Below, piece after piece: positions 1-63,077 of a stretch of DNA of 63,077 nt. Position numbers and translations under genes: made by a program. The DNA lies in the NCBI GenBank assembly GCA_009787445.1, contig WRFX01000001.1, positions 1-63,077 on the forward strand, given 5' to 3'. Source of the DNA: Chitinivibrionia bacterium (lineage in GTDB: Bacteria; Fibrobacterota; Chitinivibrionia; Chitinivibrionales; Chitinivibrionaceae). Every line of letters begins with the position of its first letter. Within the stretch, counting starts at the first letter, position 1. The notes beneath the pieces are model-generated. The model was not told the origin of the DNA, searched no databases, and worked only from the letters and a program-made list of their open reading frames with translations.

Positions 1-135
1 GTATTCTATCCAATCTATTTGCGCGTTTCCTTCAAATTTCAGCAGAGAATTAAGCAAACTGATACATAAATCCTTATGTTCTCCAAATACTTTTTTAAAC
101 AATAAATCGTTTTTCGGGTCAAGATACTTCGGCAT
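1..135 (-). CDS. Rpn/PDDEXK_2 family nuclease, N-terminal fragment cut by contig edge
   Basis: Only the first 45 codons are present; the gene leaves the window at base 1. The ATG is at 133-135 and is preceded by a strong AAGGAGG site at 144-150. The N-terminus reads MPKYLDPKNDLLFKKVFGEH, the characteristic opening of Rpn-type recombination-promoting nucleases (PD-(D/E)XK transposase-like family, PDDEXK_2), which then continue with a region for residual host or self-DNA cleavage. The catalytic core is not in the window, so activity cannot be judged. It is divergent from the secreted-protein operon starting at 321 and shares a short bidirectional promoter region with it. The same upstream region recurs at 8,670, where a DUF4160 gene occupies this position. 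Confidence 0.75.
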   Translation of the reverse strand, partial: MPKYLDPKNDLLFKKVFGEHKDLCISLLNSLLKFEGNAQIDWIEY

Positions 136-166
136 TTTTGTTTCCTCCTTAAAATTTAGTGATAAA

Positions 167-193
167 TATAATATTTGCGCACTTTAAAAAGTG
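167..193. promoter_or_regulatory. Divergent promoter element with palindrome, copy 1
   Basis: On the reverse strand, GCAAATATTATA at 167-178 lies about 32 bases upstream of the Rpn start. The same word recurs upstream of several other genes in the window. Immediately next to it is the perfect 14-base palindrome CACTTTAAAAAGTG at 180-193. A palindrome abutting a promoter between divergent genes suits a dimeric repressor operator, but no regulator can be named. The arrangement is repeated exactly in copy 2. Confidence 0.45.
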
Positions 194-266
194 GAAATTT
201 GTGCAAAAAAGTGATGCGAAAAAACGGTGGTATTGTCGCTTGTTTTTGGAAATTTTGAAAAAACTT

Positions 267-295
267 TTGAAAATTGGAAAAAAAGAATTTATAAA
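267..295 (+). promoter_or_regulatory. Sigma-70-like promoter for gene A copy 1
   Basis: TTGAAA at 267-272 and TATAAA at 290-295 are 17 bases apart, a good -35/-10 pair. Transcription would start about 20 bases before the ATG at 321. In copy 2 the same boxes are 18 bases apart because of one extra base. That indel also shows this leader is not coding. Confidence 0.5.
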
Positions 296-320
296 CCTAA
301 TAGATAACGGGGAGAGATTT

Positions 321-2876
321 ATGTCAGGAAAGATTATTTTAAGTTTTGGCGCGGCAGTTTTGTTTTCTGCGAGCGTTTTTGCGCATTTGCCGTCGCCTTA
401 CGACGCAAGTTTGCGCACAGGACAAAGAGGATTTGGGACAAAGCCGACTGCTGCTGGCAGTGCTTTACGCGCTACTTATTCTAACAAAGGCGAATGGAGT
501 GCGAACGGCGAATACGGCGGCGATTTTACCATCGGTCAGGGCGATACTGTGTCGCGAGGCGATTGGAAAGGCAAAAAACTTTGGTGGCGCGCTAAATTTG
601 CGCCGAGCGCAAACGATATTCCCGGCGAAACGCCTCCGCAAGGCGGAACTTCGGCGTGGGTATTAGTAAATTCGCTTTCGGCTGTATCTACGGGAACGCC
701 AAATTACGTTTGGAAGGGTTGGAACAACGATTTATCTAACAAAAGCGGAAGTTTGTGGGCAGAAGTTCCCACTTGGAGAGACGGAGCGCAAGGCGCGTAT
801 TCTATGACTCACGACGATATCGGCGCAATGCCGTTTGACGACGCTGTTAAGCCCGGCTGGGACGTCGCAAAGGATTTTCCGCTTATTAAACAGTCGTGGG
901 GAGTGTATGTCGCGGGCGATCAAATGAACGGCGACGCGGATTGGGAATTGCAAAGACAAATGGTAGCGCAAGGACACGAAATATTTAATCACTCTATGGA
1001 TCACACTTCGGCGGCGGACAGATGGAGCGTTTATAATCCAAATCAGAGAGTGTCTTCAAGTGACCCCGATGTTCCTGAACCTATTCGCGGACTTACGGTA
1101 GTAGGCGCGTGGAAAATGAGAAGCCACCACACAACTTACGGATGGCTTGGTTGGCTTGACTACGAAACGGCAGGAGAAAAAACCGGTGGCAAAGGACAAA
1201 TAGGATATAACGCGGCCGACTTAAACGGCGATTGGAAAGGTCCTTTGGTAAAACCGAACTATGAAAAAGGTTCGTACATAGATACGATTCAAGCAGAAAA
1301 CGAACTTTTAACAATTTATGCGTATCCATATTGGAATGGAAGAATGCCCAACGAAGAAGCGCCAAACGGCGGAATTATGAAAATAGAATTAAAGTCCGGC
1401 ACGCAGGAAGTAACGCTTACGACGGGACAAAAAATGTATATAGGCGCGGGCAAAGTATCGGTAAATGCTATCGGATGGTTTGAAGAAAACGACATTATAT
1501 CTAAATATCCATTTTACTACAACAAAGCGCCAATAAATTCTGACAAATGTCCGAATGTAACATTAACGACCGCGTGCGACAAAGGCAATCCCGGTTTTGT
1601 ATTGAAAGTTCACAGCGCAAAAGGATGGGATGCGGCTCTTCTTAATAGAAACGTGGTAGAAGCAAACGCCATTATAAACAGCGAACTTTACGAAAAAGTT
1701 GGGGCAAATCAACATTTTGTAGCGGGAAAAAGAAGCGAATATTTTGGCTATCCGTTTGACGTTTATAGCGAAACTACGCACAAATATCTTGAAGAAAAGG
1801 GCTTTGTGGGAGCGAGAGGCGGCGCAAAATCTGGTGTTCCTATGCCGGGAGATTTTTATCATCCGTATAGAATAGATTTTGACGCGTTTTTTATTCAGGA
1901 TAAAGATTGGAATCCAAGTAGCGCTGGCGGAAAATACATATATCCCGAAAATCCGCACGTACTTTTAGGACTTAACGAACTTGTCGACAAAGTGGTAGCG
2001 TCAAAAGGTTATATGATTCGCGAATTTCACGCGGTGGCAAATATAACTTCTGACGACGGTAGTTGGTACAAAGACAAAACTGCAAATTCGGACGATCCTG
2101 ACCTTTGGAATGTAAACAACGCGGCAAACGGTTATGGCGGCTGGTGGGGAGGAATTGCGGCGTTTCAGTTGCGCGCACATTATCAGTATGTAAACACAAG
2201 AATAACAAATAGACAACTTGCGGTATATACTCCGTCTGAAGCGGTAAAATACAGAATGACGGCAAACGCCACAAACAAAACGGGAACGTTAACCAAAGAC
2301 GGCGGCAATTTCAAACTTAAACTCACGACAACCGAAAATATAGACAACAAATATCGCGATGAAATTTCGGTAATTGTCGCGCTTGACGCTTCCTGCAATA
2401 GTTTGGCGGCAAGATATAGCGACGGAAGCGGAACAAACGTCGCGCCGCGCAGAAAGCCGATTAAAATGGATAACGAAGGAAAAGTTTGGTCGGTTTCGGT
2501 AAATCCTTTTAGAGCAAACGGCGAAATTACTCTTATTCCCAACGGAAATTGGGAAGGCGTAGAAGGTGATGGAAATATCGGTGATGGAAATATCGACTGG
2601 ACTTCGATTTCGGACAAACGCGCTCCTTCGGCAAAAGCGGCGGTAGCGTTTGCAGGAATACGAAACGGACAAATCGCGCTTAATTTGCAAAGCGGAAATT
2701 ATACGGCTGAACTTTATAACGTTCAAGGACGTTTAATAAGCAAAGTCGATATAAACGCGATAAACGGCGTAAACGCGACGGGATTAAGAACGGACAATCT
2801 TGCCAAAGGAATGCTTATACTAAACGTTAAGCAGGCGGGCAAAATGATGTTGAACCAAAAGATAATGGTAAAATAG
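321..2876 (+). CDS. Secreted CBM5/12-CE4 polysaccharide deacetylase-like protein with T9SS tail (A1)
   Basis: This 851-residue protein is predicted to be an extracellular, probably cell-surface, polysaccharide N-deacetylase acting on chitin-like or related amino sugars. Seen: a signal peptide (residues 1-21, cleavage VFA|H); a chitin-binding-3-like module at about 50-115 (W..Y..GD.V pattern, then GKKLWWRAKF); and CE4 (NodB) motifs. These are THDD at 163-166, H-S-M-D-H at 224-228, RSEYFGYPF, DKDW and REFHAV. The last ~75 residues are a type A T9SS sorting domain containing LYNVQGRL. A roughly 200-residue insertion separates motifs 2 and 3. The start was chosen at ATG 321 because GGGGAG precedes it and the signal peptide begins there; the frame is open upstream but that part is leader. 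Gene B follows after 40 bases and is probably co-transcribed. Substrate is inferred, not shown. Confidence 0.75.
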   Translation: MSGKIILSFGAAVLFSASVFAHLPSPYDASLRTGQRGFGTKPTAAGSALRATYSNKGEWSANGEYGGDFTIGQGDTVSRGDWKGKKLWWRAKFAPSANDIPGETPPQGGTSAWVLVNSLSAVSTGTPNYVWKGWNNDLSNKSGSLWAEVPTWRDGAQGAYSMTHDDIGAMPFDDAVKPGWDVAKDFPLIKQSWGVYVAGDQMNGDADWELQRQMVAQGHEIFNHSMDHTSAADRWSVYNPNQRVSSSDPDVPEPIRGLTVVGAWKMRSHHTTYGWLGWLDYETAGEKTGGKGQIGYNAADLNGDWKGPLVKPNYEKGSYIDTIQAENELLTIYAYPYWNGRMPNEEAPNGGIMKIELKSGTQEVTLTTGQKMYIGAGKVSVNAIGWFEENDIISKYPFYYNKAPINSDKCPNVTLTTACDKGNPGFVLKVHSAKGWDAALLNRNVVEANAIINSELYEKVGANQHFVAGKRSEYFGYPFDVYSETTHKYLEEKGFVGARGGAKSGVPMPGDFYHPYRIDFDAFFIQDKDWNPSSAGGKYIYPENPHVLLGLNELVDKVVASKGYMIREFHAVANITSDDGSWYKDKTANSDDPDLWNVNNAANGYGGWWGGIAAFQLRAHYQYVNTRITNRQLAVYTPSEAVKYRMTANATNKTGTLTKDGGNFKLKLTTTENIDNKYRDEISVIVALDASCNSLAARYSDGSGTNVAPRRKPIKMDNEGKVWSVSVNPFRANGEITLIPNGNWEGVEGDGNIGDGNIDWTSISDKRAPSAKAAVAFAGIRNGQIALNLQSGNYTAELYNVQGRLISKVDINAINGVNATGLRTDNLAKGMLILNVKQAGKMMLNQKIMVK

Positions 2877-2916
2877 GATTTAAAACAATTTTTTAACCTT
2901 AAACAGGAGGATGTTT

Positions 2917-5556
2917 ATGAAGAGAAAATGGAAATTGGCGGCGGCGGCGGTAGTTGCGTGCGCCGCTGTGGTAAGCGCACACTTGCCCTCGCCTTACGAC
3001 GCAAGATTTGCGATTGACAGGGAAAGAGAAAGATTGGGGAATTTGCAAACAGCAACGAGAGGTGCGCTACGCGCTCAAAGTGCGGCGGAGTGGGATGCTG
3101 AAAAAGAATATAGAGGTAGTTATCTCACATATCAGGGAGATACGGTTATATCTGGCGAGTGGAACGGAAAACCGCTTCATTGGTGGGCGAAGTTCTATGC
3201 AAAAGGCGATAAACCGGGCGACCCTGGCACAGGCGGCGGAACTTCTCCGTGGGTTTTAATTAACTCCGACAGTTATGGAAAAAATTACGTTTGGCAGGGT
3301 TACGGTCCTAACGGAAGCATAAGCAACGGACAAGCGAGAGTCGCCACTTGGAGAAACGGAGCAGAAGGCGCGTATTCTTTTACTCACGACGATATTGGTT
3401 CTATGCCGCTTGGGCAGTCGATTGCTCCGGGATATGAACTCGCGCAAGAAACGGGATTTGAAGAAATTAAGCAATCTTGGGGCGTTTTTGTAAAAATGAT
3501 GGACGAAAACGAATGGAAATACGCAATCGGAATGGTAAAAGACGGACACGAAATGTTTAACCACTCTTGGGACCACACTTCTGCGGCAGACCAATATCAG
3601 TGGTTTTATAACAAAGGCACAATTCCCGATTTTGACCCGTCTATTCCTTACGCTATTCGCGGACTTACGGTAAAATCGCTTTGGGGAAATCCACAGTGGG
3701 GGGCTCCGTGGTATAAAGATTCGTGGCAAACTCCCGGCGTTCCGCCAAACAGTGAAAATAAAAATGTAAGCGATATAGGCGTAAAAGTTGGTACTGATTG
3801 TGCAAGTAAGGAGAACCCTACAGAATCAGCAGACCCTATTAGAAAACTTGTTCTTGAAAACGATGACATAAAGATTGAAGGCGCGGCGTTTTGGACAGGG
3901 CTTGCGTTTTCGTCCGACCCTTGTTTTCAAAAAAAGATTCCTTTGGTAGTTACTCCAAAAGGAAGCACCGAAAAAATAAAATTGCCCAGCGGGATGGATG
4001 TATATGTAAAATATAATTCGGGAGGCAAAGCAAATATTGCCGGATTGGCTGAAGACGGTTCCGCACAGGGTATAATAAATAGTGGTATCCTTTACGCGAC
4101 GACTCCGGCTTGGCACGATTTAAATCAACTTGACCTGTACGGCGAAAACGGGTGGTCTGGAAGTACTGTATTTAGCCCTTCGTTTGAAGTAGCAGGATTA
4201 GGTGTCGCGAATGATGGAGGAGCGCCTGCTTTAATTGCCTCTATTTTTACGGTAAAAGCGTGGGAACCAAGTGATATTACCCGAAATATGAAAGATGCAA
4301 ACGACAAAATTAACCAAGAAATTTACAAAAAGATTCAAAATCCGGGCAAATATTTCGCCGTTGAAAAACGTAGCGAATATTACGGTTATCCTATGGACGC
4401 GTACAGCACGGCTTCTAACTTAAAACTGAAGGAATACGGAATTTTGCAGGCGAGAGCCGGTTCTAAAACTCCGCAGGTTATGAAAGGCGACTTTTTCCAT
4501 CCTTACGCCATCGACTTTGACGCGTTTTATATTGAAAAAAGCGACTGGAATCCGTCAAAACAAGGCGCTGGATACGTATATCCCGACAATGCGCATATAT
4601 GGCTTGGCTTAAACCAAATGGTGGATTCTATTATTTATCACAAAGGTTATATGATTCGCGAGTTTCACGCAGTTGCCGATATTCCTGACGGACAATGGGC
4701 TTCTCCGGGCAGTAATCCGTCTTTTTGGGCGCTTAACTCTTCTGCGGAAGGCAAAGGCGGCTGGTGGGGCGGTATTACCAGAGACCAACTTCGCGTGCAT
4801 TATAACTACGTTAAAGACAGAATTAACGACGGTCGTTTGGTAGTTTATACGGCTTCGGAGGCGGTAAAATATCGTTTGACGGGCAACGCGACGAGCAATC
4901 CGAATTTAAGCAAAGACGGGAACGACTATAAATTAACCGTAACTTTTGACGCAAGCAAAGGCGGAATGCACTCAAGTCAAATCGATGAAATTTCGGTAAT
5001 TGTAGGAATAGACGCGGCAAGTTCTTTGGACGTGCAGTATTCTAACGGTTCAAGACCTCGTTTGGCTCCGAAAAAACTTAACGGAGACGGTTCGGCTTGG
5101 TCAGTGAACTTTAATCCGCAAACGGCTGGAAGCGCGGGCGTAAAATTGATTCGCAACGGAAATTTTGTAGAACCCGAATGGGATGGTCCGACCGATTTCG
5201 GCGATAAAGACGCGAGCGGCGGTCCCGGTTCCGGCAATTATCCTTGCGACGTTTTGGCCGGTTTAATTCCTGAATGCCCGTTGAGCATTTCCAAAACCGT
5301 GAAAAACAGAACAAGCGCGTTTTCGTTTACGGGAATACAAAACGGACAAATTAATCTTCGTTTAACTGCTGGAAATTATACGGCGCAACTTTACAATATG
5401 CAGGGTCGTATAGTAGGAACGGCAAACATTAACGCGGTAAACGGCGTAAATGCGACGGGATTAAGAACGGATAATCTTGCAAAGGGAATATTTGTGCTTA
5501 ACGTAAAAGACGCCAAAGGCGCGGCGGTTTTGCAGCACAAATTGATGTTGAAATAA
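2917..5556 (+). CDS. Secreted CBM5/12-CE4 polysaccharide deacetylase-like protein with T9SS tail (B1)
   Basis: This paralogue of A1 (879 residues) has the same plan: a signal peptide ending VSA|H, a CBM5/12-like module (GEWNGKPLHWWAKFYAKGD), and CE4 motifs THDD at 156-159 and HSWDH at 216-220. Later motifs are RSEYYGYP and REFHAV, followed by a T9SS type A tail with LYNMQGRI. The start is the ATG at 2,917, because AGGAGG ends at 2,910 and leaves no space for the ATG at 2,911. The segment between CE4 motifs 2 and 3 differs strongly from A1 in length and sequence, so the two may recognise different glycans or partners. It is followed by a strong terminator. A and B probably act together outside the cell, given constant pairing in both module copies; that is inference. 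Confidence 0.75.
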   Translation: MKRKWKLAAAAVVACAAVVSAHLPSPYDARFAIDRERERLGNLQTATRGALRAQSAAEWDAEKEYRGSYLTYQGDTVISGEWNGKPLHWWAKFYAKGDKPGDPGTGGGTSPWVLINSDSYGKNYVWQGYGPNGSISNGQARVATWRNGAEGAYSFTHDDIGSMPLGQSIAPGYELAQETGFEEIKQSWGVFVKMMDENEWKYAIGMVKDGHEMFNHSWDHTSAADQYQWFYNKGTIPDFDPSIPYAIRGLTVKSLWGNPQWGAPWYKDSWQTPGVPPNSENKNVSDIGVKVGTDCASKENPTESADPIRKLVLENDDIKIEGAAFWTGLAFSSDPCFQKKIPLVVTPKGSTEKIKLPSGMDVYVKYNSGGKANIAGLAEDGSAQGIINSGILYATTPAWHDLNQLDLYGENGWSGSTVFSPSFEVAGLGVANDGGAPALIASIFTVKAWEPSDITRNMKDANDKINQEIYKKIQNPGKYFAVEKRSEYYGYPMDAYSTASNLKLKEYGILQARAGSKTPQVMKGDFFHPYAIDFDAFYIEKSDWNPSKQGAGYVYPDNAHIWLGLNQMVDSIIYHKGYMIREFHAVADIPDGQWASPGSNPSFWALNSSAEGKGGWWGGITRDQLRVHYNYVKDRINDGRLVVYTASEAVKYRLTGNATSNPNLSKDGNDYKLTVTFDASKGGMHSSQIDEISVIVGIDAASSLDVQYSNGSRPRLAPKKLNGDGSAWSVNFNPQTAGSAGVKLIRNGNFVEPEWDGPTDFGDKDASGGPGSGNYPCDVLAGLIPECPLSISKTVKNRTSAFSFTGIQNGQINLRLTAGNYTAQLYNMQGRIVGTANINAVNGVNATGLRTDNLAKGIFVLNVKDAKGAAVLQHKLMLK

Positions 5557-5583
5557 TTAAAACTGCGAATGCGGTTTTTTGAA

Positions 5584-5620
5584 ACGGGCGACCGCGAAAG
5601 CGGTCGTCCGTTTGTTTTTT
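5584..5620 (+). terminator. Rho-independent terminator after gene B1
   Basis: A 12-base stem (ACGGGCGACCGC, loop GAAA, complementary arm) is followed by TTGTTTTTT. It closes the A1-B1 operon. Copy 2 has the same hairpin with one stem change. Confidence 0.9.
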
Positions 5621-5654
5621 GGGTTTTAGTGAAAAAATTATTTTTTAATTTCGC

Positions 5655-5666
5655 GCAAATAGTATA
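5655..5666 (+). promoter_or_regulatory. Putative promoter element for gene C1
   Basis: GCAAATAGTATA at 5,655-5,666 lies about 46 bases before the ATG of the nuclease-fold gene and just after the terminator. The same word occurs at 14,025 before gene C2 and, with small changes, before other genes. It is therefore probably the -10 region of this organism's common promoter. Confidence 0.4.
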
Positions 5667-5711
5667 TTATACGTAATAATAATGAAAACTCCAAAAAATT
5701 GAGGTAAAATT

Positions 5712-6335
5712 ATGGAAAAAAAGGAAATTTTTACTTACGAAGAACTTATGTCGGCATTTACGCGATTGGAAAAATTTCAAGAAAAAAATGCGAAAGAAAT
5801 CGCGGTTGTGTGGAAACTGCAAGAAAAAAACGCAAAAGAATGGATGGAGCAAAAAAAACAGAACGACGAATTGAGAAAATTTATAAAAGAAGTCAGTAAA
5901 AACGTCGATGGAATAAACAGCAGCAACGGAAAAGTGGCTGAAGATTATTTTTTCAATTCTCTCTGCGCGACAAAAACTTTGGGCGGCGTGCATTTTGATA
6001 TGGTAAAAAGACATTTAAGAAATTCGATTCCGCTTGAAGACGGAAAAACGCTCGACGGAGAATACGACATCGCGCTGATAAACAAAGATTCGCTCGGAAT
6101 AGTGGAAGTAAAATATACCGTTCATAAAAAAGACGTAGAAAATTTGGTAAAAAAGCAGGTTAAAAACTTTAAAACGCTTTTTCCTATGTATGCGAAATAC
6201 AAATTTTATTTGGGAATATGCGGTTTAAGTTTCAACAAACAAGCCGAAGACGCGGCGAATAAATTCGGCGTAGGAATGTTAAAACTAAACGGCGACGCGG
6301 TAGAAATTCGCGATAAAAATTTAAAAGTTTATTAA
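5712..6335 (+). CDS. PD-(D/E)XK nuclease-fold protein with N-terminal coiled coil (C1)
   Basis: This is a 207-residue cytoplasmic protein with no signal peptide. Residues about 10-65 are a charged heptad-like coiled coil with the near-repeat KFQEKNAKE / KLQEKNAKE. Residues about 75-207 form a PD-(D/E)XK-like domain: GEYDIAL followed by GIVEVKY gives the D...ExK core, with an upstream acidic residue in KVAEDYF. This resembles uncharacterised DUF3782-type or related nuclease-like proteins. GAGG at 5,701-5,704 supports the start. It is transcribed separately from the secreted operon because a terminator and a promoter element intervene. Its relation to the secreted enzymes is unknown, yet both module copies carry it. 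The C-terminal ~150 residues are nearly identical to C2 while the N-termini differ. Confidence 0.6.
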   Translation: MEKKEIFTYEELMSAFTRLEKFQEKNAKEIAVVWKLQEKNAKEWMEQKKQNDELRKFIKEVSKNVDGINSSNGKVAEDYFFNSLCATKTLGGVHFDMVKRHLRNSIPLEDGKTLDGEYDIALINKDSLGIVEVKYTVHKKDVENLVKKQVKNFKTLFPMYAKYKFYLGICGLSFNKQAEDAANKFGVGMLKLNGDAVEIRDKNLKVY

Positions 6336-6425
6336 GCAAAATAATTTTTTTTGTAAGTTTTGCGTTTTGCGACTAGTTTTCCAAATATTTCTTTAAAAAG
6401 ACAGTAATTTTTTAGCGAAAAAACT

Positions 6426-6455
6426 TGACAATTTTCAAGAAAATATGGTATATTT
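6426..6455 (+). promoter_or_regulatory. Sigma-70-like promoter upstream of the 86-residue ORF
   Basis: TTGACA at 6,426-6,431 and TATATT at 6,450-6,455 are separated by 18 bases. They lie about 70 bases upstream of the ATG at 6,524, which itself has an AAGGAGG site. Confidence 0.5.
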
Positions 6456-6523
6456 ATCAAGTGAAAAAGAAGAAAAAATTTTTGAAATAAAAGAAAAATT
6501 AAACACGTTTTAAGGAGGTTTAA

Positions 6524-6784
6524 ATGGGAAGAGTTCGCGAAGTAACAATAAAAAAGTTTATGTTTGGAACCGAAGAATTTAGGCGCGCCAATTATTCGGT
6601 AATGGAAGGAACGCCGCAGGAATGTTGGGATTCGTTTATAAAATTTATTGTATTTACCAAATGGATTAGTAAAGCGAAAATTAACGGTTCCGCGTCAGGT
6701 AAAGTTAATTTCGGCAGATTGCAGAAAAATGTTATTAACAAAGAATATTGGAGATTTGATGAAAGCGGAAATAGAATTAGTTGA
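6524..6784 (+). CDS. Small protein of unknown function, partner of nucleotidyltransferase
   Basis: This gene encodes an 86-residue soluble protein beginning MGRVREVTIKKF. It has no signal peptide or membrane segment and no family that I recognise. It has a near-perfect AAGGAGG site before the ATG and its own promoter. Its 3' end overlaps the next gene by 26 bases, so the two are translationally coupled. By analogy with two-gene nucleotidyltransferase toxin-antitoxin systems it could be the partner or antitoxin. It does not visibly resemble the usual AbiEi or HEPN partners, and the reverse roles are also possible. Confidence 0.55.
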   Translation: MGRVREVTIKKFMFGTEEFRRANYSVMEGTPQECWDSFIKFIVFTKWISKAKINGSASGKVNFGRLQKNVINKEYWRFDESGNRIS

Positions 6785-7238
6785 AGATTTTAAGGATATG
6801 TTTAAGGAATTTAATAAACAAGGAGTAAAATACGTATTAGTCGGAGGTCTTGCGACCATATTGTACGGTTATCAACGTTTAACGCAAGATTTGGATTTGT
6901 TTATTTTGGCAAATTCGCAAAACGCCGAACTTGTAATGAAAGCGTTGATAAAATACGGTGCTCCTATGGAAATGGTTTCAAAAGAAGATTTTGAAAAAGA
7001 AGGAACAACGTTTCAAATGGGAGTAAAACCTAATCGTATAGATATTCTTACGGCAATATCGGGAATTAAATTTGACGAAGTTTATAAAAACGCAATAGAC
7101 GTGGAAGTAGACGAATTGGAATTTAAAATGATTTCAATAGAAGATTTGATTAAAAATAAACTTGCGTCGGGAAGAAAAAGAGATTTAGACGACGTAGAAA
7201 ATTTAGAAGAAATACTTCTCAGAAGAAAAGGACTTTAA
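6759..7238 (+). CDS. Nucleotidyltransferase (AbiEii/DUF6036-like)
   Basis: This 159-residue protein begins with a helical stretch (MKAEIELVEDFKDMF), followed by YVLVGGLATILYGYQR and TQDLDLF. These are the GG...G..R and D-x-D motifs of DNA polymerase beta-type nucleotidyltransferases. The C-terminal part ends ISIEDLIKNKLASGRKRDLDD, typical of DUF6036/AbiEii-like proteins that may modify tRNA or protein with nucleotides. ATG 6,759 is preferred because GGAG lies just before it and the protein then begins in the family's usual way; an upstream in-frame ATG at 6,648 would be entirely inside the preceding gene. The gene overlaps its partner by 26 bases. Function as a toxin is inferred from family and gene pairing. 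Confidence 0.75.
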   Translation: MKAEIELVEDFKDMFKEFNKQGVKYVLVGGLATILYGYQRLTQDLDLFILANSQNAELVMKALIKYGAPMEMVSKEDFEKEGTTFQMGVKPNRIDILTAISGIKFDEVYKNAIDVEVDELEFKMISIEDLIKNKLASGRKRDLDDVENLEEILLRRKGL

Positions 7239-7325
7239 TGTCGCACAAAACGCCTGCGCGGCGTTCCAAAATAAAACGAAACGCTTGCGAAAATTATAAT
7301 AATAAACTTTTGTAACTATATATTT

Positions 7326-7925
7326 TTAAGGCAGTTCCATACTTTTAATAAATCGAGAAACAGTTGTTCTATTTACCTTAAAAGTTCGCGCAATTTCGGC
7401 TATCGAAGTTTTATTTTGCATTAAAATTTCTATTTTGCGCTCTTTTCCGAGCAGTTTTCTGTTTTTGTTTTTTACTCCCAAAGGATGCCCCAATTTTACG
7501 CCTTCCGCTTTTTTGCGGGCAAGCGCTTCTTTCGTTCTTTGCGAAATAAATTCTCTTTCTATTTCCGACGCAATGCTGTAAGCCATAGCGAATATTTTTG
7601 AATGTATATTGTTTTCCAAACGATAATTGCCTTTAATCGCGATGATTTTTACGCCTTTTCGCATACAGTCGTTCAAAACGCCCATAAGCATTAGCATATC
7701 TCTTCCCAAACGCGATATTTCCGAGCAAATAAGCGCGTCTCCTTTTTTTAGTTTTGTCATAAGTCCGCCGAGTTTTCTTTTCTTTACGTTTGTTTTTCCC
7801 GAAATAGTTTCGCCTACCCATTTGTTTACGAACATTGAATTTTCTTTGCAATAGTTTTCGATGGCGAATCTTTGATTTTCAACCGATTGCGCGTCTGTGC
7901 TGACGCGAATATAAGCGTATAACAT
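7326..7925 (-). CDS. Serine recombinase (resolvase/invertase family)
   Basis: This 199-residue protein starts MLYAYIRVSTDAQS, with the nucleophilic Ser at position 9 in the RVST motif. It continues with the family features GETISGKT, ISRLGRD and EREFISQRT, and ends with a helix-turn-helix (TSIAEIARTFKVNRTTVSRFIK). It matches small resolvases or invertases in length. Start at 7,925 is backed by an AAGGA site; in-frame codons further upstream lie in non-conserved sequence. It would exchange DNA at two short sites, resolving or inverting segments. Position between the two module copies makes a role in their duplication, resolution or inversion plausible but unproven. No obvious paired crossover sites were found by eye. 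Confidence 0.9.
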   Translation of the reverse strand: MLYAYIRVSTDAQSVENQRFAIENYCKENSMFVNKWVGETISGKTNVKKRKLGGLMTKLKKGDALICSEISRLGRDMLMLMGVLNDCMRKGVKIIAIKGNYRLENNIHSKIFAMAYSIASEIEREFISQRTKEALARKKAEGVKLGHPLGVKNKNRKLLGKERKIEILMQNKTSIAEIARTFKVNRTTVSRFIKSMELP

Positions 7926-8092
7926 AAATAAAATCCTTACTTTGATTTTGTTTGATATTGATATTAAAAATATTTGCGTGCGTTTGACCTGCGTGCGAGT
8001 TTCAAAAATACTATTTGGCTTGAAAAACAAGGACGAATTTTTAATCTTTTGATTTTTGATTTTATTTAATTTGATTTTATTGGATTGCTTTT

Positions 8093-8404
8093 TTAAGCAT
8101 ACATTTTTTTCGCGTTTATGCTTTCGCCGTCCCAATATAAACTTTCAATGCAAATGTCTATATCGTCGATTTCTCTATCGGTAAAACTCCATACAGCCGT
8201 ATCGTATGCGATTTTAACGCCGTTGAATTTGTTTATATCTTTTAACTGCGCAAAAACTCCGCCTTTGTTAATCAACGGCAAAACGTTAAATCTTTTTACT
8301 TCGCCGTTAGAAAAAGAAACGCGCAAACAATAATTTTCCAACGGTTCAATATTTACCGCGCGAATTAAATCGCCGCTATCCCGATATGTAAGCGTATATT
8401 TCAT
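8093..8404 (-). CDS. DUF2442 family protein
   Basis: This 103-residue protein has the DUF2442 pattern: a Y-x-L-x-V-x-F-x-NGE strand (YCLRVSFSNGEVKRF), PLINKGGVFAQLKD, then AVWSFTDREIDDIDICIESLYWDGE. The family is small and uncharacterised, often found directly after DUF4160 genes, and the pair is commonly suspected to be a toxin-antitoxin or chaperone-like couple. Here it starts only 3 bases after the DUF4160 stop, so they form an operon. No RNA- or DNA-binding motif is evident. Confidence 0.85.
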   Translation of the reverse strand: MKYTLTYRDSGDLIRAVNIEPLENYCLRVSFSNGEVKRFNVLPLINKGGVFAQLKDINKFNGVKIAYDTAVWSFTDREIDDIDICIESLYWDGESINAKKMYA

Positions 8405-8407
8405 AAT

Positions 8408-8665
8408 TTACCGCAAAGGAAGAATGTAAATTAACTCGCCTTGCGCTCTTGATATTTCCCAGTTTGCCGCGAGTTCGTCAACGTGAATGTCCGTCCATAC
8501 TTGAACAGCCCGTATTTGTTTTAGCGGCAAATTTCCGCTAATAATATTTCCTTCAAAGTCAAACGCGGCTCTTTCTCCGTTATATTCAGCGTGAAAATGC
8601 GGCGGATTGTGTTCGTTGTATTCCATTTTTATAATAATACCAAAAAATCGTGAAATTGTCGGCAT
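8408..8665 (-). CDS. DUF4160 family protein
   Basis: This 85-residue protein opens MPTISRFFGIIIKM and contains HNPPHFHAEYNGERA, the diagnostic DUF4160 signature. It ends with ELAANWEISRAQGELIYILPL. A strong AAGGAGG site precedes the ATG. The upstream promoter region (8,670-8,820) is the same one that stands before the Rpn-like gene at 1-135, with exchange of coding sequence right at the start codon. Forms a two-gene operon with DUF2442. Function unknown; candidate toxin-antitoxin component. Confidence 0.88.
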   Translation of the reverse strand: MPTISRFFGIIIKMEYNEHNPPHFHAEYNGERAAFDFEGNIISGNLPLKQIRAVQVWTDIHVDELAANWEISRAQGELIYILPLR

Positions 8666-8692
8666 TTTTCCTCCTTAAAATTTATCCGTAAA

Positions 8693-8719
8693 TATAATAT
8701 TTGCGCACTTTAAAAAGTG
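8693..8719. promoter_or_regulatory. Divergent promoter element with palindrome, copy 2
   Basis: Reverse-strand GCAAATATTATA (8,693-8,704) lies about 28 bases upstream of the DUF4160 start and is followed by the palindrome CACTTTAAAAAGTG at 8,706-8,719. Identical to copy 1 at 167-193. A -35/-10 pair for gene A2 follows at 8,793-8,798 (TTGAAA) and 8,817-8,822 (TATAAA). Confidence 0.45.
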
Positions 8720-8847
8720 GAAATTTGTGCAAAAAAGTGATGCGAAAAAACGGTGGTATTATCGCTTGTTTTTGGAAATTTTGAAAAAACTTTTGAAAAT
8801 TGGAAAAGAAAGAATTTATAAACCTAATAGATAACGGGGAGAGATTT

Positions 8848-11325
8848 ATGTCAGGAAAGATTATTTTAAGTTTTGGCGCGGCAGTTTTGTTTTCTGCGAG
8901 CGTATTTGCGCATTTGCCGCCGTCTTACGACGCAAGTTTGCGCACAGGACAACGAGGATTCGGCGCAAAGCCGGCTAACAGTGCGCTTCGGGTGGATTAT
9001 GAAAACAAAGGCGAATGGAGCGCGGATGGCACTTACAAAGGCGACTTTACCATCGGTCAAGGCGATACGGTGTCCAAAGGCGACTGGAAAGGCAAAAAAC
9101 TTTGGTGGCGCGCTAAATTTGCGCCGAGCGCAAGCGATATTCCGGGAGAGACGCCTCCGCAAGGCGGAACTTCGGCGTGGGTACTTGTAAATTCGCTTTC
9201 GGCTGTGGCAACGGGAACGCCAAATTACGTTTGGAAGGGCTGGAACGGCGATTTGGCAAACAAAGGCGGAAATATGTGGGCGGAAGTTCCCACTTGGAGA
9301 GACGGAGCGCAAGGCGCGTATTCTATGACTCACGACGATATCGGCGCAATGCCGTTTAACGACGCTGTAAAACCCGGCTGGGACGTCGCAAAGGATTTTC
9401 CGCTTATTAAACAGTCGTGGGGAGTGTATGTAGACGGCTCCGAAATGAACGGCGACGCTTGGGTATTGCAAAGACAAATGGTAGCGGAAGGACACGAAAT
9501 ATTTAACCACTCTATGGACCACACCTCTGCGGCGGATAGATGGAGCGTTTATAACCCCGGACAAAGATTATCGTCGAGCGACCCCGACGTTCCCGAACCT
9601 GTTCGCGGACTTACGGTAGACGGCGCGTGGAAAATTACGCTGCACCACGTTAATAACGGATGGACGCCTACGATTGACCTTTCTACTTGGACTGGAGGCG
9701 CAATTCCCGACCAAAACGGCGACTGGGCTGGTCCTTTGGGAAAACCGAATTATGAAAACGGCGCGTATATCGATACGCTTAAGGCGTCTAACGACCTTGT
9801 AGATATTTATTCGTTTCCGTATTGGGAAGGAATGAGCCCCAACGAAGAAGCGCCAAACGGCGGAATTATGAAAATAGAATTAAAAGGCGGCACTGAAGAA
9901 GTAACGCTTGCGACAGGACAAAAAATGTATATAAACAAAGGCGCGAACAAAGTATCGGTAAACGCGGTCGGCTGGTTTGACCTTCCCGATATTAGAAAAT
10001 ATTTTCCTTTTTACGAAAACGGCTCAATAACGACAAACGATAAAGGAAGACCCGGCTTTGTATTGAAAGTTCACAGCGCAAACGGCTGGGACGCTAATCT
10101 TCTTAACAGAAACGTAAATCAGGCAAACGACATTATAAACAGCGAACTTTACTCGCAAGTCGGCGACAATCAGCATTTTGTATCGGGAAAAAGAAGCGAA
10201 TATTTTGGCTATCCGTTTGACGTTTATTCCGAAACTACGCACAGATATCTTGAACAAGCGGGATTTGTGGGAGCAAGAGGCGGAGCGAAATCGGGCGCGC
10301 CTATGCCGGGAGATTTTTATCACCCGTATAGAATAGATTTCGACGCGTTTTTCATTCAGGAAACCGATTGGACTCCAAACAGCGCGGGCGGAAAATACAT
10401 ATATCCCGAAAATCCGCACGTATTATTGGGACTTAACCAGTTGGTCGACAGAGTCGTAGATGAAAAAGGTTATATGATTCGCGAATTTCACGCTGTGGCA
10501 AACATTACTTCCGACGACGGCAGTTGGTACAAAAACGGAAGCGCGAACGAATCCGACCCAGACCTTTGGAACGTAAATAACGCGGGCAACGGTTATGGCG
10601 GCTGGTGGGGCGGAATTGCGGCTTTTCAGTTGCGGTCGCATTATCAGTATCTCGACGGAAAAATAAAAACTCGACAACTTGCGGTTTATACTCCGTCGGA
10701 AGCGGTAAAATACAGAATGACGGCAAACGCCACAAACAAAACGGGAACGTTAACCAAAGACGACAACAATTTCAAACTTAAACTTACGACTACCGAAGAT
10801 ATAGACAATAAATATCGCGATGAAATTACGGTAATTGTCGCGCTTGACGCTTCTTGCAACAGTTTGGCGGCAAGATATAGCGACGGGTCGGGAACAAACG
10901 TCGCGCCGCGCAGAAAGCCCGTTAAAATGGACGGCGAAGGAAAAGTTTGGTCGGTTTCGGTAAATCCTTTTAGAGCAAACGGCGAAATTACGCTTATTCC
11001 CAACGGAAATTGGGAAGGAGTAGACGGCGACGGAAATATAAACTGGTCTTCTTCTATTTCGGACAAACGCGCTCCTTCGACAAAAGCGGCGGTAGCGTTC
11101 GCGGGAATACAAAACGGACAAATCGCGCTTAATTTGCAAAAAGGAAATTATACGGCAGAACTTTACAATTTGCAGGGACGACTGATAAGCAGAACGGAAA
11201 TAACCGCGATAAACGGAGTAAACGCTTCGGGGCTTAAAACGAACAATCTTGCCAAAGGAATGCTTATACTAAACGTTAAGCAGGCGGGCAAAATGATGTT
11301 GAACCAAAAGATAATGGTTAAATAG
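8848..11325 (+). CDS. Secreted CBM5/12-CE4 polysaccharide deacetylase-like protein with T9SS tail (A2)
   Basis: This 825-residue protein is the copy-2 counterpart of A1. The signal peptide is the same except for silent or minor changes (VFA|H cleavage). It has a CBM5/12-like module (GDWKGKKLWWRAKF), CE4 motifs THDD at about 161-164, HSMDH, RSEYFGYPF, DFYHPYRIDFDAFF and REFHAV, and a T9SS type A tail ending KIMVK. The stretch between CE4 motifs 2 and 3 is shorter than in A1 and lacks the two cysteines present there. The start at 8,848 has GGGGAG upstream. B2 follows after 40 bases. The likely role is extracellular deacetylation of an amino-sugar polymer; the substrate is inferred from the binding module only. 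Confidence 0.75.
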   Translation: MSGKIILSFGAAVLFSASVFAHLPPSYDASLRTGQRGFGAKPANSALRVDYENKGEWSADGTYKGDFTIGQGDTVSKGDWKGKKLWWRAKFAPSASDIPGETPPQGGTSAWVLVNSLSAVATGTPNYVWKGWNGDLANKGGNMWAEVPTWRDGAQGAYSMTHDDIGAMPFNDAVKPGWDVAKDFPLIKQSWGVYVDGSEMNGDAWVLQRQMVAEGHEIFNHSMDHTSAADRWSVYNPGQRLSSSDPDVPEPVRGLTVDGAWKITLHHVNNGWTPTIDLSTWTGGAIPDQNGDWAGPLGKPNYENGAYIDTLKASNDLVDIYSFPYWEGMSPNEEAPNGGIMKIELKGGTEEVTLATGQKMYINKGANKVSVNAVGWFDLPDIRKYFPFYENGSITTNDKGRPGFVLKVHSANGWDANLLNRNVNQANDIINSELYSQVGDNQHFVSGKRSEYFGYPFDVYSETTHRYLEQAGFVGARGGAKSGAPMPGDFYHPYRIDFDAFFIQETDWTPNSAGGKYIYPENPHVLLGLNQLVDRVVDEKGYMIREFHAVANITSDDGSWYKNGSANESDPDLWNVNNAGNGYGGWWGGIAAFQLRSHYQYLDGKIKTRQLAVYTPSEAVKYRMTANATNKTGTLTKDDNNFKLKLTTTEDIDNKYRDEITVIVALDASCNSLAARYSDGSGTNVAPRRKPVKMDGEGKVWSVSVNPFRANGEITLIPNGNWEGVDGDGNINWSSSISDKRAPSTKAAVAFAGIQNGQIALNLQKGNYTAELYNLQGRLISRTEITAINGVNASGLKTNNLAKGMLILNVKQAGKMMLNQKIMVK

Positions 11326-11365
11326 GATTTAAAACAATTTTTTAACTTTAAACAGGAGGATGTTT

Positions 11366-13927
11366 ATGAATGGAAAATTAAAATTGGCGGCGGCGGCAGT
11401 GTTTGCGTGCGCCGCTGTGGTAAGCGCGCATTTGCCCTCGCCCTATGACGCGAGATTTGCGATTGACAGAGAAAGAATGCGCCAAACAGACGAGCGAAAT
11501 CAAAACGGCGCTCTTCGTGGTGAATGTTGCGCAAATAAAGGCGCGTGGAATAAAGAAACCGAATACGAAGGCAGATACGCTGAATTTAGAGGCGACACTG
11601 TTTATACGACTCACCCTGTATATGGTACGTTATATTGGTGGTCGAAGTTTTGGTCTAAAGGAGACGAACCGGGCGGATTAGGACAGGGCGGAGGAACGTC
11701 TCCGTGGGTTATGATAAATTCGCTTTCGGCACAAAAAAACAACGGCGTAGCGAATAGAAACCTTTGGAAAGGACAGGGAACGGGCGGAACGCCGTTTGTA
11801 GCGACTTGGAGAAACGGCGCAAAAGGCGCATATTCTATGACCCACGATGATATTGGCTCTATGCCGTTTGCAAATTCAATAGGACCGGGCTATACGCTTG
11901 CGAGCGAAACGGGATTTGAAAAAATTAAACAATCCTGGGGCGTTTTTGTAAAAGAAATGGACGCAAACGAATGGGATTTGGCTATTAAAATGGTAAAAGA
12001 CGGGCACGAAATGTTTAACCACTCTATGGACCACACCTCTGCGGCAGACCAGTATCAGTGGTTTTATCCCGGTCAGACAATTCCCGATTTTGACCCGTCT
12101 ATTCCTTATGCGATTCGCGGACTTAAAGTAGTAGGACTTTGGGGAAATCCGAATGGTGCGTTTGCCAACCCCGCTCCAAGTACAATTACGCTTCAAAACG
12201 ATTTAGTAACTGCTACTGGAAAACCGTATTGGACACAAAACGCGTTTGCGACTACGGACAATAATATTACAATAACGCCAAAAGCAGGAGTAGAACAAAT
12301 AACATTGCCTACCGGAGTACAAGTGTACGTAAAATACACTAAAAAATGGGCAAATATTAACGATTTGCCCGCGGACGGTTCCGGACAAGCGTCTAACGAA
12401 GGATTTCTTGCCGCGACAACTCCCGCTTGGTTTGATGTGGAGATGCTTAATAATTACGGAGAAAACGGTTGGAACGGCAATGCCCAAAACCCGGCGGAAT
12501 TTTGGTGGGTAAATCCTGCCGACGTACCTCAAGGTTGTGAGAAAGCCGACTGGAGCGGACCGGGTGGTACGTGCAATGGAACGCCACTTGACGTAGCCCC
12601 GTGGTGTAGCGGTAAAGTAGCCTGTAAAGCGGACGAGGGAATTCCCGGTATGCTTGCTTCTATTTTTACGGTAAAAGCGTGGGTTGGAAACGACTGGAAA
12701 AGAAACATTAAGGACGCAAACGACTCGGTTAACGCTCGTATTTACGAAAAAATTCAGAATCCGGGCAAATATTTCAAAAAAGGAAAACGTTCCGAATATT
12801 ACGGTTATCCTATGGACGCGTATAGCACGGCGTCTAACGACTCGCTGTACAATAATCAAGTATTTATGGCGAGAGCGGGTTCAAAATCGGGCGTTCCTAT
12901 GTTTAACGACTTCTTTCATCCGTATGCGATTGACTTTGACGCGTTTTATATTGAAAAACAGGGCTGGACTCCAAAAAGCACCGGCAGCGAGTGGGTATAT
13001 CCCGGTAACGCGCACGTGCGTTTGGGTTTGGACGATATGATTGACCAAATAATTGCCACCAAAGGTTATATGATTCGCGAATTTCACGCTGTTGCCGATA
13101 TTGCGGATAACGCTTGGTACGACAATAATCCCGCGACTTATTGGCCCCTTAATTCTTCGGCGAGAGGAATGGGCGGCTGGTGGGGCGGTATTACGAAAAA
13201 TCAACTTCGCTTGCATTATCAATATTTAAAGCAAAAAATAGACGCGAACGATTTGGTAGTTTATACGGCTTCGGAAGCGGTAAAATATCGTTTGACGGCA
13301 AACGCTGTAACTAACGTAAGTTTTAGTTCAAATACCATAACTCCGACAACGAGCAATTTGGACGTGGCGTATCAGGATGAGATTTCGGTAATAATTAGCG
13401 GAGTTAGCGATAATAAAATGGACGTTAAATATAGCAATGGAGAACGTCCTCGTTTGGCTCCTGAAAAATTAAGCGACGGAACTTGGTCTGTGAACTTTAA
13501 TCCGTTTGTCGGCGCGGTAACTATTTATCCCGGTCAAGATTTTGTAGAACCTACTTGGGAATCGAACGTAGACGTCGATAACATTAATACTCCCAGCCCC
13601 AGTGCGGGAGCCGATTGCAATCCGTTTAGTTTCGACAGTAATTGCCAACCTAATACTTCAATTTCCAAAACGGCAAATAAAGTTAACGCATTCGCCTTTA
13701 CGGGAATACAAAACGGACAAATTAACCTTCGTTTAACGGCGGGCAATTATACGGCAAATCTTTACAATATGCAGGGTCGTTTAGTTTCTACCGCAAACAT
13801 TAACGCGGTAAACGGCGTAAATGCGACGGGTTTGAGAACGGATAATCTTGCAAAGGGAATATTTGTGCTTAACGTAAAAGACGCCAAAGGCGCGGCGGTT
13901 TTGCAGCATAAATTGATGTTGAAATAG
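11366..13927 (+). CDS. Secreted CBM5/12-CE4 polysaccharide deacetylase-like protein with T9SS tail (B2)
   Basis: This is an 853-residue paralogue of B1. It has a signal peptide ending VSA|H, a CBM5/12-like module (YGTLYWWSKFWSKGDEPGG), and CE4 motifs THDD at 159-162, HSMDHTSAAD, RSEYYGYP and REFHAV. The T9SS tail is nearly identical to that of B1. The central insertion between motifs 2 and 3 is unrelated in detail to B1 and carries a cysteine-rich segment (four Cys within about 35 residues at the VPQGCEK...KVACKAD region) that may form disulphides outside the cell. The start is ATG 11,366, six bases after AGGAGG; ATG 11,360 overlaps the site. Followed by a terminator. Function as for B1. Confidence 0.75.
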   Translation: MNGKLKLAAAAVFACAAVVSAHLPSPYDARFAIDRERMRQTDERNQNGALRGECCANKGAWNKETEYEGRYAEFRGDTVYTTHPVYGTLYWWSKFWSKGDEPGGLGQGGGTSPWVMINSLSAQKNNGVANRNLWKGQGTGGTPFVATWRNGAKGAYSMTHDDIGSMPFANSIGPGYTLASETGFEKIKQSWGVFVKEMDANEWDLAIKMVKDGHEMFNHSMDHTSAADQYQWFYPGQTIPDFDPSIPYAIRGLKVVGLWGNPNGAFANPAPSTITLQNDLVTATGKPYWTQNAFATTDNNITITPKAGVEQITLPTGVQVYVKYTKKWANINDLPADGSGQASNEGFLAATTPAWFDVEMLNNYGENGWNGNAQNPAEFWWVNPADVPQGCEKADWSGPGGTCNGTPLDVAPWCSGKVACKADEGIPGMLASIFTVKAWVGNDWKRNIKDANDSVNARIYEKIQNPGKYFKKGKRSEYYGYPMDAYSTASNDSLYNNQVFMARAGSKSGVPMFNDFFHPYAIDFDAFYIEKQGWTPKSTGSEWVYPGNAHVRLGLDDMIDQIIATKGYMIREFHAVADIADNAWYDNNPATYWPLNSSARGMGGWWGGITKNQLRLHYQYLKQKIDANDLVVYTASEAVKYRLTANAVTNVSFSSNTITPTTSNLDVAYQDEISVIISGVSDNKMDVKYSNGERPRLAPEKLSDGTWSVNFNPFVGAVTIYPGQDFVEPTWESNVDVDNINTPSPSAGADCNPFSFDSNCQPNTSISKTANKVNAFAFTGIQNGQINLRLTAGNYTANLYNMQGRLVSTANINAVNGVNATGLRTDNLAKGIFVLNVKDAKGAAVLQHKLMLK

Positions 13928-13954
13928 AAAACTAGCGAAAAGCGGTTTTTTGAA

Positions 13955-13991
13955 ACGGGCGACCGCGAAAGCGGTTGTCCGTTTTTTTTTT
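13955..13991 (+). terminator. Rho-independent terminator after gene B2
   Basis: Stem ACGGGCGACCGC with GAAA loop and the arm GCGGTTGTCCGT is followed by a run of ten T. It is the same hairpin as at 5,584 with one G-U pair. Confidence 0.9.
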
Positions 13992-14024
13992 GGGTTTTGT
14001 GCAAAATTTATTTTTTGATTTTGT

Positions 14025-14036
14025 GCAAATAGTATA
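14025..14036 (+). promoter_or_regulatory. Putative promoter element for gene C2
   Basis: GCAAATAGTATA lies about 47 bases before the ATG at 14,083, in the same position as the element before C1. Confidence 0.4.
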
Positions 14037-14082
14037 TTGTATATATAATAATAACGAAATTCCAAAAAAATGGAGTAAAATT

Positions 14083-14703
14083 ATGGAAATATGGGAAAGA
14101 GAATTAGCCGAAATTAGGGCTTCAATGGCGGAAACTATGAAAGGTTTCGCGGAAATTAGGAAACTGCAAGAAGAAAACGCGAAAGAATTTGAAAAAGTAT
14201 GGAAACTGCAAGAAAAAAACGCAAAAGAGTTTGAGAAATTGGGAAAGTTTGTAAAAGAAGTCAGTAAAAACGTCGATGGAATAAACAGTAGCAACGGAAA
14301 AGTGGCAGAAGATTATTTTTTCAATTCTCTCTGCGCGACAAAAACTTTGGGCGGCGTGCATTTTGATATGGTAAAAAGGCATTTGAGTAATTCGATTCCG
14401 CTTGAAGACGGAAAAACGCTCGACGGAGAATACGACATTGCGCTAATAAATAAGGATTCGCTCGGAATAGTGGAAGTAAAATATACCGTTCATAAAAAAG
14501 ACGTTGAAAATTTGGTAAAAAAGCAGGTTAAGAATTTTAAAACTCTTTTTCCTATGTATTCAAAATACAAATTTTATTTGGGAATATGCGGTTTAAGTTT
14601 CAACAAACAAGCCGAAGACGCGGCGAATAAATTTGGCGTAGGAATGTTAAAACTAAACGGCGACGCGGTAGAAATTCGCGATAAAAATTTAAAAGTTTAT
14701 TGA
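14083..14703 (+). CDS. PD-(D/E)XK nuclease-fold protein with N-terminal coiled coil (C2)
   Basis: This 206-residue protein has a helical N-terminus containing the tandem KLQEENAKE / KLQEKNAKE and a C-terminal nuclease-like domain with GEYDIAL and GIVEVKY. From FVKEVSKNVDGINSS onward it is almost identical to C1. The first ~60 residues are different in sequence and register, pointing to recombination or fast change confined to the coiled coil. The start was set at ATG 14,083 by comparison with C1 and the TGGAG before it; the longer open frame runs through the terminator and promoter and is not real. Cytoplasmic; cellular role unknown. Confidence 0.6.
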   Translation: MEIWERELAEIRASMAETMKGFAEIRKLQEENAKEFEKVWKLQEKNAKEFEKLGKFVKEVSKNVDGINSSNGKVAEDYFFNSLCATKTLGGVHFDMVKRHLSNSIPLEDGKTLDGEYDIALINKDSLGIVEVKYTVHKKDVENLVKKQVKNFKTLFPMYSKYKFYLGICGLSFNKQAEDAANKFGVGMLKLNGDAVEIRDKNLKVY

Positions 14704-14735
14704 CCGAAATAATTTTTTTGTAAGTTTTGCGTTTT

Positions 14736-14980
14736 TTATTTTCTATTTGACGAAATTAAAAAACGCTTTGAAAAAGTGGCGGAAATAATTTCAAAAATAA
14801 TAAAAATAACGTAACATTTACCATATTAAAATAGTCAAAATTTATATAACGAGAAAAAATTTTTAAAATTTTTACGATTTTTTTTAAAATACTTGCTTTC
14901 TATTTGCGAATATAATTATTTTTTCTGCGGTTTATTATGGATTTTGTACAATTTATTACCTAAAACAAAGGAGAGACACA
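14736..14980 (+). promoter_or_regulatory. AT-rich intergenic region upstream of pal
   Basis: About 245 bases without a convincing gene, very AT-rich. TATAAT at 14,911-14,916, preceded by TATTTGCGAA, resembles the recurring promoter word of this genome and is the best candidate promoter for the pal operon. A GGAGAG ribosome site lies at 14,970-14,976. A short open stretch ending near 14,810 (FDEIKKRFEKVAEII) may be a remnant of a coding tail, but this is weak. Confidence 0.3.
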
Positions 14981-15508
14981 ATGAGAAGTGTCAAAATGTT
15001 GCTTGTTATTTCTTTGCCTGTATTGTGCTTGTTTTTTGCGGGATGCAAAAAAGCCGCGCCGATGCCTGTCGAAACCCCGCCCCCACCGCCTCCTCAAGTT
15101 TGGGAGCCGGACACAAACAAATTTTCCGAAGTCGATTTGGAAGCAGAACTTGCCAGAAGAATCAAGGAAAATTTGCAGACCCTCTATTTTGACCTCGACA
15201 AGTATGACTTGACGAGCGAATCGCTTCAAAAATTGCGTATCGCCGCCGAGTTTCTTAAAGAGCAGAGTCAGATTAGAATTCGTTTGGACGGACACGCGGA
15301 CGAACGCGGAACAACCGAGTACAATATGGCTTTGGGCGAAAAAAGAGCGATAGCCGTGAGAAACGCGCTAACTCGTTACGGAATCGATTCCCAACGTCTT
15401 GAAACCACGTCTTTTGGGAGAGAAAGACCCGTAAACTTAAATTGCGGCGGCAACGAGTCGTGCCACTCTATGAACAGAAGAGTAGAATACACGGTCATAA
15501 AGAAATAA
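14981..15508 (+). CDS. pal: Peptidoglycan-associated lipoprotein Pal
   Basis: This 175-residue lipoprotein has the lipobox LFFAGC with Cys at about 22, a proline-rich linker, and an OmpA-like peptidoglycan-binding domain. That domain shows the family pattern LYFDLDKYDL, IRLDGHADERGTTEYNMALGEKRA and NRRVEYTV. Pal anchors the outer membrane to peptidoglycan in the Tol-Pal system. Here it heads an operon whose second gene is cpoB-like, matching the usual pal-cpoB order; tolA, tolB, tolQ and tolR are not in the window. The ATG has GGAGAG upstream. Confidence 0.95.
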   Translation: MRSVKMLLVISLPVLCLFFAGCKKAAPMPVETPPPPPPQVWEPDTNKFSEVDLEAELARRIKENLQTLYFDLDKYDLTSESLQKLRIAAEFLKEQSQIRIRLDGHADERGTTEYNMALGEKRAIAVRNALTRYGIDSQRLETTSFGRERPVNLNCGGNESCHSMNRRVEYTVIKK

Positions 15509-15521
15509 GGACGCGCTTAAT

Positions 15522-16232
15522 TTGAAACGTATTCCGCTTTTGATTTGTTTGTCTCTTTTTTGCGTTTCGTGTTCCCAAGTTACTATTTTGAGAACAAAGG
15601 AACTCACCGCGGTTCGCGACTCATTGAGCCACGAAATCGCGGTTCTCAAAAAGAACATCGACGAAGAAATGGTGAGAGAAGAGTTGCACAGAGTTTACGT
15701 AGAAATTACGCTCAAAAGTATGGACGAAAAACTTATGCAGTTGTCGGGAAACGTAACCGAAAATTTGGCGAAAATTTCCGAAATCAGCAAAAGAACGGGC
15801 TTAATTTCGACGCAAATGGCTGAAAAAGCGCGGCAGGATTCTCTTGTCGCGACTATTAAAGAGCAGGAACGTTTGGATTTGTTTAGTTTGGCAAAGAGCA
15901 ATTACGACAAAGGTAATTTCTCTCTTGCCGTAAATGATTTTAAAGATTATATAGAAAAATATCCCGACAGCGACGACGCGAAAGCCGCTTTATATTGGAA
16001 GGCGGAAGCGAGTTACGCGATGAATTCGCTCGACAACGCAAAAGCGTTTTTTCAACAATATTTCAAAGAAAACAGAACGGAAAAGTTTGCGTGCGCGGCT
16101 TTGTATAAACTCGGCTTGATTTTTAACAAACAAAGTCAGGTAAAAAACAGGGACGCGATGTGGGATTTGTTGAAAAAAGAATGTCCCGACAGCAGAGAAG
16201 CGAAATTAGTGATTGAAAATCAGAAAAAATAA
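15522..16232 (+). CDS. cpoB: CpoB/YbgF-like TPR periplasmic lipoprotein
   Basis: This 236-residue protein is read from a TTG start 13 bases after pal. It has a lipobox-like VSCS near residue 17, an N-terminal coiled-coil region (SLSHEIAVLKKNIDEEM onward), and C-terminal tetratricopeptide repeats with the CpoB/YbgF pattern (LFSLAKSNYDKGNFSLAVNDF, EKYPDSDDAKAALYWKAE). In Proteobacteria CpoB coordinates PBP1B and Tol during constriction. The coupling to pal and the same domain order support the assignment, although sequence is divergent. Confidence 0.85.
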   Translation: MKRIPLLICLSLFCVSCSQVTILRTKELTAVRDSLSHEIAVLKKNIDEEMVREELHRVYVEITLKSMDEKLMQLSGNVTENLAKISEISKRTGLISTQMAEKARQDSLVATIKEQERLDLFSLAKSNYDKGNFSLAVNDFKDYIEKYPDSDDAKAALYWKAEASYAMNSLDNAKAFFQQYFKENRTEKFACAALYKLGLIFNKQSQVKNRDAMWDLLKKECPDSREAKLVIENQKK

Positions 16233-16247
16233 GCGAAGGACGGCTTA

Positions 16248-17141
16248 ATGTCTGAAGAAATTCAAACCGACGTTTTTTTGTCCGATAAAACAAGCGCGGG
16301 ATATAAAATAGGCGGAAAAGCGGATTATTATATTGACGTTCACTCTGCGCAAGATATAAAAAATTCTATAAAATTTGCAAAACAAAAAAATATTCCTTAT
16401 TTTATTATGGGAAACGGAAGCAATTTGCTTGTTAGCGACAAGGGATTTAGAGGACTTGTCGTTTGCACTCGAAAAATGGATAATATTTTAGTTTTTGACA
16501 ATGCGATTCGCGCCGAAGCGGGAGCGAGTATAAGCGCGTTTGTGAAAGAAGCGATAAAGGCAAATTTTTTTGGAACGCAAGAATTGTCGGGAATACCGGG
16601 AACCGTCGGCGCGGCGCTCGTTATGAACGCAGGCGCGTATTCGCAAACGATTTCGGATTTTGTAACGAAAATATGTTTTTACGATTGCGACTCGGATGCG
16701 GAAGTTATAATTTCAAAGGAAGAGGCGAATTTCGGCTATCGTTCAAGCGTTTTTCAAAAAAAAAACGGCGTAATATTTTGGGCTGATTTTGAGTTTAATA
16801 TGAAAAAAAATTATGAAATTTTGTTGTCCGCTCAAAACGAAATTTTGAAAAAACGCAAAGAAAATCAACCTTTGGAATATCATTCTTGCGGTTCGGTTTT
16901 TAAACGTCCCCAAAATAATTACGCGGGAAAATTGATTGAAGAAGCGGGGCTAAAAGGTTTTTGCATAGGCGACGCGCAGGTTAGCGAAAAACACGCGAAT
17001 TTTATCGTGAACAAAAAAAACGCGACCGCCGAAGACGTGCGCAAGGTTATGGCGAAAGTTCGTAAAACGGTAAAAGAAAAATTTCAGGTGATTCTTGAAC
17101 CCGAAGTCGTGTTTTTAGGCGATTTTGACGATGAAATATAA
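16248..17141 (+). CDS. murB: UDP-N-acetylenolpyruvoylglucosamine reductase MurB
   Basis: A 297-residue FAD enzyme that reduces UDP-GlcNAc-enolpyruvate to UDP-MurNAc with NADPH, second step of peptidoglycan precursor synthesis. Seen: the FAD-binding segment MGNGSNLLVSD, GIPGTVGAALVMNAGAY, the active-site YRSSVF, and SCGSVFKRP with the proton-donating Ser. The conserved Glu is in ILEPEV. Length and the absence of an extra C-terminal insert match type II MurB. Sits 15 bases after cpoB in the same operon. Confidence 0.96.
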   Translation: MSEEIQTDVFLSDKTSAGYKIGGKADYYIDVHSAQDIKNSIKFAKQKNIPYFIMGNGSNLLVSDKGFRGLVVCTRKMDNILVFDNAIRAEAGASISAFVKEAIKANFFGTQELSGIPGTVGAALVMNAGAYSQTISDFVTKICFYDCDSDAEVIISKEEANFGYRSSVFQKKNGVIFWADFEFNMKKNYEILLSAQNEILKKRKENQPLEYHSCGSVFKRPQNNYAGKLIEEAGLKGFCIGDAQVSEKHANFIVNKKNATAEDVRKVMAKVRKTVKEKFQVILEPEVVFLGDFDDEI

Positions 17142-17169
17142 ATTAAAAAATAAAAAAAACGGAGGCAAA

Positions 17170-17793
17170 ATGTACAAAATTGAATGTTTTCAGTCGGGAA
17201 GGATTTCTACAAATTCGTATTTGGTTATTGAAGGAAATAACGCGATTGTGATTGACCCAGCCCCCGACCCCTTTGAATTGATTGGAAAAATAAAAAGCGA
17301 CGCTTTGAAAATCGAGGCGATTTTGCTTACTCACGGACATTTCGACCATTTTTTGGGAATGTTTGACATTTGGGACGAAATAGACAAAAATATTCCGCTT
17401 TATTTTAGTCCGTTGGACGAATTTTTGATAAAGGACGCTTATCTTAACGGCGCTCAAATGTTCAACTCCGAACGCGCTTCTTACAACGGACGTTATAATC
17501 CGATTAACGAAGGAATTTTTCACGTCGGCAGTTTTAAGTTTGAAGTTTTTAGCACACCGGGACACACTCCGGGCGGAATTTGCTTTTTTGACGGGAGCGC
17601 GCTTTTTTCGGGCGACTCGCTTTTTGCGGGAACCGTCGGCAGAAGCGATTGGGGTTACAGCGACGGCGAAGCGTTAATAAAAGGCATAGAAAATAAACTT
17701 TTCACTCTTCCCGACGAAACGCACGTATTTCCCGGACACGGTTACGCTTCAACCATCGGCAAAGAGAAAATGACAAATCGCTTTTTTCAATAG
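17170..17793 (+). CDS. Metallo-beta-lactamase fold hydrolase (glyoxalase II-like)
   Basis: This 207-residue protein carries the metal-binding THGHFDH motif at about 54-60, TPGHTPGG near 127, GDSLFAGTVGRSDW with the bridging Asp, and PGHG near the end. It resembles short hydroxyacylglutathione hydrolase-like enzymes common in anaerobes, whose substrates are usually unknown. The ATG at 17,170 has GGAGG upstream; an earlier in-frame ATG at 17,125 overlaps murB and lacks a ribosome site. Cytoplasmic. Operon member between murB and xer. Confidence 0.88.
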   Translation: MYKIECFQSGRISTNSYLVIEGNNAIVIDPAPDPFELIGKIKSDALKIEAILLTHGHFDHFLGMFDIWDEIDKNIPLYFSPLDEFLIKDAYLNGAQMFNSERASYNGRYNPINEGIFHVGSFKFEVFSTPGHTPGGICFFDGSALFSGDSLFAGTVGRSDWGYSDGEALIKGIENKLFTLPDETHVFPGHGYASTIGKEKMTNRFFQ

Positions 17794-17804
17794 GTTCAAA
17801 AAAA

Positions 17805-18767
17805 ATGAGCCAAATTAGCGCGATTGTAGAAAATCCGACGGAAATATCGGAAAATATGAAGTTTTTTCTCGGCTGGATTTCGGCGGAAAAAGGACTTTCG
17901 GACAATACAAAAACGTCGTATCTTTTTGATTTAACTCGTTTTCAGGAATATATTGAAAAAAATAATCTCGAAGAAAAAGCGATTTCGCAAGAAGATTTGC
18001 AAAAATACATAACATATCTTTGCAATTTGCCAGAAAAAGAAAAACTTGTCCAAACGACGATTCACAGGCATATTTCGACAATTCGCGGATATTACAAATT
18101 TTTATTTGCCGAAGACATAATAAACCACGACCCGACCGAAAATTTGGAATCGCCGAAACTCGCGAAAACTTTGCCATATACTTTGTGCGTAGAAGACGTT
18201 TTTAAGATTTTGGACAACGCCGCGGACGAAAACGAAAAAGCACCTTTGCGAAATCGCGCAATTTTGGAACTTCTTTATTCTACGGGAATGCGCGTTTCGG
18301 AATGCGTAAGCGTTACGACCGAACAGTTTTTAACAAACAAAGATTTTATGATGGTAACGGGCAAGGGAAACAAGGAGCGTTTGGTTCCCGTCGGCGAAAT
18401 CGCGCGCGATTGGGTTTTAAGATACTTAAACGAAGAACGCGATAAATTTGTAAAACCCGCAAGCGCAAATTTCTTGTTTATAAATCAAAAATTTGGGAAG
18501 CAACTCACGAGAATGGCGGTTTTTGATATTATAAAAAAAGCGGCAAAACGCGCCGGAATACTCGGCGGCATTTCTCCGCATACTATGCGGCATTCTTTTG
18601 CGACGCATCTTCTCGAAGGCGGCTGCGATTTGCGCATAGTTCAGGAATTTTTGGGGCATTCGAGCATTACGACGACCGAAATTTACACGCACGTAACGAG
18701 TACGTTTTTAATTGAAACGCATCATCATTTTCATCCGAGACAAATAAAAAAAACAAGCGAAAATTAA
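17805..18767 (+). CDS. xerD: Tyrosine recombinase XerC/XerD
   Basis: This 320-residue protein has an N-terminal SAM-like domain (FLGWISAEKGLSDNTKTSY) and a catalytic domain with all six residues: R in STGMRVSE, K in GKGNKER, HTMRH (H and R), H in LGHSS and Tyr in EIYTHV. This fits chromosome-dimer resolution at dif. XerD is slightly preferred over XerC because of overall length and the start of the core; only one Xer is visible here and some bacteria use a single XerH or XerA. It overlaps the convergent MFS gene by 4 bases. Confidence 0.93.
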   Translation: MSQISAIVENPTEISENMKFFLGWISAEKGLSDNTKTSYLFDLTRFQEYIEKNNLEEKAISQEDLQKYITYLCNLPEKEKLVQTTIHRHISTIRGYYKFLFAEDIINHDPTENLESPKLAKTLPYTLCVEDVFKILDNAADENEKAPLRNRAILELLYSTGMRVSECVSVTTEQFLTNKDFMMVTGKGNKERLVPVGEIARDWVLRYLNEERDKFVKPASANFLFINQKFGKQLTRMAVFDIIKKAAKRAGILGGISPHTMRHSFATHLLEGGCDLRIVQEFLGHSSITTTEIYTHVTSTFLIETHHHFHPRQIKKTSEN

Positions 18768-19981
18768 CGCAATTTATGTCGTTCAAAGTGTCCTGCGGCA
18801 AAGAGCGTAAAATATAGCGCCGCGACAAACGACGTAACTGCGGACGTTAAATAAGCCGCCGACATTCCCGTTTTTTCCATAATTACTCCGCCGAAAATCA
18901 GTCCCGCGCCAAGTCCCAAATCCCAATTTGTCATATAGGTAGAACTTGCCGCCGCCCTGCGATTATCGGGCGAAAGATTTACAAAAAGCGTGTTAAACGA
19001 CGGAAAAAGCGCGCCGTAACCAAGTCCGAGAAATAATCCGACCGTATAAAATAATGTCTTTATCGCCGCGACGTTTTCTACTTTCAAAAGGTCAATGGAC
19101 GCAAAAAGCGCAAGAGTTATCGATATGAAAAACGCGGATATTTTTATCGCAATCGTAAGTCCGCCGCCGTCTATAACTTTTCCCGCAAAAAGCCGCGAAA
19201 ACACGAGTCCCAGCGACATAAACACAAAAAACAAACTCGAATGCGCTCCAATGCCGAGTTCTTTTCCGTAAAGCGCCGAAAAAGATACGATTAGTCCGTA
19301 AGGAAACGACAGCAACATCAAGGAAATTCCCGCGTAAATTCCTTGTATTTGAAAAAATTTGTCGAAAGATATTTTTTTGTCTTCGGGAATATTTATGGCT
19401 GTCGTATTTTTTGGCAAACGAACTTTAAGTACGCTCATAAATCCCGCAATTCCGAGAATAAACGCCACTACAAACATCCAAAAAAAGCCGCTTTCGCCCG
19501 TTTCGTAAATGTAAATTCCCGTCATCGGTCCCAAAGCCATTCCTATGTTGTTGGAAATTCCAAAATATCCAAATCCTTCGCCGCGACGTTTTTCGTTTAC
19601 GATATCGACGAGAATCGCGTTTCCGCAAACCGATTGTCCGCCAAACGCAAAACCGTGAAGCGAACGCAAAATTACAAAAAAAACAACTCCGCCCGTAATG
19701 AGCGGATAAGGCAAAAACAAAATCGCAAAAATTAGCAAAACCGCGCAATAAATTTTTTTTCTGTTGTAAATATCCGCCAAATACGCGAAAATCGGACGGG
19801 AAAGCATAGCCGAAAAAGTAAAAGACGCAAGTATTATTCCCGTTTTCGATTGCGGTATCGAATAATTTTCAATAAGAAACATAGGCAAAACGGGCAAAAC
19901 CATACAAAAACCGAAATATCCCAGAAGGTTTCCTATGCAGGCGAAAACGTAATCTTGCGTCCAAAGTTTCGGCTTGTTCAT
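18764..19981 (-). CDS. Major facilitator superfamily transporter
   Basis: This 405-residue protein has about 12 hydrophobic segments. Seen: the family loop 2-3 motif in LADIYNRKKIY (D..NR), a second-half counterpart in FAGKVIDGGG, and helices such as AVLLIFAILFLPYPLI. It resembles drug/sugar efflux MFS proteins (YfcJ/arabinose-efflux type), but no substrate can be read from sequence. Inner membrane. It is the last gene of a reverse-strand group; 5 bases separate it from the upstream TPR gene. Confidence 0.9.
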   Translation of the reverse strand: MNKPKLWTQDYVFACIGNLLGYFGFCMVLPVLPMFLIENYSIPQSKTGIILASFTFSAMLSRPIFAYLADIYNRKKIYCAVLLIFAILFLPYPLITGGVVFFVILRSLHGFAFGGQSVCGNAILVDIVNEKRRGEGFGYFGISNNIGMALGPMTGIYIYETGESGFFWMFVVAFILGIAGFMSVLKVRLPKNTTAINIPEDKKISFDKFFQIQGIYAGISLMLLSFPYGLIVSFSALYGKELGIGAHSSLFFVFMSLGLVFSRLFAGKVIDGGGLTIAIKISAFFISITLALFASIDLLKVENVAAIKTLFYTVGLFLGLGYGALFPSFNTLFVNLSPDNRRAAASSTYMTNWDLGLGAGLIFGGVIMEKTGMSAAYLTSAVTSFVAALYFTLFAAGHFERHKLR

Positions 19982-19986
19982 TAAAT

Positions 19987-21990
19987 TTACAAACTTGCCT
20001 TTATCGTAACGGTTAATTGCGGGATTGCTGCGCCAAAAACTCCCGTAGAATATTTTAGAAGAGCCGCAATTTTTACTTTTTGCGCGGGAGGTGCGCTTGC
20101 CATTTCGTTTTTAATATCGTAAATACTTTTGCCGTTCCACGATTTTAGAGCGGAGTTTATAACCGATACCGCGCGATTTTGCGACAAATTAAAATCCACA
20201 GTCAAAAATGGAAACAATTTAACCGCAATATCCGTATTTATTTGCGCGTTTGCGGGAATCGTGTTTGGCGGAAGAGTCATAAAAGTCGCCTTCAAAACGA
20301 AAGGAAGAATTTCGTCAAAGTCAAACGATTTTTGCTCCTGCATACGATTCAGCGTTTTCATCAATTCCACAGAAAAATTTGCGACTCCATAGGTCGCGGG
20401 GGCGGATTGTTTTACTTCTTCCAACATTTTTTCCATTTTTGCCAAATCTTTTGTGAACTTAACGATACTTTTTTGTCTTTTGTCGAAATCTTTATCTTTT
20501 GTCGGTTGTTTTAGCGCTAAAATTTGCGACGACGTTTCGTCTTGCTCCGATTCTTCGCTTTCCGTTTGTTCGCTTTCCGCTTGTTCGGGAACAAATACAG
20601 GTACAATTACGGGTTCTATATCAGCCAAAAAAGCGTTTTGTATTGCCAAAATACTTGAATCCGGTTGCGTCGCGCTTTCGACAGCCGCAAAAGTGCCGTT
20701 TCGCCGCAAAGTAATTTCTCTGATTTCGTTGTTTGCCTGCGGAACAAATTCGCTCGCGGGATATCTTTGAACCAATTTAGTAAACTCTTCAAACGCTTTG
20801 TCCTGTTCTTCCAATAATTTATAGCAAAAAGCAATTCTGTACTGCGCGTCGTCGTCTTTTGAACTTTCGGCAAAATCAAACACTTTTCCGTAAAACGGTA
20901 TCGCAAGCGCGTAATTTTTTTCTAAAATATGACTTTCGCCCATCCAAAAATACGCTCTGTCGGAATATCTTCCGTTTGGATAAAGATTTACTAATTCGCT
21001 CAAAATATCGCGGCTTTCGTCGTAAAATCCTTTGCGATAAGAATCAAGCGCGCGACTATAAAGCGCGTATTCGTTGCCGCCAAAAAGCAAAGGCGCGGTC
21101 GAAACCGTAAAGCCCGGAGGTCTCGTCGCGGGCAGATTCGCGTTTGCGATTATCGGGAGAAGTTGAATGCTTTTTACGCGGGAAAATAAATCGTGAAACG
21201 CTTCTGTAAGATACGCCAACTGTATTTCGGATTCTTCTATGCGAGTGGGAGATACGGCGTCTAAAGCAAGATTTATTCGTATTTGGTCGTGGACGATTTT
21301 TTGCTGCATTTTTTCAATATTCTTAATAGCGTTTTTTATTTCGCTGACCGTCGCAAGCGCGGAGTCGGCAGTCGCTTCTACCATCGCTATCTCCGCCGCA
21401 AGTTCTTTTTTAATTACCAATTTTCTGTCCGCAAGCGACGGAGTCCAAGTTACGCCGAAATATACGTTGTTTATCGCAAGAAAATCTTTTTTATGCGATA
21501 AATAATTTCCAAGTTCAGGATTATATTCGGGTTTTTCGTAATTCGTTCTGCCGAAAAGCACTCTGTCGGAAACGTCAAACCACACTTTTTGTCCGCCTAT
21601 GCGCATTCGGGCGAAATATCCGACAAAAAGTTCCGAAGAAGTTTCATACAAGCCGCCTTTTTCGGTTTCGCCGAAATTATACGTCCAATAACCCGCCGAA
21701 ATTCCTATCGGCAATAATTGAAAATGTTTAGCGGGCTGCAAAGTGTAGGAAAAATTAAATCCGCCTCCGAGCGGCTCCATTATTTTCAAATAGAGATTCC
21801 ATTCTTTCGCGATAAGCGATACGTCCGCGCTCAACATAAGTTTGTTGTCTAACGTTCCGCCAAATTCCAAAGAACGTCCGTGCATATTTCCATATAAAGA
21901 ATAATACGCGGAGATAACTCCCGAACAGTCCGCTTTAAATACGCAAAACGCGATAATAAGCGCCGAATATGACAGTAAAAAGTTTTTCAT
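19987..21990 (-). CDS. Exported beta-rich protein with TPR repeats and coiled coil
   Basis: This 667-residue protein has a signal peptide (MKNFLLSYSALIIAFCVFKA). Residues about 25-190 are rich in alternating aromatic strands (ISAYYSLYGN, SAGYWTYNF, YFARMRIGG), suggesting an outer-membrane or barrel-like domain. A coiled coil follows at about 200-260, then CpoB-like TPRs (DSYRKGFYDESRDILSELVNLYP, DRAYFWMGESHIL). An acidic SEQTESEESEQDE linker comes next, and the C-terminal domain contains INTDIAVKLFPF. The start was placed at 21,990 for the signal peptide; a longer frame to 22,071 would bury it. A promoter word lies at 22,025. Role is probably envelope assembly or scaffolding; I recognise no named family. 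Confidence 0.65.
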   Translation of the reverse strand: MKNFLLSYSALIIAFCVFKADCSGVISAYYSLYGNMHGRSLEFGGTLDNKLMLSADVSLIAKEWNLYLKIMEPLGGGFNFSYTLQPAKHFQLLPIGISAGYWTYNFGETEKGGLYETSSELFVGYFARMRIGGQKVWFDVSDRVLFGRTNYEKPEYNPELGNYLSHKKDFLAINNVYFGVTWTPSLADRKLVIKKELAAEIAMVEATADSALATVSEIKNAIKNIEKMQQKIVHDQIRINLALDAVSPTRIEESEIQLAYLTEAFHDLFSRVKSIQLLPIIANANLPATRPPGFTVSTAPLLFGGNEYALYSRALDSYRKGFYDESRDILSELVNLYPNGRYSDRAYFWMGESHILEKNYALAIPFYGKVFDFAESSKDDDAQYRIAFCYKLLEEQDKAFEEFTKLVQRYPASEFVPQANNEIREITLRRNGTFAAVESATQPDSSILAIQNAFLADIEPVIVPVFVPEQAESEQTESEESEQDETSSQILALKQPTKDKDFDKRQKSIVKFTKDLAKMEKMLEEVKQSAPATYGVANFSVELMKTLNRMQEQKSFDFDEILPFVLKATFMTLPPNTIPANAQINTDIAVKLFPFLTVDFNLSQNRAVSVINSALKSWNGKSIYDIKNEMASAPPAQKVKIAALLKYSTGVFGAAIPQLTVTIKASL

Positions 21991-22024
21991 AAAAAGCCCT
22001 AAACTTCCTCGAATTTTTTCGGAA

Positions 22025-22053
22025 AATACTATTTGCCGTTTGCAAATAGCACA
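22025..22053 (-). promoter_or_regulatory. Putative promoter with inverted CTATTTGC words
   Basis: Reverse-strand GCAAATAGTATT at 22,025-22,036 lies 35 bases upstream of the start at 21,990. A second, opposite copy GCAAATAGCACA lies at 22,042-22,053, so the two form an imperfect inverted pair (CTATTTGC-CGT-TTGCAAATAG). Confidence 0.4.
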
Positions 22054-22091
22054 ATCGGTACATAACATCACAACTTATATCGGACAATTTT

Positions 22092-22949
22092 TTATTTTTC
22101 TAAATAGTTTTGTAAAGATTTTTCCCATTTCGCTATTTTTATTCCAAAATTTTCAATTACTTTTTCTTTTGAAAGATACGAATATTTTGGTCTTTTTGCC
22201 TTTGTAGGATATTGTTCCGTCGTAAGCGCGTTAATTGCGCAATCTTTTGAAATCAAGCCGTTTTTTCGTCCGTATTCGTAAATTTTTTTCGCAAATTCGT
22301 ACCAATTTGTTTTGCCTTCGCCGGAAAAATGATAAATTCCGTATTTTTTACTTTCGCTTTTTACAATAAGTACAATAAATTCCGCCAAATCTTTCGCCCA
22401 AGTGGGACTTCCCCATTGGTCTGCCACGACTCCTATGCTTTCTTTCGCGTTCATAAGGTCAAGCATAGTATTTACGAAATTTTTGCCATACTTTCCGTAA
22501 AGCCAAGCGGTACGGATAATAAAATATCTGTTTAACGCCGACAATTCTATGGAATATTCGCCGAAAAGTTTGGTTTTTCCATAAACTCCCGTCGGACCTA
22601 CCGTATCTTTTTCGCAAAGAGAAACGTCGCTTTCGCCGTCAAAAACGTAATCCGTAGAAATGTGTATTAAAACGGAATTTAAGGCGGTTGCGGCAAACGC
22701 CAAATTAGCCGCGCCGTATACGTTTATGTTCATTGCGTTTTCGGCGTCGTCTTCCGCTTTATCGACCGCTGTGTAAGCCGCGCAATTTATTATGTGCGAA
22801 AAATTTTTCCCGTCTATAAATTTTTTTACTTGGTCAATGTCCGTTATGTCGACTTCGATGTCGGTTCCGCAATATTCCAAATTGTTTTTAGATAATATTT
22901 GCGACGTTTCCTGCGCGAGCATTCCGTTTTTTCCGACTAACCAAATCAT
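22092..22949 (-). CDS. rfbD: dTDP-4-dehydrorhamnose reductase RfbD
   Basis: This 285-residue short-chain dehydrogenase-like enzyme catalyses the last step to dTDP-L-rhamnose. It has the N-terminal NAD(P)-binding GKNGMLAQE, NCAAYTAVDKAE, HISTDYVFDG and the YGKTKLFGE (Y..xK) catalytic pair, then IIRTAWLYGKYGKNF, all standard RmlD/RfbD features. Its start overlaps the end of rfbC by 4 bases. Rhamnose probably goes to lipopolysaccharide or another surface glycan. Confidence 0.95.
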   Translation of the reverse strand: MIWLVGKNGMLAQETSQILSKNNLEYCGTDIEVDITDIDQVKKFIDGKNFSHIINCAAYTAVDKAEDDAENAMNINVYGAANLAFAATALNSVLIHISTDYVFDGESDVSLCEKDTVGPTGVYGKTKLFGEYSIELSALNRYFIIRTAWLYGKYGKNFVNTMLDLMNAKESIGVVADQWGSPTWAKDLAEFIVLIVKSESKKYGIYHFSGEGKTNWYEFAKKIYEYGRKNGLISKDCAINALTTEQYPTKAKRPKYSYLSKEKVIENFGIKIAKWEKSLQNYLEK

Positions 22950-23494
22950 AATTTTACCTCTTTTAGCAAAGGAAGTTTATCGTCTTTATCCGAAATTATC
23001 GGACTAATCTCGCCCAATTTCCAATCGACGGCAATATCGGGGTCGTCGTATTTTATTCCGCCGTCGCACGAAGCGTTATATTCTTTCGTGCATTTATAAA
23101 ACAAATGCGTATCGTCTTCGAGAGCGGCAAATCCGTGTCCAAAACCTGCGGGAATATAAAACATTTTTGAATTTTCTTCGCTCAATTCTATGCCGAACCA
23201 TTTGCTAAAAGTCGGCGAATTTTTTCGCAAATCCACCGCGACGTCCCAAACTTTTCCTTTTAGCACTCTTACGAGTTTTCCCTGCGCAAACGGTTCGCGC
23301 TGAAAATGAATTCCGCGCAAAACGCCTTTCGCCGAACAACTGTGATTATCCTGCGAAAATTGTTCGCTTATTCCAAGCGACAAAAAATCGCTTTGTTTGT
23401 ACGTTTCCATAAAAAATCCGCGAGAATCGTAAAATATTTTCGGTTCAATTATTATTAAGCCGTCAATCGGCGTTTTTTCGACGTTAAAAGGCAT
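22946..23494 (-). CDS. rfbC: dTDP-4-dehydrorhamnose 3,5-epimerase RfbC
   Basis: This 182-residue cupin enzyme converts dTDP-4-keto-6-deoxyglucose to the L-lyxo form. Seen: the conserved FSQDNHSCSAKGVLRGIHFQ segment with the catalytic His, AVDLRKNSPTFSKW, and FYIPAGFGHGF. Length is normal. Lies between rfbA (3 bases upstream) and rfbD (4-base overlap) in a reverse-strand operon. Confidence 0.96.
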   Translation of the reverse strand: MPFNVEKTPIDGLIIIEPKIFYDSRGFFMETYKQSDFLSLGISEQFSQDNHSCSAKGVLRGIHFQREPFAQGKLVRVLKGKVWDVAVDLRKNSPTFSKWFGIELSEENSKMFYIPAGFGHGFAALEDDTHLFYKCTKEYNASCDGGIKYDDPDIAVDWKLGEISPIISDKDDKLPLLKEVKL

Positions 23495-23497
23495 AAT

Positions 23498-24367
23498 TTA
23501 TTCCCTTTCGGCAAGTTTAATAAGATATTCGCCGTAAGTCGATTTTTGCAACTGTTCGGCAAGTTTTACGAACTGTTTTTTATCTATAAATCCGCTTTTC
23601 CACGCAATTTCTTCTATGCAGCCGATTTTCAACCCCGTTCTGTCTTCTATGGTTTTTACGAAAAACGCCGCTTCCAAAAGCGCGCTGTGCGTTCCCGTAT
23701 CGAGCCACGCAAAACCGCGTCCCATAATTTCTACGTTGAGTTTGCCTTTTTTAAGATATGCGTCGTTTACGGCGGTTATTTCTATTTCGCCTCTTGCGGA
23801 CGGTTTTACGTTTTTTGCAATATCGATAACCGAATTGTCGTAAAAATACAAGCCCGTAACCGCGTAATTCGATTTTGGTTTTTGCGGTTTTTCTTCTATG
23901 GATATCGCCGCGCCGTTTTTGTCAAATTCGACCACTCCGTATTCGCCGGGGTTATCGACGTAATATCCGAAAACCGACGCGCCTTCGTTTTGCGCCGCCG
24001 CTTTTTTTAGTAATTTTGTGAAACTGTATCCGTAAAAAAGATTGTCGCCCAAAACAAGCGCGACGCTGTCGTTTCCAATAAATTCTTCGCCGACGATAAA
24101 AGCGTCTGCAAGTCCGCGCGGATATTTTTGAATTTTATATTGAACGTTAAGTCCCAAATGCGAGCCGTTTTCAAAAAGTTTTTCAAATCTCGCCGTATCG
24201 TCAGGCGTAGAAATAATTAAAATATCTCTGATTCCCGCAAGCATAAGCGTAGAAAGCGGATAATAAATCATCGGTTTATCATAAACGGGAAGCAGTTGTT
24301 TGCAAACGGGCATTGTAGCGGGAAAAAGCCGCGTACCAAATCCGCCCGCAAGAATAATTCCTTTCAT
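23498..24367 (-). CDS. rfbA: Glucose-1-phosphate thymidylyltransferase RfbA
   Basis: This 289-residue nucleotidyltransferase makes dTDP-glucose from glucose 1-phosphate and dTTP. Seen: [11 protein letters not shown] (nucleotide-binding loop), [26 protein letters not shown] and [11 protein letters not shown]. It is the first gene of the rhamnose operon and has a promoter word 36 bases upstream. The second-step dehydratase gene rfbB is not in this cluster or elsewhere in the window. Confidence 0.96.
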
Positions 24368-24402
24368 AAATTCCTCTACTTTTTTACATTTTACCGCGCA
24401 AA

Positions 24403-24414
24403 AATAATATTTGC
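24403..24414 (-). promoter_or_regulatory. Putative promoter element for rfbACD
   Basis: Reverse-strand GCAAATATTATT lies 36 bases upstream of the rfbA ATG, matching the word seen at comparable distances before several other genes in the window. Confidence 0.4.
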
Positions 24415-24569
24415 CATTCGTAAATAGAGTTTTTTATTGTCGCCGAGAATAATTTATACTCGTAAAGAAATGAGAAATTTTTTGAAAAAAGTAATTTTTT
24501 ACTTATACAAATTGTATTTTATCTGCGAAACTTGGCAAAATTACAAAAAAAATTACAAGGAGGCGCTTT

Positions 24570-26000
24570 ATGCAATATGTTTCAACTCGCGGAAATATGC
24601 CTGCGCAAAACTTTTCGCAAATTCTTCTCGGCGGACTTGCATCCGACGGCGGCTTAATTGTTCCCGAAAGTTATCCAAAATTTTCAAAGGAAAAATTGAA
24701 AGAACTGTCAAAATTAAATTACTGCGATTTATCTTTTGAAATAATATCGCCGTTTGCGGACGATTTAGAGCCAAACGATTTGCGCAAAATCATAAACGAT
24801 TCGTATTCTCCGCAAATTTTCTGCAATTCAAGAACTGCGGAGCGTTGCGGCGAAATTACGCCCGTCGTAAAAATAGACAATACTTTATACCTTCAAGAAC
24901 TTTCTAACGGACCGACGCTCGCGTTTAAGGACTTGGCAATGCAGTTTTTAGGAAATGCGTTTGAATACGTTTTGCAGGCAAAAAACGAAAAAATAAACAT
25001 TTTGGGCGCGACTTCGGGCGATACGGGAAGCGCGGCGGAATACGCGATGAAAGGCAAAAATTCGCTGAACGTATTTATGCTTTCGCCCGCGGGAAAGATG
25101 TCGCCGTTTCAGCGCGCGCAAATGTATTCGCTTCAAGACAAAAATATTCACAACATTGCCGTAAGAGCGATGTTTGACGGCTGTCAGGATTTGGTAAAAG
25201 CGGTAAATAAAGATAAAGATTTCAAGCAAAAATATAAAATCGGGGCTGTAAATTCAATAAATTGGGGAAGAATCGTCGCGCAAATCGTCTATTATTTTAA
25301 GGGATATTTTGCCGTCGCCGAAAATATTGACGAAGAAGTCGATTTTTGCGTTCCAAGCGGAAATTTCGGGAATATTTGCGCGGGACACATCGCAAAACAA
25401 ATGGGTTTGCCGATAAACAGGTTAATCGTCGCGACAAACGAAAACGACGTTTTGGACGAATTTTTTAGAACGGGAAAATACGCTCCGCGCACCGACGAAG
25501 ATACGATTCAAACCTCGTCGCCTTCTATGGACATAAGCAAAGCGTCAAATTTGGAAAGATTTGTTTTTGATTTGCTCGACCGCAAATCCGAAAAATTGAA
25601 AATATTGTGGGAAACCGTCGAAAACGGCGGCGATTTTTCTATTGACGCGAAAACATTGAAAATTATGCAGGAAAAATACGGATTTATTTCGTCGAAAAGC
25701 ACGCACCCCGAAAGAATTACGGCTATTCGCGATATGTATTTTCGGCACGGAATTTTTATTGACACGCACACGGCTGACGGATTTGTCGTAGCGCAAAAAC
25801 TTCGCAACAGCGCGACAAAAACAATAGTTTTGGAAACCGCTTTGGCGGCGAAATTTGAAGAAAACGTTAGAGACGCGACGGGAAAAAAACCGCCGATTCC
25901 AAAACATTTGCAAGAAATAGAAACCTTGCCCGCAAAAGTAAGAGAAATCGACGCGAATTTGCAAACATTAAAAAATTACATAGAGAAAAACGCGATATGA
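24570..26000 (+). CDS. thrC: Threonine synthase
   Basis: This 476-residue PLP enzyme converts O-phosphohomoserine to threonine. Seen: MQYVSTRGN opening, SNGPTLAFKDLAMQF with the PLP-binding Lys, GATSGDTGSAAEYAMKGK (phosphate-binding loop), and VPSGNFGNICAGH. The size and the FKDLAMQF context match the longer ThrC class of bacteria and fungi. AAGGAGG precedes the ATG. The stop overlaps the next ATG by 4 bases, placing thrC at the head of an unusual operon with a protease. Confidence 0.96.
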   Translation: MQYVSTRGNMPAQNFSQILLGGLASDGGLIVPESYPKFSKEKLKELSKLNYCDLSFEIISPFADDLEPNDLRKIINDSYSPQIFCNSRTAERCGEITPVVKIDNTLYLQELSNGPTLAFKDLAMQFLGNAFEYVLQAKNEKINILGATSGDTGSAAEYAMKGKNSLNVFMLSPAGKMSPFQRAQMYSLQDKNIHNIAVRAMFDGCQDLVKAVNKDKDFKQKYKIGAVNSINWGRIVAQIVYYFKGYFAVAENIDEEVDFCVPSGNFGNICAGHIAKQMGLPINRLIVATNENDVLDEFFRTGKYAPRTDEDTIQTSSPSMDISKASNLERFVFDLLDRKSEKLKILWETVENGGDFSIDAKTLKIMQEKYGFISSKSTHPERITAIRDMYFRHGIFIDTHTADGFVVAQKLRNSATKTIVLETALAAKFEENVRDATGKKPPIPKHLQEIETLPAKVREIDANLQTLKNYIEKNAI

Positions 26001-26383
26001 AAAAAACGTTTTTCGCAATTTTTTTAATATTTTCGGCAAATTTTATTTTCGCCCAAGATTTTTATATAGAACGCGGCGACACGATTTTTCTTTATCCTGA
26101 AAAGTCCGCAAGAAGCGGCGAAAAAGACGGCTGGCTTGTTACGCAACACGGAAATCGCGTAAAAATCGCCGAAGGAGTGATAGTCGAATTAAAAAACGGC
26201 TCAAACGCCAACTTTGTTTTTTCAAAATACGAAATAAAATCTTTTGAAAAGTTGTCGCAAAATATTTTTTTGGTAATTCCAAACGCTCAAAATAAGCAAT
26301 TTGAACTTTCCCGCGAACTTTTAGAAAACGACGCCGTAAAAAATTCGCATCCCAATTTTGTGAGAGAAATAAGAGCGCGATGA
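25997..26383 (+). CDS. Exported subtilase-propeptide-like protein
   Basis: This 128-residue protein has a clear signal peptide (MKKTFFAIFLIFSANFIFAQ). The mature part ends ELLENDAVKNSHPNFVREI, which resembles the end of inhibitor/chaperone propeptides of S8 proteases, where this segment normally leads straight into the QWHL start of the catalytic domain. The subtilase gene follows with a 4-base ATGA overlap and itself begins its domain with FPLQWHL. I infer that the propeptide has been split off as its own gene and works in trans as folding helper and inhibitor. No catalytic residues of its own. Confidence 0.6.
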   Translation: MKKTFFAIFLIFSANFIFAQDFYIERGDTIFLYPEKSARSGEKDGWLVTQHGNRVKIAEGVIVELKNGSNANFVFSKYEIKSFEKLSQNIFLVIPNAQNKQFELSRELLENDAVKNSHPNFVREIRAR

Positions 26384-27462
26384 AGTTTTTTTATTTGTTT
26401 TTTTGCGTCGCTTTGTGTTTTTTCGCCTGTTCGGAAAACAAAGAAATCGGCGTAAAAGTCGAATGCGATTACGAGTACAAACCGCCGATTAGAGATGTAG
26501 ACGAATACGATAATTTTTTCCCGCTTCAATGGCATTTGCAGAGTACGCATAATTTTTCGATAAATATCGCTCCCGCGTGGGAAATTACCAAAGGCAGAGG
26601 CGTGAAAGTCGCGGTTATAGACAACGATTTCCAAAAAGAACACGAAGATTTTGAAAACATAGAAGTTTATAACGTTATAGACGACGGCAATAGTTGCGAC
26701 CCCGTAAAAAGAAGCGAGTATTCGCACGGAACAGCCGTTTCGGGAGTCGTCGCGGCGCGGCAAAACGTCGTAGGAACTATGGGAGTCGCGCCCGAATGCG
26801 ATTTATTGTTTGTCGGCGGCAACGACGATTATTTTTACGAGGACGCTCAACTTATAAAGGCGTTTGATTACGCGCAAAATTGGGGAGCGGACGTTATAAA
26901 TTGCTCTTGGGGAACGTATAACGTGAGTTCCGTGCTTGAATCGCTACTCGAAGGACTTTACGAAAACGGAACCGTTATTATTTTTGCCTGCGGAAACGAC
27001 CGTAAAAATTTGGATAACGTCAATATAAGAGACGAATCCGAACTTCCGTGGGTTATCGGCGTTTCGCGAAGTAACGAATACGGCGTTCTTTCGAGCGGTT
27101 CGGATTTCGGAAGCAATTTAGACATAATGGCTCCCGGAGACAGAATACTCGCCCCCGATTTAATGGGAGCCGAAGGCAGCAATAATCACAACGGCGAAGC
27201 GAACGAAAATTACGGATACAGAAGCGGAGCGTCGTTTTCGGCGCCGATTGTTTCGGGAGTTGCGGCGCTTATTTTAGCGGCAAATCCGACGCTTACGGTC
27301 GACGAAATTTATCAAATAATTACGCAAACCGCAAAAAAAACAGGCGATGAAAGTATGTACGACGCAAACGGTTTTTCCCTGCGACACGCATACGGACTTA
27401 TAGACGCGGGCAATGCGGTAAGACGAGCCGCAGGGCTATGTCCTACTTCAATTAGCGAATAA
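26380..27462 (+). CDS. Lipoprotein S8 family serine protease (subtilase)
   Basis: This 360-residue protein has a lipobox-like CFFACS (Cys near 17), so it is probably anchored to a membrane and active in the periplasm or at the surface. The triad is visible: Asp in VAVIDNDF, His in SHGTAVSGVVA and Ser in GASFSAPIVSG, with the oxyanion Asn in IIFACGND. The catalytic domain opens with FPLQWHL soon after the lipobox, leaving no room for a normal prodomain, which the upstream gene seems to supply. ATG overlaps that gene by 4 bases. It overlaps the convergent flavoprotein gene by 11 bases. Confidence 0.9.
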   Translation: MKFFYLFFCVALCFFACSENKEIGVKVECDYEYKPPIRDVDEYDNFFPLQWHLQSTHNFSINIAPAWEITKGRGVKVAVIDNDFQKEHEDFENIEVYNVIDDGNSCDPVKRSEYSHGTAVSGVVAARQNVVGTMGVAPECDLLFVGGNDDYFYEDAQLIKAFDYAQNWGADVINCSWGTYNVSSVLESLLEGLYENGTVIIFACGNDRKNLDNVNIRDESELPWVIGVSRSNEYGVLSSGSDFGSNLDIMAPGDRILAPDLMGAEGSNNHNGEANENYGYRSGASFSAPIVSGVAALILAANPTLTVDEIYQIITQTAKKTGDESMYDANGFSLRHAYGLIDAGNAVRRAAGLCPTSISE

Positions 27463-28072
27463 AATTTGTTCTTTCGCGCTCTTCTTTTTCAGGAATTTTA
27501 ACGCCCGAATTTTTGCCCGATTCTATTGATTTTAGAAGCCACGCCATATTTTTTCCGAGTGTCCGCATAGTTTGCAATCCTTCCAAATCGCGTTCAACTT
27601 CTTCGGGCGTGTTTCCGTGAACCATATTCCAATATTGCGACGAAACAATAGGCATACTGTTTATTGCGAAATATTTATTAAGTTGGTCAAAAGCGGCGCT
27701 TGAACCGCCTCTTCTGCAAGAAATAATTGCGGCTGCCGGCTTATATTCAAAATTTGCCGAAGCCGAATAAAAAAGTCGGTCCATAAACGCGGTTATTGTT
27801 CCGCCGGCGCTTGCGTAATGAACGGGAGAACCGAAAATAAAACCGTCGACACTTTTTGCAAAATGCGCAAAATCGTTTACGGAATCGCTTATTGTGCATT
27901 TTTTATATTTTTTGCAATATCCGCATCCGCGACAACCCGAAACAGGGTCTATTCCAAGTTGAAGAATTTCCGTTTCAATGTTTTCGGCGCGCAGTTCTTT
28001 TTCAATTTCGCACAAAGCCCTGTTTGTGCAGCCGTCCTTGTGCGGACTTCCGTTAAGCAGTAATACTTTCAT
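27452..28072 (-). CDS. Flavodoxin-like NAD(P)H-dependent FMN reductase / iron-sulfur flavoprotein
   Basis: This 206-residue protein has the flavodoxin-like phosphate loop LNGSPHKDGCTNRAL and the FMN contact FGSPVHYASAGG. A cysteine cluster, GCRGCGYCKKYKKC, is characteristic of iron-sulfur flavoproteins of anaerobes. It probably moves electrons between NAD(P)H or ferredoxin and small acceptors, as part of oxygen or redox defence. Cytoplasmic, 19 bases downstream of the MscS gene in the same direction. Confidence 0.85.
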   Translation of the reverse strand: MKVLLLNGSPHKDGCTNRALCEIEKELRAENIETEILQLGIDPVSGCRGCGYCKKYKKCTISDSVNDFAHFAKSVDGFIFGSPVHYASAGGTITAFMDRLFYSASANFEYKPAAAIISCRRGGSSAAFDQLNKYFAINSMPIVSSQYWNMVHGNTPEEVERDLEGLQTMRTLGKNMAWLLKSIESGKNSGVKIPEKEERERTNFIR

Positions 28073-28091
28073 AATTTACGTTTCTCCTTTT

Positions 28092-29390
28092 TTAATCTTC
28101 TTTTTTATAAATTCCATAATGCGGCGAAGTTAAATCCAAGTCCGCCTCAACAAAAGCGTCTTGAATATTTTTGTGCAATTCCGAATAAATTAGTTTAATT
28201 TGCGCAATCTCTTTCGTATAAGCGTTAATTTCGTAAACGCAATAAAAATCGTCAAGCGCTTTTTGCAAGACAAACGGCTCGGGTTCTTGTTCTATAAACT
28301 GCGTTTTTTTCGCCGCGTCAATAAGCAATTCGTGGATTTTTCGCCATTCGACCGTATAATTATACGTAATGTTCGTGTGAATTATAAGTCCGTTTCCCGT
28401 TTCTTTTGAATAACTGAAATTCGTTATATTCGACGTTAAAATCGTAATGTTCGGAAAGGTTACGTATTCTTTTTTGTCCGTTAAAATTCTGACGACGAAA
28501 GCGCTTTTTTCCACGACCGTTCCTTCGTTTTCGCCGATTTTTATTCTCTCGCCGATTTGAAACGGGCGCATATAAGTTATCACAAGTCCCGCGACTAAAT
28601 TTCCTATTGCCGAAGAAGAACCGATGGAAATTATAAGTCCGACAAACAGCGAAACTCCCTGAAAAACCTGCGTGTCGGAATTTGGCAAATACGGATAAAT
28701 AATAGCGATGGTGAACGCGTAAATCATATATTTTAACAACAAATACGTGGGTCTCGACCAGTCGGCGTAAAATCCTTTTATGGTAAGACGTCCTTTTTCT
28801 ATTTCGTCGCTGAAAAATTTTAGCATTTTCAAAACGTATTTTACGAAAAACAAAATTACAATAATCGTTATAAGTTTAGGAAAATAACCTATTACTCCGA
28901 GAACGATTTTTTTTACGGGCGCCAAAAAATATCCCCAAAGCGTAGTTGCAAAGTCGTGCGTTTGAGGAAAAATTGAGAAAACCGTCGGAACGGTTAAAAA
29001 CAAAATCAACGCGTAAATAATCCATTTCGCCAAATTTATAGAAAACAAAACTCCTTGCTGAATTTGTTCGTGGTCTAATATTTGATACCTTTTTATTTTT
29101 ATCGATTTGAAATGTTTTGCGCCGTATAAAGTCAAATTATTGCAAAGTTCGCGAAAAAATACGCCGACGACGACTATCAGTAGCACCGCAAGCGCGAGTA
29201 TCAAAACGGTCGTAATTACTCCCTGAATCAAAGAGAAACCGTTTTCCTGAATATTTTTGACTATCGCCGACGCTTCGCTTACCGCGTCCGTATCTTGCGA
29301 AAACAAAACGGAAAAGAGAACGAGAATATAAAGAAATACTCTACTAATATTCATACGTTCGACAAAAATTCGTTTAGAAACAAAAAACAA
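28092..29390 (-). CDS. MscS family mechanosensitive ion channel
   Basis: This protein of up to 432 residues has several transmembrane segments (GVITTVLILALAVLLIVVVGVFF, IIYALILFLTVPTVF, LITIIVILFFVKYVL). It also has the MscS pore/beta domain: GSSSAIGNLVAGLVITYMRPFQIGERIKIGENEGTV and TFPNITILTSNITNFS. A signal-like stretch begins at the internal ATG 29,354 (MNISRVFLYILVLFSVLFS), which may be the true start; neither start has a good ribosome site. It would release solutes on hypo-osmotic shock. It follows the CheY-like gene by 6 bases, so the two are co-transcribed. Confidence 0.9.
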   Translation of the reverse strand: MFFVSKRIFVERMNISRVFLYILVLFSVLFSQDTDAVSEASAIVKNIQENGFSLIQGVITTVLILALAVLLIVVVGVFFRELCNNLTLYGAKHFKSIKIKRYQILDHEQIQQGVLFSINLAKWIIYALILFLTVPTVFSIFPQTHDFATTLWGYFLAPVKKIVLGVIGYFPKLITIIVILFFVKYVLKMLKFFSDEIEKGRLTIKGFYADWSRPTYLLLKYMIYAFTIAIIYPYLPNSDTQVFQGVSLFVGLIISIGSSSAIGNLVAGLVITYMRPFQIGERIKIGENEGTVVEKSAFVVRILTDKKEYVTFPNITILTSNITNFSYSKETGNGLIIHTNITYNYTVEWRKIHELLIDAAKKTQFIEQEPEPFVLQKALDDFYCVYEINAYTKEIAQIKLIYSELHKNIQDAFVEADLDLTSPHYGIYKKED

Positions 29391-29396
29391 ACGCTT

Positions 29397-29753
29397 CTAC
29401 AAACCCAATTTTTCTTTAAGCGACTCGGGCGTAAACGGCTTTACTATGTAATTGTTTGCGCCCGCTTTAAGCGCTTCAAGCACTCGCGTTTTTTCCGATT
29501 CCGACGTGCACATAATAATTTTTACGTCCTTGTAAGCGGCATTTGCCCTCGCCTCGGTTAAAAACTCAAAACCGTTTTTAACAGGCATATTCCAGTCGAG
29601 CAAAACGACGTCGAGCGGCATACTCTTGGCAAGTTTGTCAAGACCGTCTTGACCGTTTTCCGCTTCTACAATATCGCTTACTCCCAATCCGTTTAACTGG
29701 TTCGTCTGTATTCTTCTCATAGTTGAAGAATCGTCAACAAGCAGCACCTTCAT
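29397..29753 (-). CDS. CheY-like single-domain response regulator
   Basis: This is a 118-residue receiver domain only. It has the acidic pair D7-D8, phospho-acceptor D53 in LLDWNMP, T83-S84 in MCTSES, and K105 in IVKPF, all intact. With no output domain it probably acts by protein binding, as CheY does on flagellar or pilus machinery. No kinase is adjacent; co-transcription with MscS is unusual. A good GGAGG site lies before the ATG. Confidence 0.93.
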   Translation of the reverse strand: MKVLLVDDSSTMRRIQTNQLNGLGVSDIVEAENGQDGLDKLAKSMPLDVVLLDWNMPVKNGFEFLTEARANAAYKDVKIIMCTSESEKTRVLEALKAGANNYIVKPFTPESLKEKLGL

Positions 29754-29807
29754 ATAAATTCCTCCGTTATGAAACGCTAAATTTCCCGTATAAATATATG
29801 TTTTTTG

Positions 29808-31217
29808 TTATTCGCCGCGCAAGTAATAATTGTTAAAACCGTCAAATCTTTCATTTTTCGTATTTTCTATGGGTTCGTACAAATAGTCCGCGCCCATAAT
29901 TCGCAGGTCGATTAACAGCGAATTATAGCGAAAAACCGCAAGTAAATAATTTAGCCCGCTATTGCGAAATCTCTGCTCCGCCGTCTCCATATCGACTTGC
30001 GAAAGAAGTCCGCTCGCGTATTGATTTTGCGCTAAAATAAGCGCTTTTTCGGACGCTTTTAGCATTTTTTCGCCTTCCTGCATTTTTGTAATTTCTTCGT
30101 CTATCGTTTCGTAATTCGACCGCAAAAGAAGCGTTAATTGTTCTTGTCTTTCTTCAAAATTACGCTTGGTTATTTTTAAATCGTATTCGCTTTGCTTTAC
30201 GCGAATTTGGCGCAATCCAAAGGGCGTAACGTCGTAAGTCATTCCCAAATACAGTTTTCTTTCGGGCGCAAAATCAAAGTTGGCTGGCTTTTGAAGTTTA
30301 TCAAACTGCGCGATTCTATTAAGCGAAAGTCCGCCGTAAATTATAGGAAAATAATCGCCTTTGGCTATTTTTACGCGAACTTCGGCTAAACTAACTTCCG
30401 TAGCCAACATTCGCAAATCCTTGTTTTCCGATAAAAAATGTTCCAATAAAAGTTCGTAGTCAAATTTTGTAGCGGCGGGCAAGAGAGTATCCGTCAAAAA
30501 TATGCTGTCGGCTGGCTCTTTAAGTCCCGCGGCAACGGCAATTGAGCGATAAATTTCGCGTTCGCCGCGTTTTGCTTCCGAAAGCCGAACCGACGCCTGC
30601 GAAAAATCGATAAAACTGTTCAGCGTATCTATCTCGGATAACATACGCGACTCAAAAAGCGAAAGAGTTTGATTATGGCGACTTTCGGAAATATTTTTAC
30701 TCTGTTCTTCTATAAGCATTCTTTGCCGCGATATTAGCGCGTTGTAATACATTTTCGTCATATCCGCTTTCACTTTCATACGAACGTCCTGCCAATTGCA
30801 AATTAGTCCGCGATTTTGAATTAGCGCGTATTCGACGGCGCGTCGAAGTTTGTTTTGCGCAAAAAACGTCTGTTGCAAATCTATTCTGCCCGAAAGCGTA
30901 TTTTTAGGAAACAAAAATAAATCGTCCGTAGAAAAATCGCCCCAGCCATAAAACATATCTTCCCATTCGACCATATTCGCCATAGAATTATAGGTGGTTA
31001 TCGCGAAACTGTAATCTCCCGAAAACGTGATTTTGGGAAGCATATTTCGTTTTGCTTCGTCTATTGCTTCTGCGCCTTTTTCTTTCATAATATTTGCGAC
31101 GGCAAGCGGATGCGAGTGTTTGTAAGCCGAATCAATAAGCGCTTTAAGCGAATATTCGCCGCAAAAGGCAAAAACAAAAAACGTTAAAATTACGCTGGCT
31201 ATTTTTATCACAATCAT
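29808..31217 (-). CDS. TolC family outer-membrane efflux protein
   Basis: This 469-residue protein has a signal peptide (MIVIKIASVILTFFVFAF|CG) and the long helical coiled-coil repeats of TolC-like trimers, e.g. AEVRVKIAKGDYFPIIYGG and ALILAQNQYASGLLSQVDMETAEQRFRNS. The inner-membrane pump and adaptor are not next to it. Start at 31,217 was preferred for the signal peptide, with AAGGA just before; an earlier in-frame ATG at 31,268 would add a non-signal extension. Divergent from the lyase gene at 31,303. Confidence 0.88.
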   Translation of the reverse strand: MIVIKIASVILTFFVFAFCGEYSLKALIDSAYKHSHPLAVANIMKEKGAEAIDEAKRNMLPKITFSGDYSFAITTYNSMANMVEWEDMFYGWGDFSTDDLFLFPKNTLSGRIDLQQTFFAQNKLRRAVEYALIQNRGLICNWQDVRMKVKADMTKMYYNALISRQRMLIEEQSKNISESRHNQTLSLFESRMLSEIDTLNSFIDFSQASVRLSEAKRGEREIYRSIAVAAGLKEPADSIFLTDTLLPAATKFDYELLLEHFLSENKDLRMLATEVSLAEVRVKIAKGDYFPIIYGGLSLNRIAQFDKLQKPANFDFAPERKLYLGMTYDVTPFGLRQIRVKQSEYDLKITKRNFEERQEQLTLLLRSNYETIDEEITKMQEGEKMLKASEKALILAQNQYASGLLSQVDMETAEQRFRNSGLNYLLAVFRYNSLLIDLRIMGADYLYEPIENTKNERFDGFNNYYLRGE

Positions 31218-31302
31218 ATCCTTTTTTATATTTTTAATAGTGCAAAAATACATTTTCGCTTCGTACAATAATTATATTTATCGGCATAATTTGGGAGAAC
31301 TT

Positions 31303-32616
31303 ATGAAAAAAAATATAATTATTGCGATTTTTACGTTTTCTTTCGCGTTTTGTGGCGAATTGATTTTTCAATGCGATTTCAGCGAAAACGAAGCGGGGCT
31401 TTATACTTGGGAGCAAGTAAAAAACGATTGGAAAAATCCCAAAGGCGAAAGTCCGTCGTGGAACAACGGAATAGGTTTTAACGGCGAAAAAGGCAGACCG
31501 CAAGACAGCGCTCGCGCTCGAATTGAAGAAAATATAAGCGGACAAAAAAAAGTTTTGGCAGTATTATATCCGCAAAAACAAGTGCAGTCGCAAAACAGCG
31601 GCGTTCAATGGCAATATAATTTAGGTAAAAATTACGATAGCGCAACGGTAGAATACAAAGTATTTTTTCCCGAAGGCGGCGATTATGGTACGGGCGGAAA
31701 ACTTCCCGGATTTGACGGCGGAACAATGCCGTCCGGCTGCGTTAGTATGTCGAAAGCGGACGGATTTTCGGCAAGAGTTATGTGGCGAAGCGGAAGCGCG
31801 CTTTCGGACGCAGAAAATATTTACGCCACGCAATATATGTATTATAGAGACAAAAAAGAAAGTTGCGGCGACGATTTTTATTGGGGAAAATTGCCCGAAA
31901 ATCTTGAAATTAGCGACCCGCAACTTTATAACGCCTGCAATCGCGATTATTGGTCTGTTATAAAAACGTCTTACGGCAACGCTTGGCCTTGCAGTTATTG
32001 GGGAAAATTAAAACCGTATATCGCGCATTTTGAAATTGGAAAATGGAATACGGTCAGAACCTACATAAAAATGAACGACGCCGACAAAACCGAAGCGAAC
32101 AAATCCAACAGCGTTATAAAAACTTGGCTTAACGATGTTCTCGTTTTGGATTTGCGCGGATTAGTTTTGCGCGACAGCGACGATTTTGGCATAGACGCTT
32201 TTTATTTTTCGACGTTTGCGGGCGGAAGTACCGTCGATTTTGCGCCGCAAACAAAAGACCAAACGTTTTATTTTGACGATTTTAAGATTTGGGAAGGCGA
32301 AAAACCGACGAGCGAAAAAGAAAACAACGAAGGCGACGAACTTGAAGAAAACCGCGAAAATACTGCAATTTCGGCAAAAACAAAAAAGAAAGTAGAGCCG
32401 ACAATTTTATTGAATAATCGTCAAATTTCAATTTATCTTGAAAATTCAAAAACTATGAAAATTTCAGGATTTTCGGTAAACGGAAGAAAATTGTTTCATA
32501 AAAACGTTTCGGGAGATAAAATTTCGTTTACGATTCCAAAATCCGCAAAAAACGCGATTATCGTGCAAATCGATTCGGACGGAAGATTTTATTCAAAAAA
32601 GGTGGCTATAAATTAA
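31303..32616 (+). CDS. Secreted polysaccharide lyase (PL14-like) with C-terminal sorting domain
   Basis: This 437-residue protein has a signal peptide (MKKNIIIAIFTFSFAF), then a beta-jelly-roll enzyme domain carrying the PL14/alginate-lyase-like signature. That signature includes GGKLPGFDGG, GFSARVMWRSG, a tyrosine-rich YATQYMYYRDK, GKWNTVRTYIKMND and QTFYFDDFKIWEG. A lysine/glutamate linker leads to a C-terminal ~70-residue domain (LNNRQISIYLENSK, SGFSVNGRKLF) resembling a T9SS type A tail. It probably cleaves uronic-acid-containing polysaccharide outside the cell. Start at 31,303 has GGGAG and the signal peptide; the frame opens earlier. Abuts lolA with no gap. Confidence 0.75.
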   Translation: MKKNIIIAIFTFSFAFCGELIFQCDFSENEAGLYTWEQVKNDWKNPKGESPSWNNGIGFNGEKGRPQDSARARIEENISGQKKVLAVLYPQKQVQSQNSGVQWQYNLGKNYDSATVEYKVFFPEGGDYGTGGKLPGFDGGTMPSGCVSMSKADGFSARVMWRSGSALSDAENIYATQYMYYRDKKESCGDDFYWGKLPENLEISDPQLYNACNRDYWSVIKTSYGNAWPCSYWGKLKPYIAHFEIGKWNTVRTYIKMNDADKTEANKSNSVIKTWLNDVLVLDLRGLVLRDSDDFGIDAFYFSTFAGGSTVDFAPQTKDQTFYFDDFKIWEGEKPTSEKENNEGDELEENRENTAISAKTKKKVEPTILLNNRQISIYLENSKTMKISGFSVNGRKLFHKNVSGDKISFTIPKSAKNAIIVQIDSDGRFYSKKVAIN

Positions 32617-33198
32617 ATGAAAAAAACTATAATAATTTTAATTTTTGCTTTTTTTGTCGCGTGCGCTCAGCAAAATTTTTCCGCAATTTTGGACAAATAT
32701 ACAAATTCGCCCGTCGAAATTGATTTTGAGCAAAAAACATATTGGCACGTGCGCGAAAAAGAATCGAAATTTAAGGGAAAAATTATTTTGGGAACGGACA
32801 ATAAATTCAATATTTCCGTGAACAGAACGAGTTTTGTCTGCAACGGCGAAACGTTTTGGGAATACGATAGTCGGCAAAAACGAGTAACTATACAAAAAGT
32901 TACGCCGGGGTTGTCAAAATCAATTCCGACCGAACTTTTGAAACTTCTAAAAACCGCCAATTTTACGGAAAATAAAAAAACAAATTCGGTAATTTGGCAG
33001 GACAAAGAAACGCTCAAAAACGGATATGAAAAAGTAGAAGTTTTTTTTGCAAATTCGCAAATTTCTAAAATTATAACAAGCGATACCGAAAAAAACGTTA
33101 CGACGTACAATTTTGAAAAAACGACGTTTTTGAAAAACGTTTCGGATAATATATTCAACTTTGTAATTCCGCAGGGAGTTCAAATTTATGAAAATTAG
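32617..33198 (+). CDS. lolA: LolA-like outer-membrane lipoprotein carrier
   Basis: This 193-residue periplasmic protein has an N-terminal signal (MKKTIIILIFAFFVACA). LolA features follow: VEIDFEQKTYW, ESKFKGKIILG, FVCNGETFWEYDSRQKRVTI, and a C-terminal NIFNFVIPQGVQIYE. It shuttles lipoproteins from LolCDE to the outer membrane, or in divergent forms aids OM lipid transport. ATG begins directly after the lyase stop and its 3' end overlaps the next ATG by 11 bases, so translation is coupled. Confidence 0.82.
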   Translation: MKKTIIILIFAFFVACAQQNFSAILDKYTNSPVEIDFEQKTYWHVREKESKFKGKIILGTDNKFNISVNRTSFVCNGETFWEYDSRQKRVTIQKVTPGLSKSIPTELLKLLKTANFTENKKTNSVIWQDKETLKNGYEKVEVFFANSQISKIITSDTEKNVTTYNFEKTTFLKNVSDNIFNFVIPQGVQIYEN

Positions 33199-34558
33199 CG
33201 GCGTAATTATAATTTTTTGCGCGTGTATTTTGTCGGCGCAAGGACTTTTGGACAACGAAATTTTAGACGTAGAATTAAACGAAAATTTAATTGTCGTCGG
33301 TTCAAAATCGGGTATAAGTTGGCGATTAAAAAACGACGGCGAATGGAAAAACGTAAGTTGCAAACCTTTTTGGGCAAACGAAAACTATAATTTGGACAAC
33401 ATAGTTTTGTGCGACAACAGTTTTATGGTCAGATTGGACTTAAAAAACGACAATATAGTATCTTTTTTACATTATGATTTGACGCGAGATAAAGACACCG
33501 TTTTTGAAATAGAAATTCCAAACGCAAAATCCGATATGCAATTATACGGTTACGACGGTTTTTTTCGCGACAATACGTTTTTCTTTGCGCTCGGCGACGG
33601 CGGAGTTGTTAGTTTTGAAGGAAAAACGTATAATATATTATCTGCTTCTGAAATCGTAAATTCCATTGCTAACGATTACGGCGGCGACGATTTTTTTGCG
33701 CTTTCGCCCGACGGGAAAATTTTAAAAGACGCAAAAGACAGTATTTATCATCTGAAATTACAACCTAACAACGAGGCGTTTAAGTTTGTTAAAGACGTTG
33801 ATAATTCTTCAATTTTGGTTTTGACTATCGATACGACTATCATAAAAAAAAATAATTTGTATCGCTGGAATGAAAAAAGCGGCGAAAAATTGATTTTTGA
33901 AGGCGATATTTCAAAAGCGGTCGCGACTCCCGACGGATTTATATATATTTTGGACAGCGACGGCAAATTAAACGTTTTGAATAGAAACGGCGAATCGTCG
34001 GACGAAGCGAAAGAGCGCAATATAAAATTGAACGCGAGATTTAATAGCGTAAATACTTCTTCCGATTATAAATTTTTGACGGATATTTGCGTTTTCGGCA
34101 ATTCGTCTAAATATTCGATAGCGTTTTCGTCGAACAGGGGAATTTTTTATTCGCAAAACGAGCCGCAAAATTCGCAAAATACAGCGCCGTTTGAACATTT
34201 TTACAAAGCCGTTCCGCTAAAAATCGGATTAAAACAGGTTTATGCCGAGCCGGGAATTTTGTCGGCGAGCGGAGGAGATAAATTTTGCACCTTTGAATAT
34301 TCGCTTGAAAAAGACGACAATGTTACCATTGATATTTTTAATTATAATTTGGATTTTGTGTGCAGAATAGTTGAAAACGCGCCGCGAAAATTAGCCAAAG
34401 GAAACGAACATTCGACCGACAAAATTTTTGACAGATGGGACGGTACGGTAAGCAACAGAGGCGGACGTCCCGTAAGTCCGGGAGTGTATTATTTTAAGAT
34501 AACGACGCAAAAAACAAAACTCTCGGCTTTCGGAAAAGTAGTCGTGGCGAGGAATTAA
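33188..34558 (+). CDS. Exported protein with C-terminal FlgD-Ig-like domain
   Basis: This 456-residue protein has a signal peptide (MKISGVIIIFCACILSAQ). The body consists of short beta repeats (GDGGVVSFEGKTY, ATPDGFIYILDSDGKLNVLNRNGE) compatible with a propeller. The last ~100 residues form a FlgD-Ig/CHU_C-like domain ending FDRWDGTVSNRGGRPVSPGVYYFKI. Such tails occur in T9SS and gliding-type surface proteins. It is directly upstream of the PorV/PorQ-like barrel (6-base gap), which suggests export or surface attachment by that pathway. No enzyme motif is recognised. Confidence 0.7.
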   Translation: MKISGVIIIFCACILSAQGLLDNEILDVELNENLIVVGSKSGISWRLKNDGEWKNVSCKPFWANENYNLDNIVLCDNSFMVRLDLKNDNIVSFLHYDLTRDKDTVFEIEIPNAKSDMQLYGYDGFFRDNTFFFALGDGGVVSFEGKTYNILSASEIVNSIANDYGGDDFFALSPDGKILKDAKDSIYHLKLQPNNEAFKFVKDVDNSSILVLTIDTTIIKKNNLYRWNEKSGEKLIFEGDISKAVATPDGFIYILDSDGKLNVLNRNGESSDEAKERNIKLNARFNSVNTSSDYKFLTDICVFGNSSKYSIAFSSNRGIFYSQNEPQNSQNTAPFEHFYKAVPLKIGLKQVYAEPGILSASGGDKFCTFEYSLEKDDNVTIDIFNYNLDFVCRIVENAPRKLAKGNEHSTDKIFDRWDGTVSNRGGRPVSPGVYYFKITTQKTKLSAFGKVVVARN

Positions 34559-34564
34559 AATATT

Positions 34565-35623
34565 ATGAAAAAACACATTTTTATTCTAATTTTTCTCGTA
34601 AATTCCGCGTTTTGCGCTGGACTTGGCGTATATGGCAACGGAAACGAACGCATTCCGCTTACCGCGCAGGCGATGGCGGTCGGAAACGCAGTTTCGGCAA
34701 ATCCGGAATACGCCATAGTTTGGCAAAATCCCGCAAAACTTGCTTTTGCAAACGGATTTCAATTCGCAATAGGAAATACGATAAGGACTTTGGACAGATA
34801 CGAAAATTTTTTGTCGGGCGAATATAAAATTCCAAACAAAAGAGTGGGAATCGGCGGCGCGTTTTCGTATAAAGGAATAGCGGGTCTCGACAGTTTGCGA
34901 AAAGACGGCGAAGTTTATAGTTCCACAAATTATATAAATATGACGACAAAAATTGGAGTTGGCACAATTCTTTCGGCAAAATGGTCGCTTGGATTCGGCG
35001 TTTCGTGGTATTATTCAAAAATTCCCGTCGATTTTGTTCCAGAAAGCCACACAATAAAAACAAATTCCAGCAGCACGCTCGGAGGACTTTCGTTTATGGG
35101 AATGTATAAAAACAAAAATTTGTCGATAAGTTTTGGCGCGCGCGATATTTTTTCTTATAGCGATTGGAGTTATAAAGACGCGAGTTTTAGCAACGGAACT
35201 ATAAGCACGGTTACGGACACTATGCCTTTGCTCTTTGTAGCCGCCGCGCAATACGAATTTGAAATTGCGGACACGCAAAAAGTAAAAATTAGCGCGGATT
35301 TTAACGGATATTTAATAAATTCGTTTTTTAACGCTTACGAACACACCGCGCTTGCTACAAATTACGGATTCGAATGGTCGCCAAATCTTATTATAACGTT
35401 TAGGACGGGTATTCGCGACATTTTAATAAATCGCAATTTATTTGTCGACCGCCCGCTTTTGCGCGACGAAAATAATCCGCGTTTAGGATTTGGAATCGGC
35501 GTAAATTTAGAGAGTATTCCAAATTGGAGTATGTCCAAAAAATTCGCGGTAAATTACGCGGTTTCAAACAGCGGGGCGCAAGCGGGTTTGGAGCATTGCG
35601 TAGATTTGGTTTTTAAGTGGTAA
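34565..35623 (+). CDS. PorV/PorQ-like outer-membrane barrel protein
   Basis: This 352-residue protein has a signal peptide (MKKHIFILIFLVNSAFC). The N-terminal segment RIPLTAQAMAVGNAVSANPEYAIVWQNPAKLA matches the opening of PorV/PorQ/UPF0164 FadL-like outer-membrane proteins, and amphipathic strands continue to the terminal aromatic residue (VDLVFKW). PorV is the shuttle that moves T9SS cargo from the translocon to the attachment complex, so the gene fits the T9SS-tailed proteins elsewhere in the window. Exact class (PorV, PorQ or other) cannot be set by eye. Operon with the preceding exported protein. Confidence 0.72.
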   Translation: MKKHIFILIFLVNSAFCAGLGVYGNGNERIPLTAQAMAVGNAVSANPEYAIVWQNPAKLAFANGFQFAIGNTIRTLDRYENFLSGEYKIPNKRVGIGGAFSYKGIAGLDSLRKDGEVYSSTNYINMTTKIGVGTILSAKWSLGFGVSWYYSKIPVDFVPESHTIKTNSSSTLGGLSFMGMYKNKNLSISFGARDIFSYSDWSYKDASFSNGTISTVTDTMPLLFVAAAQYEFEIADTQKVKISADFNGYLINSFFNAYEHTALATNYGFEWSPNLIITFRTGIRDILINRNLFVDRPLLRDENNPRLGFGIGVNLESIPNWSMSKKFAVNYAVSNSGAQAGLEHCVDLVFKW

Positions 35624-35649
35624 AAAAAATAATTTTCGGATAAAATATT

Positions 35650-36126
35650 ATGCAAGATTATGAAAAATTTATGCTTGCCGCATACGACGAAGCGCAAAAA
35701 GCGTTTGCCAACGACGAAGTTCCGATAGGCGCGGTAATAGTAAAAGAAGACGAAATAATTGCGCGCGGATTCAATAAAATAGAATTAGAACAAAATCCCA
35801 CCGCGCACGCCGAAATTGTCGCTATATGCGAAGCGGCAAAAGTTATTGGCACGTGGCGGCTTGACGACTGCGAATTGTTTGTAACGCTTGAGCCGTGCGT
35901 TATGTGTTTGGGCGCGGTTTTTCAATCGAGAATTAAAAAAATAATTTACGGCGCGGGCGACAGCAGATTCGGCGCAATATCGAATAAAAATTACATAGAA
36001 ATCGCTAAAACCGCTTATATGCGCGATGTGGAAATTACGGGCGGAATTTGCGAAGAAAAATGCAGAGATTTATTGCAAGAATTTTTTAGAAAAATAAGAA
36101 TTAAAAATAAATCGGATAAAATATAG
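35650..36126 (+). CDS. tadA: tRNA-specific adenosine deaminase TadA
   Basis: This 158-residue zinc deaminase makes inosine at tRNA-Arg wobble position 34. It has HAE in NPTAHAEIVAI (zinc His and catalytic Glu), PCVMC in LEPCVMCLGAV (two zinc cysteines), and the TadA-type C-terminus CRDLLQEFFRKIR. Normal length. Lies 26 bases after the PorV-like gene. Confidence 0.95.
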   Translation: MQDYEKFMLAAYDEAQKAFANDEVPIGAVIVKEDEIIARGFNKIELEQNPTAHAEIVAICEAAKVIGTWRLDDCELFVTLEPCVMCLGAVFQSRIKKIIYGAGDSRFGAISNKNYIEIAKTAYMRDVEITGGICEEKCRDLLQEFFRKIRIKNKSDKI

Positions 36127-36175
36127 CGGCAATATAGTATTTTAATTAGAATTAACAAAAAAAGGGGCGTAAATT

Positions 36176-36820
36176 ATGTCGTTAGCATTGGTAGAAGTCG
36201 GACAAGTAGAGGCAATTATAGACGGGGTAAATAATTTGCACGTTCAATTTTCGGAAGAATATTTTAATAAAGAAGGAATTGTTCCCATAAATTTGAAAAA
36301 CAATATTTCGCAAGTAGATGTGAATTATATCTTATTATACAGATTAGATTTGCACGAAAGCATAAACGATTATATTCAAACGTTAGGTTTAGTTAATTTG
36401 AGTATAATGTATAGAGTAAAAACGGCGGAATCCATTTTAGATAAAATAAGTAGATTCAGAGATAAAGAAAATTTATCGGTTAATCAATGGCTAAACGATA
36501 TTTTTGGATGTAGAAAAACGGTGTCTGCCGAAGCATTGCAAATTATAAAAGGAAAATTGGACGAATGGAAAGAAAAATACGGTTTAATGTCTTGGTACAC
36601 AAGAGATAAAGGCGACGGTTATGTAGGTACGCACATATATTTTAAGAATAAAAACAATTTTTATTTTCCTTGGGAATTGCAGTTATGGGAAACATCGCAA
36701 GTAAAATCAAATTTAAATTCGCACGTTAAATACAAAAGAGATTTTGCAAGATTATTGCATATATCTTCGTTACTTGTCAATTCGGGCTTTGATTATGCAA
36801 AAGTAAGTAAAGAAATTTAG
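36176..36820 (+). CDS. RelA/SpoT-domain (small alarmone synthetase-like) protein
   Basis: This 214-residue stand-alone protein has the (p)ppGpp synthetase core. Seen: R80-x-K82 in YRVKTAESILDKISRF, D108 and R113 in NDIFGCRK, GYVGTH near 148-153, E167-x-Q169 in WELQLWE, and H183 with YK in NSHVKYK. All expected catalytic positions seem present. There is no HD hydrolase, TGS or ACT domain. It could be a small alarmone synthetase or a toxSAS-type enzyme that modifies tRNA or makes (pp)pApp. The next gene is not an obvious antitoxin. It has its own upstream region with ATAGTATTTT near 36,133 and an AAGGGG site before the ATG. Confidence 0.7.
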   Translation: MSLALVEVGQVEAIIDGVNNLHVQFSEEYFNKEGIVPINLKNNISQVDVNYILLYRLDLHESINDYIQTLGLVNLSIMYRVKTAESILDKISRFRDKENLSVNQWLNDIFGCRKTVSAEALQIIKGKLDEWKEKYGLMSWYTRDKGDGYVGTHIYFKNKNNFYFPWELQLWETSQVKSNLNSHVKYKRDFARLLHISSLLVNSGFDYAKVSKEI

Positions 36821-36953
36821 AATAATATAAAAAAAACAATAATTTTTTTAAAAAAGTACTTTTTGCGTATGTCTTAAATTATTTTTGTGTTTAATATAAA
36901 AAATTAAACTTTAATTGCGCGATAAAAATTTGCGCAAGATTTTGGGGGTTGTT

Positions 36954-38867
36954 ATGTTTGGGAATAAAAAAGGCGTTTCGATGTTATATGTTCTTATGGC
37001 GCTTGTTTGCGTTGGAGCGATTGGCACGCTCGTTTTGAATATGGCGAAAAAAGAAAAAGCGGATTCTTCACTGCGTTATTCTTCGGAGTTGGCGCGGTAC
37101 GGCGCAACGTCGGGCTTGGTTTTGTCGATAAATTTTAGCGACGCGACAAAAACAACCGAATTTAAAAAACTTTTGACAAAATGGCACAAATATTATCACG
37201 ACCCGATAAAGTACGCTTCAAGCAAGCCCGACGATTCCGAAAAATGGCTTCAGTTGTCTCCCACTCACAGCGACCCGAGTAAATATTACGAAGATGTCAA
37301 CAATAACGGTATGAAATATCGCGCAAGAATAATAAATATGGATTTTTCTGCTTTGAAAAAAATTACAGGAACGAGCAACGACCCCAAAACGTCTCCCATA
37401 AACATAGCGATTGAATGCGAATCGATAGACAAAAGCGGAAGCCGCGCAAAAAACGTCGCGTTTTACAAAGTTTACGGATTTGAAGAACAAAACGAAGACC
37501 AAATTCCCTCCAGCGCATTGTATCTTGGCGGCGGTATCGGTGAAATCAACACGGTTTTGGAAGTTACAGGAGTTCCCGGAACAGCGGAAGACGGAATAGG
37601 AAGAAAAGGTGATACTTTTTTGAAAGGTGGCGGAAATGTGTATTATAGTGGACATATATTTAACGGCGAATTCAGACGAAGAGGCAGACCTGCCGACCCG
37701 TTGCTAACTACCAGTCCAGCAAACGTACCTAACGCACTTTTGCAAGGCGCTACGTTTAATGGACCCGCTTATTTTGGGTTGGAAGATGGCTTTCCTGATG
37801 CTGGTTTGTTGTTCCAAAATCAACCGTGCGTATTCAATGGCAATTTCGGTTCGGAAACAACAATAATTTTTAGTGGAACCGCGAGCCCTACAATATTTAA
37901 CGGCGACGTGTTTTTAAATGGAAACGCAATAAGTGATAAAGATAATGATAAGGGAGAATGGCGGTTTAATCAGAATAGCAAGTTGCAAGTATTGAATACG
38001 GCGCTTTATGGAAAATTTAACGGTGCTCACACAAGTTGGACGATTGCCGACAACAGCATTAAAGGGAAAGCCGCCATACCTTCTATGTATTCAAATAGCA
38101 CGGAGCAACCTTTAGATGCCAATATAACTGAAAATACTACTCCTGTAAATTTGTACGAAAAATTGAAAATTAAATCAAACGACCCGCCTTCTATTGATAT
38201 TGATTTAACAAAGTTGGATGCATTTACCGACATTCATTCATTAGGCGTTCCGGTGAATGGTATTACAGGAACACATCTAAATAACCTATACAACTCAAAC
38301 CACAGTATTAAACATAACAATGAACCAAATGGTTGGATGCTTCTATCTACGAACCAAGTAAATATAACGTTTACCGAAAACGGCGGCGGAGTACCTTTCA
38401 CAGGCAAAATGGTTTTGCTTTTTAACGGGAATGGCGGTGAATACGGTAGTATAGGAAACCTTTTTACAAGCAGTAATAATAGCAATTCCTTGATTCTCTT
38501 TGAAAACGGTAGAAGCACTATGAAAATGGGTAATAAAGGAACGTTAAGGGGATTGGTAGTGAAGCGTGGTGCGGGAAAACTTGGTTTGGGTATGGATAAT
38601 CCAATCAACGGTGTGAATACGATGACATTGAAAGGCGCGGCTTATTGCGTACAAGGTGAAAATTATGTGGGTACTGCTCCTGAATTTCGTTTAGAAGGAG
38701 GGAATAGTCAAAAAATTATTGTTGAGTATGACCCGAGCGTTTTGAAAGAAATTCAAGAAGAACTTCCCGGTGCAATTAAAATTGTCGGCGCAACAATAAC
38801 AGAACCCGTGTTAGAAGAGATTATGAATTATACGATGTTTGGCGAACAGCAAAGTCGGTTGTTTTAG
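36954..38867 (+). CDS. Large pilin-like (PilX/prepilin N-terminus) surface protein
   Basis: This 637-residue protein begins MFGNKKGVSMLYVLMALVCVGAIGTL, a short basic leader followed by a hydrophobic helix. The pattern is like the N-termini of type IV pilus minor pilins such as PilX, although the G-V-S-M processing site lacks the usual Phe/Met and Glu5. The rest is beta-rich and Gly/Asn-rich with repeated FNG elements (TIFNGDVFLNG, CVFNGNF) like a beta-helix. The start at 36,954 was chosen for the N-terminal helix and GGGGG upstream. A hairpin (TTGCGC...GCGCAA) lies at 36,913-36,935. pilT is at 55,690. Function is inferred to be surface display or adhesion. Confidence 0.55.
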   Translation: MFGNKKGVSMLYVLMALVCVGAIGTLVLNMAKKEKADSSLRYSSELARYGATSGLVLSINFSDATKTTEFKKLLTKWHKYYHDPIKYASSKPDDSEKWLQLSPTHSDPSKYYEDVNNNGMKYRARIINMDFSALKKITGTSNDPKTSPINIAIECESIDKSGSRAKNVAFYKVYGFEEQNEDQIPSSALYLGGGIGEINTVLEVTGVPGTAEDGIGRKGDTFLKGGGNVYYSGHIFNGEFRRRGRPADPLLTTSPANVPNALLQGATFNGPAYFGLEDGFPDAGLLFQNQPCVFNGNFGSETTIIFSGTASPTIFNGDVFLNGNAISDKDNDKGEWRFNQNSKLQVLNTALYGKFNGAHTSWTIADNSIKGKAAIPSMYSNSTEQPLDANITENTTPVNLYEKLKIKSNDPPSIDIDLTKLDAFTDIHSLGVPVNGITGTHLNNLYNSNHSIKHNNEPNGWMLLSTNQVNITFTENGGGVPFTGKMVLLFNGNGGEYGSIGNLFTSSNNSNSLILFENGRSTMKMGNKGTLRGLVVKRGAGKLGLGMDNPINGVNTMTLKGAAYCVQGENYVGTAPEFRLEGGNSQKIIVEYDPSVLKEIQEELPGAIKIVGATITEPVLEEIMNYTMFGEQQSRLF

Positions 38868-38879
38868 GGAATTTTTAAA

Positions 38880-39050
38880 ATGAGCAATCAATTTGACAGT
38901 ATAATGGAAAATTTGCAAGATACGTTAGAGTTCGCGCAGGGAAATAACTCAAAATGTCGCGCTGTTGAAGTTGAGTTAAAAATAAAATCAAAAAATAAAA
39001 GCGCGATTACGAGAATTTCGACAAATGCGTTTCCGAAGGTTATTGCGTAA
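38880..39050 (+). pseudogene. Truncated XRE-family antitoxin-like ORF
   Basis: This 56-codon ORF starts MSNQFDSIMENLQDTLEFAQ and then has GNNSKCRAVEVEL. This opening is typical of ~100-residue XRE/HigA-like antitoxins of the YiaG type, which continue with a helix-turn-helix. Here the HTH is missing and the frame ends after ITRISTNAFPKVIA, so it is read as a degraded remnant. No toxin gene is adjacent. It starts 12 bases after the pilin-like gene and is followed by a terminator. Confidence 0.5.
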
Positions 39051-39077
39051 TTGCAGATAAAAAAGTTTTTGAAAAAA

Positions 39078-39108
39078 GGGGGCTGGTATTTTCAGTTCCC
39101 TTTTTTTT
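39078..39108 (+). terminator. Rho-independent terminator
   Basis: GGGGGCTG pairs (with two G-U) with CAGTTCCC around a short GTATTTT loop and is followed by eight T. It ends the pilin-like transcription unit. Confidence 0.75.
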
Positions 39109-39165
39109 GTCGAATATTTTTTTGTCTGGGAATGTTAGAGCGAAAAGTATAATATTTGCGTTTTA

Positions 39166-39984
39166 TCATTTCCGATTTATTAACGTTTTTATAAACAAAC
39201 TTCCCAAAAATAACGCTCCGTTTATCAAAACGATTGTCGCTCCCGTCGGAATGTTTAGCGCAAACGACGACAAAATTCCCGCGACAACGGAAAATACTGC
39301 GAAAATAACCGATAAAATTATCGTTTGCTTAAAATTTTTTGATACTTGAAGCGCGGTAATCGCGGGTATTATTATCAAACTCGAAATTAACATCGTCCCG
39401 ACGAGCCGTATTCCCAAAACCACAATTACAGCCGTCAAAATTATTATCAGCGAATTAAAAAAATCCGCTTTTACTCCCGCAACTCGCGCAAAATCTTCGT
39501 CAAACGTTAGCATAAATAAATCGCGATAATAAATAGTCGCAACCGCAACTACAATTACCGAAAGTATTACGGAAATCCATAATTCCTGCATTGTTATCGT
39601 TAAAATATTGCCGAAAAGATAATTGTATAAATCATTGCTGAAACCCTTTGAAAGAGAAGCGAGCATTACCGCGATAGCCACCGCCGTAGCCGAAACGAAA
39701 CCTATCGCCGAATCGCCCCAAATAGTCGCTTTTTGCGACAAACGCATTATAAAAAGCGAGGCGAGAATCACAAGCGGAATAGAAATCGCTATCGGCGAAA
39801 AACCTATTAACATTCCAAGCGCGATTGTCGCAAGCGAAGTGTGCGCCAAACCGTCGCCTATCATCGAAAATTTTCGAAGCACCAAAAAAACGCCGATAAC
39901 CGCGCAACTCACCGCGACAAAACTTCCCGCAATTATCGCGTTAAGCATAAAATCGTACGAAAATATTTTCAAAAATTCTTCCAT
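39166..39984 (-). CDS. znuB: Zinc/manganese ABC transporter permease ZnuB-like
   Basis: This 272-residue membrane protein of the ABC-3 family has about 8 helices and conserved stretches RKFSMIGDGLAHTSLATIALG, GDSAIGFVSATAVAIAVML and GIRLVGTMLISSLIIIPAITAL. Partner of the ATPase and the His-rich binding protein just upstream. Metal is inferred as zinc from the binding protein. Confidence 0.92.
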   Translation of the reverse strand: MEEFLKIFSYDFMLNAIIAGSFVAVSCAVIGVFLVLRKFSMIGDGLAHTSLATIALGMLIGFSPIAISIPLVILASLFIMRLSQKATIWGDSAIGFVSATAVAIAVMLASLSKGFSNDLYNYLFGNILTITMQELWISVILSVIVVAVATIYYRDLFMLTFDEDFARVAGVKADFFNSLIIILTAVIVVLGIRLVGTMLISSLIIIPAITALQVSKNFKQTIILSVIFAVFSVVAGILSSFALNIPTGATIVLINGALFLGSLFIKTLINRK

Positions 39985-39989
39985 TTTTT

Positions 39990-40679
39990 TTACCCGTGTT
40001 TGTGCGCGTGCTTAAAATAATGTTTCGCTTCGCTTGCCAAAAAATCCTGCAAATTTCCGTAAGACAAAAGCGTTCTGTCGATAAGCGCTATCGTTTTTAC
40101 ATACTTTTCTATGTCGTGAAAATCGTGGCTCACCATAATTACCGTCGCGCCGTTTTTGTTCATTTCTTTTATAGTATTGTAAAAACAACTGCGGCTCGAC
40201 GGGTCAAGCGCGCCCGTCGGTTCGTCCAAAATCAAAATAGTCGGCGAATTTATTAACGCTCTCGCCAAAATCGCTCTTTGCTGTTGTCCGCCCGATAATT
40301 GCCCGATTTTTCGCTTGGAAATGTCCGAAATTTCAAGCAAATCCAATACTTCGCGCAATTTTTTTTTCGCTAACATTTTATCTTTTGTACGAATTCCCGA
40401 AATTACAATTTCTTCCACGCTTGCGGGAAATCTTGGGTCTAACGAAGTCGTTTTTTGCGGAAGATAACCTATAATATCCTGCGAATTATGAAAAATAACG
40501 CTTCCCGACGTTGGCTTTACCAATCGCACAATCGCCTTGACGAGCGTCGTTTTTCCGCTTCCGTTTTGCCCGACGACAGCGAGAAAATCGCCTTTTTCGA
40601 CGGAAAAAGAAATGTTTTGCAACGCGCAATAATCGCCGTAATTTATCGTAAGGTTTTCGACTGTAATTATTGCGGACAT
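39990..40679 (-). CDS. znuC: Zinc/manganese ABC transporter ATP-binding protein ZnuC-like
   Basis: This 229-residue ATPase has the Walker A GQNGSGKTT, Q-loop GYLPQKT, signature LSGGQQQRAILARA, Walker B ILILDEPTGALD and H-loop MVSHDFHD. It energises metal uptake through ZnuB. Overlaps the znuA 3' end by 13 bases and is 5 bases before znuB, so one operon. Confidence 0.94.
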   Translation of the reverse strand: MSAIITVENLTINYGDYCALQNISFSVEKGDFLAVVGQNGSGKTTLVKAIVRLVKPTSGSVIFHNSQDIIGYLPQKTTSLDPRFPASVEEIVISGIRTKDKMLAKKKLREVLDLLEISDISKRKIGQLSGGQQQRAILARALINSPTILILDEPTGALDPSSRSCFYNTIKEMNKNGATVIMVSHDFHDIEKYVKTIALIDRTLLSYGNLQDFLASEAKHYFKHAHKHG

Positions 40680-41551
40680 TTTAGCCCTTTCGTCAAATTT
40701 TCGTAATTTCGTCTCATATATTCGACAAAACCGATTTTTTTTGCAAAGTCATCTTTGCTTATTGAGTGAACGCTAAAAAGCGGCAAAATTTCCACGCCCG
40801 TTTCTTTTGCAATCGTTTTGGCGACGGCTCCGCTTTTTAGCGCGTCGTAGAAAATAAATTTCGACTTACTCTCGCGAATTTCGTCTATTATTTTGGCAAT
40901 TTGTTTTGGCGACGGCTCGGCTGACGACGAAAAACTTTGCGTTATCGCGACGAATTGCAAATCGTAATTTTGCGCAAAACCCAAAAACGAATTATGCCCC
41001 GCGAAAAACACTTTTTTGTCCTTGCATTTTTCAAAAATTTTACTGTATTGCGAGTCCAAATTTTTTAACTGCATTATAAGTTCTTGCGCGTTTTTCTCAA
41101 AAAAAACCTTTTTTTCGGGAAGAATTTTAACAAGATTTACGCAAATTCGCTCAATTATTTCGATAGATTCTTCTATATTAAGCCAAATATGCGGGTCGTT
41201 TTGCTCCGTATCGTGATTATGTTCGTCGCTTTCGTCGCAAATATGATTTTTATCGTCGGCAAAGAAAACTGCCAATTTTGCTTTTTGCGCAAATTTTTGC
41301 GCCCAAGGTTCAAAATCGGGCGATATATAAAAAAACAAATCGGCTTTGCTTATATTTACCGCGTCTTTCGGCGTCGGTTCAAAAGAATGCGGGTCGTTGT
41401 TTGGGGAAACTATAAGTTGAAGCGAAACTTCGTTTTCGGCAATTACCGAAACGAAGTCGTAAAGCGGATAAACGCTAACTATAACAAGCGGTTTTCCGTA
41501 AAGCGACAAAAACAAAAACAAAAGCGATAGAAAAAACCGCGCAAAATTCAT
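40667..41551 (-). CDS. znuA: Zinc-binding periplasmic protein ZnuA-like
   Basis: This 294-residue cluster A-I binding protein has a signal peptide (MNFARFFLSLLFLFLSLYG). Metal ligands are evident at NDPHSFEPTP, NDPHIWLNIEE and FAGHNSFLGFA, with a terminal Asp region. Between them is a charged His-rich loop (CDESDEHNHDTE), the hallmark of zinc- rather than manganese-specific members. First gene of znuACB and 10 bases after the L28 gene. Confidence 0.92.
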   Translation of the reverse strand: MNFARFFLSLLFLFLSLYGKPLVIVSVYPLYDFVSVIAENEVSLQLIVSPNNDPHSFEPTPKDAVNISKADLFFYISPDFEPWAQKFAQKAKLAVFFADDKNHICDESDEHNHDTEQNDPHIWLNIEESIEIIERICVNLVKILPEKKVFFEKNAQELIMQLKNLDSQYSKIFEKCKDKKVFFAGHNSFLGFAQNYDLQFVAITQSFSSSAEPSPKQIAKIIDEIRESKSKFIFYDALKSGAVAKTIAKETGVEILPLFSVHSISKDDFAKKIGFVEYMRRNYENLTKGLKCPQ

Positions 41552-41561
41552 AGCGGATAAA

Positions 41562-41744
41562 TCAAACCCGAGACAATGATTTAAGGCATCTCATACAAAT
41601 TTTAGCGTTTTGATTAACGCCGTCAATTTCAAGTTTAATATTGCGAAGATTGGGCTTAAATACTCTCTTGCTTACATTATGCGCGTGAGAAACCGAGCCG
41701 CCCGAAACGGGACCTCTTCCGCAAACATCACAAATTCTCGACAT
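41562..41744 (-). CDS. rpmB: 50S ribosomal protein L28, zinc-ribbon form
   Basis: This 60-residue protein begins MSRICDVCGRGPVSGG, has SHAHNVSKRVFKPNL, and ends NAKICMRCLKSLSRV. Two CxxC pairs make it the zinc-binding (C+) form of L28. It is placed at the front of the znuACB operon with a GGAGG site. In several bacteria zinc-dependent and zinc-free ribosomal paralogues are regulated with zinc supply, so linkage to the transporter is worth noting. Confidence 0.95.
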   Translation of the reverse strand: MSRICDVCGRGPVSGGSVSHAHNVSKRVFKPNLRNIKLEIDGVNQNAKICMRCLKSLSRV

Positions 41745-41840
41745 CTATGTCCTCCAAATTATTATTTTCAAACGAAAAATCAGCACTAAAATATTTTTTG
41801 CCAAAAACAAAAAACAGAAAAATCAAAATTTAATGCGTAA

Positions 41841-42173
41841 TTATGAATTTTGTAGCAATTTCCAAACTTCCACGCCTGTTTCAAATTGATTTTTATCCGA
41901 AACAAAAAGCGAAATTTTTGACTCCTGCGCGGCGTCTTTCATATCCGCTGGAATTTCCTTTAAATTGCATATTATTATCGCTTCCGCGCCGACGATTCCC
42001 GCGACCGCAACCGTGTTTTTGTGCGCCTGAATAGTAATAAGTACGCTTTCGTCTTTCGCGTTAGCCAATACGTCGCTCAACAAATCCGAAGTATAAGCGC
42101 TTGTAATTTCCACGTCGAAAATTTTGCCCGCCTCCGTTACGCCTTCGATTTTTGAAATGTCACTTGTTTTCAT
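41841..42173 (-). CDS. DRTGG domain protein
   Basis: This 110-residue protein starts at ATG 42,173 (GGAGG before it; the earlier ATG at 42,188 lies before that site). It starts MKTSDISKIEGVTEAGKIF and has the DRTGG-type pattern SDLLSDVLANAKDESVLIT, AVAGIVGAEAIIICN and AAQESKISLFVSD. DRTGG domains are small regulatory units found with CBS domains in anaerobes. Overlaps the upstream CBS-HATPase gene by 14 bases. Ligand unknown. Confidence 0.8.
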   Translation of the reverse strand: MKTSDISKIEGVTEAGKIFDVEITSAYTSDLLSDVLANAKDESVLITIQAHKNTVAVAGIVGAEAIIICNLKEIPADMKDAAQESKISLFVSDKNQFETGVEVWKLLQNS

Positions 42174-43113
42174 TTTCGCCTCCGTCAATAAAAAATGTCG
42201 CTACAATATTTGTGCCTTTGCTGTCGGATTTTATGTCGAAATCATCGGAAACGCGCTTAATGTTCGGCAGTCCCATTCCCGCGCCGAAACCGTAAGAACG
42301 AACCCAGTCGTTTGCGGTAGAATATCCTTCCTGCATAGCCAATTCTATACTTTCTATACCCGGTCCTACGTCTTGTGAAATTATTTGCAATTCGTTGCCT
42401 TTGTGCGAAACTGCAAGCGAACCGCCGTCGGAGTGAACCGCTATGTTTATTTCCAATTCAAACGCCGCCACGCCGATTCTTCTGCAAAGTTTTCGCGAAA
42501 TTCCGCATTTTTCGCAATAACTTTTTATCGCCGACGATGCGTGTCCCGCGTTGTCCATATCTTTGGCGACTACCGAATATTTTTTATAGTAAAATTCCGT
42601 GTGTTTTACTTTTTCTTCGGGAATTAAATTTTCCAATATTCCTATTTCGTGATTAAAAAGTTCCAACATTTTGCTTAAAACGTCTCTTCCCGAAAGGATT
42701 CCGATAAGTTTTTTTTCCGAATCGACTATCGGAAATCTGCGAAAATGATATTTTTCAAAATACGACAAAGCAAGCGACAAAGGATAATTTGCGTCGAGCG
42801 TTATAAGTTCTTTCGACATATATTTTTCTACGGATTCGTTAATGTATCCTGCGTCGAGGGCTTTTATTATGTCGTCGACCGTTATCATTCCGATTAAAAC
42901 GCCGTCGTCGTCGCATACGGGAACGCCCGAAATTTTGTTTTCGCGCATAATATTTTGAACTTCGCGCAAAGTCGCCGAAGATTTTCCCGTAAGAACAAGC
43001 GAGTTCATCGCTTCTCTTACTTTAAGGCGCGCAACCATTTCTCTTATTACGAGAGAACCGTTTGAATTTATTAAACTTTCTTCAGTATTGTGGTGTATTC
43101 GCGTTTTTTTCAA
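42160..43113 (-). CDS. CBS-pair protein with anti-sigma/HATPase-like kinase domain
   Basis: This 317-residue protein has two CBS domains in the first half (REVQNIMRENKISGVPVCDDDGVLIGMITVDDI and FEKYHFRRFPIVDSEKKLIGILSGRDVL). A GHKL ATP-binding domain of the RsbW/SpoIIAB type makes up the second half (AFELEINIAVHS N-box, DVGPGIESIELAMQEG, FGAGMGLPNIKRVSDDF, SDSKGTNIVATFF). CBS pairs sense adenine nucleotides, so this may couple energy state to a serine kinase or anti-sigma activity. Flanked on both sides by DRTGG genes, 1-base gap upstream. No sigma factor is visible nearby. Confidence 0.85.
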   Translation of the reverse strand: MKKTRIHHNTEESLINSNGSLVIREMVARLKVREAMNSLVLTGKSSATLREVQNIMRENKISGVPVCDDDGVLIGMITVDDIIKALDAGYINESVEKYMSKELITLDANYPLSLALSYFEKYHFRRFPIVDSEKKLIGILSGRDVLSKMLELFNHEIGILENLIPEEKVKHTEFYYKKYSVVAKDMDNAGHASSAIKSYCEKCGISRKLCRRIGVAAFELEINIAVHSDGGSLAVSHKGNELQIISQDVGPGIESIELAMQEGYSTANDWVRSYGFGAGMGLPNIKRVSDDFDIKSDSKGTNIVATFFIDGGENENK

Positions 43114-43114
43114 A

Positions 43115-43450
43115 TTACATCTTCTCCGCTAAAAGTTTACAGACCTCGTAATTGCGCAATTTCGTGGCAAAAATCGAAATGCCCGCGTCTTTTGCAATTT
43201 TAAGCATTGCGGGATTTATCTTTTTTCCCGTCGTAATTACCACCGCCAAAGCGTCGACCATACTTGCCGTTCTTATTGCCTGTTCTGTGCAAAGTCCCGT
43301 GACCAAAATAATATTTCCGCCGTCGTCTTCGGTTAAAACGTCGCTCATCAATTCCGAAACAATTATTTTTTCAATTTTTTCGTCGTTCAACGATTCATCA
43401 AAATCAATTGTTTCAAATTCCGTCAAATTACATAAATCGCACATTTTCAT
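43115..43450 (-). CDS. DRTGG domain protein
   Basis: This 111-residue protein is the first gene of the DRTGG / CBS-HATPase / DRTGG operon. It contains KIIVSELMSDVLTEDDGGNIILVTGLCTEQAI and MVDALAVVITTGKKINPAMLKIAKDAGISIFAT, the DRTGG pattern. The N-terminus has Cys-x-x-Cys (MCDLCNL), not present in the other DRTGG gene, which could bind metal or an Fe-S cluster. AAAGGAG lies 8 bases before the ATG. Confidence 0.78.
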   Translation of the reverse strand: MKMCDLCNLTEFETIDFDESLNDEKIEKIIVSELMSDVLTEDDGGNIILVTGLCTEQAIRTASMVDALAVVITTGKKINPAMLKIAKDAGISIFATKLRNYEVCKLLAEKM

Positions 43451-43520
43451 TGTTTCACTCCTTTGTTTAATTGTAAAATAATTTATTTTATATGATAAAA
43501 ACAGAATAAAAGGAGAATTT

Positions 43521-44036
43521 ATGAATAAATTTACAAGATTATTCGCAATTATCGCAATAATCGCGACGGAAACGTTTGCGTTAGACCTGATTTTAGGAGA
43601 AAAACGCGCCTCGAAAACTGAACAAACGCAGGACAGCGTTTCTGCCGAAGAAGCCGAAACAGCCGAAAAAACCGACGAATTTTATATGGACAGTGCGCAA
43701 GTCGCCGAACTTGAAGGCGTTCGCGGACAAACTATGTCGGGAAAAAGAAGCCGAGCCAGCATTATGCGCGGAATAGACAAAAATTCAAACGTCATACACA
43801 AAGAGTACAACAATTACATTCGCGCGGGAAACAATTTAAAAGGCGCAATAATAGTTCGTTTCAAAATAATTTCAAACGGCGACATAATAGAATGTAAAAT
43901 AGTAGAAAGCAACACGGGAGATATTTCTTTTGAGAAAAATATAGTTTCCTTAATAAAATTATGGAAATTTGCGCCGAGCGAAATAGAAAACGACACGACA
44001 ATAGTAGAATATCCGTTTGTTTTCGGAGAATTATAA
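43521..44036 (+). CDS. Exported TonB/AgmX C-terminal domain protein
   Basis: This 171-residue protein has a signal peptide (MNKFTRLFAIIAIIATETFA) and an acidic linker (SAEEAETAEKTDE). The C-terminal ~95 residues read RASIMRGIDKNSNVIHKEYNNYIRAG, then GAIIVRFKIISNGDIIECKIVESNTGD and LIKLWKF, which is the AgmX/PglI (TonB-C-like) fold. Such domains in Myxococcota and Fibrobacterota link motility or envelope complexes. There is no N-terminal membrane anchor beyond the signal. Convergent with the small lipoprotein gene. Confidence 0.75.
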   Translation: MNKFTRLFAIIAIIATETFALDLILGEKRASKTEQTQDSVSAEEAETAEKTDEFYMDSAQVAELEGVRGQTMSGKRSRASIMRGIDKNSNVIHKEYNNYIRAGNNLKGAIIVRFKIISNGDIIECKIVESNTGDISFEKNIVSLIKLWKFAPSEIENDTTIVEYPFVFGEL

Positions 44037-44056
44037 AACATTCGCTCAAAAAAAAT

Positions 44057-44091
44057 AAAATAAGGGAAATATCTTTAATTCCCCTTATTTT
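44057..44091. terminator. Bidirectional terminator between convergent genes
   Basis: AAAATAAGGG and the complementary CCCCTTATTTT flank a 14-base loop, with A and T tracts on both sides, between the stop codons at 44,036 and 44,117. Confidence 0.7.
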
Positions 44092-44116
44092 ATCTATCAA
44101 TTGGTTTTTTTACCAA

Positions 44117-44314
44117 TTATTCTTCATCAGTTGTTGATTCTTCGGTCGAATCCCCTTCGGGAACTTCCTCGTCGGTCGCTTCCGTTTCTTCGGTCGCTAC
44201 CGCTTCTTCTTCCTGTACCGCCGCTACGGGAGCTTCAACAGCAGGAGTTTCTTTTTTACAAGCAAAAGCAAAAAGCGCAAGTGCCATAAAAGAAATATAG
44301 AGAAGTTTCATCAT
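44117..44314 (-). CDS. Small acidic lipoprotein
   Basis: This 65-residue protein has a signal with lipobox LFAFAC (Cys 19), then KKETPAVEAP and a mature part made almost only of Glu, Ala, Thr, Val, Asp and Pro (EEEAVATEETEATDEE). It has no fold-forming hydrophobic core and is probably a disordered envelope lipoprotein. GAAAGGAT precedes the ATG. It closely resembles in plan the gene 100 bases upstream, so the two may be duplicates. Function unknown. Confidence 0.7.
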   Translation of the reverse strand: MMKLLYISFMALALFAFACKKETPAVEAPVAAVQEEEAVATEETEATDEEVPEGDSTEESTTDEE

Positions 44315-44414
44315 AACAAAATCCTTTCAAAAAGATTTAAACAAATACTAAAAACAAAACGTCGTTACGTCGGACGAATCCAAAAACGCAATCCAAACGT
44401 TAAGTACCAAAAAA

Positions 44415-44612
44415 TTACTCAGCCGCCTCTTCTTCGCCGGCTGCTTCTTCTTCGCCTTCGCCGGCTTCTTCATCGGCAGGCGCTTCTTCTTCAACAACTT
44501 CTTCCACAACCGCTTCTACTTCTTCAGCGGGCGCTGTCGCTTCTTTTTCTCCACCGCAAGCGATGAATAAAAACGCTACGGACAATACTGATAATGCAAA
44601 TAATTTTCTCAA
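44415..44612 (-). CDS. Small acidic lipoprotein (TTG start)
   Basis: This 65-residue protein is read from a TTG at 44,610-44,612, which has AAGGGGG five bases before it and gives a proper lipoprotein signal (RKLFALSVLSVAFLFIACGG). The frame also opens at an ATG 36 bases earlier, but that would cover the ribosome site. The mature part is Glu/Ala-rich (EEVVEEEAPADEEAGEGEEE), acidic and low-complexity. Probably a disordered outer- or inner-membrane lipoprotein; no known family. Confidence 0.68.
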   Translation of the reverse strand: MRKLFALSVLSVAFLFIACGGEKEATAPAEEVEAVVEEVVEEEAPADEEAGEGEEEAAGEEEAAE

Positions 44613-44730
44613 AGGTTCCCCCTTAAAAATGGTAAATAAAACAAACACTACATATAATATACTAAAATGTTACAACTATTTTACGAAAAAAATGCAATTT
44701 TCTTAATTTTTTTTTAATTTTCTTATTTTT

Positions 44731-45603
44731 TTATAAAATTTGCAGGTGAATATCGAGCGATTTTACCGAATGTGTTATTGCTCCGACAGAAATAAAATCC
44801 ACTCCCGCTTCGGCAATTTGCGCAATAGTGTTTTCGTTTACGTTGCCGCTCGCCTCGATTTCTATGTTTAAGGCGCGTTCGTTTTTTATATTAACCGCGT
44901 TTTTCATATCGGCGACGCTCATATTGTCGAGCATAATTCTGTCGGGATTTGCCGAAAGCGCTTTTTCAAATTCCCGTAAATTTTGTACTTCCACTTCTAT
45001 TTTTTCGCGCGGATATTTTTCTTTCGCTTTTTTTACGGCTATATCGGGACCGCCCGCCGCGGCTACGTGCGTGTCTTTTATAAGAATCATATCGTAAAGC
45101 CCGAATCGATGATTTTGCCCGCCGCCGTGAACGACCGCCTGCTTTTCCAAAAAACGAAGCGAAGGCGTCGTTTTTCTCGTATCTATTACTTTTGCTTTTG
45201 TGTGCGAAATTTTTTGCGCAAGGTTATTCGTCGCCGTCGCAATTCCCGAAAGTCGCTGCAAAAAATTCAAAACTATGCGCTCTGCGGCAAGAATTGTGTG
45301 GATTTTACCGCTAATCTCCGCAATTATCGCGCCGTTTTCGAGTCGCTCGCCGTCGGATTTAAGTACGGAAATATCGCAATTATTACCAAAATAATTAAAA
45401 GTCGGTTCTATAATGCTCGCGCCTGACAAAATACCGTTTTCTTTGGCTTTTATGACCGATTTTACTTGCGTATTTTCGTCAAAAATCGCTTTGGTCGTGA
45501 TGTCCCCCGCAAAAACAGTTTGGTTAATGTCGAAGCCCAAATCCTCTCTGAAAGCGGCTTTGAGCAGGTTGTCAAACAAATAAGGGTCTATGGTTATATT
45601 CAT
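44731..45603 (-). CDS. nadC: Nicotinate-nucleotide pyrophosphorylase NadC
   Basis: This 290-residue enzyme converts quinolinate and PRPP to nicotinate mononucleotide. Seen: IDTRKTTPSLRFLEKQAV, GGGQNHRFGLYDMILIKDTHV and RIMLDNMS, plus EASGNVNENTIAQIAEAGVDFISVG. Its start overlaps the yidC stop by 4 bases. Placed at the end of the rpmH-rnpA-yidD-yidC cluster. Confidence 0.96.
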   Translation of the reverse strand: MNITIDPYLFDNLLKAAFREDLGFDINQTVFAGDITTKAIFDENTQVKSVIKAKENGILSGASIIEPTFNYFGNNCDISVLKSDGERLENGAIIAEISGKIHTILAAERIVLNFLQRLSGIATATNNLAQKISHTKAKVIDTRKTTPSLRFLEKQAVVHGGGQNHRFGLYDMILIKDTHVAAAGGPDIAVKKAKEKYPREKIEVEVQNLREFEKALSANPDRIMLDNMSVADMKNAVNIKNERALNIEIEASGNVNENTIAQIAEAGVDFISVGAITHSVKSLDIHLQIL

Positions 45604-47393
45604 TTTTTCTTTTTTGTCCCGACTGAAACAGGTTGCGTTTTTGCCGCAAGAACAGGTTTTTTCGTAAAAAATTTCTGCTGAATTATCTGCAATAAACTCG
45701 AAAACGTGAAATAAAGCGTAAGTCCCGACGGGAAATTATTGAACATTACAAGCATTATCGCGGGCATCATATAAATCATAGCGACTTGATTCGGGTCTTT
45801 TATCGTCATTTTGTTTTGAATAAACATTAGACCCGCCATAAGAATCGGCAAAATCGCAAAATTATCGCCGTAAAACGGAATTGTGAACGGCAATCTAAAC
45901 AATATTTCCGCCTGCGATAAATCGTGAACCCAAGGCAAAAAGAAAGTTATTTCGCCGCGAAGTTCCACCGCTTTTCGCAATACTATGAAAAGCGCAATCA
46001 TTATCGGCATTTGAATCAAAAGCGGAATGCAACCGCCCAAACTCGCAAGCGGATTTATACCTTCGCTTTGATATAATTCGAGAATTTTTTGCTGTTGAAG
46101 TTGTCTGTTGTCCTTGTATTTTTTTTGTATTTCCTGAATTTTCGGCTGTAAAACCTGCATTTGCGCCATAGCGTTCATACTGCTTTGCGAAAGCGGATAC
46201 GTAACTATTTTTAGCAGCAAAGTGAGTAAAATTATTGAAACGCCGTAATCGCCGACGAGTTTTCCGAAGAAATTTAGAAACCACAAAACCCCTTCGCACA
46301 AAGGAGGAAACCACAAATTCGCGCCGAAAAACCAAGCGTATCCTCTAAAAAGCGTTCTTTCCAATCCGACTTTCGCCTGCGTTAAATCCGAATGTTTTGC
46401 GGGACCTATAAATACCGAATATTCTACAAAATCGTCGTTTTCCGCGTTTCTTTGCGCGTTTTTGGCGAGTTCGATTTTGTAATTAAAATTTATCGGCTCA
46501 ATTTTTGCCGTATTGTCTACCAAATCGGAAGTTATTATCAAATGGCGATTATTTTGGTCTTGCGGAATAACGGCAAACGTAAAATATTTTGAATTTAGCG
46601 AAACCCAGCCGATACGTCCCGTATTTTCGCGAACTTCCGCTTTTTTCAACGTTATGCGCTCGGTTTTGTGATTTTCGTCGGAAAACGAAACGTATCTTTC
46701 GGAATACGGAATAGACCTGTTGTCGTTCGTTTCGCTTTCGTTTATTCCAGCGTTAAGATAAATTACGCTCGTTTCTTTTTTCAACAAATTCGATTGCATT
46801 CTAAATTTAACGTAATACGAATTTTCGCTCAATTCAAAAGTTTTGCGAACTTCTTCGCCGTTTAAATTATGCGTAAATATTGCAAAATTCGGCGTAGAAT
46901 TTTCTTCGTCGTAAATAAATCTTGCGTCCGACAAATCAGCGCCGCTTGTCGCCGAAGTTAAAATTCCCGCTTCTTTATCCGAAATAAGTTCTACGGTGTC
47001 GCCTACTTTTTTAAGTCCTTTTCCGTAAAAATATCGCAATGTCTTCGCCGAAACGATTTTTGCGCCGTCTTCGCTTATTATAAGTTGCAAAACGTCGTTT
47101 GAAAGTACTATTTCCTTTGCTGGAAGAATTTCTGCGATTTCTGCGCTGTCCGAAGTATCCGAATCGTCGCCGTATTCAAGCGAATCGTTTTTTGCTTCTT
47201 CTTTAATTACGATTTCGGTTACGGATTTTTTTTCGCTCAAAACCGTATCGGGCAAAACGGTAATTTTTTGCGTTTGCTGGACTTGCTGATTAAAAGGATA
47301 CGGTTGTCCAATCATTTTATAATAAATTTCGGAATTAAAAAACCAAAATCCCGCGAGAAGTATCGCAAAGCCGATAAGCGTTTCTTTTTTCAT
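45600..47393 (-). CDS. yidC: Membrane protein insertase YidC
   Basis: This 597-residue Oxa1-family insertase has an N-terminal helix (TLIGFAILLAGFWFF) and a large periplasmic beta domain (to about 350). Five core helices follow, with GDYGVSIILLTLLLKIVTYPLSQSSMNAMAQMQVLQPKIQEIQKKYKDN, PLASLGGCIPLLIQMPIMIALF, and FPSGLTLYFTFSSLLQIIQQ. The tail is basic (GTKKKK). Standard long Gram-negative form. Follows yidD with no gap. Confidence 0.97.
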   Translation of the reverse strand: MKKETLIGFAILLAGFWFFNSEIYYKMIGQPYPFNQQVQQTQKITVLPDTVLSEKKSVTEIVIKEEAKNDSLEYGDDSDTSDSAEIAEILPAKEIVLSNDVLQLIISEDGAKIVSAKTLRYFYGKGLKKVGDTVELISDKEAGILTSATSGADLSDARFIYDEENSTPNFAIFTHNLNGEEVRKTFELSENSYYVKFRMQSNLLKKETSVIYLNAGINESETNDNRSIPYSERYVSFSDENHKTERITLKKAEVRENTGRIGWVSLNSKYFTFAVIPQDQNNRHLIITSDLVDNTAKIEPINFNYKIELAKNAQRNAENDDFVEYSVFIGPAKHSDLTQAKVGLERTLFRGYAWFFGANLWFPPLCEGVLWFLNFFGKLVGDYGVSIILLTLLLKIVTYPLSQSSMNAMAQMQVLQPKIQEIQKKYKDNRQLQQQKILELYQSEGINPLASLGGCIPLLIQMPIMIALFIVLRKAVELRGEITFFLPWVHDLSQAEILFRLPFTIPFYGDNFAILPILMAGLMFIQNKMTIKDPNQVAMIYMMPAIMLVMFNNFPSGLTLYFTFSSLLQIIQQKFFTKKPVLAAKTQPVSVGTKKKK

Positions 47394-47651
47394 TTATTTT
47401 ATCCTTTGAATAATTTTTTCGTCTCTTAAAACGGGGTCGTAACCCCAAGTGCCAAACGGATGACAGCGCAAAAGCCGCGCAATAATCCGAAAAATCGCGA
47501 CGTGCGCGGGAAGTTCTATAATCGCGGTTCTCGCAAATTGCGAACACGACGGAATATGCCGACAAGTCCCGCTCGGAATGCAAAAAATCTGTTTAGTCAG
47601 TTGTATCGCAAAGTAAATCGCGTTTGCCGCCGCCGTTTTTAATCGTTTCAT
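47394..47651 (-). CDS. yidD: Membrane protein insertion efficiency factor YidD
   Basis: This 85-residue protein begins [18 protein letters not shown] and has the YidD pattern CRHIPSCSQFARTAI, RIIARLLRCHPFGTWGYDPV. The usual GGxDPV is here TWGYDPV. Start at 47,651 chosen by family length; a longer frame to 47,720 is inside rnpA. Overlaps rnpA by 59 bases, as is common in this cluster. Confidence 0.9.
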   Translation of the reverse strand: MKRLKTAAANAIYFAIQLTKQIFCIPSGTCRHIPSCSQFARTAIIELPAHVAIFRIIARLLRCHPFGTWGYDPVLRDEKIIQRIK

Positions 47652-47976
47652 TTCGCCATTTCCCGTAAAGTTCAAAAATTTCGTTGAATTTATGTTCGCA
47701 GTTTGCCAAAGGACGAACAAGAATATCGTAGAAACATCCGCCGCTCGTAATTTCGGTGTTTATGTACGCTTCTCTATAAATCCTTTTTATGCGAACTCTT
47801 TGTACCGCATTGCCGTTTTTTTTAGACACAAGAACGTTAAATCTGTCTTGCGCCAAATTATTTTTTTCGTATAAAACAACAAAAATATTGCAATTGAACT
47901 TGTTGGCATTGCGAACAAGATTTACAATATCGTTTTGCTTTTTCAAACGAAACGCCTTTTTATAACTGTTTTTCAC
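47593..47976 (-). CDS. rnpA: Ribonuclease P protein component RnpA
   Basis: This 127-residue basic protein is the protein subunit for tRNA 5' maturation. It has [19 protein letters not shown], a central strand set, and the RNR-type motif [16 protein letters not shown], where the usual RNRIKR is RVRIKR. It starts with GTG at 47,976, overlapping the rpmH stop by 4 bases (GTGA). Gene order rpmH-rnpA-yidD-yidC is canonical. Confidence 0.93.
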
Positions 47977-48122
47977 TTTATTTTTACTGAAACAGTCAAA
48001 CGTTTTCTACCTTTTGCCCGTCTTCTTTTTAGAACGTCTCTTCCCGCTTTGGTAGCCATTCTTGCGCGAAATCCGTGAGTGGTCGCTCTCTTTCTTTTTG
48101 ACGGCTGATAGGTTCTTTTCAT
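47973..48122 (-). CDS. rpmH: 50S ribosomal protein L34
   Basis: This 49-residue protein was translated by eye from the reverse strand: [18 protein letters not shown], then [20 protein letters not shown] and KRLTVS. It is the classic L34 with a short C-terminal extension. GAGGAGA lies before the ATG at 48,120-48,122. It is the first gene of the reverse-strand cluster and divergent from dnaA. Confidence 0.97.
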
Positions 48123-48253
48123 TCGTATATCTCCTCGAAATTTAATTTTCAACCCATAATTTGCGATGTAATATAGTATTTTCCACTTGCAAAAATCAAT
48201 TTTTTTAAAAAGAATTGAAATTTTTCGAGAAAATGAAAGGTTTTTTATAAAAA
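48123..48253. promoter_or_regulatory. rpmH-dnaA divergent intergenic region
   Basis: 131 bases separate rpmH and dnaA. ATATAGTATTTTCC at about 48,171-48,184 matches the promoter word seen elsewhere. The region is AT-rich, but I see no TTATCCACA-type DnaA boxes, so the replication origin is not demonstrated here even though the gene neighbourhood is the usual oriC setting. GAAAGG before dnaA is a weak ribosome site. Confidence 0.4.
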
Positions 48254-49639
48254 ATGGGAAAAAAAAACAGCCACAAAATACTTTGGGACGGAATAATAAA
48301 ATCCGTAACGGAAAAAAAAGAAATTACCGAAGAGTCGGTCGAAAACTGGCTTAAACCGTTTAACGCCGTAAAATACGCGGACGGAATTTTGTTTTTGGAA
48401 ACGGCGAACAATTTCGCTCCGCAAGTGGTAAACGCAAGATACAAGCCAAAACTTTGCGAAATAGCCAAAAATATCGACGAAAAATTTGCGGATATGAATT
48501 TTGTCGTCGCGGGCGAAATAGAAAACGGCGAAACGCAGCAAGAAAATATTGAAACGCAAAAAAATATCGAGCAAGAAAACGCAAAACATAACAATAAGAC
48601 GTTTTTTTCGCATCCGTTAAACAAACAATATACGTTTGATAATTTTATAGATACTTCCGAAAATCAACTCGCCGTAAGCAGCGCGCTGGGAATCGCAAAT
48701 TCTCCCGGAAAAATGCGGCAGTACAATCCTTTTTACATATACGGAAAAGCGGGCGTGGGAAAAACGCATCTTTTGCACGCCATTGCGAATCAAATTCTTA
48801 AAAATAATCCGAACGCGCGAATCGCGCTTATTTCGGGAACCGAATTTTACAGAAATTACGCGGCGTATAAAAACAAAAACGATTACGACAATTACGAAAG
48901 CATTTACGACGCGGCGGACGCGGTGCTTTTCGATAATATTCACGAATTGTCGGGGCAAAAAACGGCGACTCAATTAAAATTGTATAACATATTCAACAAA
49001 TTTCATCAGCAAAACAAACAAATCGTTTTTACGGCAAACTGTTCGCCGTCGGAGTTGAGCGGAATTATGGAACGGCTTGTTTCAAGATTTCAGTGGGGAC
49101 TTACGATAAAATTGGACGTCGCGAATATCGAAACGCGCAGAGTAATTCTTGAAAATATGGCGCGAAAAAACAAAATTAAATTTTCCAACGAAGAAATTGA
49201 TTATATCGTCGAAAATTGCTCGGAAAATATTCACACATTGCAGGGAATCGTCGCGAACATAGCCGTTTCGACTTCGTTAGACGCGGCGACGACGACAAGC
49301 GACGCGGTTCGCGAAGCGCTGAAAAATAAAAATTTAGAGCCCGTAAAAGGTTATCATTCGCCGAAAACTATTTTGGAAATCGTAAGTTCGTATTACAAAA
49401 TAAATTTGGACGATATTAAAGGAAAAAGCCGAGTCGCGCAAATTGCGTGGGCGAGACATATCGCGATTTATTTTCTGAAAAAATACACTTCCTTTACTCT
49501 TTCGGCGATAGGAAACGAACTTGGCGGCAGAAATCACGCGACCGTCTTAAATTCGATAGAAGAAGTGGAAAGCAAACGGAACGAAGAAAGAATTTCAAAA
49601 GAAATTAAGGAAATAAGTAGAAAGTTAGCGAGAAGTTAA
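48254..49639 (+). CDS. dnaA: Chromosomal replication initiator DnaA
   Basis: This 461-residue AAA+ protein has an N-terminal DnaB/DiaA-type domain ([13 protein letters not shown]), a poorly conserved linker to about 115, and Walker [15 protein letters not shown] near 165. Walker B reads [11 protein letters not shown], where the usual is DDIQ. Sensor and arginine-finger region [13 protein letters not shown] and the domain IV signature [16 protein letters not shown] near the C-terminus bind DnaA boxes. It is somewhat divergent in the ATPase signature. Followed 10 bases later by dgt, not dnaN. Confidence 0.96.
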
Positions 49640-49649
49640 AGGAAATATT

Positions 49650-51035
49650 ATGGCGAAAACAGAAAAAAAATTCGACGTTTTTTTATCTGCGAAGCGATTT
49701 AGAGAATCGCAAGTCGCAGACCACGATTACAGAAATCCGTTTGAAAACGACTTTACGCGAGTAATTTTTTCATCGGCTTTCAGACGTTTGCAGGACAAAA
49801 CGCAGGTTTTTCAACTCGACAAAGGCGATTTTGTGCGCACGCGGCTGACGCATTCGCTCGAAGTGTCGTCGCTTGGACGTTCCATCGGGCTTTCGGTAGA
49901 AAAACGTCTTATAGAACAGGAAGATTTAAGCGAAGACAAAATGGGCTGCATTCCGTCTATTTTGGCGACTGCCGGGCTTATTCACGATTTGGGAAATCCG
50001 CCTTTCGGGCATTTCGGAGAGGATTCGATTCGTTGGTTTTATAGAAAATTTTTTGAAGAAAATCCGAAAATCGCCGACGAATTAAGCGAACAGGAGAAAA
50101 ACGACTTTTTGTTTTTCGACGGAAACGTGCAGACGTTTCGCGTTTTGCGCAAACTTCATTTCGTAAAAGACCGCGACGGAATGAATTTGACTCACGCGGT
50201 TTTGGCGACTTTGGTAAAATATCCCGTAAATTCTTTGGAAGGAAATCAAAAAAATTCGGGACTTTTGCGTAAAAAATTCGGATTTTTCGCTTCCGAAGAA
50301 ACCGATTATCGCGCAATTAAAAAAACTTTCGACCTGAAAGGACGTTTCCCGCTTACGCCGCTTCTTGAAGCCGCCGACGACATTGCGTACAGCGTCGCCG
50401 ACATCGAGGACGCCTGCAAAAAAGGCATTCTCACAAAAGACATTTTAATAGAAGCGTTGCAAAATCGACTTTTTGATATTTTAATAACGCCCGAAGAGAT
50501 TAAACTGAATTTGATAAATCAATTTATGGCTTTTTACGACGGCGTTCCGTCGAGTTATAAAAACAAGTTGGAACTCGCGGTTCAGCACTTGCGAGTGGTA
50601 GTTCAGCGATTTTTAATAGACGCCGCGGTAGAAGAATATTGCAAAAACATCGACGGCATAATCGAGGGAGAATACGAATTGGATTTACTTCAAAATTCTT
50701 TTGGCGCAACTACCGCAAAGGCGCTTAAAGAGATAGGGGTAGAAAAAGTTTTTCGCCATAAATCCATACTCGAAAACGAAATTATCGGTTTTAATACGAT
50801 AAATTATCTGCTCGGACAACTAATTCCCGCAGTTTTGGAAGACGGCAAAAACGAAAATCCGCTTTATAGCAGGTTTTATGAAATGATTTCGACGAATTAT
50901 CGGTTTATCTACGAAAATTTTTCAAAACATTCGACTTACAACAAATTGCAACTCGCCGCCGATTACATTTGCGGAATGACCGATAATTTCGCCTTAAAAT
51001 CGTATCATAAATGGCAAGGATTATTAAGCAAATAA
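49650..51035 (+). CDS. dgt: Deoxyguanosinetriphosphate triphosphohydrolase-like protein
   Basis: This 461-residue HD-domain protein hydrolyses dNTPs (dGTP typical) to nucleoside and triphosphate. Metal ligands: RLTHSLEVSSLGR, GLIHDLGNPPFGHFGE, and the later EAADDIAYSVADIEDA. The opening RFRESQVADHDYRNPFENDFTRVIFSSAFRRLQDKTQVF is characteristic. Lies right after dnaA; may help balance precursor pools or defence against phage. Confidence 0.94.
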   Translation: MAKTEKKFDVFLSAKRFRESQVADHDYRNPFENDFTRVIFSSAFRRLQDKTQVFQLDKGDFVRTRLTHSLEVSSLGRSIGLSVEKRLIEQEDLSEDKMGCIPSILATAGLIHDLGNPPFGHFGEDSIRWFYRKFFEENPKIADELSEQEKNDFLFFDGNVQTFRVLRKLHFVKDRDGMNLTHAVLATLVKYPVNSLEGNQKNSGLLRKKFGFFASEETDYRAIKKTFDLKGRFPLTPLLEAADDIAYSVADIEDACKKGILTKDILIEALQNRLFDILITPEEIKLNLINQFMAFYDGVPSSYKNKLELAVQHLRVVVQRFLIDAAVEEYCKNIDGIIEGEYELDLLQNSFGATTAKALKEIGVEKVFRHKSILENEIIGFNTINYLLGQLIPAVLEDGKNENPLYSRFYEMISTNYRFIYENFSKHSTYNKLQLAADYICGMTDNFALKSYHKWQGLLSK

Positions 51036-51134
51036 TATAATTTGCACAAATTTGCGGTTATTTATTATTTTAGCAAAATAAATAAATTATTTTACTAAAA
51101 TTCGTCGGTTATTTTTTTTAATTAGGAGAAAGAT

Positions 51135-54100
51135 ATGAGCAAATCGGTTATTTCGCAAGATTTTATGGGAAAAGTATTGAAGGTTCGTCCCGAATCCCTT
51201 TTGTTTGCGAGATACGCCCACAACTTATTATTGTCGAAAAATTTGAGCGAGGCGCAAAGAATAGCCGAAGAAGGCGTTATAAAACATCCGGATTACGCTT
51301 GCGGACGTTTCGTTTTAGCGTTGTGTTTTATCGAGCGCAGAGATTATTTGCAGGCGATAACGCAATTAACGGAACTTTTGAAAGTGGAACCCGCGTATTC
51401 GGCGGCGTTGGCAAAATTGTCGCAAATAATGTCTTTGGAAGGCGACAGGCAAAAAGGACAGGCGATGGCGGATTTTCTTGAACGCTTAAATCCGGAATCG
51501 CCGCTTTTAGGAAGATTGACGCCGAGAAACGACGATAATAGCAGCGTTTATGAAATTTTTGGAACTCCGTTGAATTGGGAAGATTTTGCGAGCGAAGATT
51601 ATTTGGCGCGTAAAAACGCAGCACAACATTTGCCGAAAGAAGCGGAAACGAAAATAGCGGTTGACGAAGATACAGTTACGGAAGAAGTCGCAGTTGCCGA
51701 AGAGCCGAAAGTCGAGGAAGTTAAAGAAGAGCCGAAAGTTACAATAGATATTGAAGATACGCCGAAAGAAGAGCCGAAAGTCGAGGAAAAACCGAAAGAA
51801 GAAGCAAAAGAAGAGCCGCAAATTTCGGAAGTCGACGACGAAATTAAAAAGTTATTGGAAGAGCCGATTGTTCCGCAAGTTGAAGAAGTTAAGGAAGAGC
51901 CGAAAACTAAAATTGATATTGAAGAAACGCCGAAAGTTGAAGAAAAAGCCGAAGAGAAGCCGACGGAAGAGCCGCAAATTTCGGAAGTCGACGACGAAAT
52001 TAAAAAGTTATTGGAAGAGCCGATTGTTCCGCAAGTTGAAGAAGTTAAGGAAGTTAAAGAAGTTGAAGAACCGAAAGTCGAGCCGAAAGCAGAAGAGCCG
52101 AAAACTAAAATTGATATTTCCGAAACGCCGAAAGTTGAAGAAAAACCGTCGCAAGAACCTGAAATTCCGCAGGTCGTCGAAGAAATTAAAGAATTGCCGA
52201 AAGTCGAAGAAAAACCGTCGGAAGAAACGCAAGTTCTACAAGTTGAAGAAACGCCGAAAATCGAAGAATCGCCGAAAGTTGAAGAAAAAGCCGAAGAGAA
52301 GCCGACGCAGGAACCGCAAAGTTCGCCGTTAGACGACGAAATTAAAAAGTTATTGGAAGAACCGTTAATTCCGAAAGTCGAAGAAAAAATTCAAGAACCG
52401 CAAAAAGAACCTGAAATTCCGCAGGTCGTCGAAGAAGTTAAAGAACCGCAAAAAGAGTCGTTCGTTCCGCAAGCGCAAGCGGAAGAAATTAAAAAGATTT
52501 TTGAAGAGCCGAAAACTCCGCAAGTCGAAGAAATTCAAGAAGCGTTGGCAGAACCGCTGATTCCGCAAGCGGAAGAAATTCAAAAAATTATAGATTTGCC
52601 GTCGCAAAAAGTTGAAGATATAGTTGCGGAGCCGATAGTAGAATCGCCGAAAGAACCCGCTAAAAAATTATCCGTCGAAGAACAAATAGAAAGCGAAGTC
52701 GTAGAAGCGATAGACAAAGGCAAGGAAGTTTCCGACGACGACGCGGACGATATTCTTGCCGAATTGGAAAAGCAGGAAAATCCGAAAACGCCCGAAATTA
52801 TTCCCGACGACGACGCAACAGATACGGACGACGCGATGTTTGAAGCGTTGGATTTTGATAGTTTTGAAACTAAAAAACCGGAAAAAGAAGCCGAGAAAAA
52901 AGACAACATTTTTGAACAAATATCAAAAACTTTTGAGAGTAAAAAGTCAGAAAAAAGCGCCGCGCAAAAAGGCGATATTTTTAAGCAATCGCCGAAATTT
53001 GAAGAAACTGCGAAAACTCCTTTCTATGAACAGCAAAGCCCGATTACGTTTTCCGACGACGCGGACGCGATGGACGAGGCGACGATTATTTTCTCCGACA
53101 ACATTCATAAAACGAAATCGAGCGAAAATAAGTCCGAAAAGGACAATTCGGAATTTTTTGATTTCAAAAATGTAATAGAAAATTCGCTTGACGATTTGCC
53201 GCTTGAAAAGCCGTCTACGGAAATAACGGAAGGACAAAAAGACGAAAAGAAAAACGCGGAAACGTCCGCTGAAAAGCCCAAAAAAGAACAAAGTTTGGAA
53301 GATATTATAAACGATACTTTTGACAACGCTTTTGAACTTTACAAACGTGAGAAAAAAATCAAAAGAAAAGCGGCTGCGGAAGACGTTTCACCGCAAAAAA
53401 CCGAAGAAATGCAAAAAACGGACGAAGCGGAATTTGCCGATGAAATGGAATTATTAGGAAAACTTGACGATATGGAAACGGTAGAAGACGCGGAAATCGT
53501 AGACGAAACGCAAACGGTAGAAACTGCGGACGAAGCGGAATTGTCTAAAATAGTCGACGATATGAAAACGGTAGAAGAAGCGGAAGTAGTGGAAAACGCG
53601 GAAGTAGTGGAAGAAGCGGAAATTATTGACGAAGAGCCATTGCCGCAAGCCGAAATCGCCGACGAAGCCGAAATTGCGGAAGTTGCGGACGAAGCGGAAA
53701 CGGTAGCCGAAGTAGAAGACGCGGAAATAATAGAGGAAGCAATTACTCCGCAAGCCGAAATTGCGGAAGCTGCCGAAATCGCAGAAGTTGCGGAAGCGGA
53801 AACAGAAACAGAAACAGAAACAGTACAGGAAATTCCCGCAGAAAAGAGAAAAGCGGAAATTTTGGAAGAAACGGCTGAATTTTCGGTTGAAGTATTGCAA
53901 GAACCAGAACAAAAAATCGACGAACCGCAAAAAACGGCGGAACAGGAAGAATCGGCGGAGTTTGAAGTTTTAGAAACCGACGTTCAAGAAGTTCAAGAAG
54001 TTCAAGAAACAGAACAAGAAGTTCAAGAAGTTCAAGAAGTTCAAGAAACAGAACAAACAGAACAGGAAGAATCGGAACAAGACGAATCGGCGGAGTTTGA

Positions 54101-54587
54101 AGTTTTAGAAAATACTCATCAAAAATTTAACGAAGAAGAGAAAAAAGCCGAACCGATAAGCGAAAAAGAAGCGTTTGAAAATATGCTTCAAACGGATTTG
54201 GAACTTTTGCCCGACCACATTTTAACGCCGACTTTCGCGCAAATTTATTTGGAACAAGGACAGCCGTATTTGGCAAAACAAATTTACGAACGCCTTCTTT
54301 TGCAGGACGAAGATAATTTTACGTATACGGAAAAATTGGACGAAGTTAATAAAATTATCGATAAAATGAAAGCCGAAGAAGCGGCGGCGGCGGCAGAAAT
54401 AAAAACGGCGGAAGCAAAAACAACGGAAGCAAAAACAGTCGCGCCAAAAACGGTCGCACCCAAAACAGCCGAACAAAAAGCGGTTAAAAAGAAAAAAGAA
54501 GGTACGCAAAATAACGCTAAAAAACCGCTTAAAGGCAAGCGAATAAAAAAAGAAATTAGAGAAAAACTTCAGCAAAAGAAAGCGTAA
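51135..54587 (+). CDS. Glutamate-rich low-complexity protein with terminal TPRs
   Basis: This 1,150-residue protein has no signal peptide. Residues 1-150 contain TPR-like helices (RYAHNLLLSKNLSEAQRIAEEGVIKHP, QLTELLKVEPAYSAALAKLSQI). The middle ~850 residues are a Lys/Glu/Pro/Val low-complexity region with units such as EEPKVEE and a 52-residue period: the 87 bases ending at 51,897 are repeated exactly at 156 bases' distance. The C-terminus has a further TPR (FAQIYLEQGQPYLAKQIYERLLLQDEDN), an Ala/Lys tail and a strongly basic end. It may be a cytoplasmic scaffold; I recognise no named family. Codon use differs from neighbours because of GAA/AAA/CCG bias. Confidence 0.7.
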   Translation: MSKSVISQDFMGKVLKVRPESLLFARYAHNLLLSKNLSEAQRIAEEGVIKHPDYACGRFVLALCFIERRDYLQAITQLTELLKVEPAYSAALAKLSQIMSLEGDRQKGQAMADFLERLNPESPLLGRLTPRNDDNSSVYEIFGTPLNWEDFASEDYLARKNAAQHLPKEAETKIAVDEDTVTEEVAVAEEPKVEEVKEEPKVTIDIEDTPKEEPKVEEKPKEEAKEEPQISEVDDEIKKLLEEPIVPQVEEVKEEPKTKIDIEETPKVEEKAEEKPTEEPQISEVDDEIKKLLEEPIVPQVEEVKEVKEVEEPKVEPKAEEPKTKIDISETPKVEEKPSQEPEIPQVVEEIKELPKVEEKPSEETQVLQVEETPKIEESPKVEEKAEEKPTQEPQSSPLDDEIKKLLEEPLIPKVEEKIQEPQKEPEIPQVVEEVKEPQKESFVPQAQAEEIKKIFEEPKTPQVEEIQEALAEPLIPQAEEIQKIIDLPSQKVEDIVAEPIVESPKEPAKKLSVEEQIESEVVEAIDKGKEVSDDDADDILAELEKQENPKTPEIIPDDDATDTDDAMFEALDFDSFETKKPEKEAEKKDNIFEQISKTFESKKSEKSAAQKGDIFKQSPKFEETAKTPFYEQQSPITFSDDADAMDEATIIFSDNIHKTKSSENKSEKDNSEFFDFKNVIENSLDDLPLEKPSTEITEGQKDEKKNAETSAEKPKKEQSLEDIINDTFDNAFELYKREKKIKRKAAAEDVSPQKTEEMQKTDEAEFADEMELLGKLDDMETVEDAEIVDETQTVETADEAELSKIVDDMKTVEEAEVVENAEVVEEAEIIDEEPLPQAEIADEAEIAEVADEAETVAEVEDAEIIEEAITPQAEIAEAAEIAEVAEAETETETETVQEIPAEKRKAEILEETAEFSVEVLQEPEQKIDEPQKTAEQEESAEFEVLETDVQEVQEVQETEQEVQEVQEVQETEQTEQEESEQDESAEFEVLENTHQKFNEEEKKAEPISEKEAFENMLQTDLELLPDHILTPTFAQIYLEQGQPYLAKQIYERLLLQDEDNFTYTEKLDEVNKIIDKMKAEEAAAAAEIKTAEAKTTEAKTVAPKTVAPKTAEQKAVKKKKEGTQNNAKKPLKGKRIKKEIREKLQQKKA

Positions 54588-54594
54588 AAAAAAT

Positions 54595-55671
54595 ATGTCG
54601 AACAGATTTGAAAAAGCAAACGAATTGCTTGAAAAACACAAATCCGATTATCTTTTGATAACCGACGACGTTACGGCGCGTTATTTTTCGGGCTTTTCGT
54701 CTTCAAATGTCGTTTTGCTTTATAATTCAAAAGAAAAATTTCTTTTTACGGACTTTCGCTACAAAACAAAAGCCGAAATTTTTTGCCAAAAAAACGCTTG
54801 GAATTTTATTGAAACAAAACAAGGCGATTTTGCAAAAAAAATAAGCAAAATTATAAAACGCAAGTCAAAATTGCTCGTTCAGGACAATATTTTATCTGTT
54901 TACGACTTTGAATTATACAAAAAAAACGTTAAAAATAACGCTAAATTTATCAACTGCGGAAAAGAAATAGACGAAATTTTTTACGTAAAAACCGATGACG
55001 AAATAAATTCAATGAAAAAAGCGGCTGAAATCGGCGATTTGTCTATAAAAGAATGGCAAAAAAAACTGCGCGAAGGAATTTCGGAATTTGAAGCGGCGCG
55101 ACTTTTGGATATAATAACGCTTCAAAACGGAAGCGAAAAAACGGCTTTTGATACCATTGTACTTTTTGGCGAAAATTCGGCGTTTCCGCACGGAGTTCCG
55201 AGCAGAAACAGAAAACTAAAAAAAAACGACGTAATACTCAGCGATTTTGGCGCTACGGTTGACGGATTTTGTTCGGATATGACTCGTATGACGCATTTTG
55301 GCGCGTCCAAAAAAAAGTATAAGGAAATTTACGATATTGTTTTGCAAGCACAACTCATAGGAGTGGAAAACGTAAAAGCGGGAACGAAAGCAAAAGATAT
55401 AGACAAAAAAGTTCGCGATTTCATTTCGCAAAAAGGATTTGCCGATAATTTCGGACACGCGACGGGACATTCGGTCGGACTGCGCATTCACGAAAAACCG
55501 TCGCTAGGCAAAAAAGACGACACTGTTTTGCAAAGCGGAATGGTAATTACTGTCGAGCCGGGAATTTATTTGCCCAACGCTTTTGGCATAAGAATAGAAG
55601 ATATGACGGTCGTAACGGAAAACGGCTGCGAAATAATTACGAAAACAACAAAAAATTTAATTGAAATATAA
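54595..55671 (+). CDS. pepP: M24 family Xaa-Pro aminopeptidase
   Basis: This 358-residue protein has an N-terminal creatinase-like domain and a pita-bread metallopeptidase. All five ligands are seen: Asp in LSDFGATVDGF, Asp in CSDMTR, His in GHATGHSVGL, Glu in TVEPGIYL and Glu in IRIEDM. It removes N-terminal residues before proline. Follows the glutamate-rich gene by 7 bases, likely co-transcribed. PepQ is an alternative name. Confidence 0.92.
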   Translation: MSNRFEKANELLEKHKSDYLLITDDVTARYFSGFSSSNVVLLYNSKEKFLFTDFRYKTKAEIFCQKNAWNFIETKQGDFAKKISKIIKRKSKLLVQDNILSVYDFELYKKNVKNNAKFINCGKEIDEIFYVKTDDEINSMKKAAEIGDLSIKEWQKKLREGISEFEAARLLDIITLQNGSEKTAFDTIVLFGENSAFPHGVPSRNRKLKKNDVILSDFGATVDGFCSDMTRMTHFGASKKKYKEIYDIVLQAQLIGVENVKAGTKAKDIDKKVRDFISQKGFADNFGHATGHSVGLRIHEKPSLGKKDDTVLQSGMVITVEPGIYLPNAFGIRIEDMTVVTENGCEIITKTTKNLIEI

Positions 55672-55689
55672 AAGAAAGGTCAGGAAAAT

Positions 55690-56799
55690 ATGGAATACAA
55701 AAATCTTTTGTACGCAATGGTAAAACAAAACGCTTCCGACTTGCATTTGAGAGTCGGATGTCCTCCGTTTTTCAGGATTCACGGAAATCTTTTGCCAGCC
55801 AAAATGGCTGATACGACCGTTGAAGATATGCAGGGAATTCTCAACGAAATCCTTAAAAAAGAACAGATAGAACAACTTTCGCAAGCCCGCGAGGTAGACG
55901 CAGGTATTTCGGTTCCGGGCGTCGGGCGATTTCGTATAAACGTTTATAAACAATGCGGCACTCCCGCAATTGCTTTCAGAAGCATAAAAGTCGACGTGCC
56001 GTCGTTTGATTCGCTGAATGTGCCGCCGTCCATACGAAAAATCGCTATGGAACAGCGCGGTCTGATTCTTGTTACGGGAACGACAGGTTCGGGAAAATCG
56101 ACGCTTTTGGCTTCGATGATAGACATAATAAACACCACGCAAAAGGTTAATATTATATCTATTGAAGACCCGATAGAATTTATACACAAAAACAAATTGG
56201 CGACCATTGCCCAGCGCGAAGTCGGAGCGGATACAATATCTTATACCGAAGCGTTAAAAGCCGCTATGCGACAAGACCCCGACGTGATTTTAATGGGGGA
56301 AATTCGCGACCAGGAAACTATGCTTTTGGCTCTCACGGCGGCGGACACGGGACACTTGGTTTTAAGCACGCTTCACACGATGAATACCGTCGAAACCGTG
56401 TCGCGAGCAATTTCGTTTTTTTCGTATCATCAGCACGACCAAATTCGGCTTATGCTTTCCAGCGTTCTTACGGCGGTGGTTTCTATGCGTTTGATTCCAA
56501 AAAAAGGCGGCGGCTTAATTCCCGCCTGCGAAATTATGATAAACAATTCAAACGTCGAAGAATGCATAAAAAATCCCGACCAACTGAAAATGATAGACGA
56601 AGCGATTGCGGCGGGAAATCAAATTTACGGCTCGCAAACGTTTGACCAAGCGTTAGAGGCGCTTTACAAAAACGGATTTGTAGAATTTGACGTGGCAAAA
56701 GGATTTGCAAGCAATCCGGAAGATTTTGAATTGAAAGTTATCGGCGGAATATCCGGCTCAAGCGACAGGGCAAACAGCAGTTTTGAAGACGAATATTAA
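55690..56799 (+). CDS. pilT: Twitching motility ATPase PilT
   Basis: This 369-residue hexameric ATPase retracts type IV pili. It has the N-terminal NASDLHLRVGCPPFFRIHG, Walker A GTTGSGKST, Asp-box IEDPIEFIH, Walker B ILMGEIRDQET and His-box STLHTMNT. Length is normal with an acidic tail. The AAAGGT site precedes the ATG. It is consistent with the pilin-like protein at 36,954. No pilB, pilC or prepilin peptidase is in the window. Confidence 0.95.
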   Translation: MEYKNLLYAMVKQNASDLHLRVGCPPFFRIHGNLLPAKMADTTVEDMQGILNEILKKEQIEQLSQAREVDAGISVPGVGRFRINVYKQCGTPAIAFRSIKVDVPSFDSLNVPPSIRKIAMEQRGLILVTGTTGSGKSTLLASMIDIINTTQKVNIISIEDPIEFIHKNKLATIAQREVGADTISYTEALKAAMRQDPDVILMGEIRDQETMLLALTAADTGHLVLSTLHTMNTVETVSRAISFFSYHQHDQIRLMLSSVLTAVVSMRLIPKKGGGLIPACEIMINNSNVEECIKNPDQLKMIDEAIAAGNQIYGSQTFDQALEALYKNGFVEFDVAKGFASNPEDFELKVIGGISGSSDRANSSFEDEY

Positions 56800-57534
56800 A
56801 TGAAATTGAAAAAACTTTTTGCAATTTTTTTCGTACTTTTTATCGCCGTAATTTTTGCGGCAAACTGTTCGCTTCCGCCGTATTCGCAGGCAAAAATTAT
56901 GAAAAAAAGCAAACAAATACTCGCCGACAGCAGCGATTATTACGTAAAAAAATGGATTATGCGAGACGAGCGCGTTTCACTCGATACGCTTGTAAAAATT
57001 TGTTCGCCGAACATAAGCCAATACGACAGCGTGCGAAACGCGATTTTTAACGGCGTTTCGGAAATTAACGACGCTAAAATATTAGAACTTATGAGCGTAA
57101 AAGTCGTTTCGGGAAATCCGCTTGAAATACTTGCCGCATCGGCTTATATTTATCGTTATTACGGCATAGAAATGAAAGTCGGACAAAATATTCCGCTCGC
57201 GTCTATGTTGGTTTTGTTTCATTCGACCGCCGAAAATTTGAAAAAACGCAATTCTCCGTATTATAAAGACGTAGAACAAAAAGCCCGCGTCGCGCAAACT
57301 TTTCCAAAAAGCGAAGATTTGTATAAAGAATTTATTGTAAACAAAGAACTTTCGTTTCCCGCAAGAACGTGGTTTGTAGAAAGTTTATTGGAAAATTCGG
57401 ATAGAGAAATTGTCGCGACGTTTTTATTGGATTTGGAAATGGAATTGGACGAAGAAGACCCCGTTTTAACTTCCGTAAAAACCGTAATTTACACGCTTAT
57501 GACTCGCGGCGCGCAAGGCGATTGGATTCCTTAA
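56800..57534 (+). CDS. Exported protein of unknown function
   Basis: This 244-residue protein starts right after pilT and has an N-terminal hydrophobic segment (KKLFAIFFVLFIAVIFAANC) with a Cys but an atypical lipobox (AANC). The rest is helical with HEAT-like units (VSGNPLEILAASAYIYRYYG, ARTWFVESLLENSDREIVATFLLDLEME). Possibly a pilus- or envelope-associated lipoprotein because of coupling to pilT; no family recognised. Confidence 0.6.
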   Translation: MKLKKLFAIFFVLFIAVIFAANCSLPPYSQAKIMKKSKQILADSSDYYVKKWIMRDERVSLDTLVKICSPNISQYDSVRNAIFNGVSEINDAKILELMSVKVVSGNPLEILAASAYIYRYYGIEMKVGQNIPLASMLVLFHSTAENLKKRNSPYYKDVEQKARVAQTFPKSEDLYKEFIVNKELSFPARTWFVESLLENSDREIVATFLLDLEMELDEEDPVLTSVKTVIYTLMTRGAQGDWIP

Positions 57535-58193
57535 TAGATAATTTTTTGGACAATTTTGTCGTCGTATAACGCTTTTGGAACCAAGAAAAAAACAAAAACG
57601 GACGGAACTAAAATTATAAAAATTATTGCTAATTTTCCAAAAATTTGCTCGTAATCTATAAAATAAATTGTGGTAGATAAAACGCTCATTATCGCAAAAT
57701 TTATGAGTTGTATCGCTCGCGGATTTACGTTGATAATAGTAAGATACGCGGTTATCGCGTTTATGGAAAACGACGCGAAAAAGAATATTGCGAAAACAAA
57801 CGGAAGCGAAATTTCTACGTAAAAGTTCCAAACGTAAAACGCCGACAAATACGCGATTAAAAGCGTTAACGTTCCCCAAAGAAACGACGCGCTTTGCACG
57901 AAAATAAATTTTGCGACAAATATGGTTTTTCGCGAAATTCCGCTTGCGATAAGGATTTCCCACGAACCGCTCAAACGTTCTCTGACAAACGAAACGCCCG
58001 CAAATCCGGCGGAAGCCAAAAAGGCGAAAAACAAAAGCCAAACGAGCAAAAATTCTTTTCGCGCATCCGTAAAAATATTCAGAGAAAAGAAAATTCCCCA
58101 AAAAAACGAAGTAAAAGCAAGCGAAAATATTGTCGATTTTGCGCTTTTTGCCAACGATTTTAATTCGTAATTAAATATTGTTAAAAAATCCAT
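57531..58193 (-). CDS. ABC-2 type transporter permease (CcmB-like)
   Basis: This 220-residue protein has about six transmembrane helices (IFSLAFTSFFWGIFF, VWLLFFAFLASAGFAGVSF, LAIIFIILVPSVFVFFLVP). The segment RERLSGSWEILIASGISRKTIFVAKF resembles CcmB and other short ABC-2 exporters. It overlaps the ATPase gene by 23 bases and the convergent upstream gene by 4. Haem export for cytochrome maturation is possible, but no other ccm genes are present. Confidence 0.75.
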   Translation of the reverse strand: MDFLTIFNYELKSLAKSAKSTIFSLAFTSFFWGIFFSLNIFTDARKEFLLVWLLFFAFLASAGFAGVSFVRERLSGSWEILIASGISRKTIFVAKFIFVQSASFLWGTLTLLIAYLSAFYVWNFYVEISLPFVFAIFFFASFSINAITAYLTIINVNPRAIQLINFAIMSVLSTTIYFIDYEQIFGKLAIIFIILVPSVFVFFLVPKALYDDKIVQKIIY

Positions 58194-58827
58194 CGGAAAT
58201 ATCCTTTATTTTTGCGTTTTTCAGTTCAATTACTTTGCCGCAAAGTTTGTCGAGCGCAAAAAAATTGTGCGAACTTATTATTATCGCCGCGCCGTTTTTT
58301 TGCGCACTTTTTACCATAGCGAAAAATTTATCGCATTGCTCGTAATCCAAACCTGTTGTCGGTTCGTCCAAAATTATCGCTTTCGGCTCGCCCAAAAACG
58401 CTCTTGCGATGGCGCATTGCATTCTTTCGCCTTTGGAAAATTGCTTTATCGGATTAGCGTTTTTTTGTAAAAACTCCCAATTTTCGTCAAGGTATTTTTG
58501 TAAATCGCCGTCATTTACGCCTTTAATTTTTGCGAAAAATTGCATATTTTCCACAAACGAAAAATTGCCGTTAAAACCGTCGCTTTCCAATATTATTCCG
58601 ACTTTTCGCAAAATTTTACTGTTTTTCGGCGTTAAAATTTCTCCAAAAATTTGCGAAAAACCGCCGTCCGCGTTTAAAATTCCAAGAATTAGCCGCAAAA
58701 GCGTGGTTTTTCCGACGCCGTTTAATCCTACGAGTCCCAATATTTCGCCCGACGAAACGCTAAAAGTTACGTCGTTTAGAATTTCCTTGCGCTCAAATTT
58801 TTTACAAATTCCAGATACATTTATCAT
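58171..58827 (-). CDS. ABC transporter ATP-binding protein
   Basis: This 218-residue ATPase has Walker A GLNGVGKTT, signature FSKGERMQCAIARA, Walker B IILDEPTTGLD and H-loop ISSHNFFALD. The signature is a short-loop variant, as in CcmA and ABC-2 exporters. Forms an operon with the overlapping permease; substrate unknown. Confidence 0.9.
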   Translation of the reverse strand: MINVSGICKKFERKEILNDVTFSVSSGEILGLVGLNGVGKTTLLRLILGILNADGGFSQIFGEILTPKNSKILRKVGIILESDGFNGNFSFVENMQFFAKIKGVNDGDLQKYLDENWEFLQKNANPIKQFSKGERMQCAIARAFLGEPKAIILDEPTTGLDYEQCDKFFAMVKSAQKNGAAIIISSHNFFALDKLCGKVIELKNAKIKDISDGFFNNI

Positions 58828-58851
58828 TGTTTTTCTCGCTTTCGACGGGAA

Positions 58852-58866
58852 AAATAGTATTTTGAT
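58852..58866 (+). promoter_or_regulatory. Putative promoter element for rluD-like gene
   Basis: AAATAGTATTTTGAT lies about 35-45 bases upstream of the ATG at 58,899, matching the TAGTAT word found before other genes. Confidence 0.35.
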
Positions 58867-58898
58867 AAACGAAAATGTACATTTTATATTAAGGAATT

Positions 58899-59813
58899 AT
58901 GAAACTTAAAGCAAAAGTTCCGCTGATTTACAACGGATTCACGCTTTTGGACTATGTGTCCGAGCGTTTTGATTATCTTTCAAAAGACGAATGGCGAAAG
59001 CGAATAGAAGAAAATCGGCATTCGCGAAACGGCGCAATTTTGCAGGAAGACAGCATAGTTTTTCATTTGGACGAAATTTGTTACGATATGCCCGACGTCG
59101 AAGAAGAACCCGCGAATTTGGATTATAAAATTATTATGCAGACCAAAGATTTTCTTGCGATAGACAAGCCGCCGAATTTGACGGTTCACAAAAGTAAGAT
59201 GAATTTTCGCAATAATTTGATTTTTCAACTGCGCGAAACGCACGAACCGCGATTTCCGACCGCCGATTCCGTAAATCGTTTGGATAAAAATACTTCGGGC
59301 ATCGTTTTGATTGCGCTGAATAAAAGCGCTTTGCGAAAACTTTCTTTGCAATTTTCTAATCACACGATAAAAAAAACGTATTTTGCGATTGTCGTAGGAA
59401 CGCCGAATCCCGCTTCGGGAACGATTTTGGCGAGTATCGGAAGATTGGAAAATCCAAGCGCGCAAGATACAATATGCGGGCGATTTTGCGCCGTTGACGC
59501 GCCAAATCCGAAATTTTGCGAAACCGAGTACGAAACCGTAAAATCCGTAAACGGTCATTCGCTTGTAAAACTTTATCCGAAAACGGGAAGAACGCATCAA
59601 TTACGCATTCATTTGGCGCATATAGGAACGCCGATTGTCGGCGATATCGCATACGGATTTGAGGCGAATGAGTATCGTAAATTTTGCGCGAAAAACAACA
59701 TTGTTCCGATAGAAAGCGACAGGCATCTTTTGCATTGCAGCGCGATGGAATTTTTGTTTAACGGAGAAATTGTAAGCGTAAATTCGGAATTGCCGAAAAA
59801 TTTTGAGATATGA
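58899..59813 (+). CDS. RluA/RluD family 23S rRNA/tRNA pseudouridine synthase
   Basis: This 304-residue enzyme has an S4-like N-terminal segment (NGFTLLDYVSERF). The synthase core follows: IDKPPNLTVHKS, NRLDKNTSGIVLIALN with the catalytic Asp, KTYFAIVVG, and KTGRTHQLRIHLAHIGTPIVGDIAYG. It isomerises uridines in 23S rRNA or tRNA; exact target (RluD, RluC or RluA) cannot be read by eye. Followed by an AT-rich gap before the YefM-like gene. Confidence 0.92.
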   Translation: MKLKAKVPLIYNGFTLLDYVSERFDYLSKDEWRKRIEENRHSRNGAILQEDSIVFHLDEICYDMPDVEEEPANLDYKIIMQTKDFLAIDKPPNLTVHKSKMNFRNNLIFQLRETHEPRFPTADSVNRLDKNTSGIVLIALNKSALRKLSLQFSNHTIKKTYFAIVVGTPNPASGTILASIGRLENPSAQDTICGRFCAVDAPNPKFCETEYETVKSVNGHSLVKLYPKTGRTHQLRIHLAHIGTPIVGDIAYGFEANEYRKFCAKNNIVPIESDRHLLHCSAMEFLFNGEIVSVNSELPKNFEI

Positions 59814-59987
59814 AAAGGGGGGACGTATTTTGCAAGATAAATTTTCAATAATGTAAAATATTGTTTTTTCGCAAATGAAATACAAATTAACGTTAACGAA
59901 ATTTAGATAAATTTTATAAAAAACTATTGAAAATGTATTAAAAAGCAGGAGGCGAAAAGTATTTTATTGTTAAAAAGGAGTTAAAAA

Positions 59988-60248
59988 ATGAGCGCTATCG
60001 CGTATTCCGATTTAAAAAAGAATTTAGGATTTTATATGGACAAAGTTATTGACGACAGCGACCCTCTTGTGGTTACGCGCAAAAACGGAAGAAATATCGT
60101 TTTGGTTTCAGCCGACGAATACGACAGTTGGACGGAAACGGCATATTTACTGTCGAACAAGGCAAACGCGGAACATCTTTTGGAATCTATCGCGCAACAC
60201 AAATCGGGAAAAATAAAAGAGACGAACACAGAATTATATACGCGATAG
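59988..60248 (+). CDS. yefM: YefM/Phd-family antitoxin (orphaned)
   Basis: This 86-residue protein starts MSAIAYSDLKKNLGFYMDKV and has DSDPLVVTRKNGRNIVLVSADEYDSWTETAYLLS, the YefM/Phd antitoxin core that binds DNA and neutralises YoeB. The C-terminus departs from the family after SGKIKE: the last residues run out of frame into a leftover of the toxin gene. A GGAGG site sits before the ATG. Without an intact toxin it is probably only a DNA-binding orphan. Confidence 0.85.
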   Translation: MSAIAYSDLKKNLGFYMDKVIDDSDPLVVTRKNGRNIVLVSADEYDSWTETAYLLSNKANAEHLLESIAQHKSGKIKETNTELYTR

Positions 60249-60298
60249 GAAACAATCAGATTGAGTATATTTCGTTCAGGTATCATTACGAAAAATAA
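60218..60298 (+). pseudogene. yoeB: YoeB toxin remnant (C-terminal 26 codons)
   Basis: In a different frame from the antitoxin, these codons read RDEHRIIYAIGNNQ, then IEYISFRYHYEK and stop. This matches the end of YoeB (E. coli form: RRITEEHRLVYAV ... ACRYHY), including the C-terminal His-Tyr region needed for RNase activity. The first ~55 residues are gone and the junction falls inside the antitoxin gene near 60,215, so an in-place deletion has removed the toxin body. Confidence 0.8.
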
Positions 60299-60331
60299 AA
60301 AAAGGGGACGTATCCCGAAAGACACGTCCCC
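60297..60331 (-). terminator. Rho-independent terminator for reverse-strand repeat proteins
   Basis: On the reverse strand GGGGACGTGTC... pairs with ...ACGTCCCC (8-base perfect stem) followed by seven T. It ends the transcript of the InlB-repeat gene at 60,361. Confidence 0.85.
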
Positions 60332-60360
60332 ATAATAAAAACTGAATAACTACGCCTTAC

Positions 60361-61338
60361 CTAATTAGTCGTATTAGATAGTGCGCCAGTATAGGTATTG
60401 GAAATATCGGTAATATCAGCGTCAGTTAATCCAAAGACAGTTTTATACGTTGTCGCGGATGCCCCGAAAAAAAGATACTTATAGTTTCCATAGGTAACAC
60501 CAGCACGACTATAGTCAATAGTAACAGCGATACCTATTTTACTGCCTCCCGAATATATATAGGACCACGTACCCGGGTAGTAGTTAGAATACGTAAAACT
60601 GTTAGAGCCGCTAATAGAGACATTTGGGATATTTACGGTTCCGCCGCTGATTGAACTGCCATTGTATGTCGCGCTTGACGTCGATTGTTGGTAATTATTA
60701 CCAATATACAAAGCTCCGGTATATGTTATTCCCGCATAATCGCCGGAACCGCCACCGCCGCCGCCACCGCCACTGTATGTCCATCGTGCGTACATAGTTA
60801 TATTACCTGTTACGTAATGACTGCTTCCGCCGCTTCCGTAGTAATCGTTTCCGTAATAATCATACCATCCGTCGAATGTATAGCCGCTTCTTGTCGGTGT
60901 CGGCAACGTTATATACGAACCGTAACTTTCGTATTTCACCGTCGGCGAAACAGTGCCGCCGTTTGCGTCAAACGTTATAGTGTAATAAGTTTCCTCGTCC
61001 TGCGTCCATCGTGCGTACATAATAGTATTACCTGTTACGTAATGACCGTTTCCGCCGCTTCCGTAGTAATCGTTTCCGTAATAATCGTACCATCCGTCGA
61101 ATGTATAGCCGCTTCTTGTCGGAGAAGGCAAAGTTATATACTCGCCCCAACTCGCATATTTCACCGTCGGCGAAACCGTTCCGCCGTTTGCGTCAAATGT
61201 TATTGTATATTGATTATAGTCGCTTCCGCCGCCATTATTGCCGCCGTCTATATATACCCGTTCTACGTTAAAATCGCCGCAGCCAATAATCGCAAACAAA
61301 CCGAAAAACACACTGAATAAGATACTTATTCTTTTCAT
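60361..61338 (-). CDS. Lipoprotein with two InlB-type B-repeats
   Basis: This 325-residue protein has a lipobox-like FAIIGC (Cys 20) after a signal peptide. Two ~70-residue tandem Listeria-Bacteroides repeats follow, YTITFDANGGTVSPTVKY ... TRSGYTFDGWYDYYGNDYYGSGG ... HYVTGN, nearly identical at the protein level. Then come an eight-Gly linker and a C-terminal domain of Ser/Tyr-rich strands. Such repeats occur in surface adhesins and binding proteins. Same direction as, and 14 bases after, the gene at 61,353. Probably an outer-membrane surface lipoprotein. Confidence 0.85.
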   Translation of the reverse strand: MKRISILFSVFFGLFAIIGCGDFNVERVYIDGGNNGGGSDYNQYTITFDANGGTVSPTVKYASWGEYITLPSPTRSGYTFDGWYDYYGNDYYGSGGNGHYVTGNTIMYARWTQDEETYYTITFDANGGTVSPTVKYESYGSYITLPTPTRSGYTFDGWYDYYGNDYYGSGGSSHYVTGNITMYARWTYSGGGGGGGGSGDYAGITYTGALYIGNNYQQSTSSATYNGSSISGGTVNIPNVSISGSNSFTYSNYYPGTWSYIYSGGSKIGIAVTIDYSRAGVTYGNYKYLFFGASATTYKTVFGLTDADITDISNTYTGALSNTTN

Positions 61339-61352
61339 AAATATTCCCCTTT

Positions 61353-62918
61353 CTATTTTTTCTTTTTGGAAGTTAAAGTGTAACCGATACTCAATATATA
61401 ACTTAAATTGCCGCCGGAATAATACGAAACTTCGTTAGTACCACCATCGTACCAAATCGGTTTTTTCATATATCCAAGCATAAATTTATTCGTAATATCA
61501 AAGTTGCTATAAGAACCGAATAGCAATTTCCAAAATACGCCGACAAATCCTCCGTTTAGTCCTCTTTCTTCTCTTTCGATGGTATATCCATAGTAGGGGT
61601 TTGAATTGACAAACTCAACGTGACTGTAAGCGTTGCGATACCCTAAATCAACGCCTAAAACGCTCTTATAATTTCCTTTTTGTCCGTCTTTGTTGAAGCA
61701 TCCGCCCATATTAAGTTCAAAGCCAAAATATTCGTTGCCGCCAGACAATTCGGTAGTGATATAAAATCCGTCGCTTGTTATACCGCCAAGTTCCATACAT
61801 CCGCCAAATCCCTTTGTTTCAGACATCGCGACATATTCCCAACGCAATGAAAATACGCCGTATTTGCTGTCCTTGCTTCTGATTTTCGCGTTTGCGTCAG
61901 CGGTTGCACCGTCCGTAGAAGTTGCGGTTTTTCCTTTATTTGCGCTACCCGTCGAACCCGCGTTTCCTTGCGACGCTTGTTTTACGTCTTTTACCGTTGC
62001 GACAACGTTTTGAACGCTTTCAACCGCGTCGAGCGTATTGTCAACCGCGCCTTTTATCTGCTTTGCCGTCTTTAACGCTCCGCCGATACCGCCGCCCAAA
62101 CCGCCTAAACCGCCAAGCATTTTTGCCGCCTTATCCGCGCTTTCCAACGCTTTAACCGCATTGTCGGCTACGTTTCTTACATTGTCTATTTTTTCCGCCG
62201 CGCTTCTCTCTTGTTGCGCCGAATATTCCGCTTGTACGCCGACGGAAATTCCCTGCGCAGCCGCTTGTTGTGCGCGAAGTCGTTCTAACTCCGCCGCCAT
62301 TTCCGCAAGTTGTTTTTGCGTCGCCGCCATTTGCGCGTAAATATCGTCGGGAACTTCGTTTTTCTGCGTTACTTGTGTTACCTGCGTTTCCTGTGTTACC
62401 TGCGTTTCTTTTGTTTCTTTTGTTTCTTTTGTTTCTTTTGTTTCTTTTGTTTCTTTTGTTTCTTTTGTTTCTTGCAATTCTTCGGTTTCTTGCGCTTCCC
62501 TTTGTTTTCTGTTTATATACGCTTTTATCTGCGCGATGTTTACGGAAATCTGCGCAGCCGCAAAGTAAAATTCGGAGCCGTGAAACTCTTCTTCAATTAC
62601 ATCCATTTTGTCGCGCGCGACAGCGGTTATTGCTTCCTTATATAAATCTACGCTGATTTGCGAACTTTCGTCGGCAGACGATAAATCTGTTGAACTGCGA
62701 TTTTCGCGAACATAACTCAAAATATCGTTAAGAAGCGTTTTTAGCAAATACTCCTGCGCTTTGCTTTTCGCAGATTCTTGGCTGTCGTTTTCTTCAAATC
62801 GGTATGTGTATTCTTTTACAAACGTTTTCGTTTGACCAAACGCCGAAAACGGCAAAAAACAAAGCGCGAAAAAATAAAGGAACAGCGCTTTTTTTAATAC
62901 CAAACTTCGAATCGACAT
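61353..62918 (-). CDS. Exported coiled-coil protein with KET repeats and beta-rich C-terminus
   Basis: This 521-residue protein has a signal peptide (KKALFLYFFALCFLPFSAFG). An N-terminal LPP20-like conserved part follows (VKEYTYRFEENDSQESAKSKAQEYLLKTLL). Seven or so Lys-Glu-Thr repeats come next (9-base unit), followed by coiled coil (MAATQKQLAEMAAELERLRAQQ) and a Gly/Ala-rich stretch (GGLGGLGGGIGG). A C-terminal ~200-residue domain of alternating aromatic strands ends SIGYTLTSKKKK, possibly a membrane barrel. Not recognised as a known family. It is the first gene of the pair with the InlB-repeat lipoprotein. Confidence 0.7.
   Translation of the reverse strand: MSIRSLVLKKALFLYFFALCFLPFSAFGQTKTFVKEYTYRFEENDSQESAKSKAQEYLLKTLLNDILSYVRENRSSTDLSSADESSQISVDLYKEAITAVARDKMDVIEEEFHGSEFYFAAAQISVNIAQIKAYINRKQREAQETEELQETKETKETKETKETKETKETKETQVTQETQVTQVTQKNEVPDDIYAQMAATQKQLAEMAAELERLRAQQAAAQGISVGVQAEYSAQQERSAAEKIDNVRNVADNAVKALESADKAAKMLGGLGGLGGGIGGALKTAKQIKGAVDNTLDAVESVQNVVATVKDVKQASQGNAGSTGSANKGKTATSTDGATADANAKIRSKDSKYGVFSLRWEYVAMSETKGFGGCMELGGITSDGFYITTELSGGNEYFGFELNMGGCFNKDGQKGNYKSVLGVDLGYRNAYSHVEFVNSNPYYGYTIEREERGLNGGFVGVFWKLLFGSYSNFDITNKFMLGYMKKPIWYDGGTNEVSYYSGGNLSYILSIGYTLTSKKKK
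62404..62466. repeat. 9-bp tandem repeat (7 units)
   Basis: The unit GTTTCTTTT occurs seven times in a row, encoding the Lys-Glu-Thr repeat of the reverse-strand gene. Because the unit is a multiple of three, copy-number change alters length without shifting frame. Flanking imperfect units (GTTACCTGC, GTTTCTTGC) suggest slippage origin. Confidence 0.9.
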
Positions 62919-63055
62919 AATTTTAGTTTGCTTACCAAAATTTTTTTTAATTGAAACAAGACCTCGATTTAGACCTTGCCGTTGTTGAATTTTAAAACGT
63001 GTTTTAAGCGCGTTTAGAGTGCGTTTAAGAGGCGATACATCATCTAAACCTCTTT

Positions 63056-63077
63056 TACCCCCACCCCCCCCCCCCCC
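63056..63077. repeat. Poly-C tract at contig end
   Basis: The window ends in a C homopolymer of at least 14 bases interrupted by one A. It is not linked to any gene: the intergenic stretch 62,919-63,077 otherwise holds no convincing feature. This may be a sequencing or assembly artefact or a genuine homopolymer where assembly stopped. Confidence 0.8.

Follow-up and report, generated by a model that had tools for sequence, protein, structure and literature searches.

The gene at 36176-36820 of the window, the 63,077-nucleotide stretch of a Chitinivibrionia bacterium contig that was analysed here, encodes a single-domain RelA/SpoT-type synthetase which, as judged from sequence comparison and a modelled fold, belongs to the FaRel2/PhRel2 branch of toxSAS enzymes and not with the housekeeping (p)ppGpp synthetases. 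With a little better than an even chance, its product is a solitary, normally silent defence effector that would act by pyrophosphorylating tRNA. The domain, the branch and the use of toxSAS in phage defence are already known. Because toxSAS enzymes are understood as antitoxin-dependent toxins, a solitary and conserved sister lineage raises the question of how such an enzyme stays safe; the lineage described below is widespread and strongly conserved, and is found alone behind essential genes and inside restriction operons.

The gene and its protein

The locus carries the following features, in window coordinates.

35650-36126, plus strand: tadA (tRNA adenosine deaminase), the upstream gene and the last of a run syntenic with the sister genome
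36162-36167, plus strand: aagggg, a probable ribosome-binding site 8 bases 5' of the ATG, read from the sequence
36176-36820, plus strand: coding sequence of the single-domain RelA/SpoT-type synthetase, 214 aa
36290-36307, plus strand: NLKNNI, residues 39-44, at the position of the NL[KS][RKH]T motif, aligned to FaRel2 K28/R29
36413-36421, plus strand: R80-V81-K82, pyrophosphate-donor (ATP) site, invariant in 22 family members
36413-36739, plus strand: synthetase (RelA_SpoT) domain, residues 80-188, Pfam PF04607, 23.4 bits
36497-36514, plus strand: D108 to R113, metal-binding Asp and catalytic Arg, invariant in 22 family members
36608-36634, plus strand: G-loop K145-H153 with Tyr149, acceptor site, and Gly151, from the family and reference alignment
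36674-36688, plus strand: E167-L-Q169-L-W171 (ELQxW), also present in PhRel2
36915-38867, plus strand: downstream 650-aa ORF with prepilin-like N-terminus; the better start is probably the ATG at 36954

The open reading frame reported in a first-pass annotation of this DNA is real: its coordinates were confirmed, homologues with about 45-53% identity to the window protein occur in several phyla, and relatives are under purifying selection. This conservation, together with dN/dS of 0.05-0.07 in relatives, excludes a chance origin. The annotation's description of an orphan single-domain RelA/SpoT protein that lacks a hydrolase domain was borne out by Pfam, which found the synthetase domain only and no hydrolase (HD), TGS/ACT or other extra domain in the 214 residues, and each residue it had listed (R80, K82, D108, R113, E167, Q169 and H183) is present and unchanged throughout 22 family members. 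Pfam alone would miss even the synthetase domain, since its score lies below the PF04607 cut-off of 27 bits. The phrog_4012 profile, representing a phage family of unknown function, spans residues 8-192, almost the full length of the protein (E 6.9e-51). Weak matches, among them TIM21 (Pfam E 0.13), were set aside, and the PADLOC "defence" label (PDC-S33, 2e-6), a hit to a model that CapRelSJ46 also matches, reflects the shared domain only.

The ORF is full-length with no internal stop, all catalytic residues are kept, and sequence and AlphaFold model agree on a synthetase fold with intact donor and acceptor residues. An extra C-terminal tail of 22 residues is poorly predicted by AlphaFold; 31 residues follow H183, the last ones poorly predicted, versus about 7 in family proteins. 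Within its family the window protein is one of the most divergent, and it sits on a long terminal branch. The GC content of its gene is 30.5%, compared with 40.5% for the window, 40.5% for tadA and 40.9% for the next gene. The host's long Rel/RSH gene is located elsewhere in the genome and keeps the HDVVED hydrolase motif. The region of that long gene is present twice in the host genome (contigs C58 and C82; L001 and L002), identical over 3336 bases, and is probably an assembly duplicate.

Placement among the synthetases

Trees were referenced to FaRel2, PhRel2, CapRel, RelQ, RelP and long RSH proteins, with the caution that FaRel2 and CapRel lie on long branches. The family containing the window protein formed one clade (support 98/97), PhRel2 was its sister (97/91 or 86/87 in two trees), and family, PhRel2 and FaRel2 together stood apart from RelQ, RelP, long RSH and CapRel with support of 100/98, the position of CapRel being unsure because of its long branch. 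This main split was stable when more FaRel2- and CapRel-like sequences were added, and AU tests rejected a grouping of the family with the (p)ppGpp synthetases (p 0.0026 and 0.0032). By HHalign, the family matched Lily PhRel2 with E 3e-19 over 178 columns and FaRel2 with E 2e-8, and RelQ with 19% probability. When the AlphaFold model (mean pLDDT 78) was compared with known folds, FaRel2 was best (VIA Z 13.6, residues 7-187), and RelQ came next (Z 8.7), aligned from residue 49 only. The phylogenetic check suggested with the first-pass annotation has been run in this way, with the protein falling beside PhRel2, then FaRel2, and the housekeeping grouping rejected. The annotation had left the choice between a small alarmone synthetase and a toxSAS; the toxSAS branch is favoured by the trees and by the AU test (p about 0.003), while a toxSAS of the toxin-antitoxin kind is unsupported, no antitoxin having been found.

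Individual residues were compared with eight (p)ppGpp synthetase reference sequences only. The G-loop of the window protein reads GYVGTH, with Gly151 versus a Ser in these synthetases (GYRSYH), and ELQLWE stands in place of their E(I/V)Q(I/L)RT; the RelQ/RelP-type marks are thus absent and replaced as in PhRel2. G-loop Tyr149 is nearly invariant among 22 family members from several phyla. The NL[KS][RKH]T motif is present in most of the family and also in FaRel2-like proteins, with NLKK or NLKR in PhRel2. Window K41 aligns with FaRel2 K28 and window N42 with FaRel2 R29, so that a basic residue is kept at K41 only. In FaRel2, which pyrophosphorylates the 3'-CCA of tRNA, K28 and R29 contact the tRNA acceptor stem (PMC11559606). 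Of the PhRel2 enzymes, that of B. subtilis transfers pyrophosphate to the CCA ends of tRNA, and that of L. animalis inhibits protein synthesis (PMC8832971). By analogy with B. subtilis PhRel2 and FaRel2, tRNA is the likely substrate of the window enzyme.

Search for an antitoxin

A toxSAS as currently defined has, to our knowledge, an adjacent or fused antitoxin. Among the references, a Panacea (PF13274) antitoxin gene lies directly 3' of PhRel2 in phage Lily and in the Ligilactobacillus plasmid, and FaRel2-like plasmid genes have a small ORF overlapping or close downstream. The gene adjoining GBSV1 PhRel2 is annotated GepA, and the Panacea domain has been described in GepA-type genes (PMC8832971). 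At the window locus, Pfam and inspection of the neighbours revealed no recognisable antitoxin beside or fused to the protein. No Panacea gene was present at any family locus or in nine complete genomes, host included. Neighbours differ from locus to locus, and neighbour clustering found none common to the family across host groups, the hsd/Fic genes being shared within one clade only; other candidates proved to be shadow ORFs of the synthetase itself or coincidental general ABC-transporter matches. The initial remark that no antitoxin is evident has therefore held up on all three counts of Panacea gene, extra domain and conserved neighbour. A supposed antitoxin remnant at 38880-39050 (56 aa) was not upheld: nothing in Pfam matches it, and the host genome has it only once. 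Since the adjacent or fused antitoxin that defines the class was looked for and not found, the gene is not filed as a member of the toxSAS toxin-antitoxin systems.

An RNA partner was also considered. No Rfam RNA scored above threshold beside the window gene, and a mir-627 match (E 0.24) is meaningless as an RNA antitoxin. A promoter and terminator scan of the window locus gave 9 promoter-like matches versus 6.4 in the shuffled background, which is near background.

Within the gene's 3' end, an antisense sigma-70-like site at 36780-36751 on the minus strand matches at 11/12 positions, with TG before the second hexamer; it could drive an antisense RNA.

Distribution and mobility of the family

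Homologues were found in streptococcal prophages and satellite phages, in streptococcal and lactococcal plasmids, in Neisseria gonorrhoeae and Pasteurellaceae, on a Vibrio plasmid (a broken copy), and in many Proteobacteria MAGs and Fibrobacterota MAGs. The family is present in 6/168 genomes of the window's phylum and in 8/201 genomes of the order of one proteobacterial host. A scan of viral contigs for close relatives with the window protein alone as query returned none; with the family alignment as query it returned 30 loci, mainly near-identical prophage copies that added little diversity. In PLSDB the homologues are annotated "GTP pyrophosphokinase", which is a label only. Most close pairs of relatives have dN/dS of 0.05-0.07, a measure that applies to those pairs, the synonymous sites of the window copy being saturated; such strong purifying selection indicates that the protein is maintained. 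Broken or frameshifted members occur on the Vibrio plasmid (L012:5001-5369), in an Enterovibrio MAG (L036:203-844) and in Streptococcus (L037:5974-6393), so copies decay in some hosts.

The unit that moves appears, from DNA alignments, to be little more than the ORF, carried as a single gene among unrelated bacteria, phages and plasmids. Between differently placed copies, DNA homology runs from a few bases 5' of the start to a few bases from the stop; counted from the ORF ends, it extends from 0 to +1 in L024/L033 and from 0 to +3 in L020/L024. L025 and L028 are 98% identical in DNA up to three bases past the stop and diverge immediately afterwards, which has the appearance of a sharp recombination boundary at the gene end. 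The synthetase gene is usually preceded immediately, at the loci seen, by a gene of the same orientation, often a housekeeping one: it follows rsmA in N. gonorrhoeae, lies between genes whose products are recognisable as ParE and ParC in streptococci, and is part of an rml operon in Actinobacillus. The copy in the sister genome G001, with a divergent upstream gene, is an exception.

In G001 the four genes up to tadA are kept and the order then differs, the genome's own synthetase copy lying elsewhere. Insertion of the window gene is therefore likely; the exact empty junction was not recovered in G001. The surroundings had been called a variable-looking stretch, and there is indeed a synteny break, better put as a break directly behind tadA. 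The downstream neighbour at 36915-38867, described as pilin-like, does have a prepilin-like N-terminus by eye, while a family assignment failed: it has no Pfam, NCBIfam or PADLOC match. The orthologues identified around tadA in G001 do not include it, and as far as can be seen it lies outside the synthetase system.

Defence contexts and restriction operons

Members of the family often have phage-defence genes around them; the window copy itself lies outside any defence island, prophage or restriction operon. Phage copies in prophages and satellites lie between a CI-like repressor and the integrase, a usual place of superinfection-immunity genes. The toxSAS PhRel of phage Phrann acts in superinfection immunity (PMC8832971).

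Eight proteobacterial loci carry the gene in a type I restriction operon, seven of them between hsdS and hsdR (L023, L025, L028, L029, L031, L032 and L035) and the truncated L039 with the synthetase gene directly upstream of hsdR; three further proteobacterial loci hold remnants of a type I restriction operon. The hsdS-synthetase-hsdR arrangement is known only from one proteobacterial clade. L023 and L035 share both the gene and the adjoining hsdR at 67% DNA identity, from which the arrangement is taken to be old. Across 201 genomes of one order, with HsdR at least 80% identical, the same slot of homologous operons holds this gene, PrrC (PADLOC E 7e-144), YhcG-type nucleases, a YoeB module or RhuM-like genes, the last named by eye. 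As the slot-mates vary, the hsdS-hsdR interval may be a passive cargo site. PrrC is kept silent by the restriction enzyme to which it is linked until a phage anti-restriction factor frees it (PMC2610378), and the parallel suggests that the hsd-embedded synthetases may be controlled comparably.

The variable hsdS-hsdR cargo slot belongs to one type I restriction family in Methylococcales-type genomes, where PrrC, a YhcG/DUF1016 nuclease, a RhuM-like gene, Phd/YoeB and the small synthetase take turns in L129-L147 (upstream of HsdR, at about positions 1-1500 in the HsdR orientation). A Fic protein (PADLOC PDC-S04) recurs near the synthetase (L023:3714-4319, L016:4814-5428 and L037:6410-7033), inside hsd operons and also in streptococci that have no hsd genes.

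Proposed function and alternatives

In the reading proposed for these observations, the lineage would have lost, or never had, an adjacent protein antitoxin, and the single ORF would spread and be expressed from whichever operon lies ahead of its insertion. The enzyme would stay silent in healthy cells until an infection cue activated it, which would amount to a defence of the abortive-infection type, and copies in type I restriction operons may be controlled by the restriction complex in the manner of PrrC. A role in defence is somewhat probable. Silence and a switch upon infection are argued for by copies that lie behind essential genes, intact and under strong purifying selection, and the chance of this latency and its trigger is put at about even. 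We infer that the enzyme is toxic and that the window copy is functional. Several findings count against the defence-effector reading: N42 replaces FaRel2 R29, the window copy lies outside defence contexts, the restriction slot is drawn from one clade and has varying occupants, and the window protein is itself divergent, with an extra tail. It is unlikely, as a whole, that this is a self-sufficient toxSAS lineage without cognate antitoxin, whose enzyme is kept from acting through its own conformation or through host machinery (for hsd copies, the type I restriction complex), is set off as a tRNA pyrophosphokinase solely by phage attack or anti-restriction, and spreads across phyla as a bare single-ORF defence cassette.

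A non-toxic enzyme would likewise be compatible with survival as a solitary gene in housekeeping operons; it would then be an accessory small alarmone synthetase that produces (p)ppGpp or a related nucleotide and serves as a mobile stress regulator like RelQ or RelP. All nucleotide-site residues are conserved, the gene is solitary as RelQ and RelP are and sits without antitoxin behind housekeeping genes (rsmA, parE/parC, rml), and the PLSDB label of its homologues, for what a label conveys, points the same way. That reading nevertheless appears improbable: grouping with RelQ, RelP and long RSH is rejected (p 0.003), E(I/V)Q(I/L)RT and the G-loop Ser are replaced as in PhRel2, and the N-terminal region fits FaRel2, whereas RelQ aligns from residue 49 only. 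If the enzyme is instead an ordinary toxSAS toxin, its control would have to be unlinked or non-protein, whether by an unlinked gene, an antisense RNA, the restriction complex (for hsd copies) or a host HD-domain hydrolase that removes the tRNA mark. Its closest relatives are antitoxin-controlled toxins, the host long RSH keeps its HDVVED motif, small alarmone hydrolases can remove the tRNA mark (PMC11559606), and an antisense promoter-like site lies inside the ORF. The absence of a neighbour common across host groups (hsd/Fic in one clade excepted), of a Panacea gene in nine genomes and of an Rfam match above threshold, the 9 promoter-like matches against a background of 6.4, and a conserved DNA unit that comprises the ORF only make such control quite unlikely.

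A decaying, horizontally acquired remnant without function of its own is a very unlikely reading of the window copy. Its low GC, long terminal branch, altered C-terminus and N42 would fit decay, as would the visibly broken relatives (L012, L036 and L037) and the rarity of the family in the phylum (6/168 genomes), but the ORF is stop-free and full-length, the catalytic residues are kept and there is a plausible ribosome-binding site.

Comparison with known systems

PhRel2 (phage Lily, Geobacillus phage GBSV1 and the Ligilactobacillus plasmid; B. subtilis Ia1a in the literature) forms the sister clade, alignable over the whole length and sharing the FPWELQIW(N/D) and NLK(K/R) motifs, but identity is only about 26-31%, and the Panacea antitoxin lies directly 3' of PhRel2 and not of family genes. 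FaRel2 of Coprobacillus (PDB 8pu1, 8pu3 and 8pu4) is the best structural match, including the N-terminal region, with the K28 position kept; it differs in being bicistronic with ATfaRel2, and FaRel2-like plasmid copies have a short downstream or overlapping ORF. CapRel (CapRelSJ46) uses a synthetase domain as a tRNA pyrophosphokinase in phage defence and shares the weak PADLOC PDC-S33 match, but it has a fused C-terminal antitoxin/sensor domain, whereas the window protein ends soon after the synthetase fold, and its place in the tree is across the main split, albeit on a long branch. RelQ and RelP likewise have one synthetase domain and solitary genes, and differ in branch, motifs and N-terminal architecture.

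The fpRel2 subgroup of Atkinson et al. 2011 (PMC3153485) is reported from Firmicutes and beta-proteobacteria and overlaps the hosts of the family, which may coincide with it on this comparison of host range only. The open literature searched, a partial body of work that leaves aside the main SAS-subfamily survey of Jimmy et al. 2020, describes neither a PhRel2-sister lineage devoid of antitoxin nor its occurrence inside hsd operons.

The PrrC anticodon nuclease shares the hsdS-hsdR slot in homologous type I restriction operons and, if the substrate assignment holds, a translation block that targets tRNA. It is an unrelated protein that cleaves the anticodon, in contrast to modification of the CCA end, and the window copy lies outside such operons. 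Should the family be active on tRNA, many "GTP pyrophosphokinase" genes in streptococcal phages and plasmids would need renaming, and the hsd-embedded enzymes would provide a second, chemically different case of the PrrC principle, in which a guard that attacks tRNA is coupled to type I restriction.
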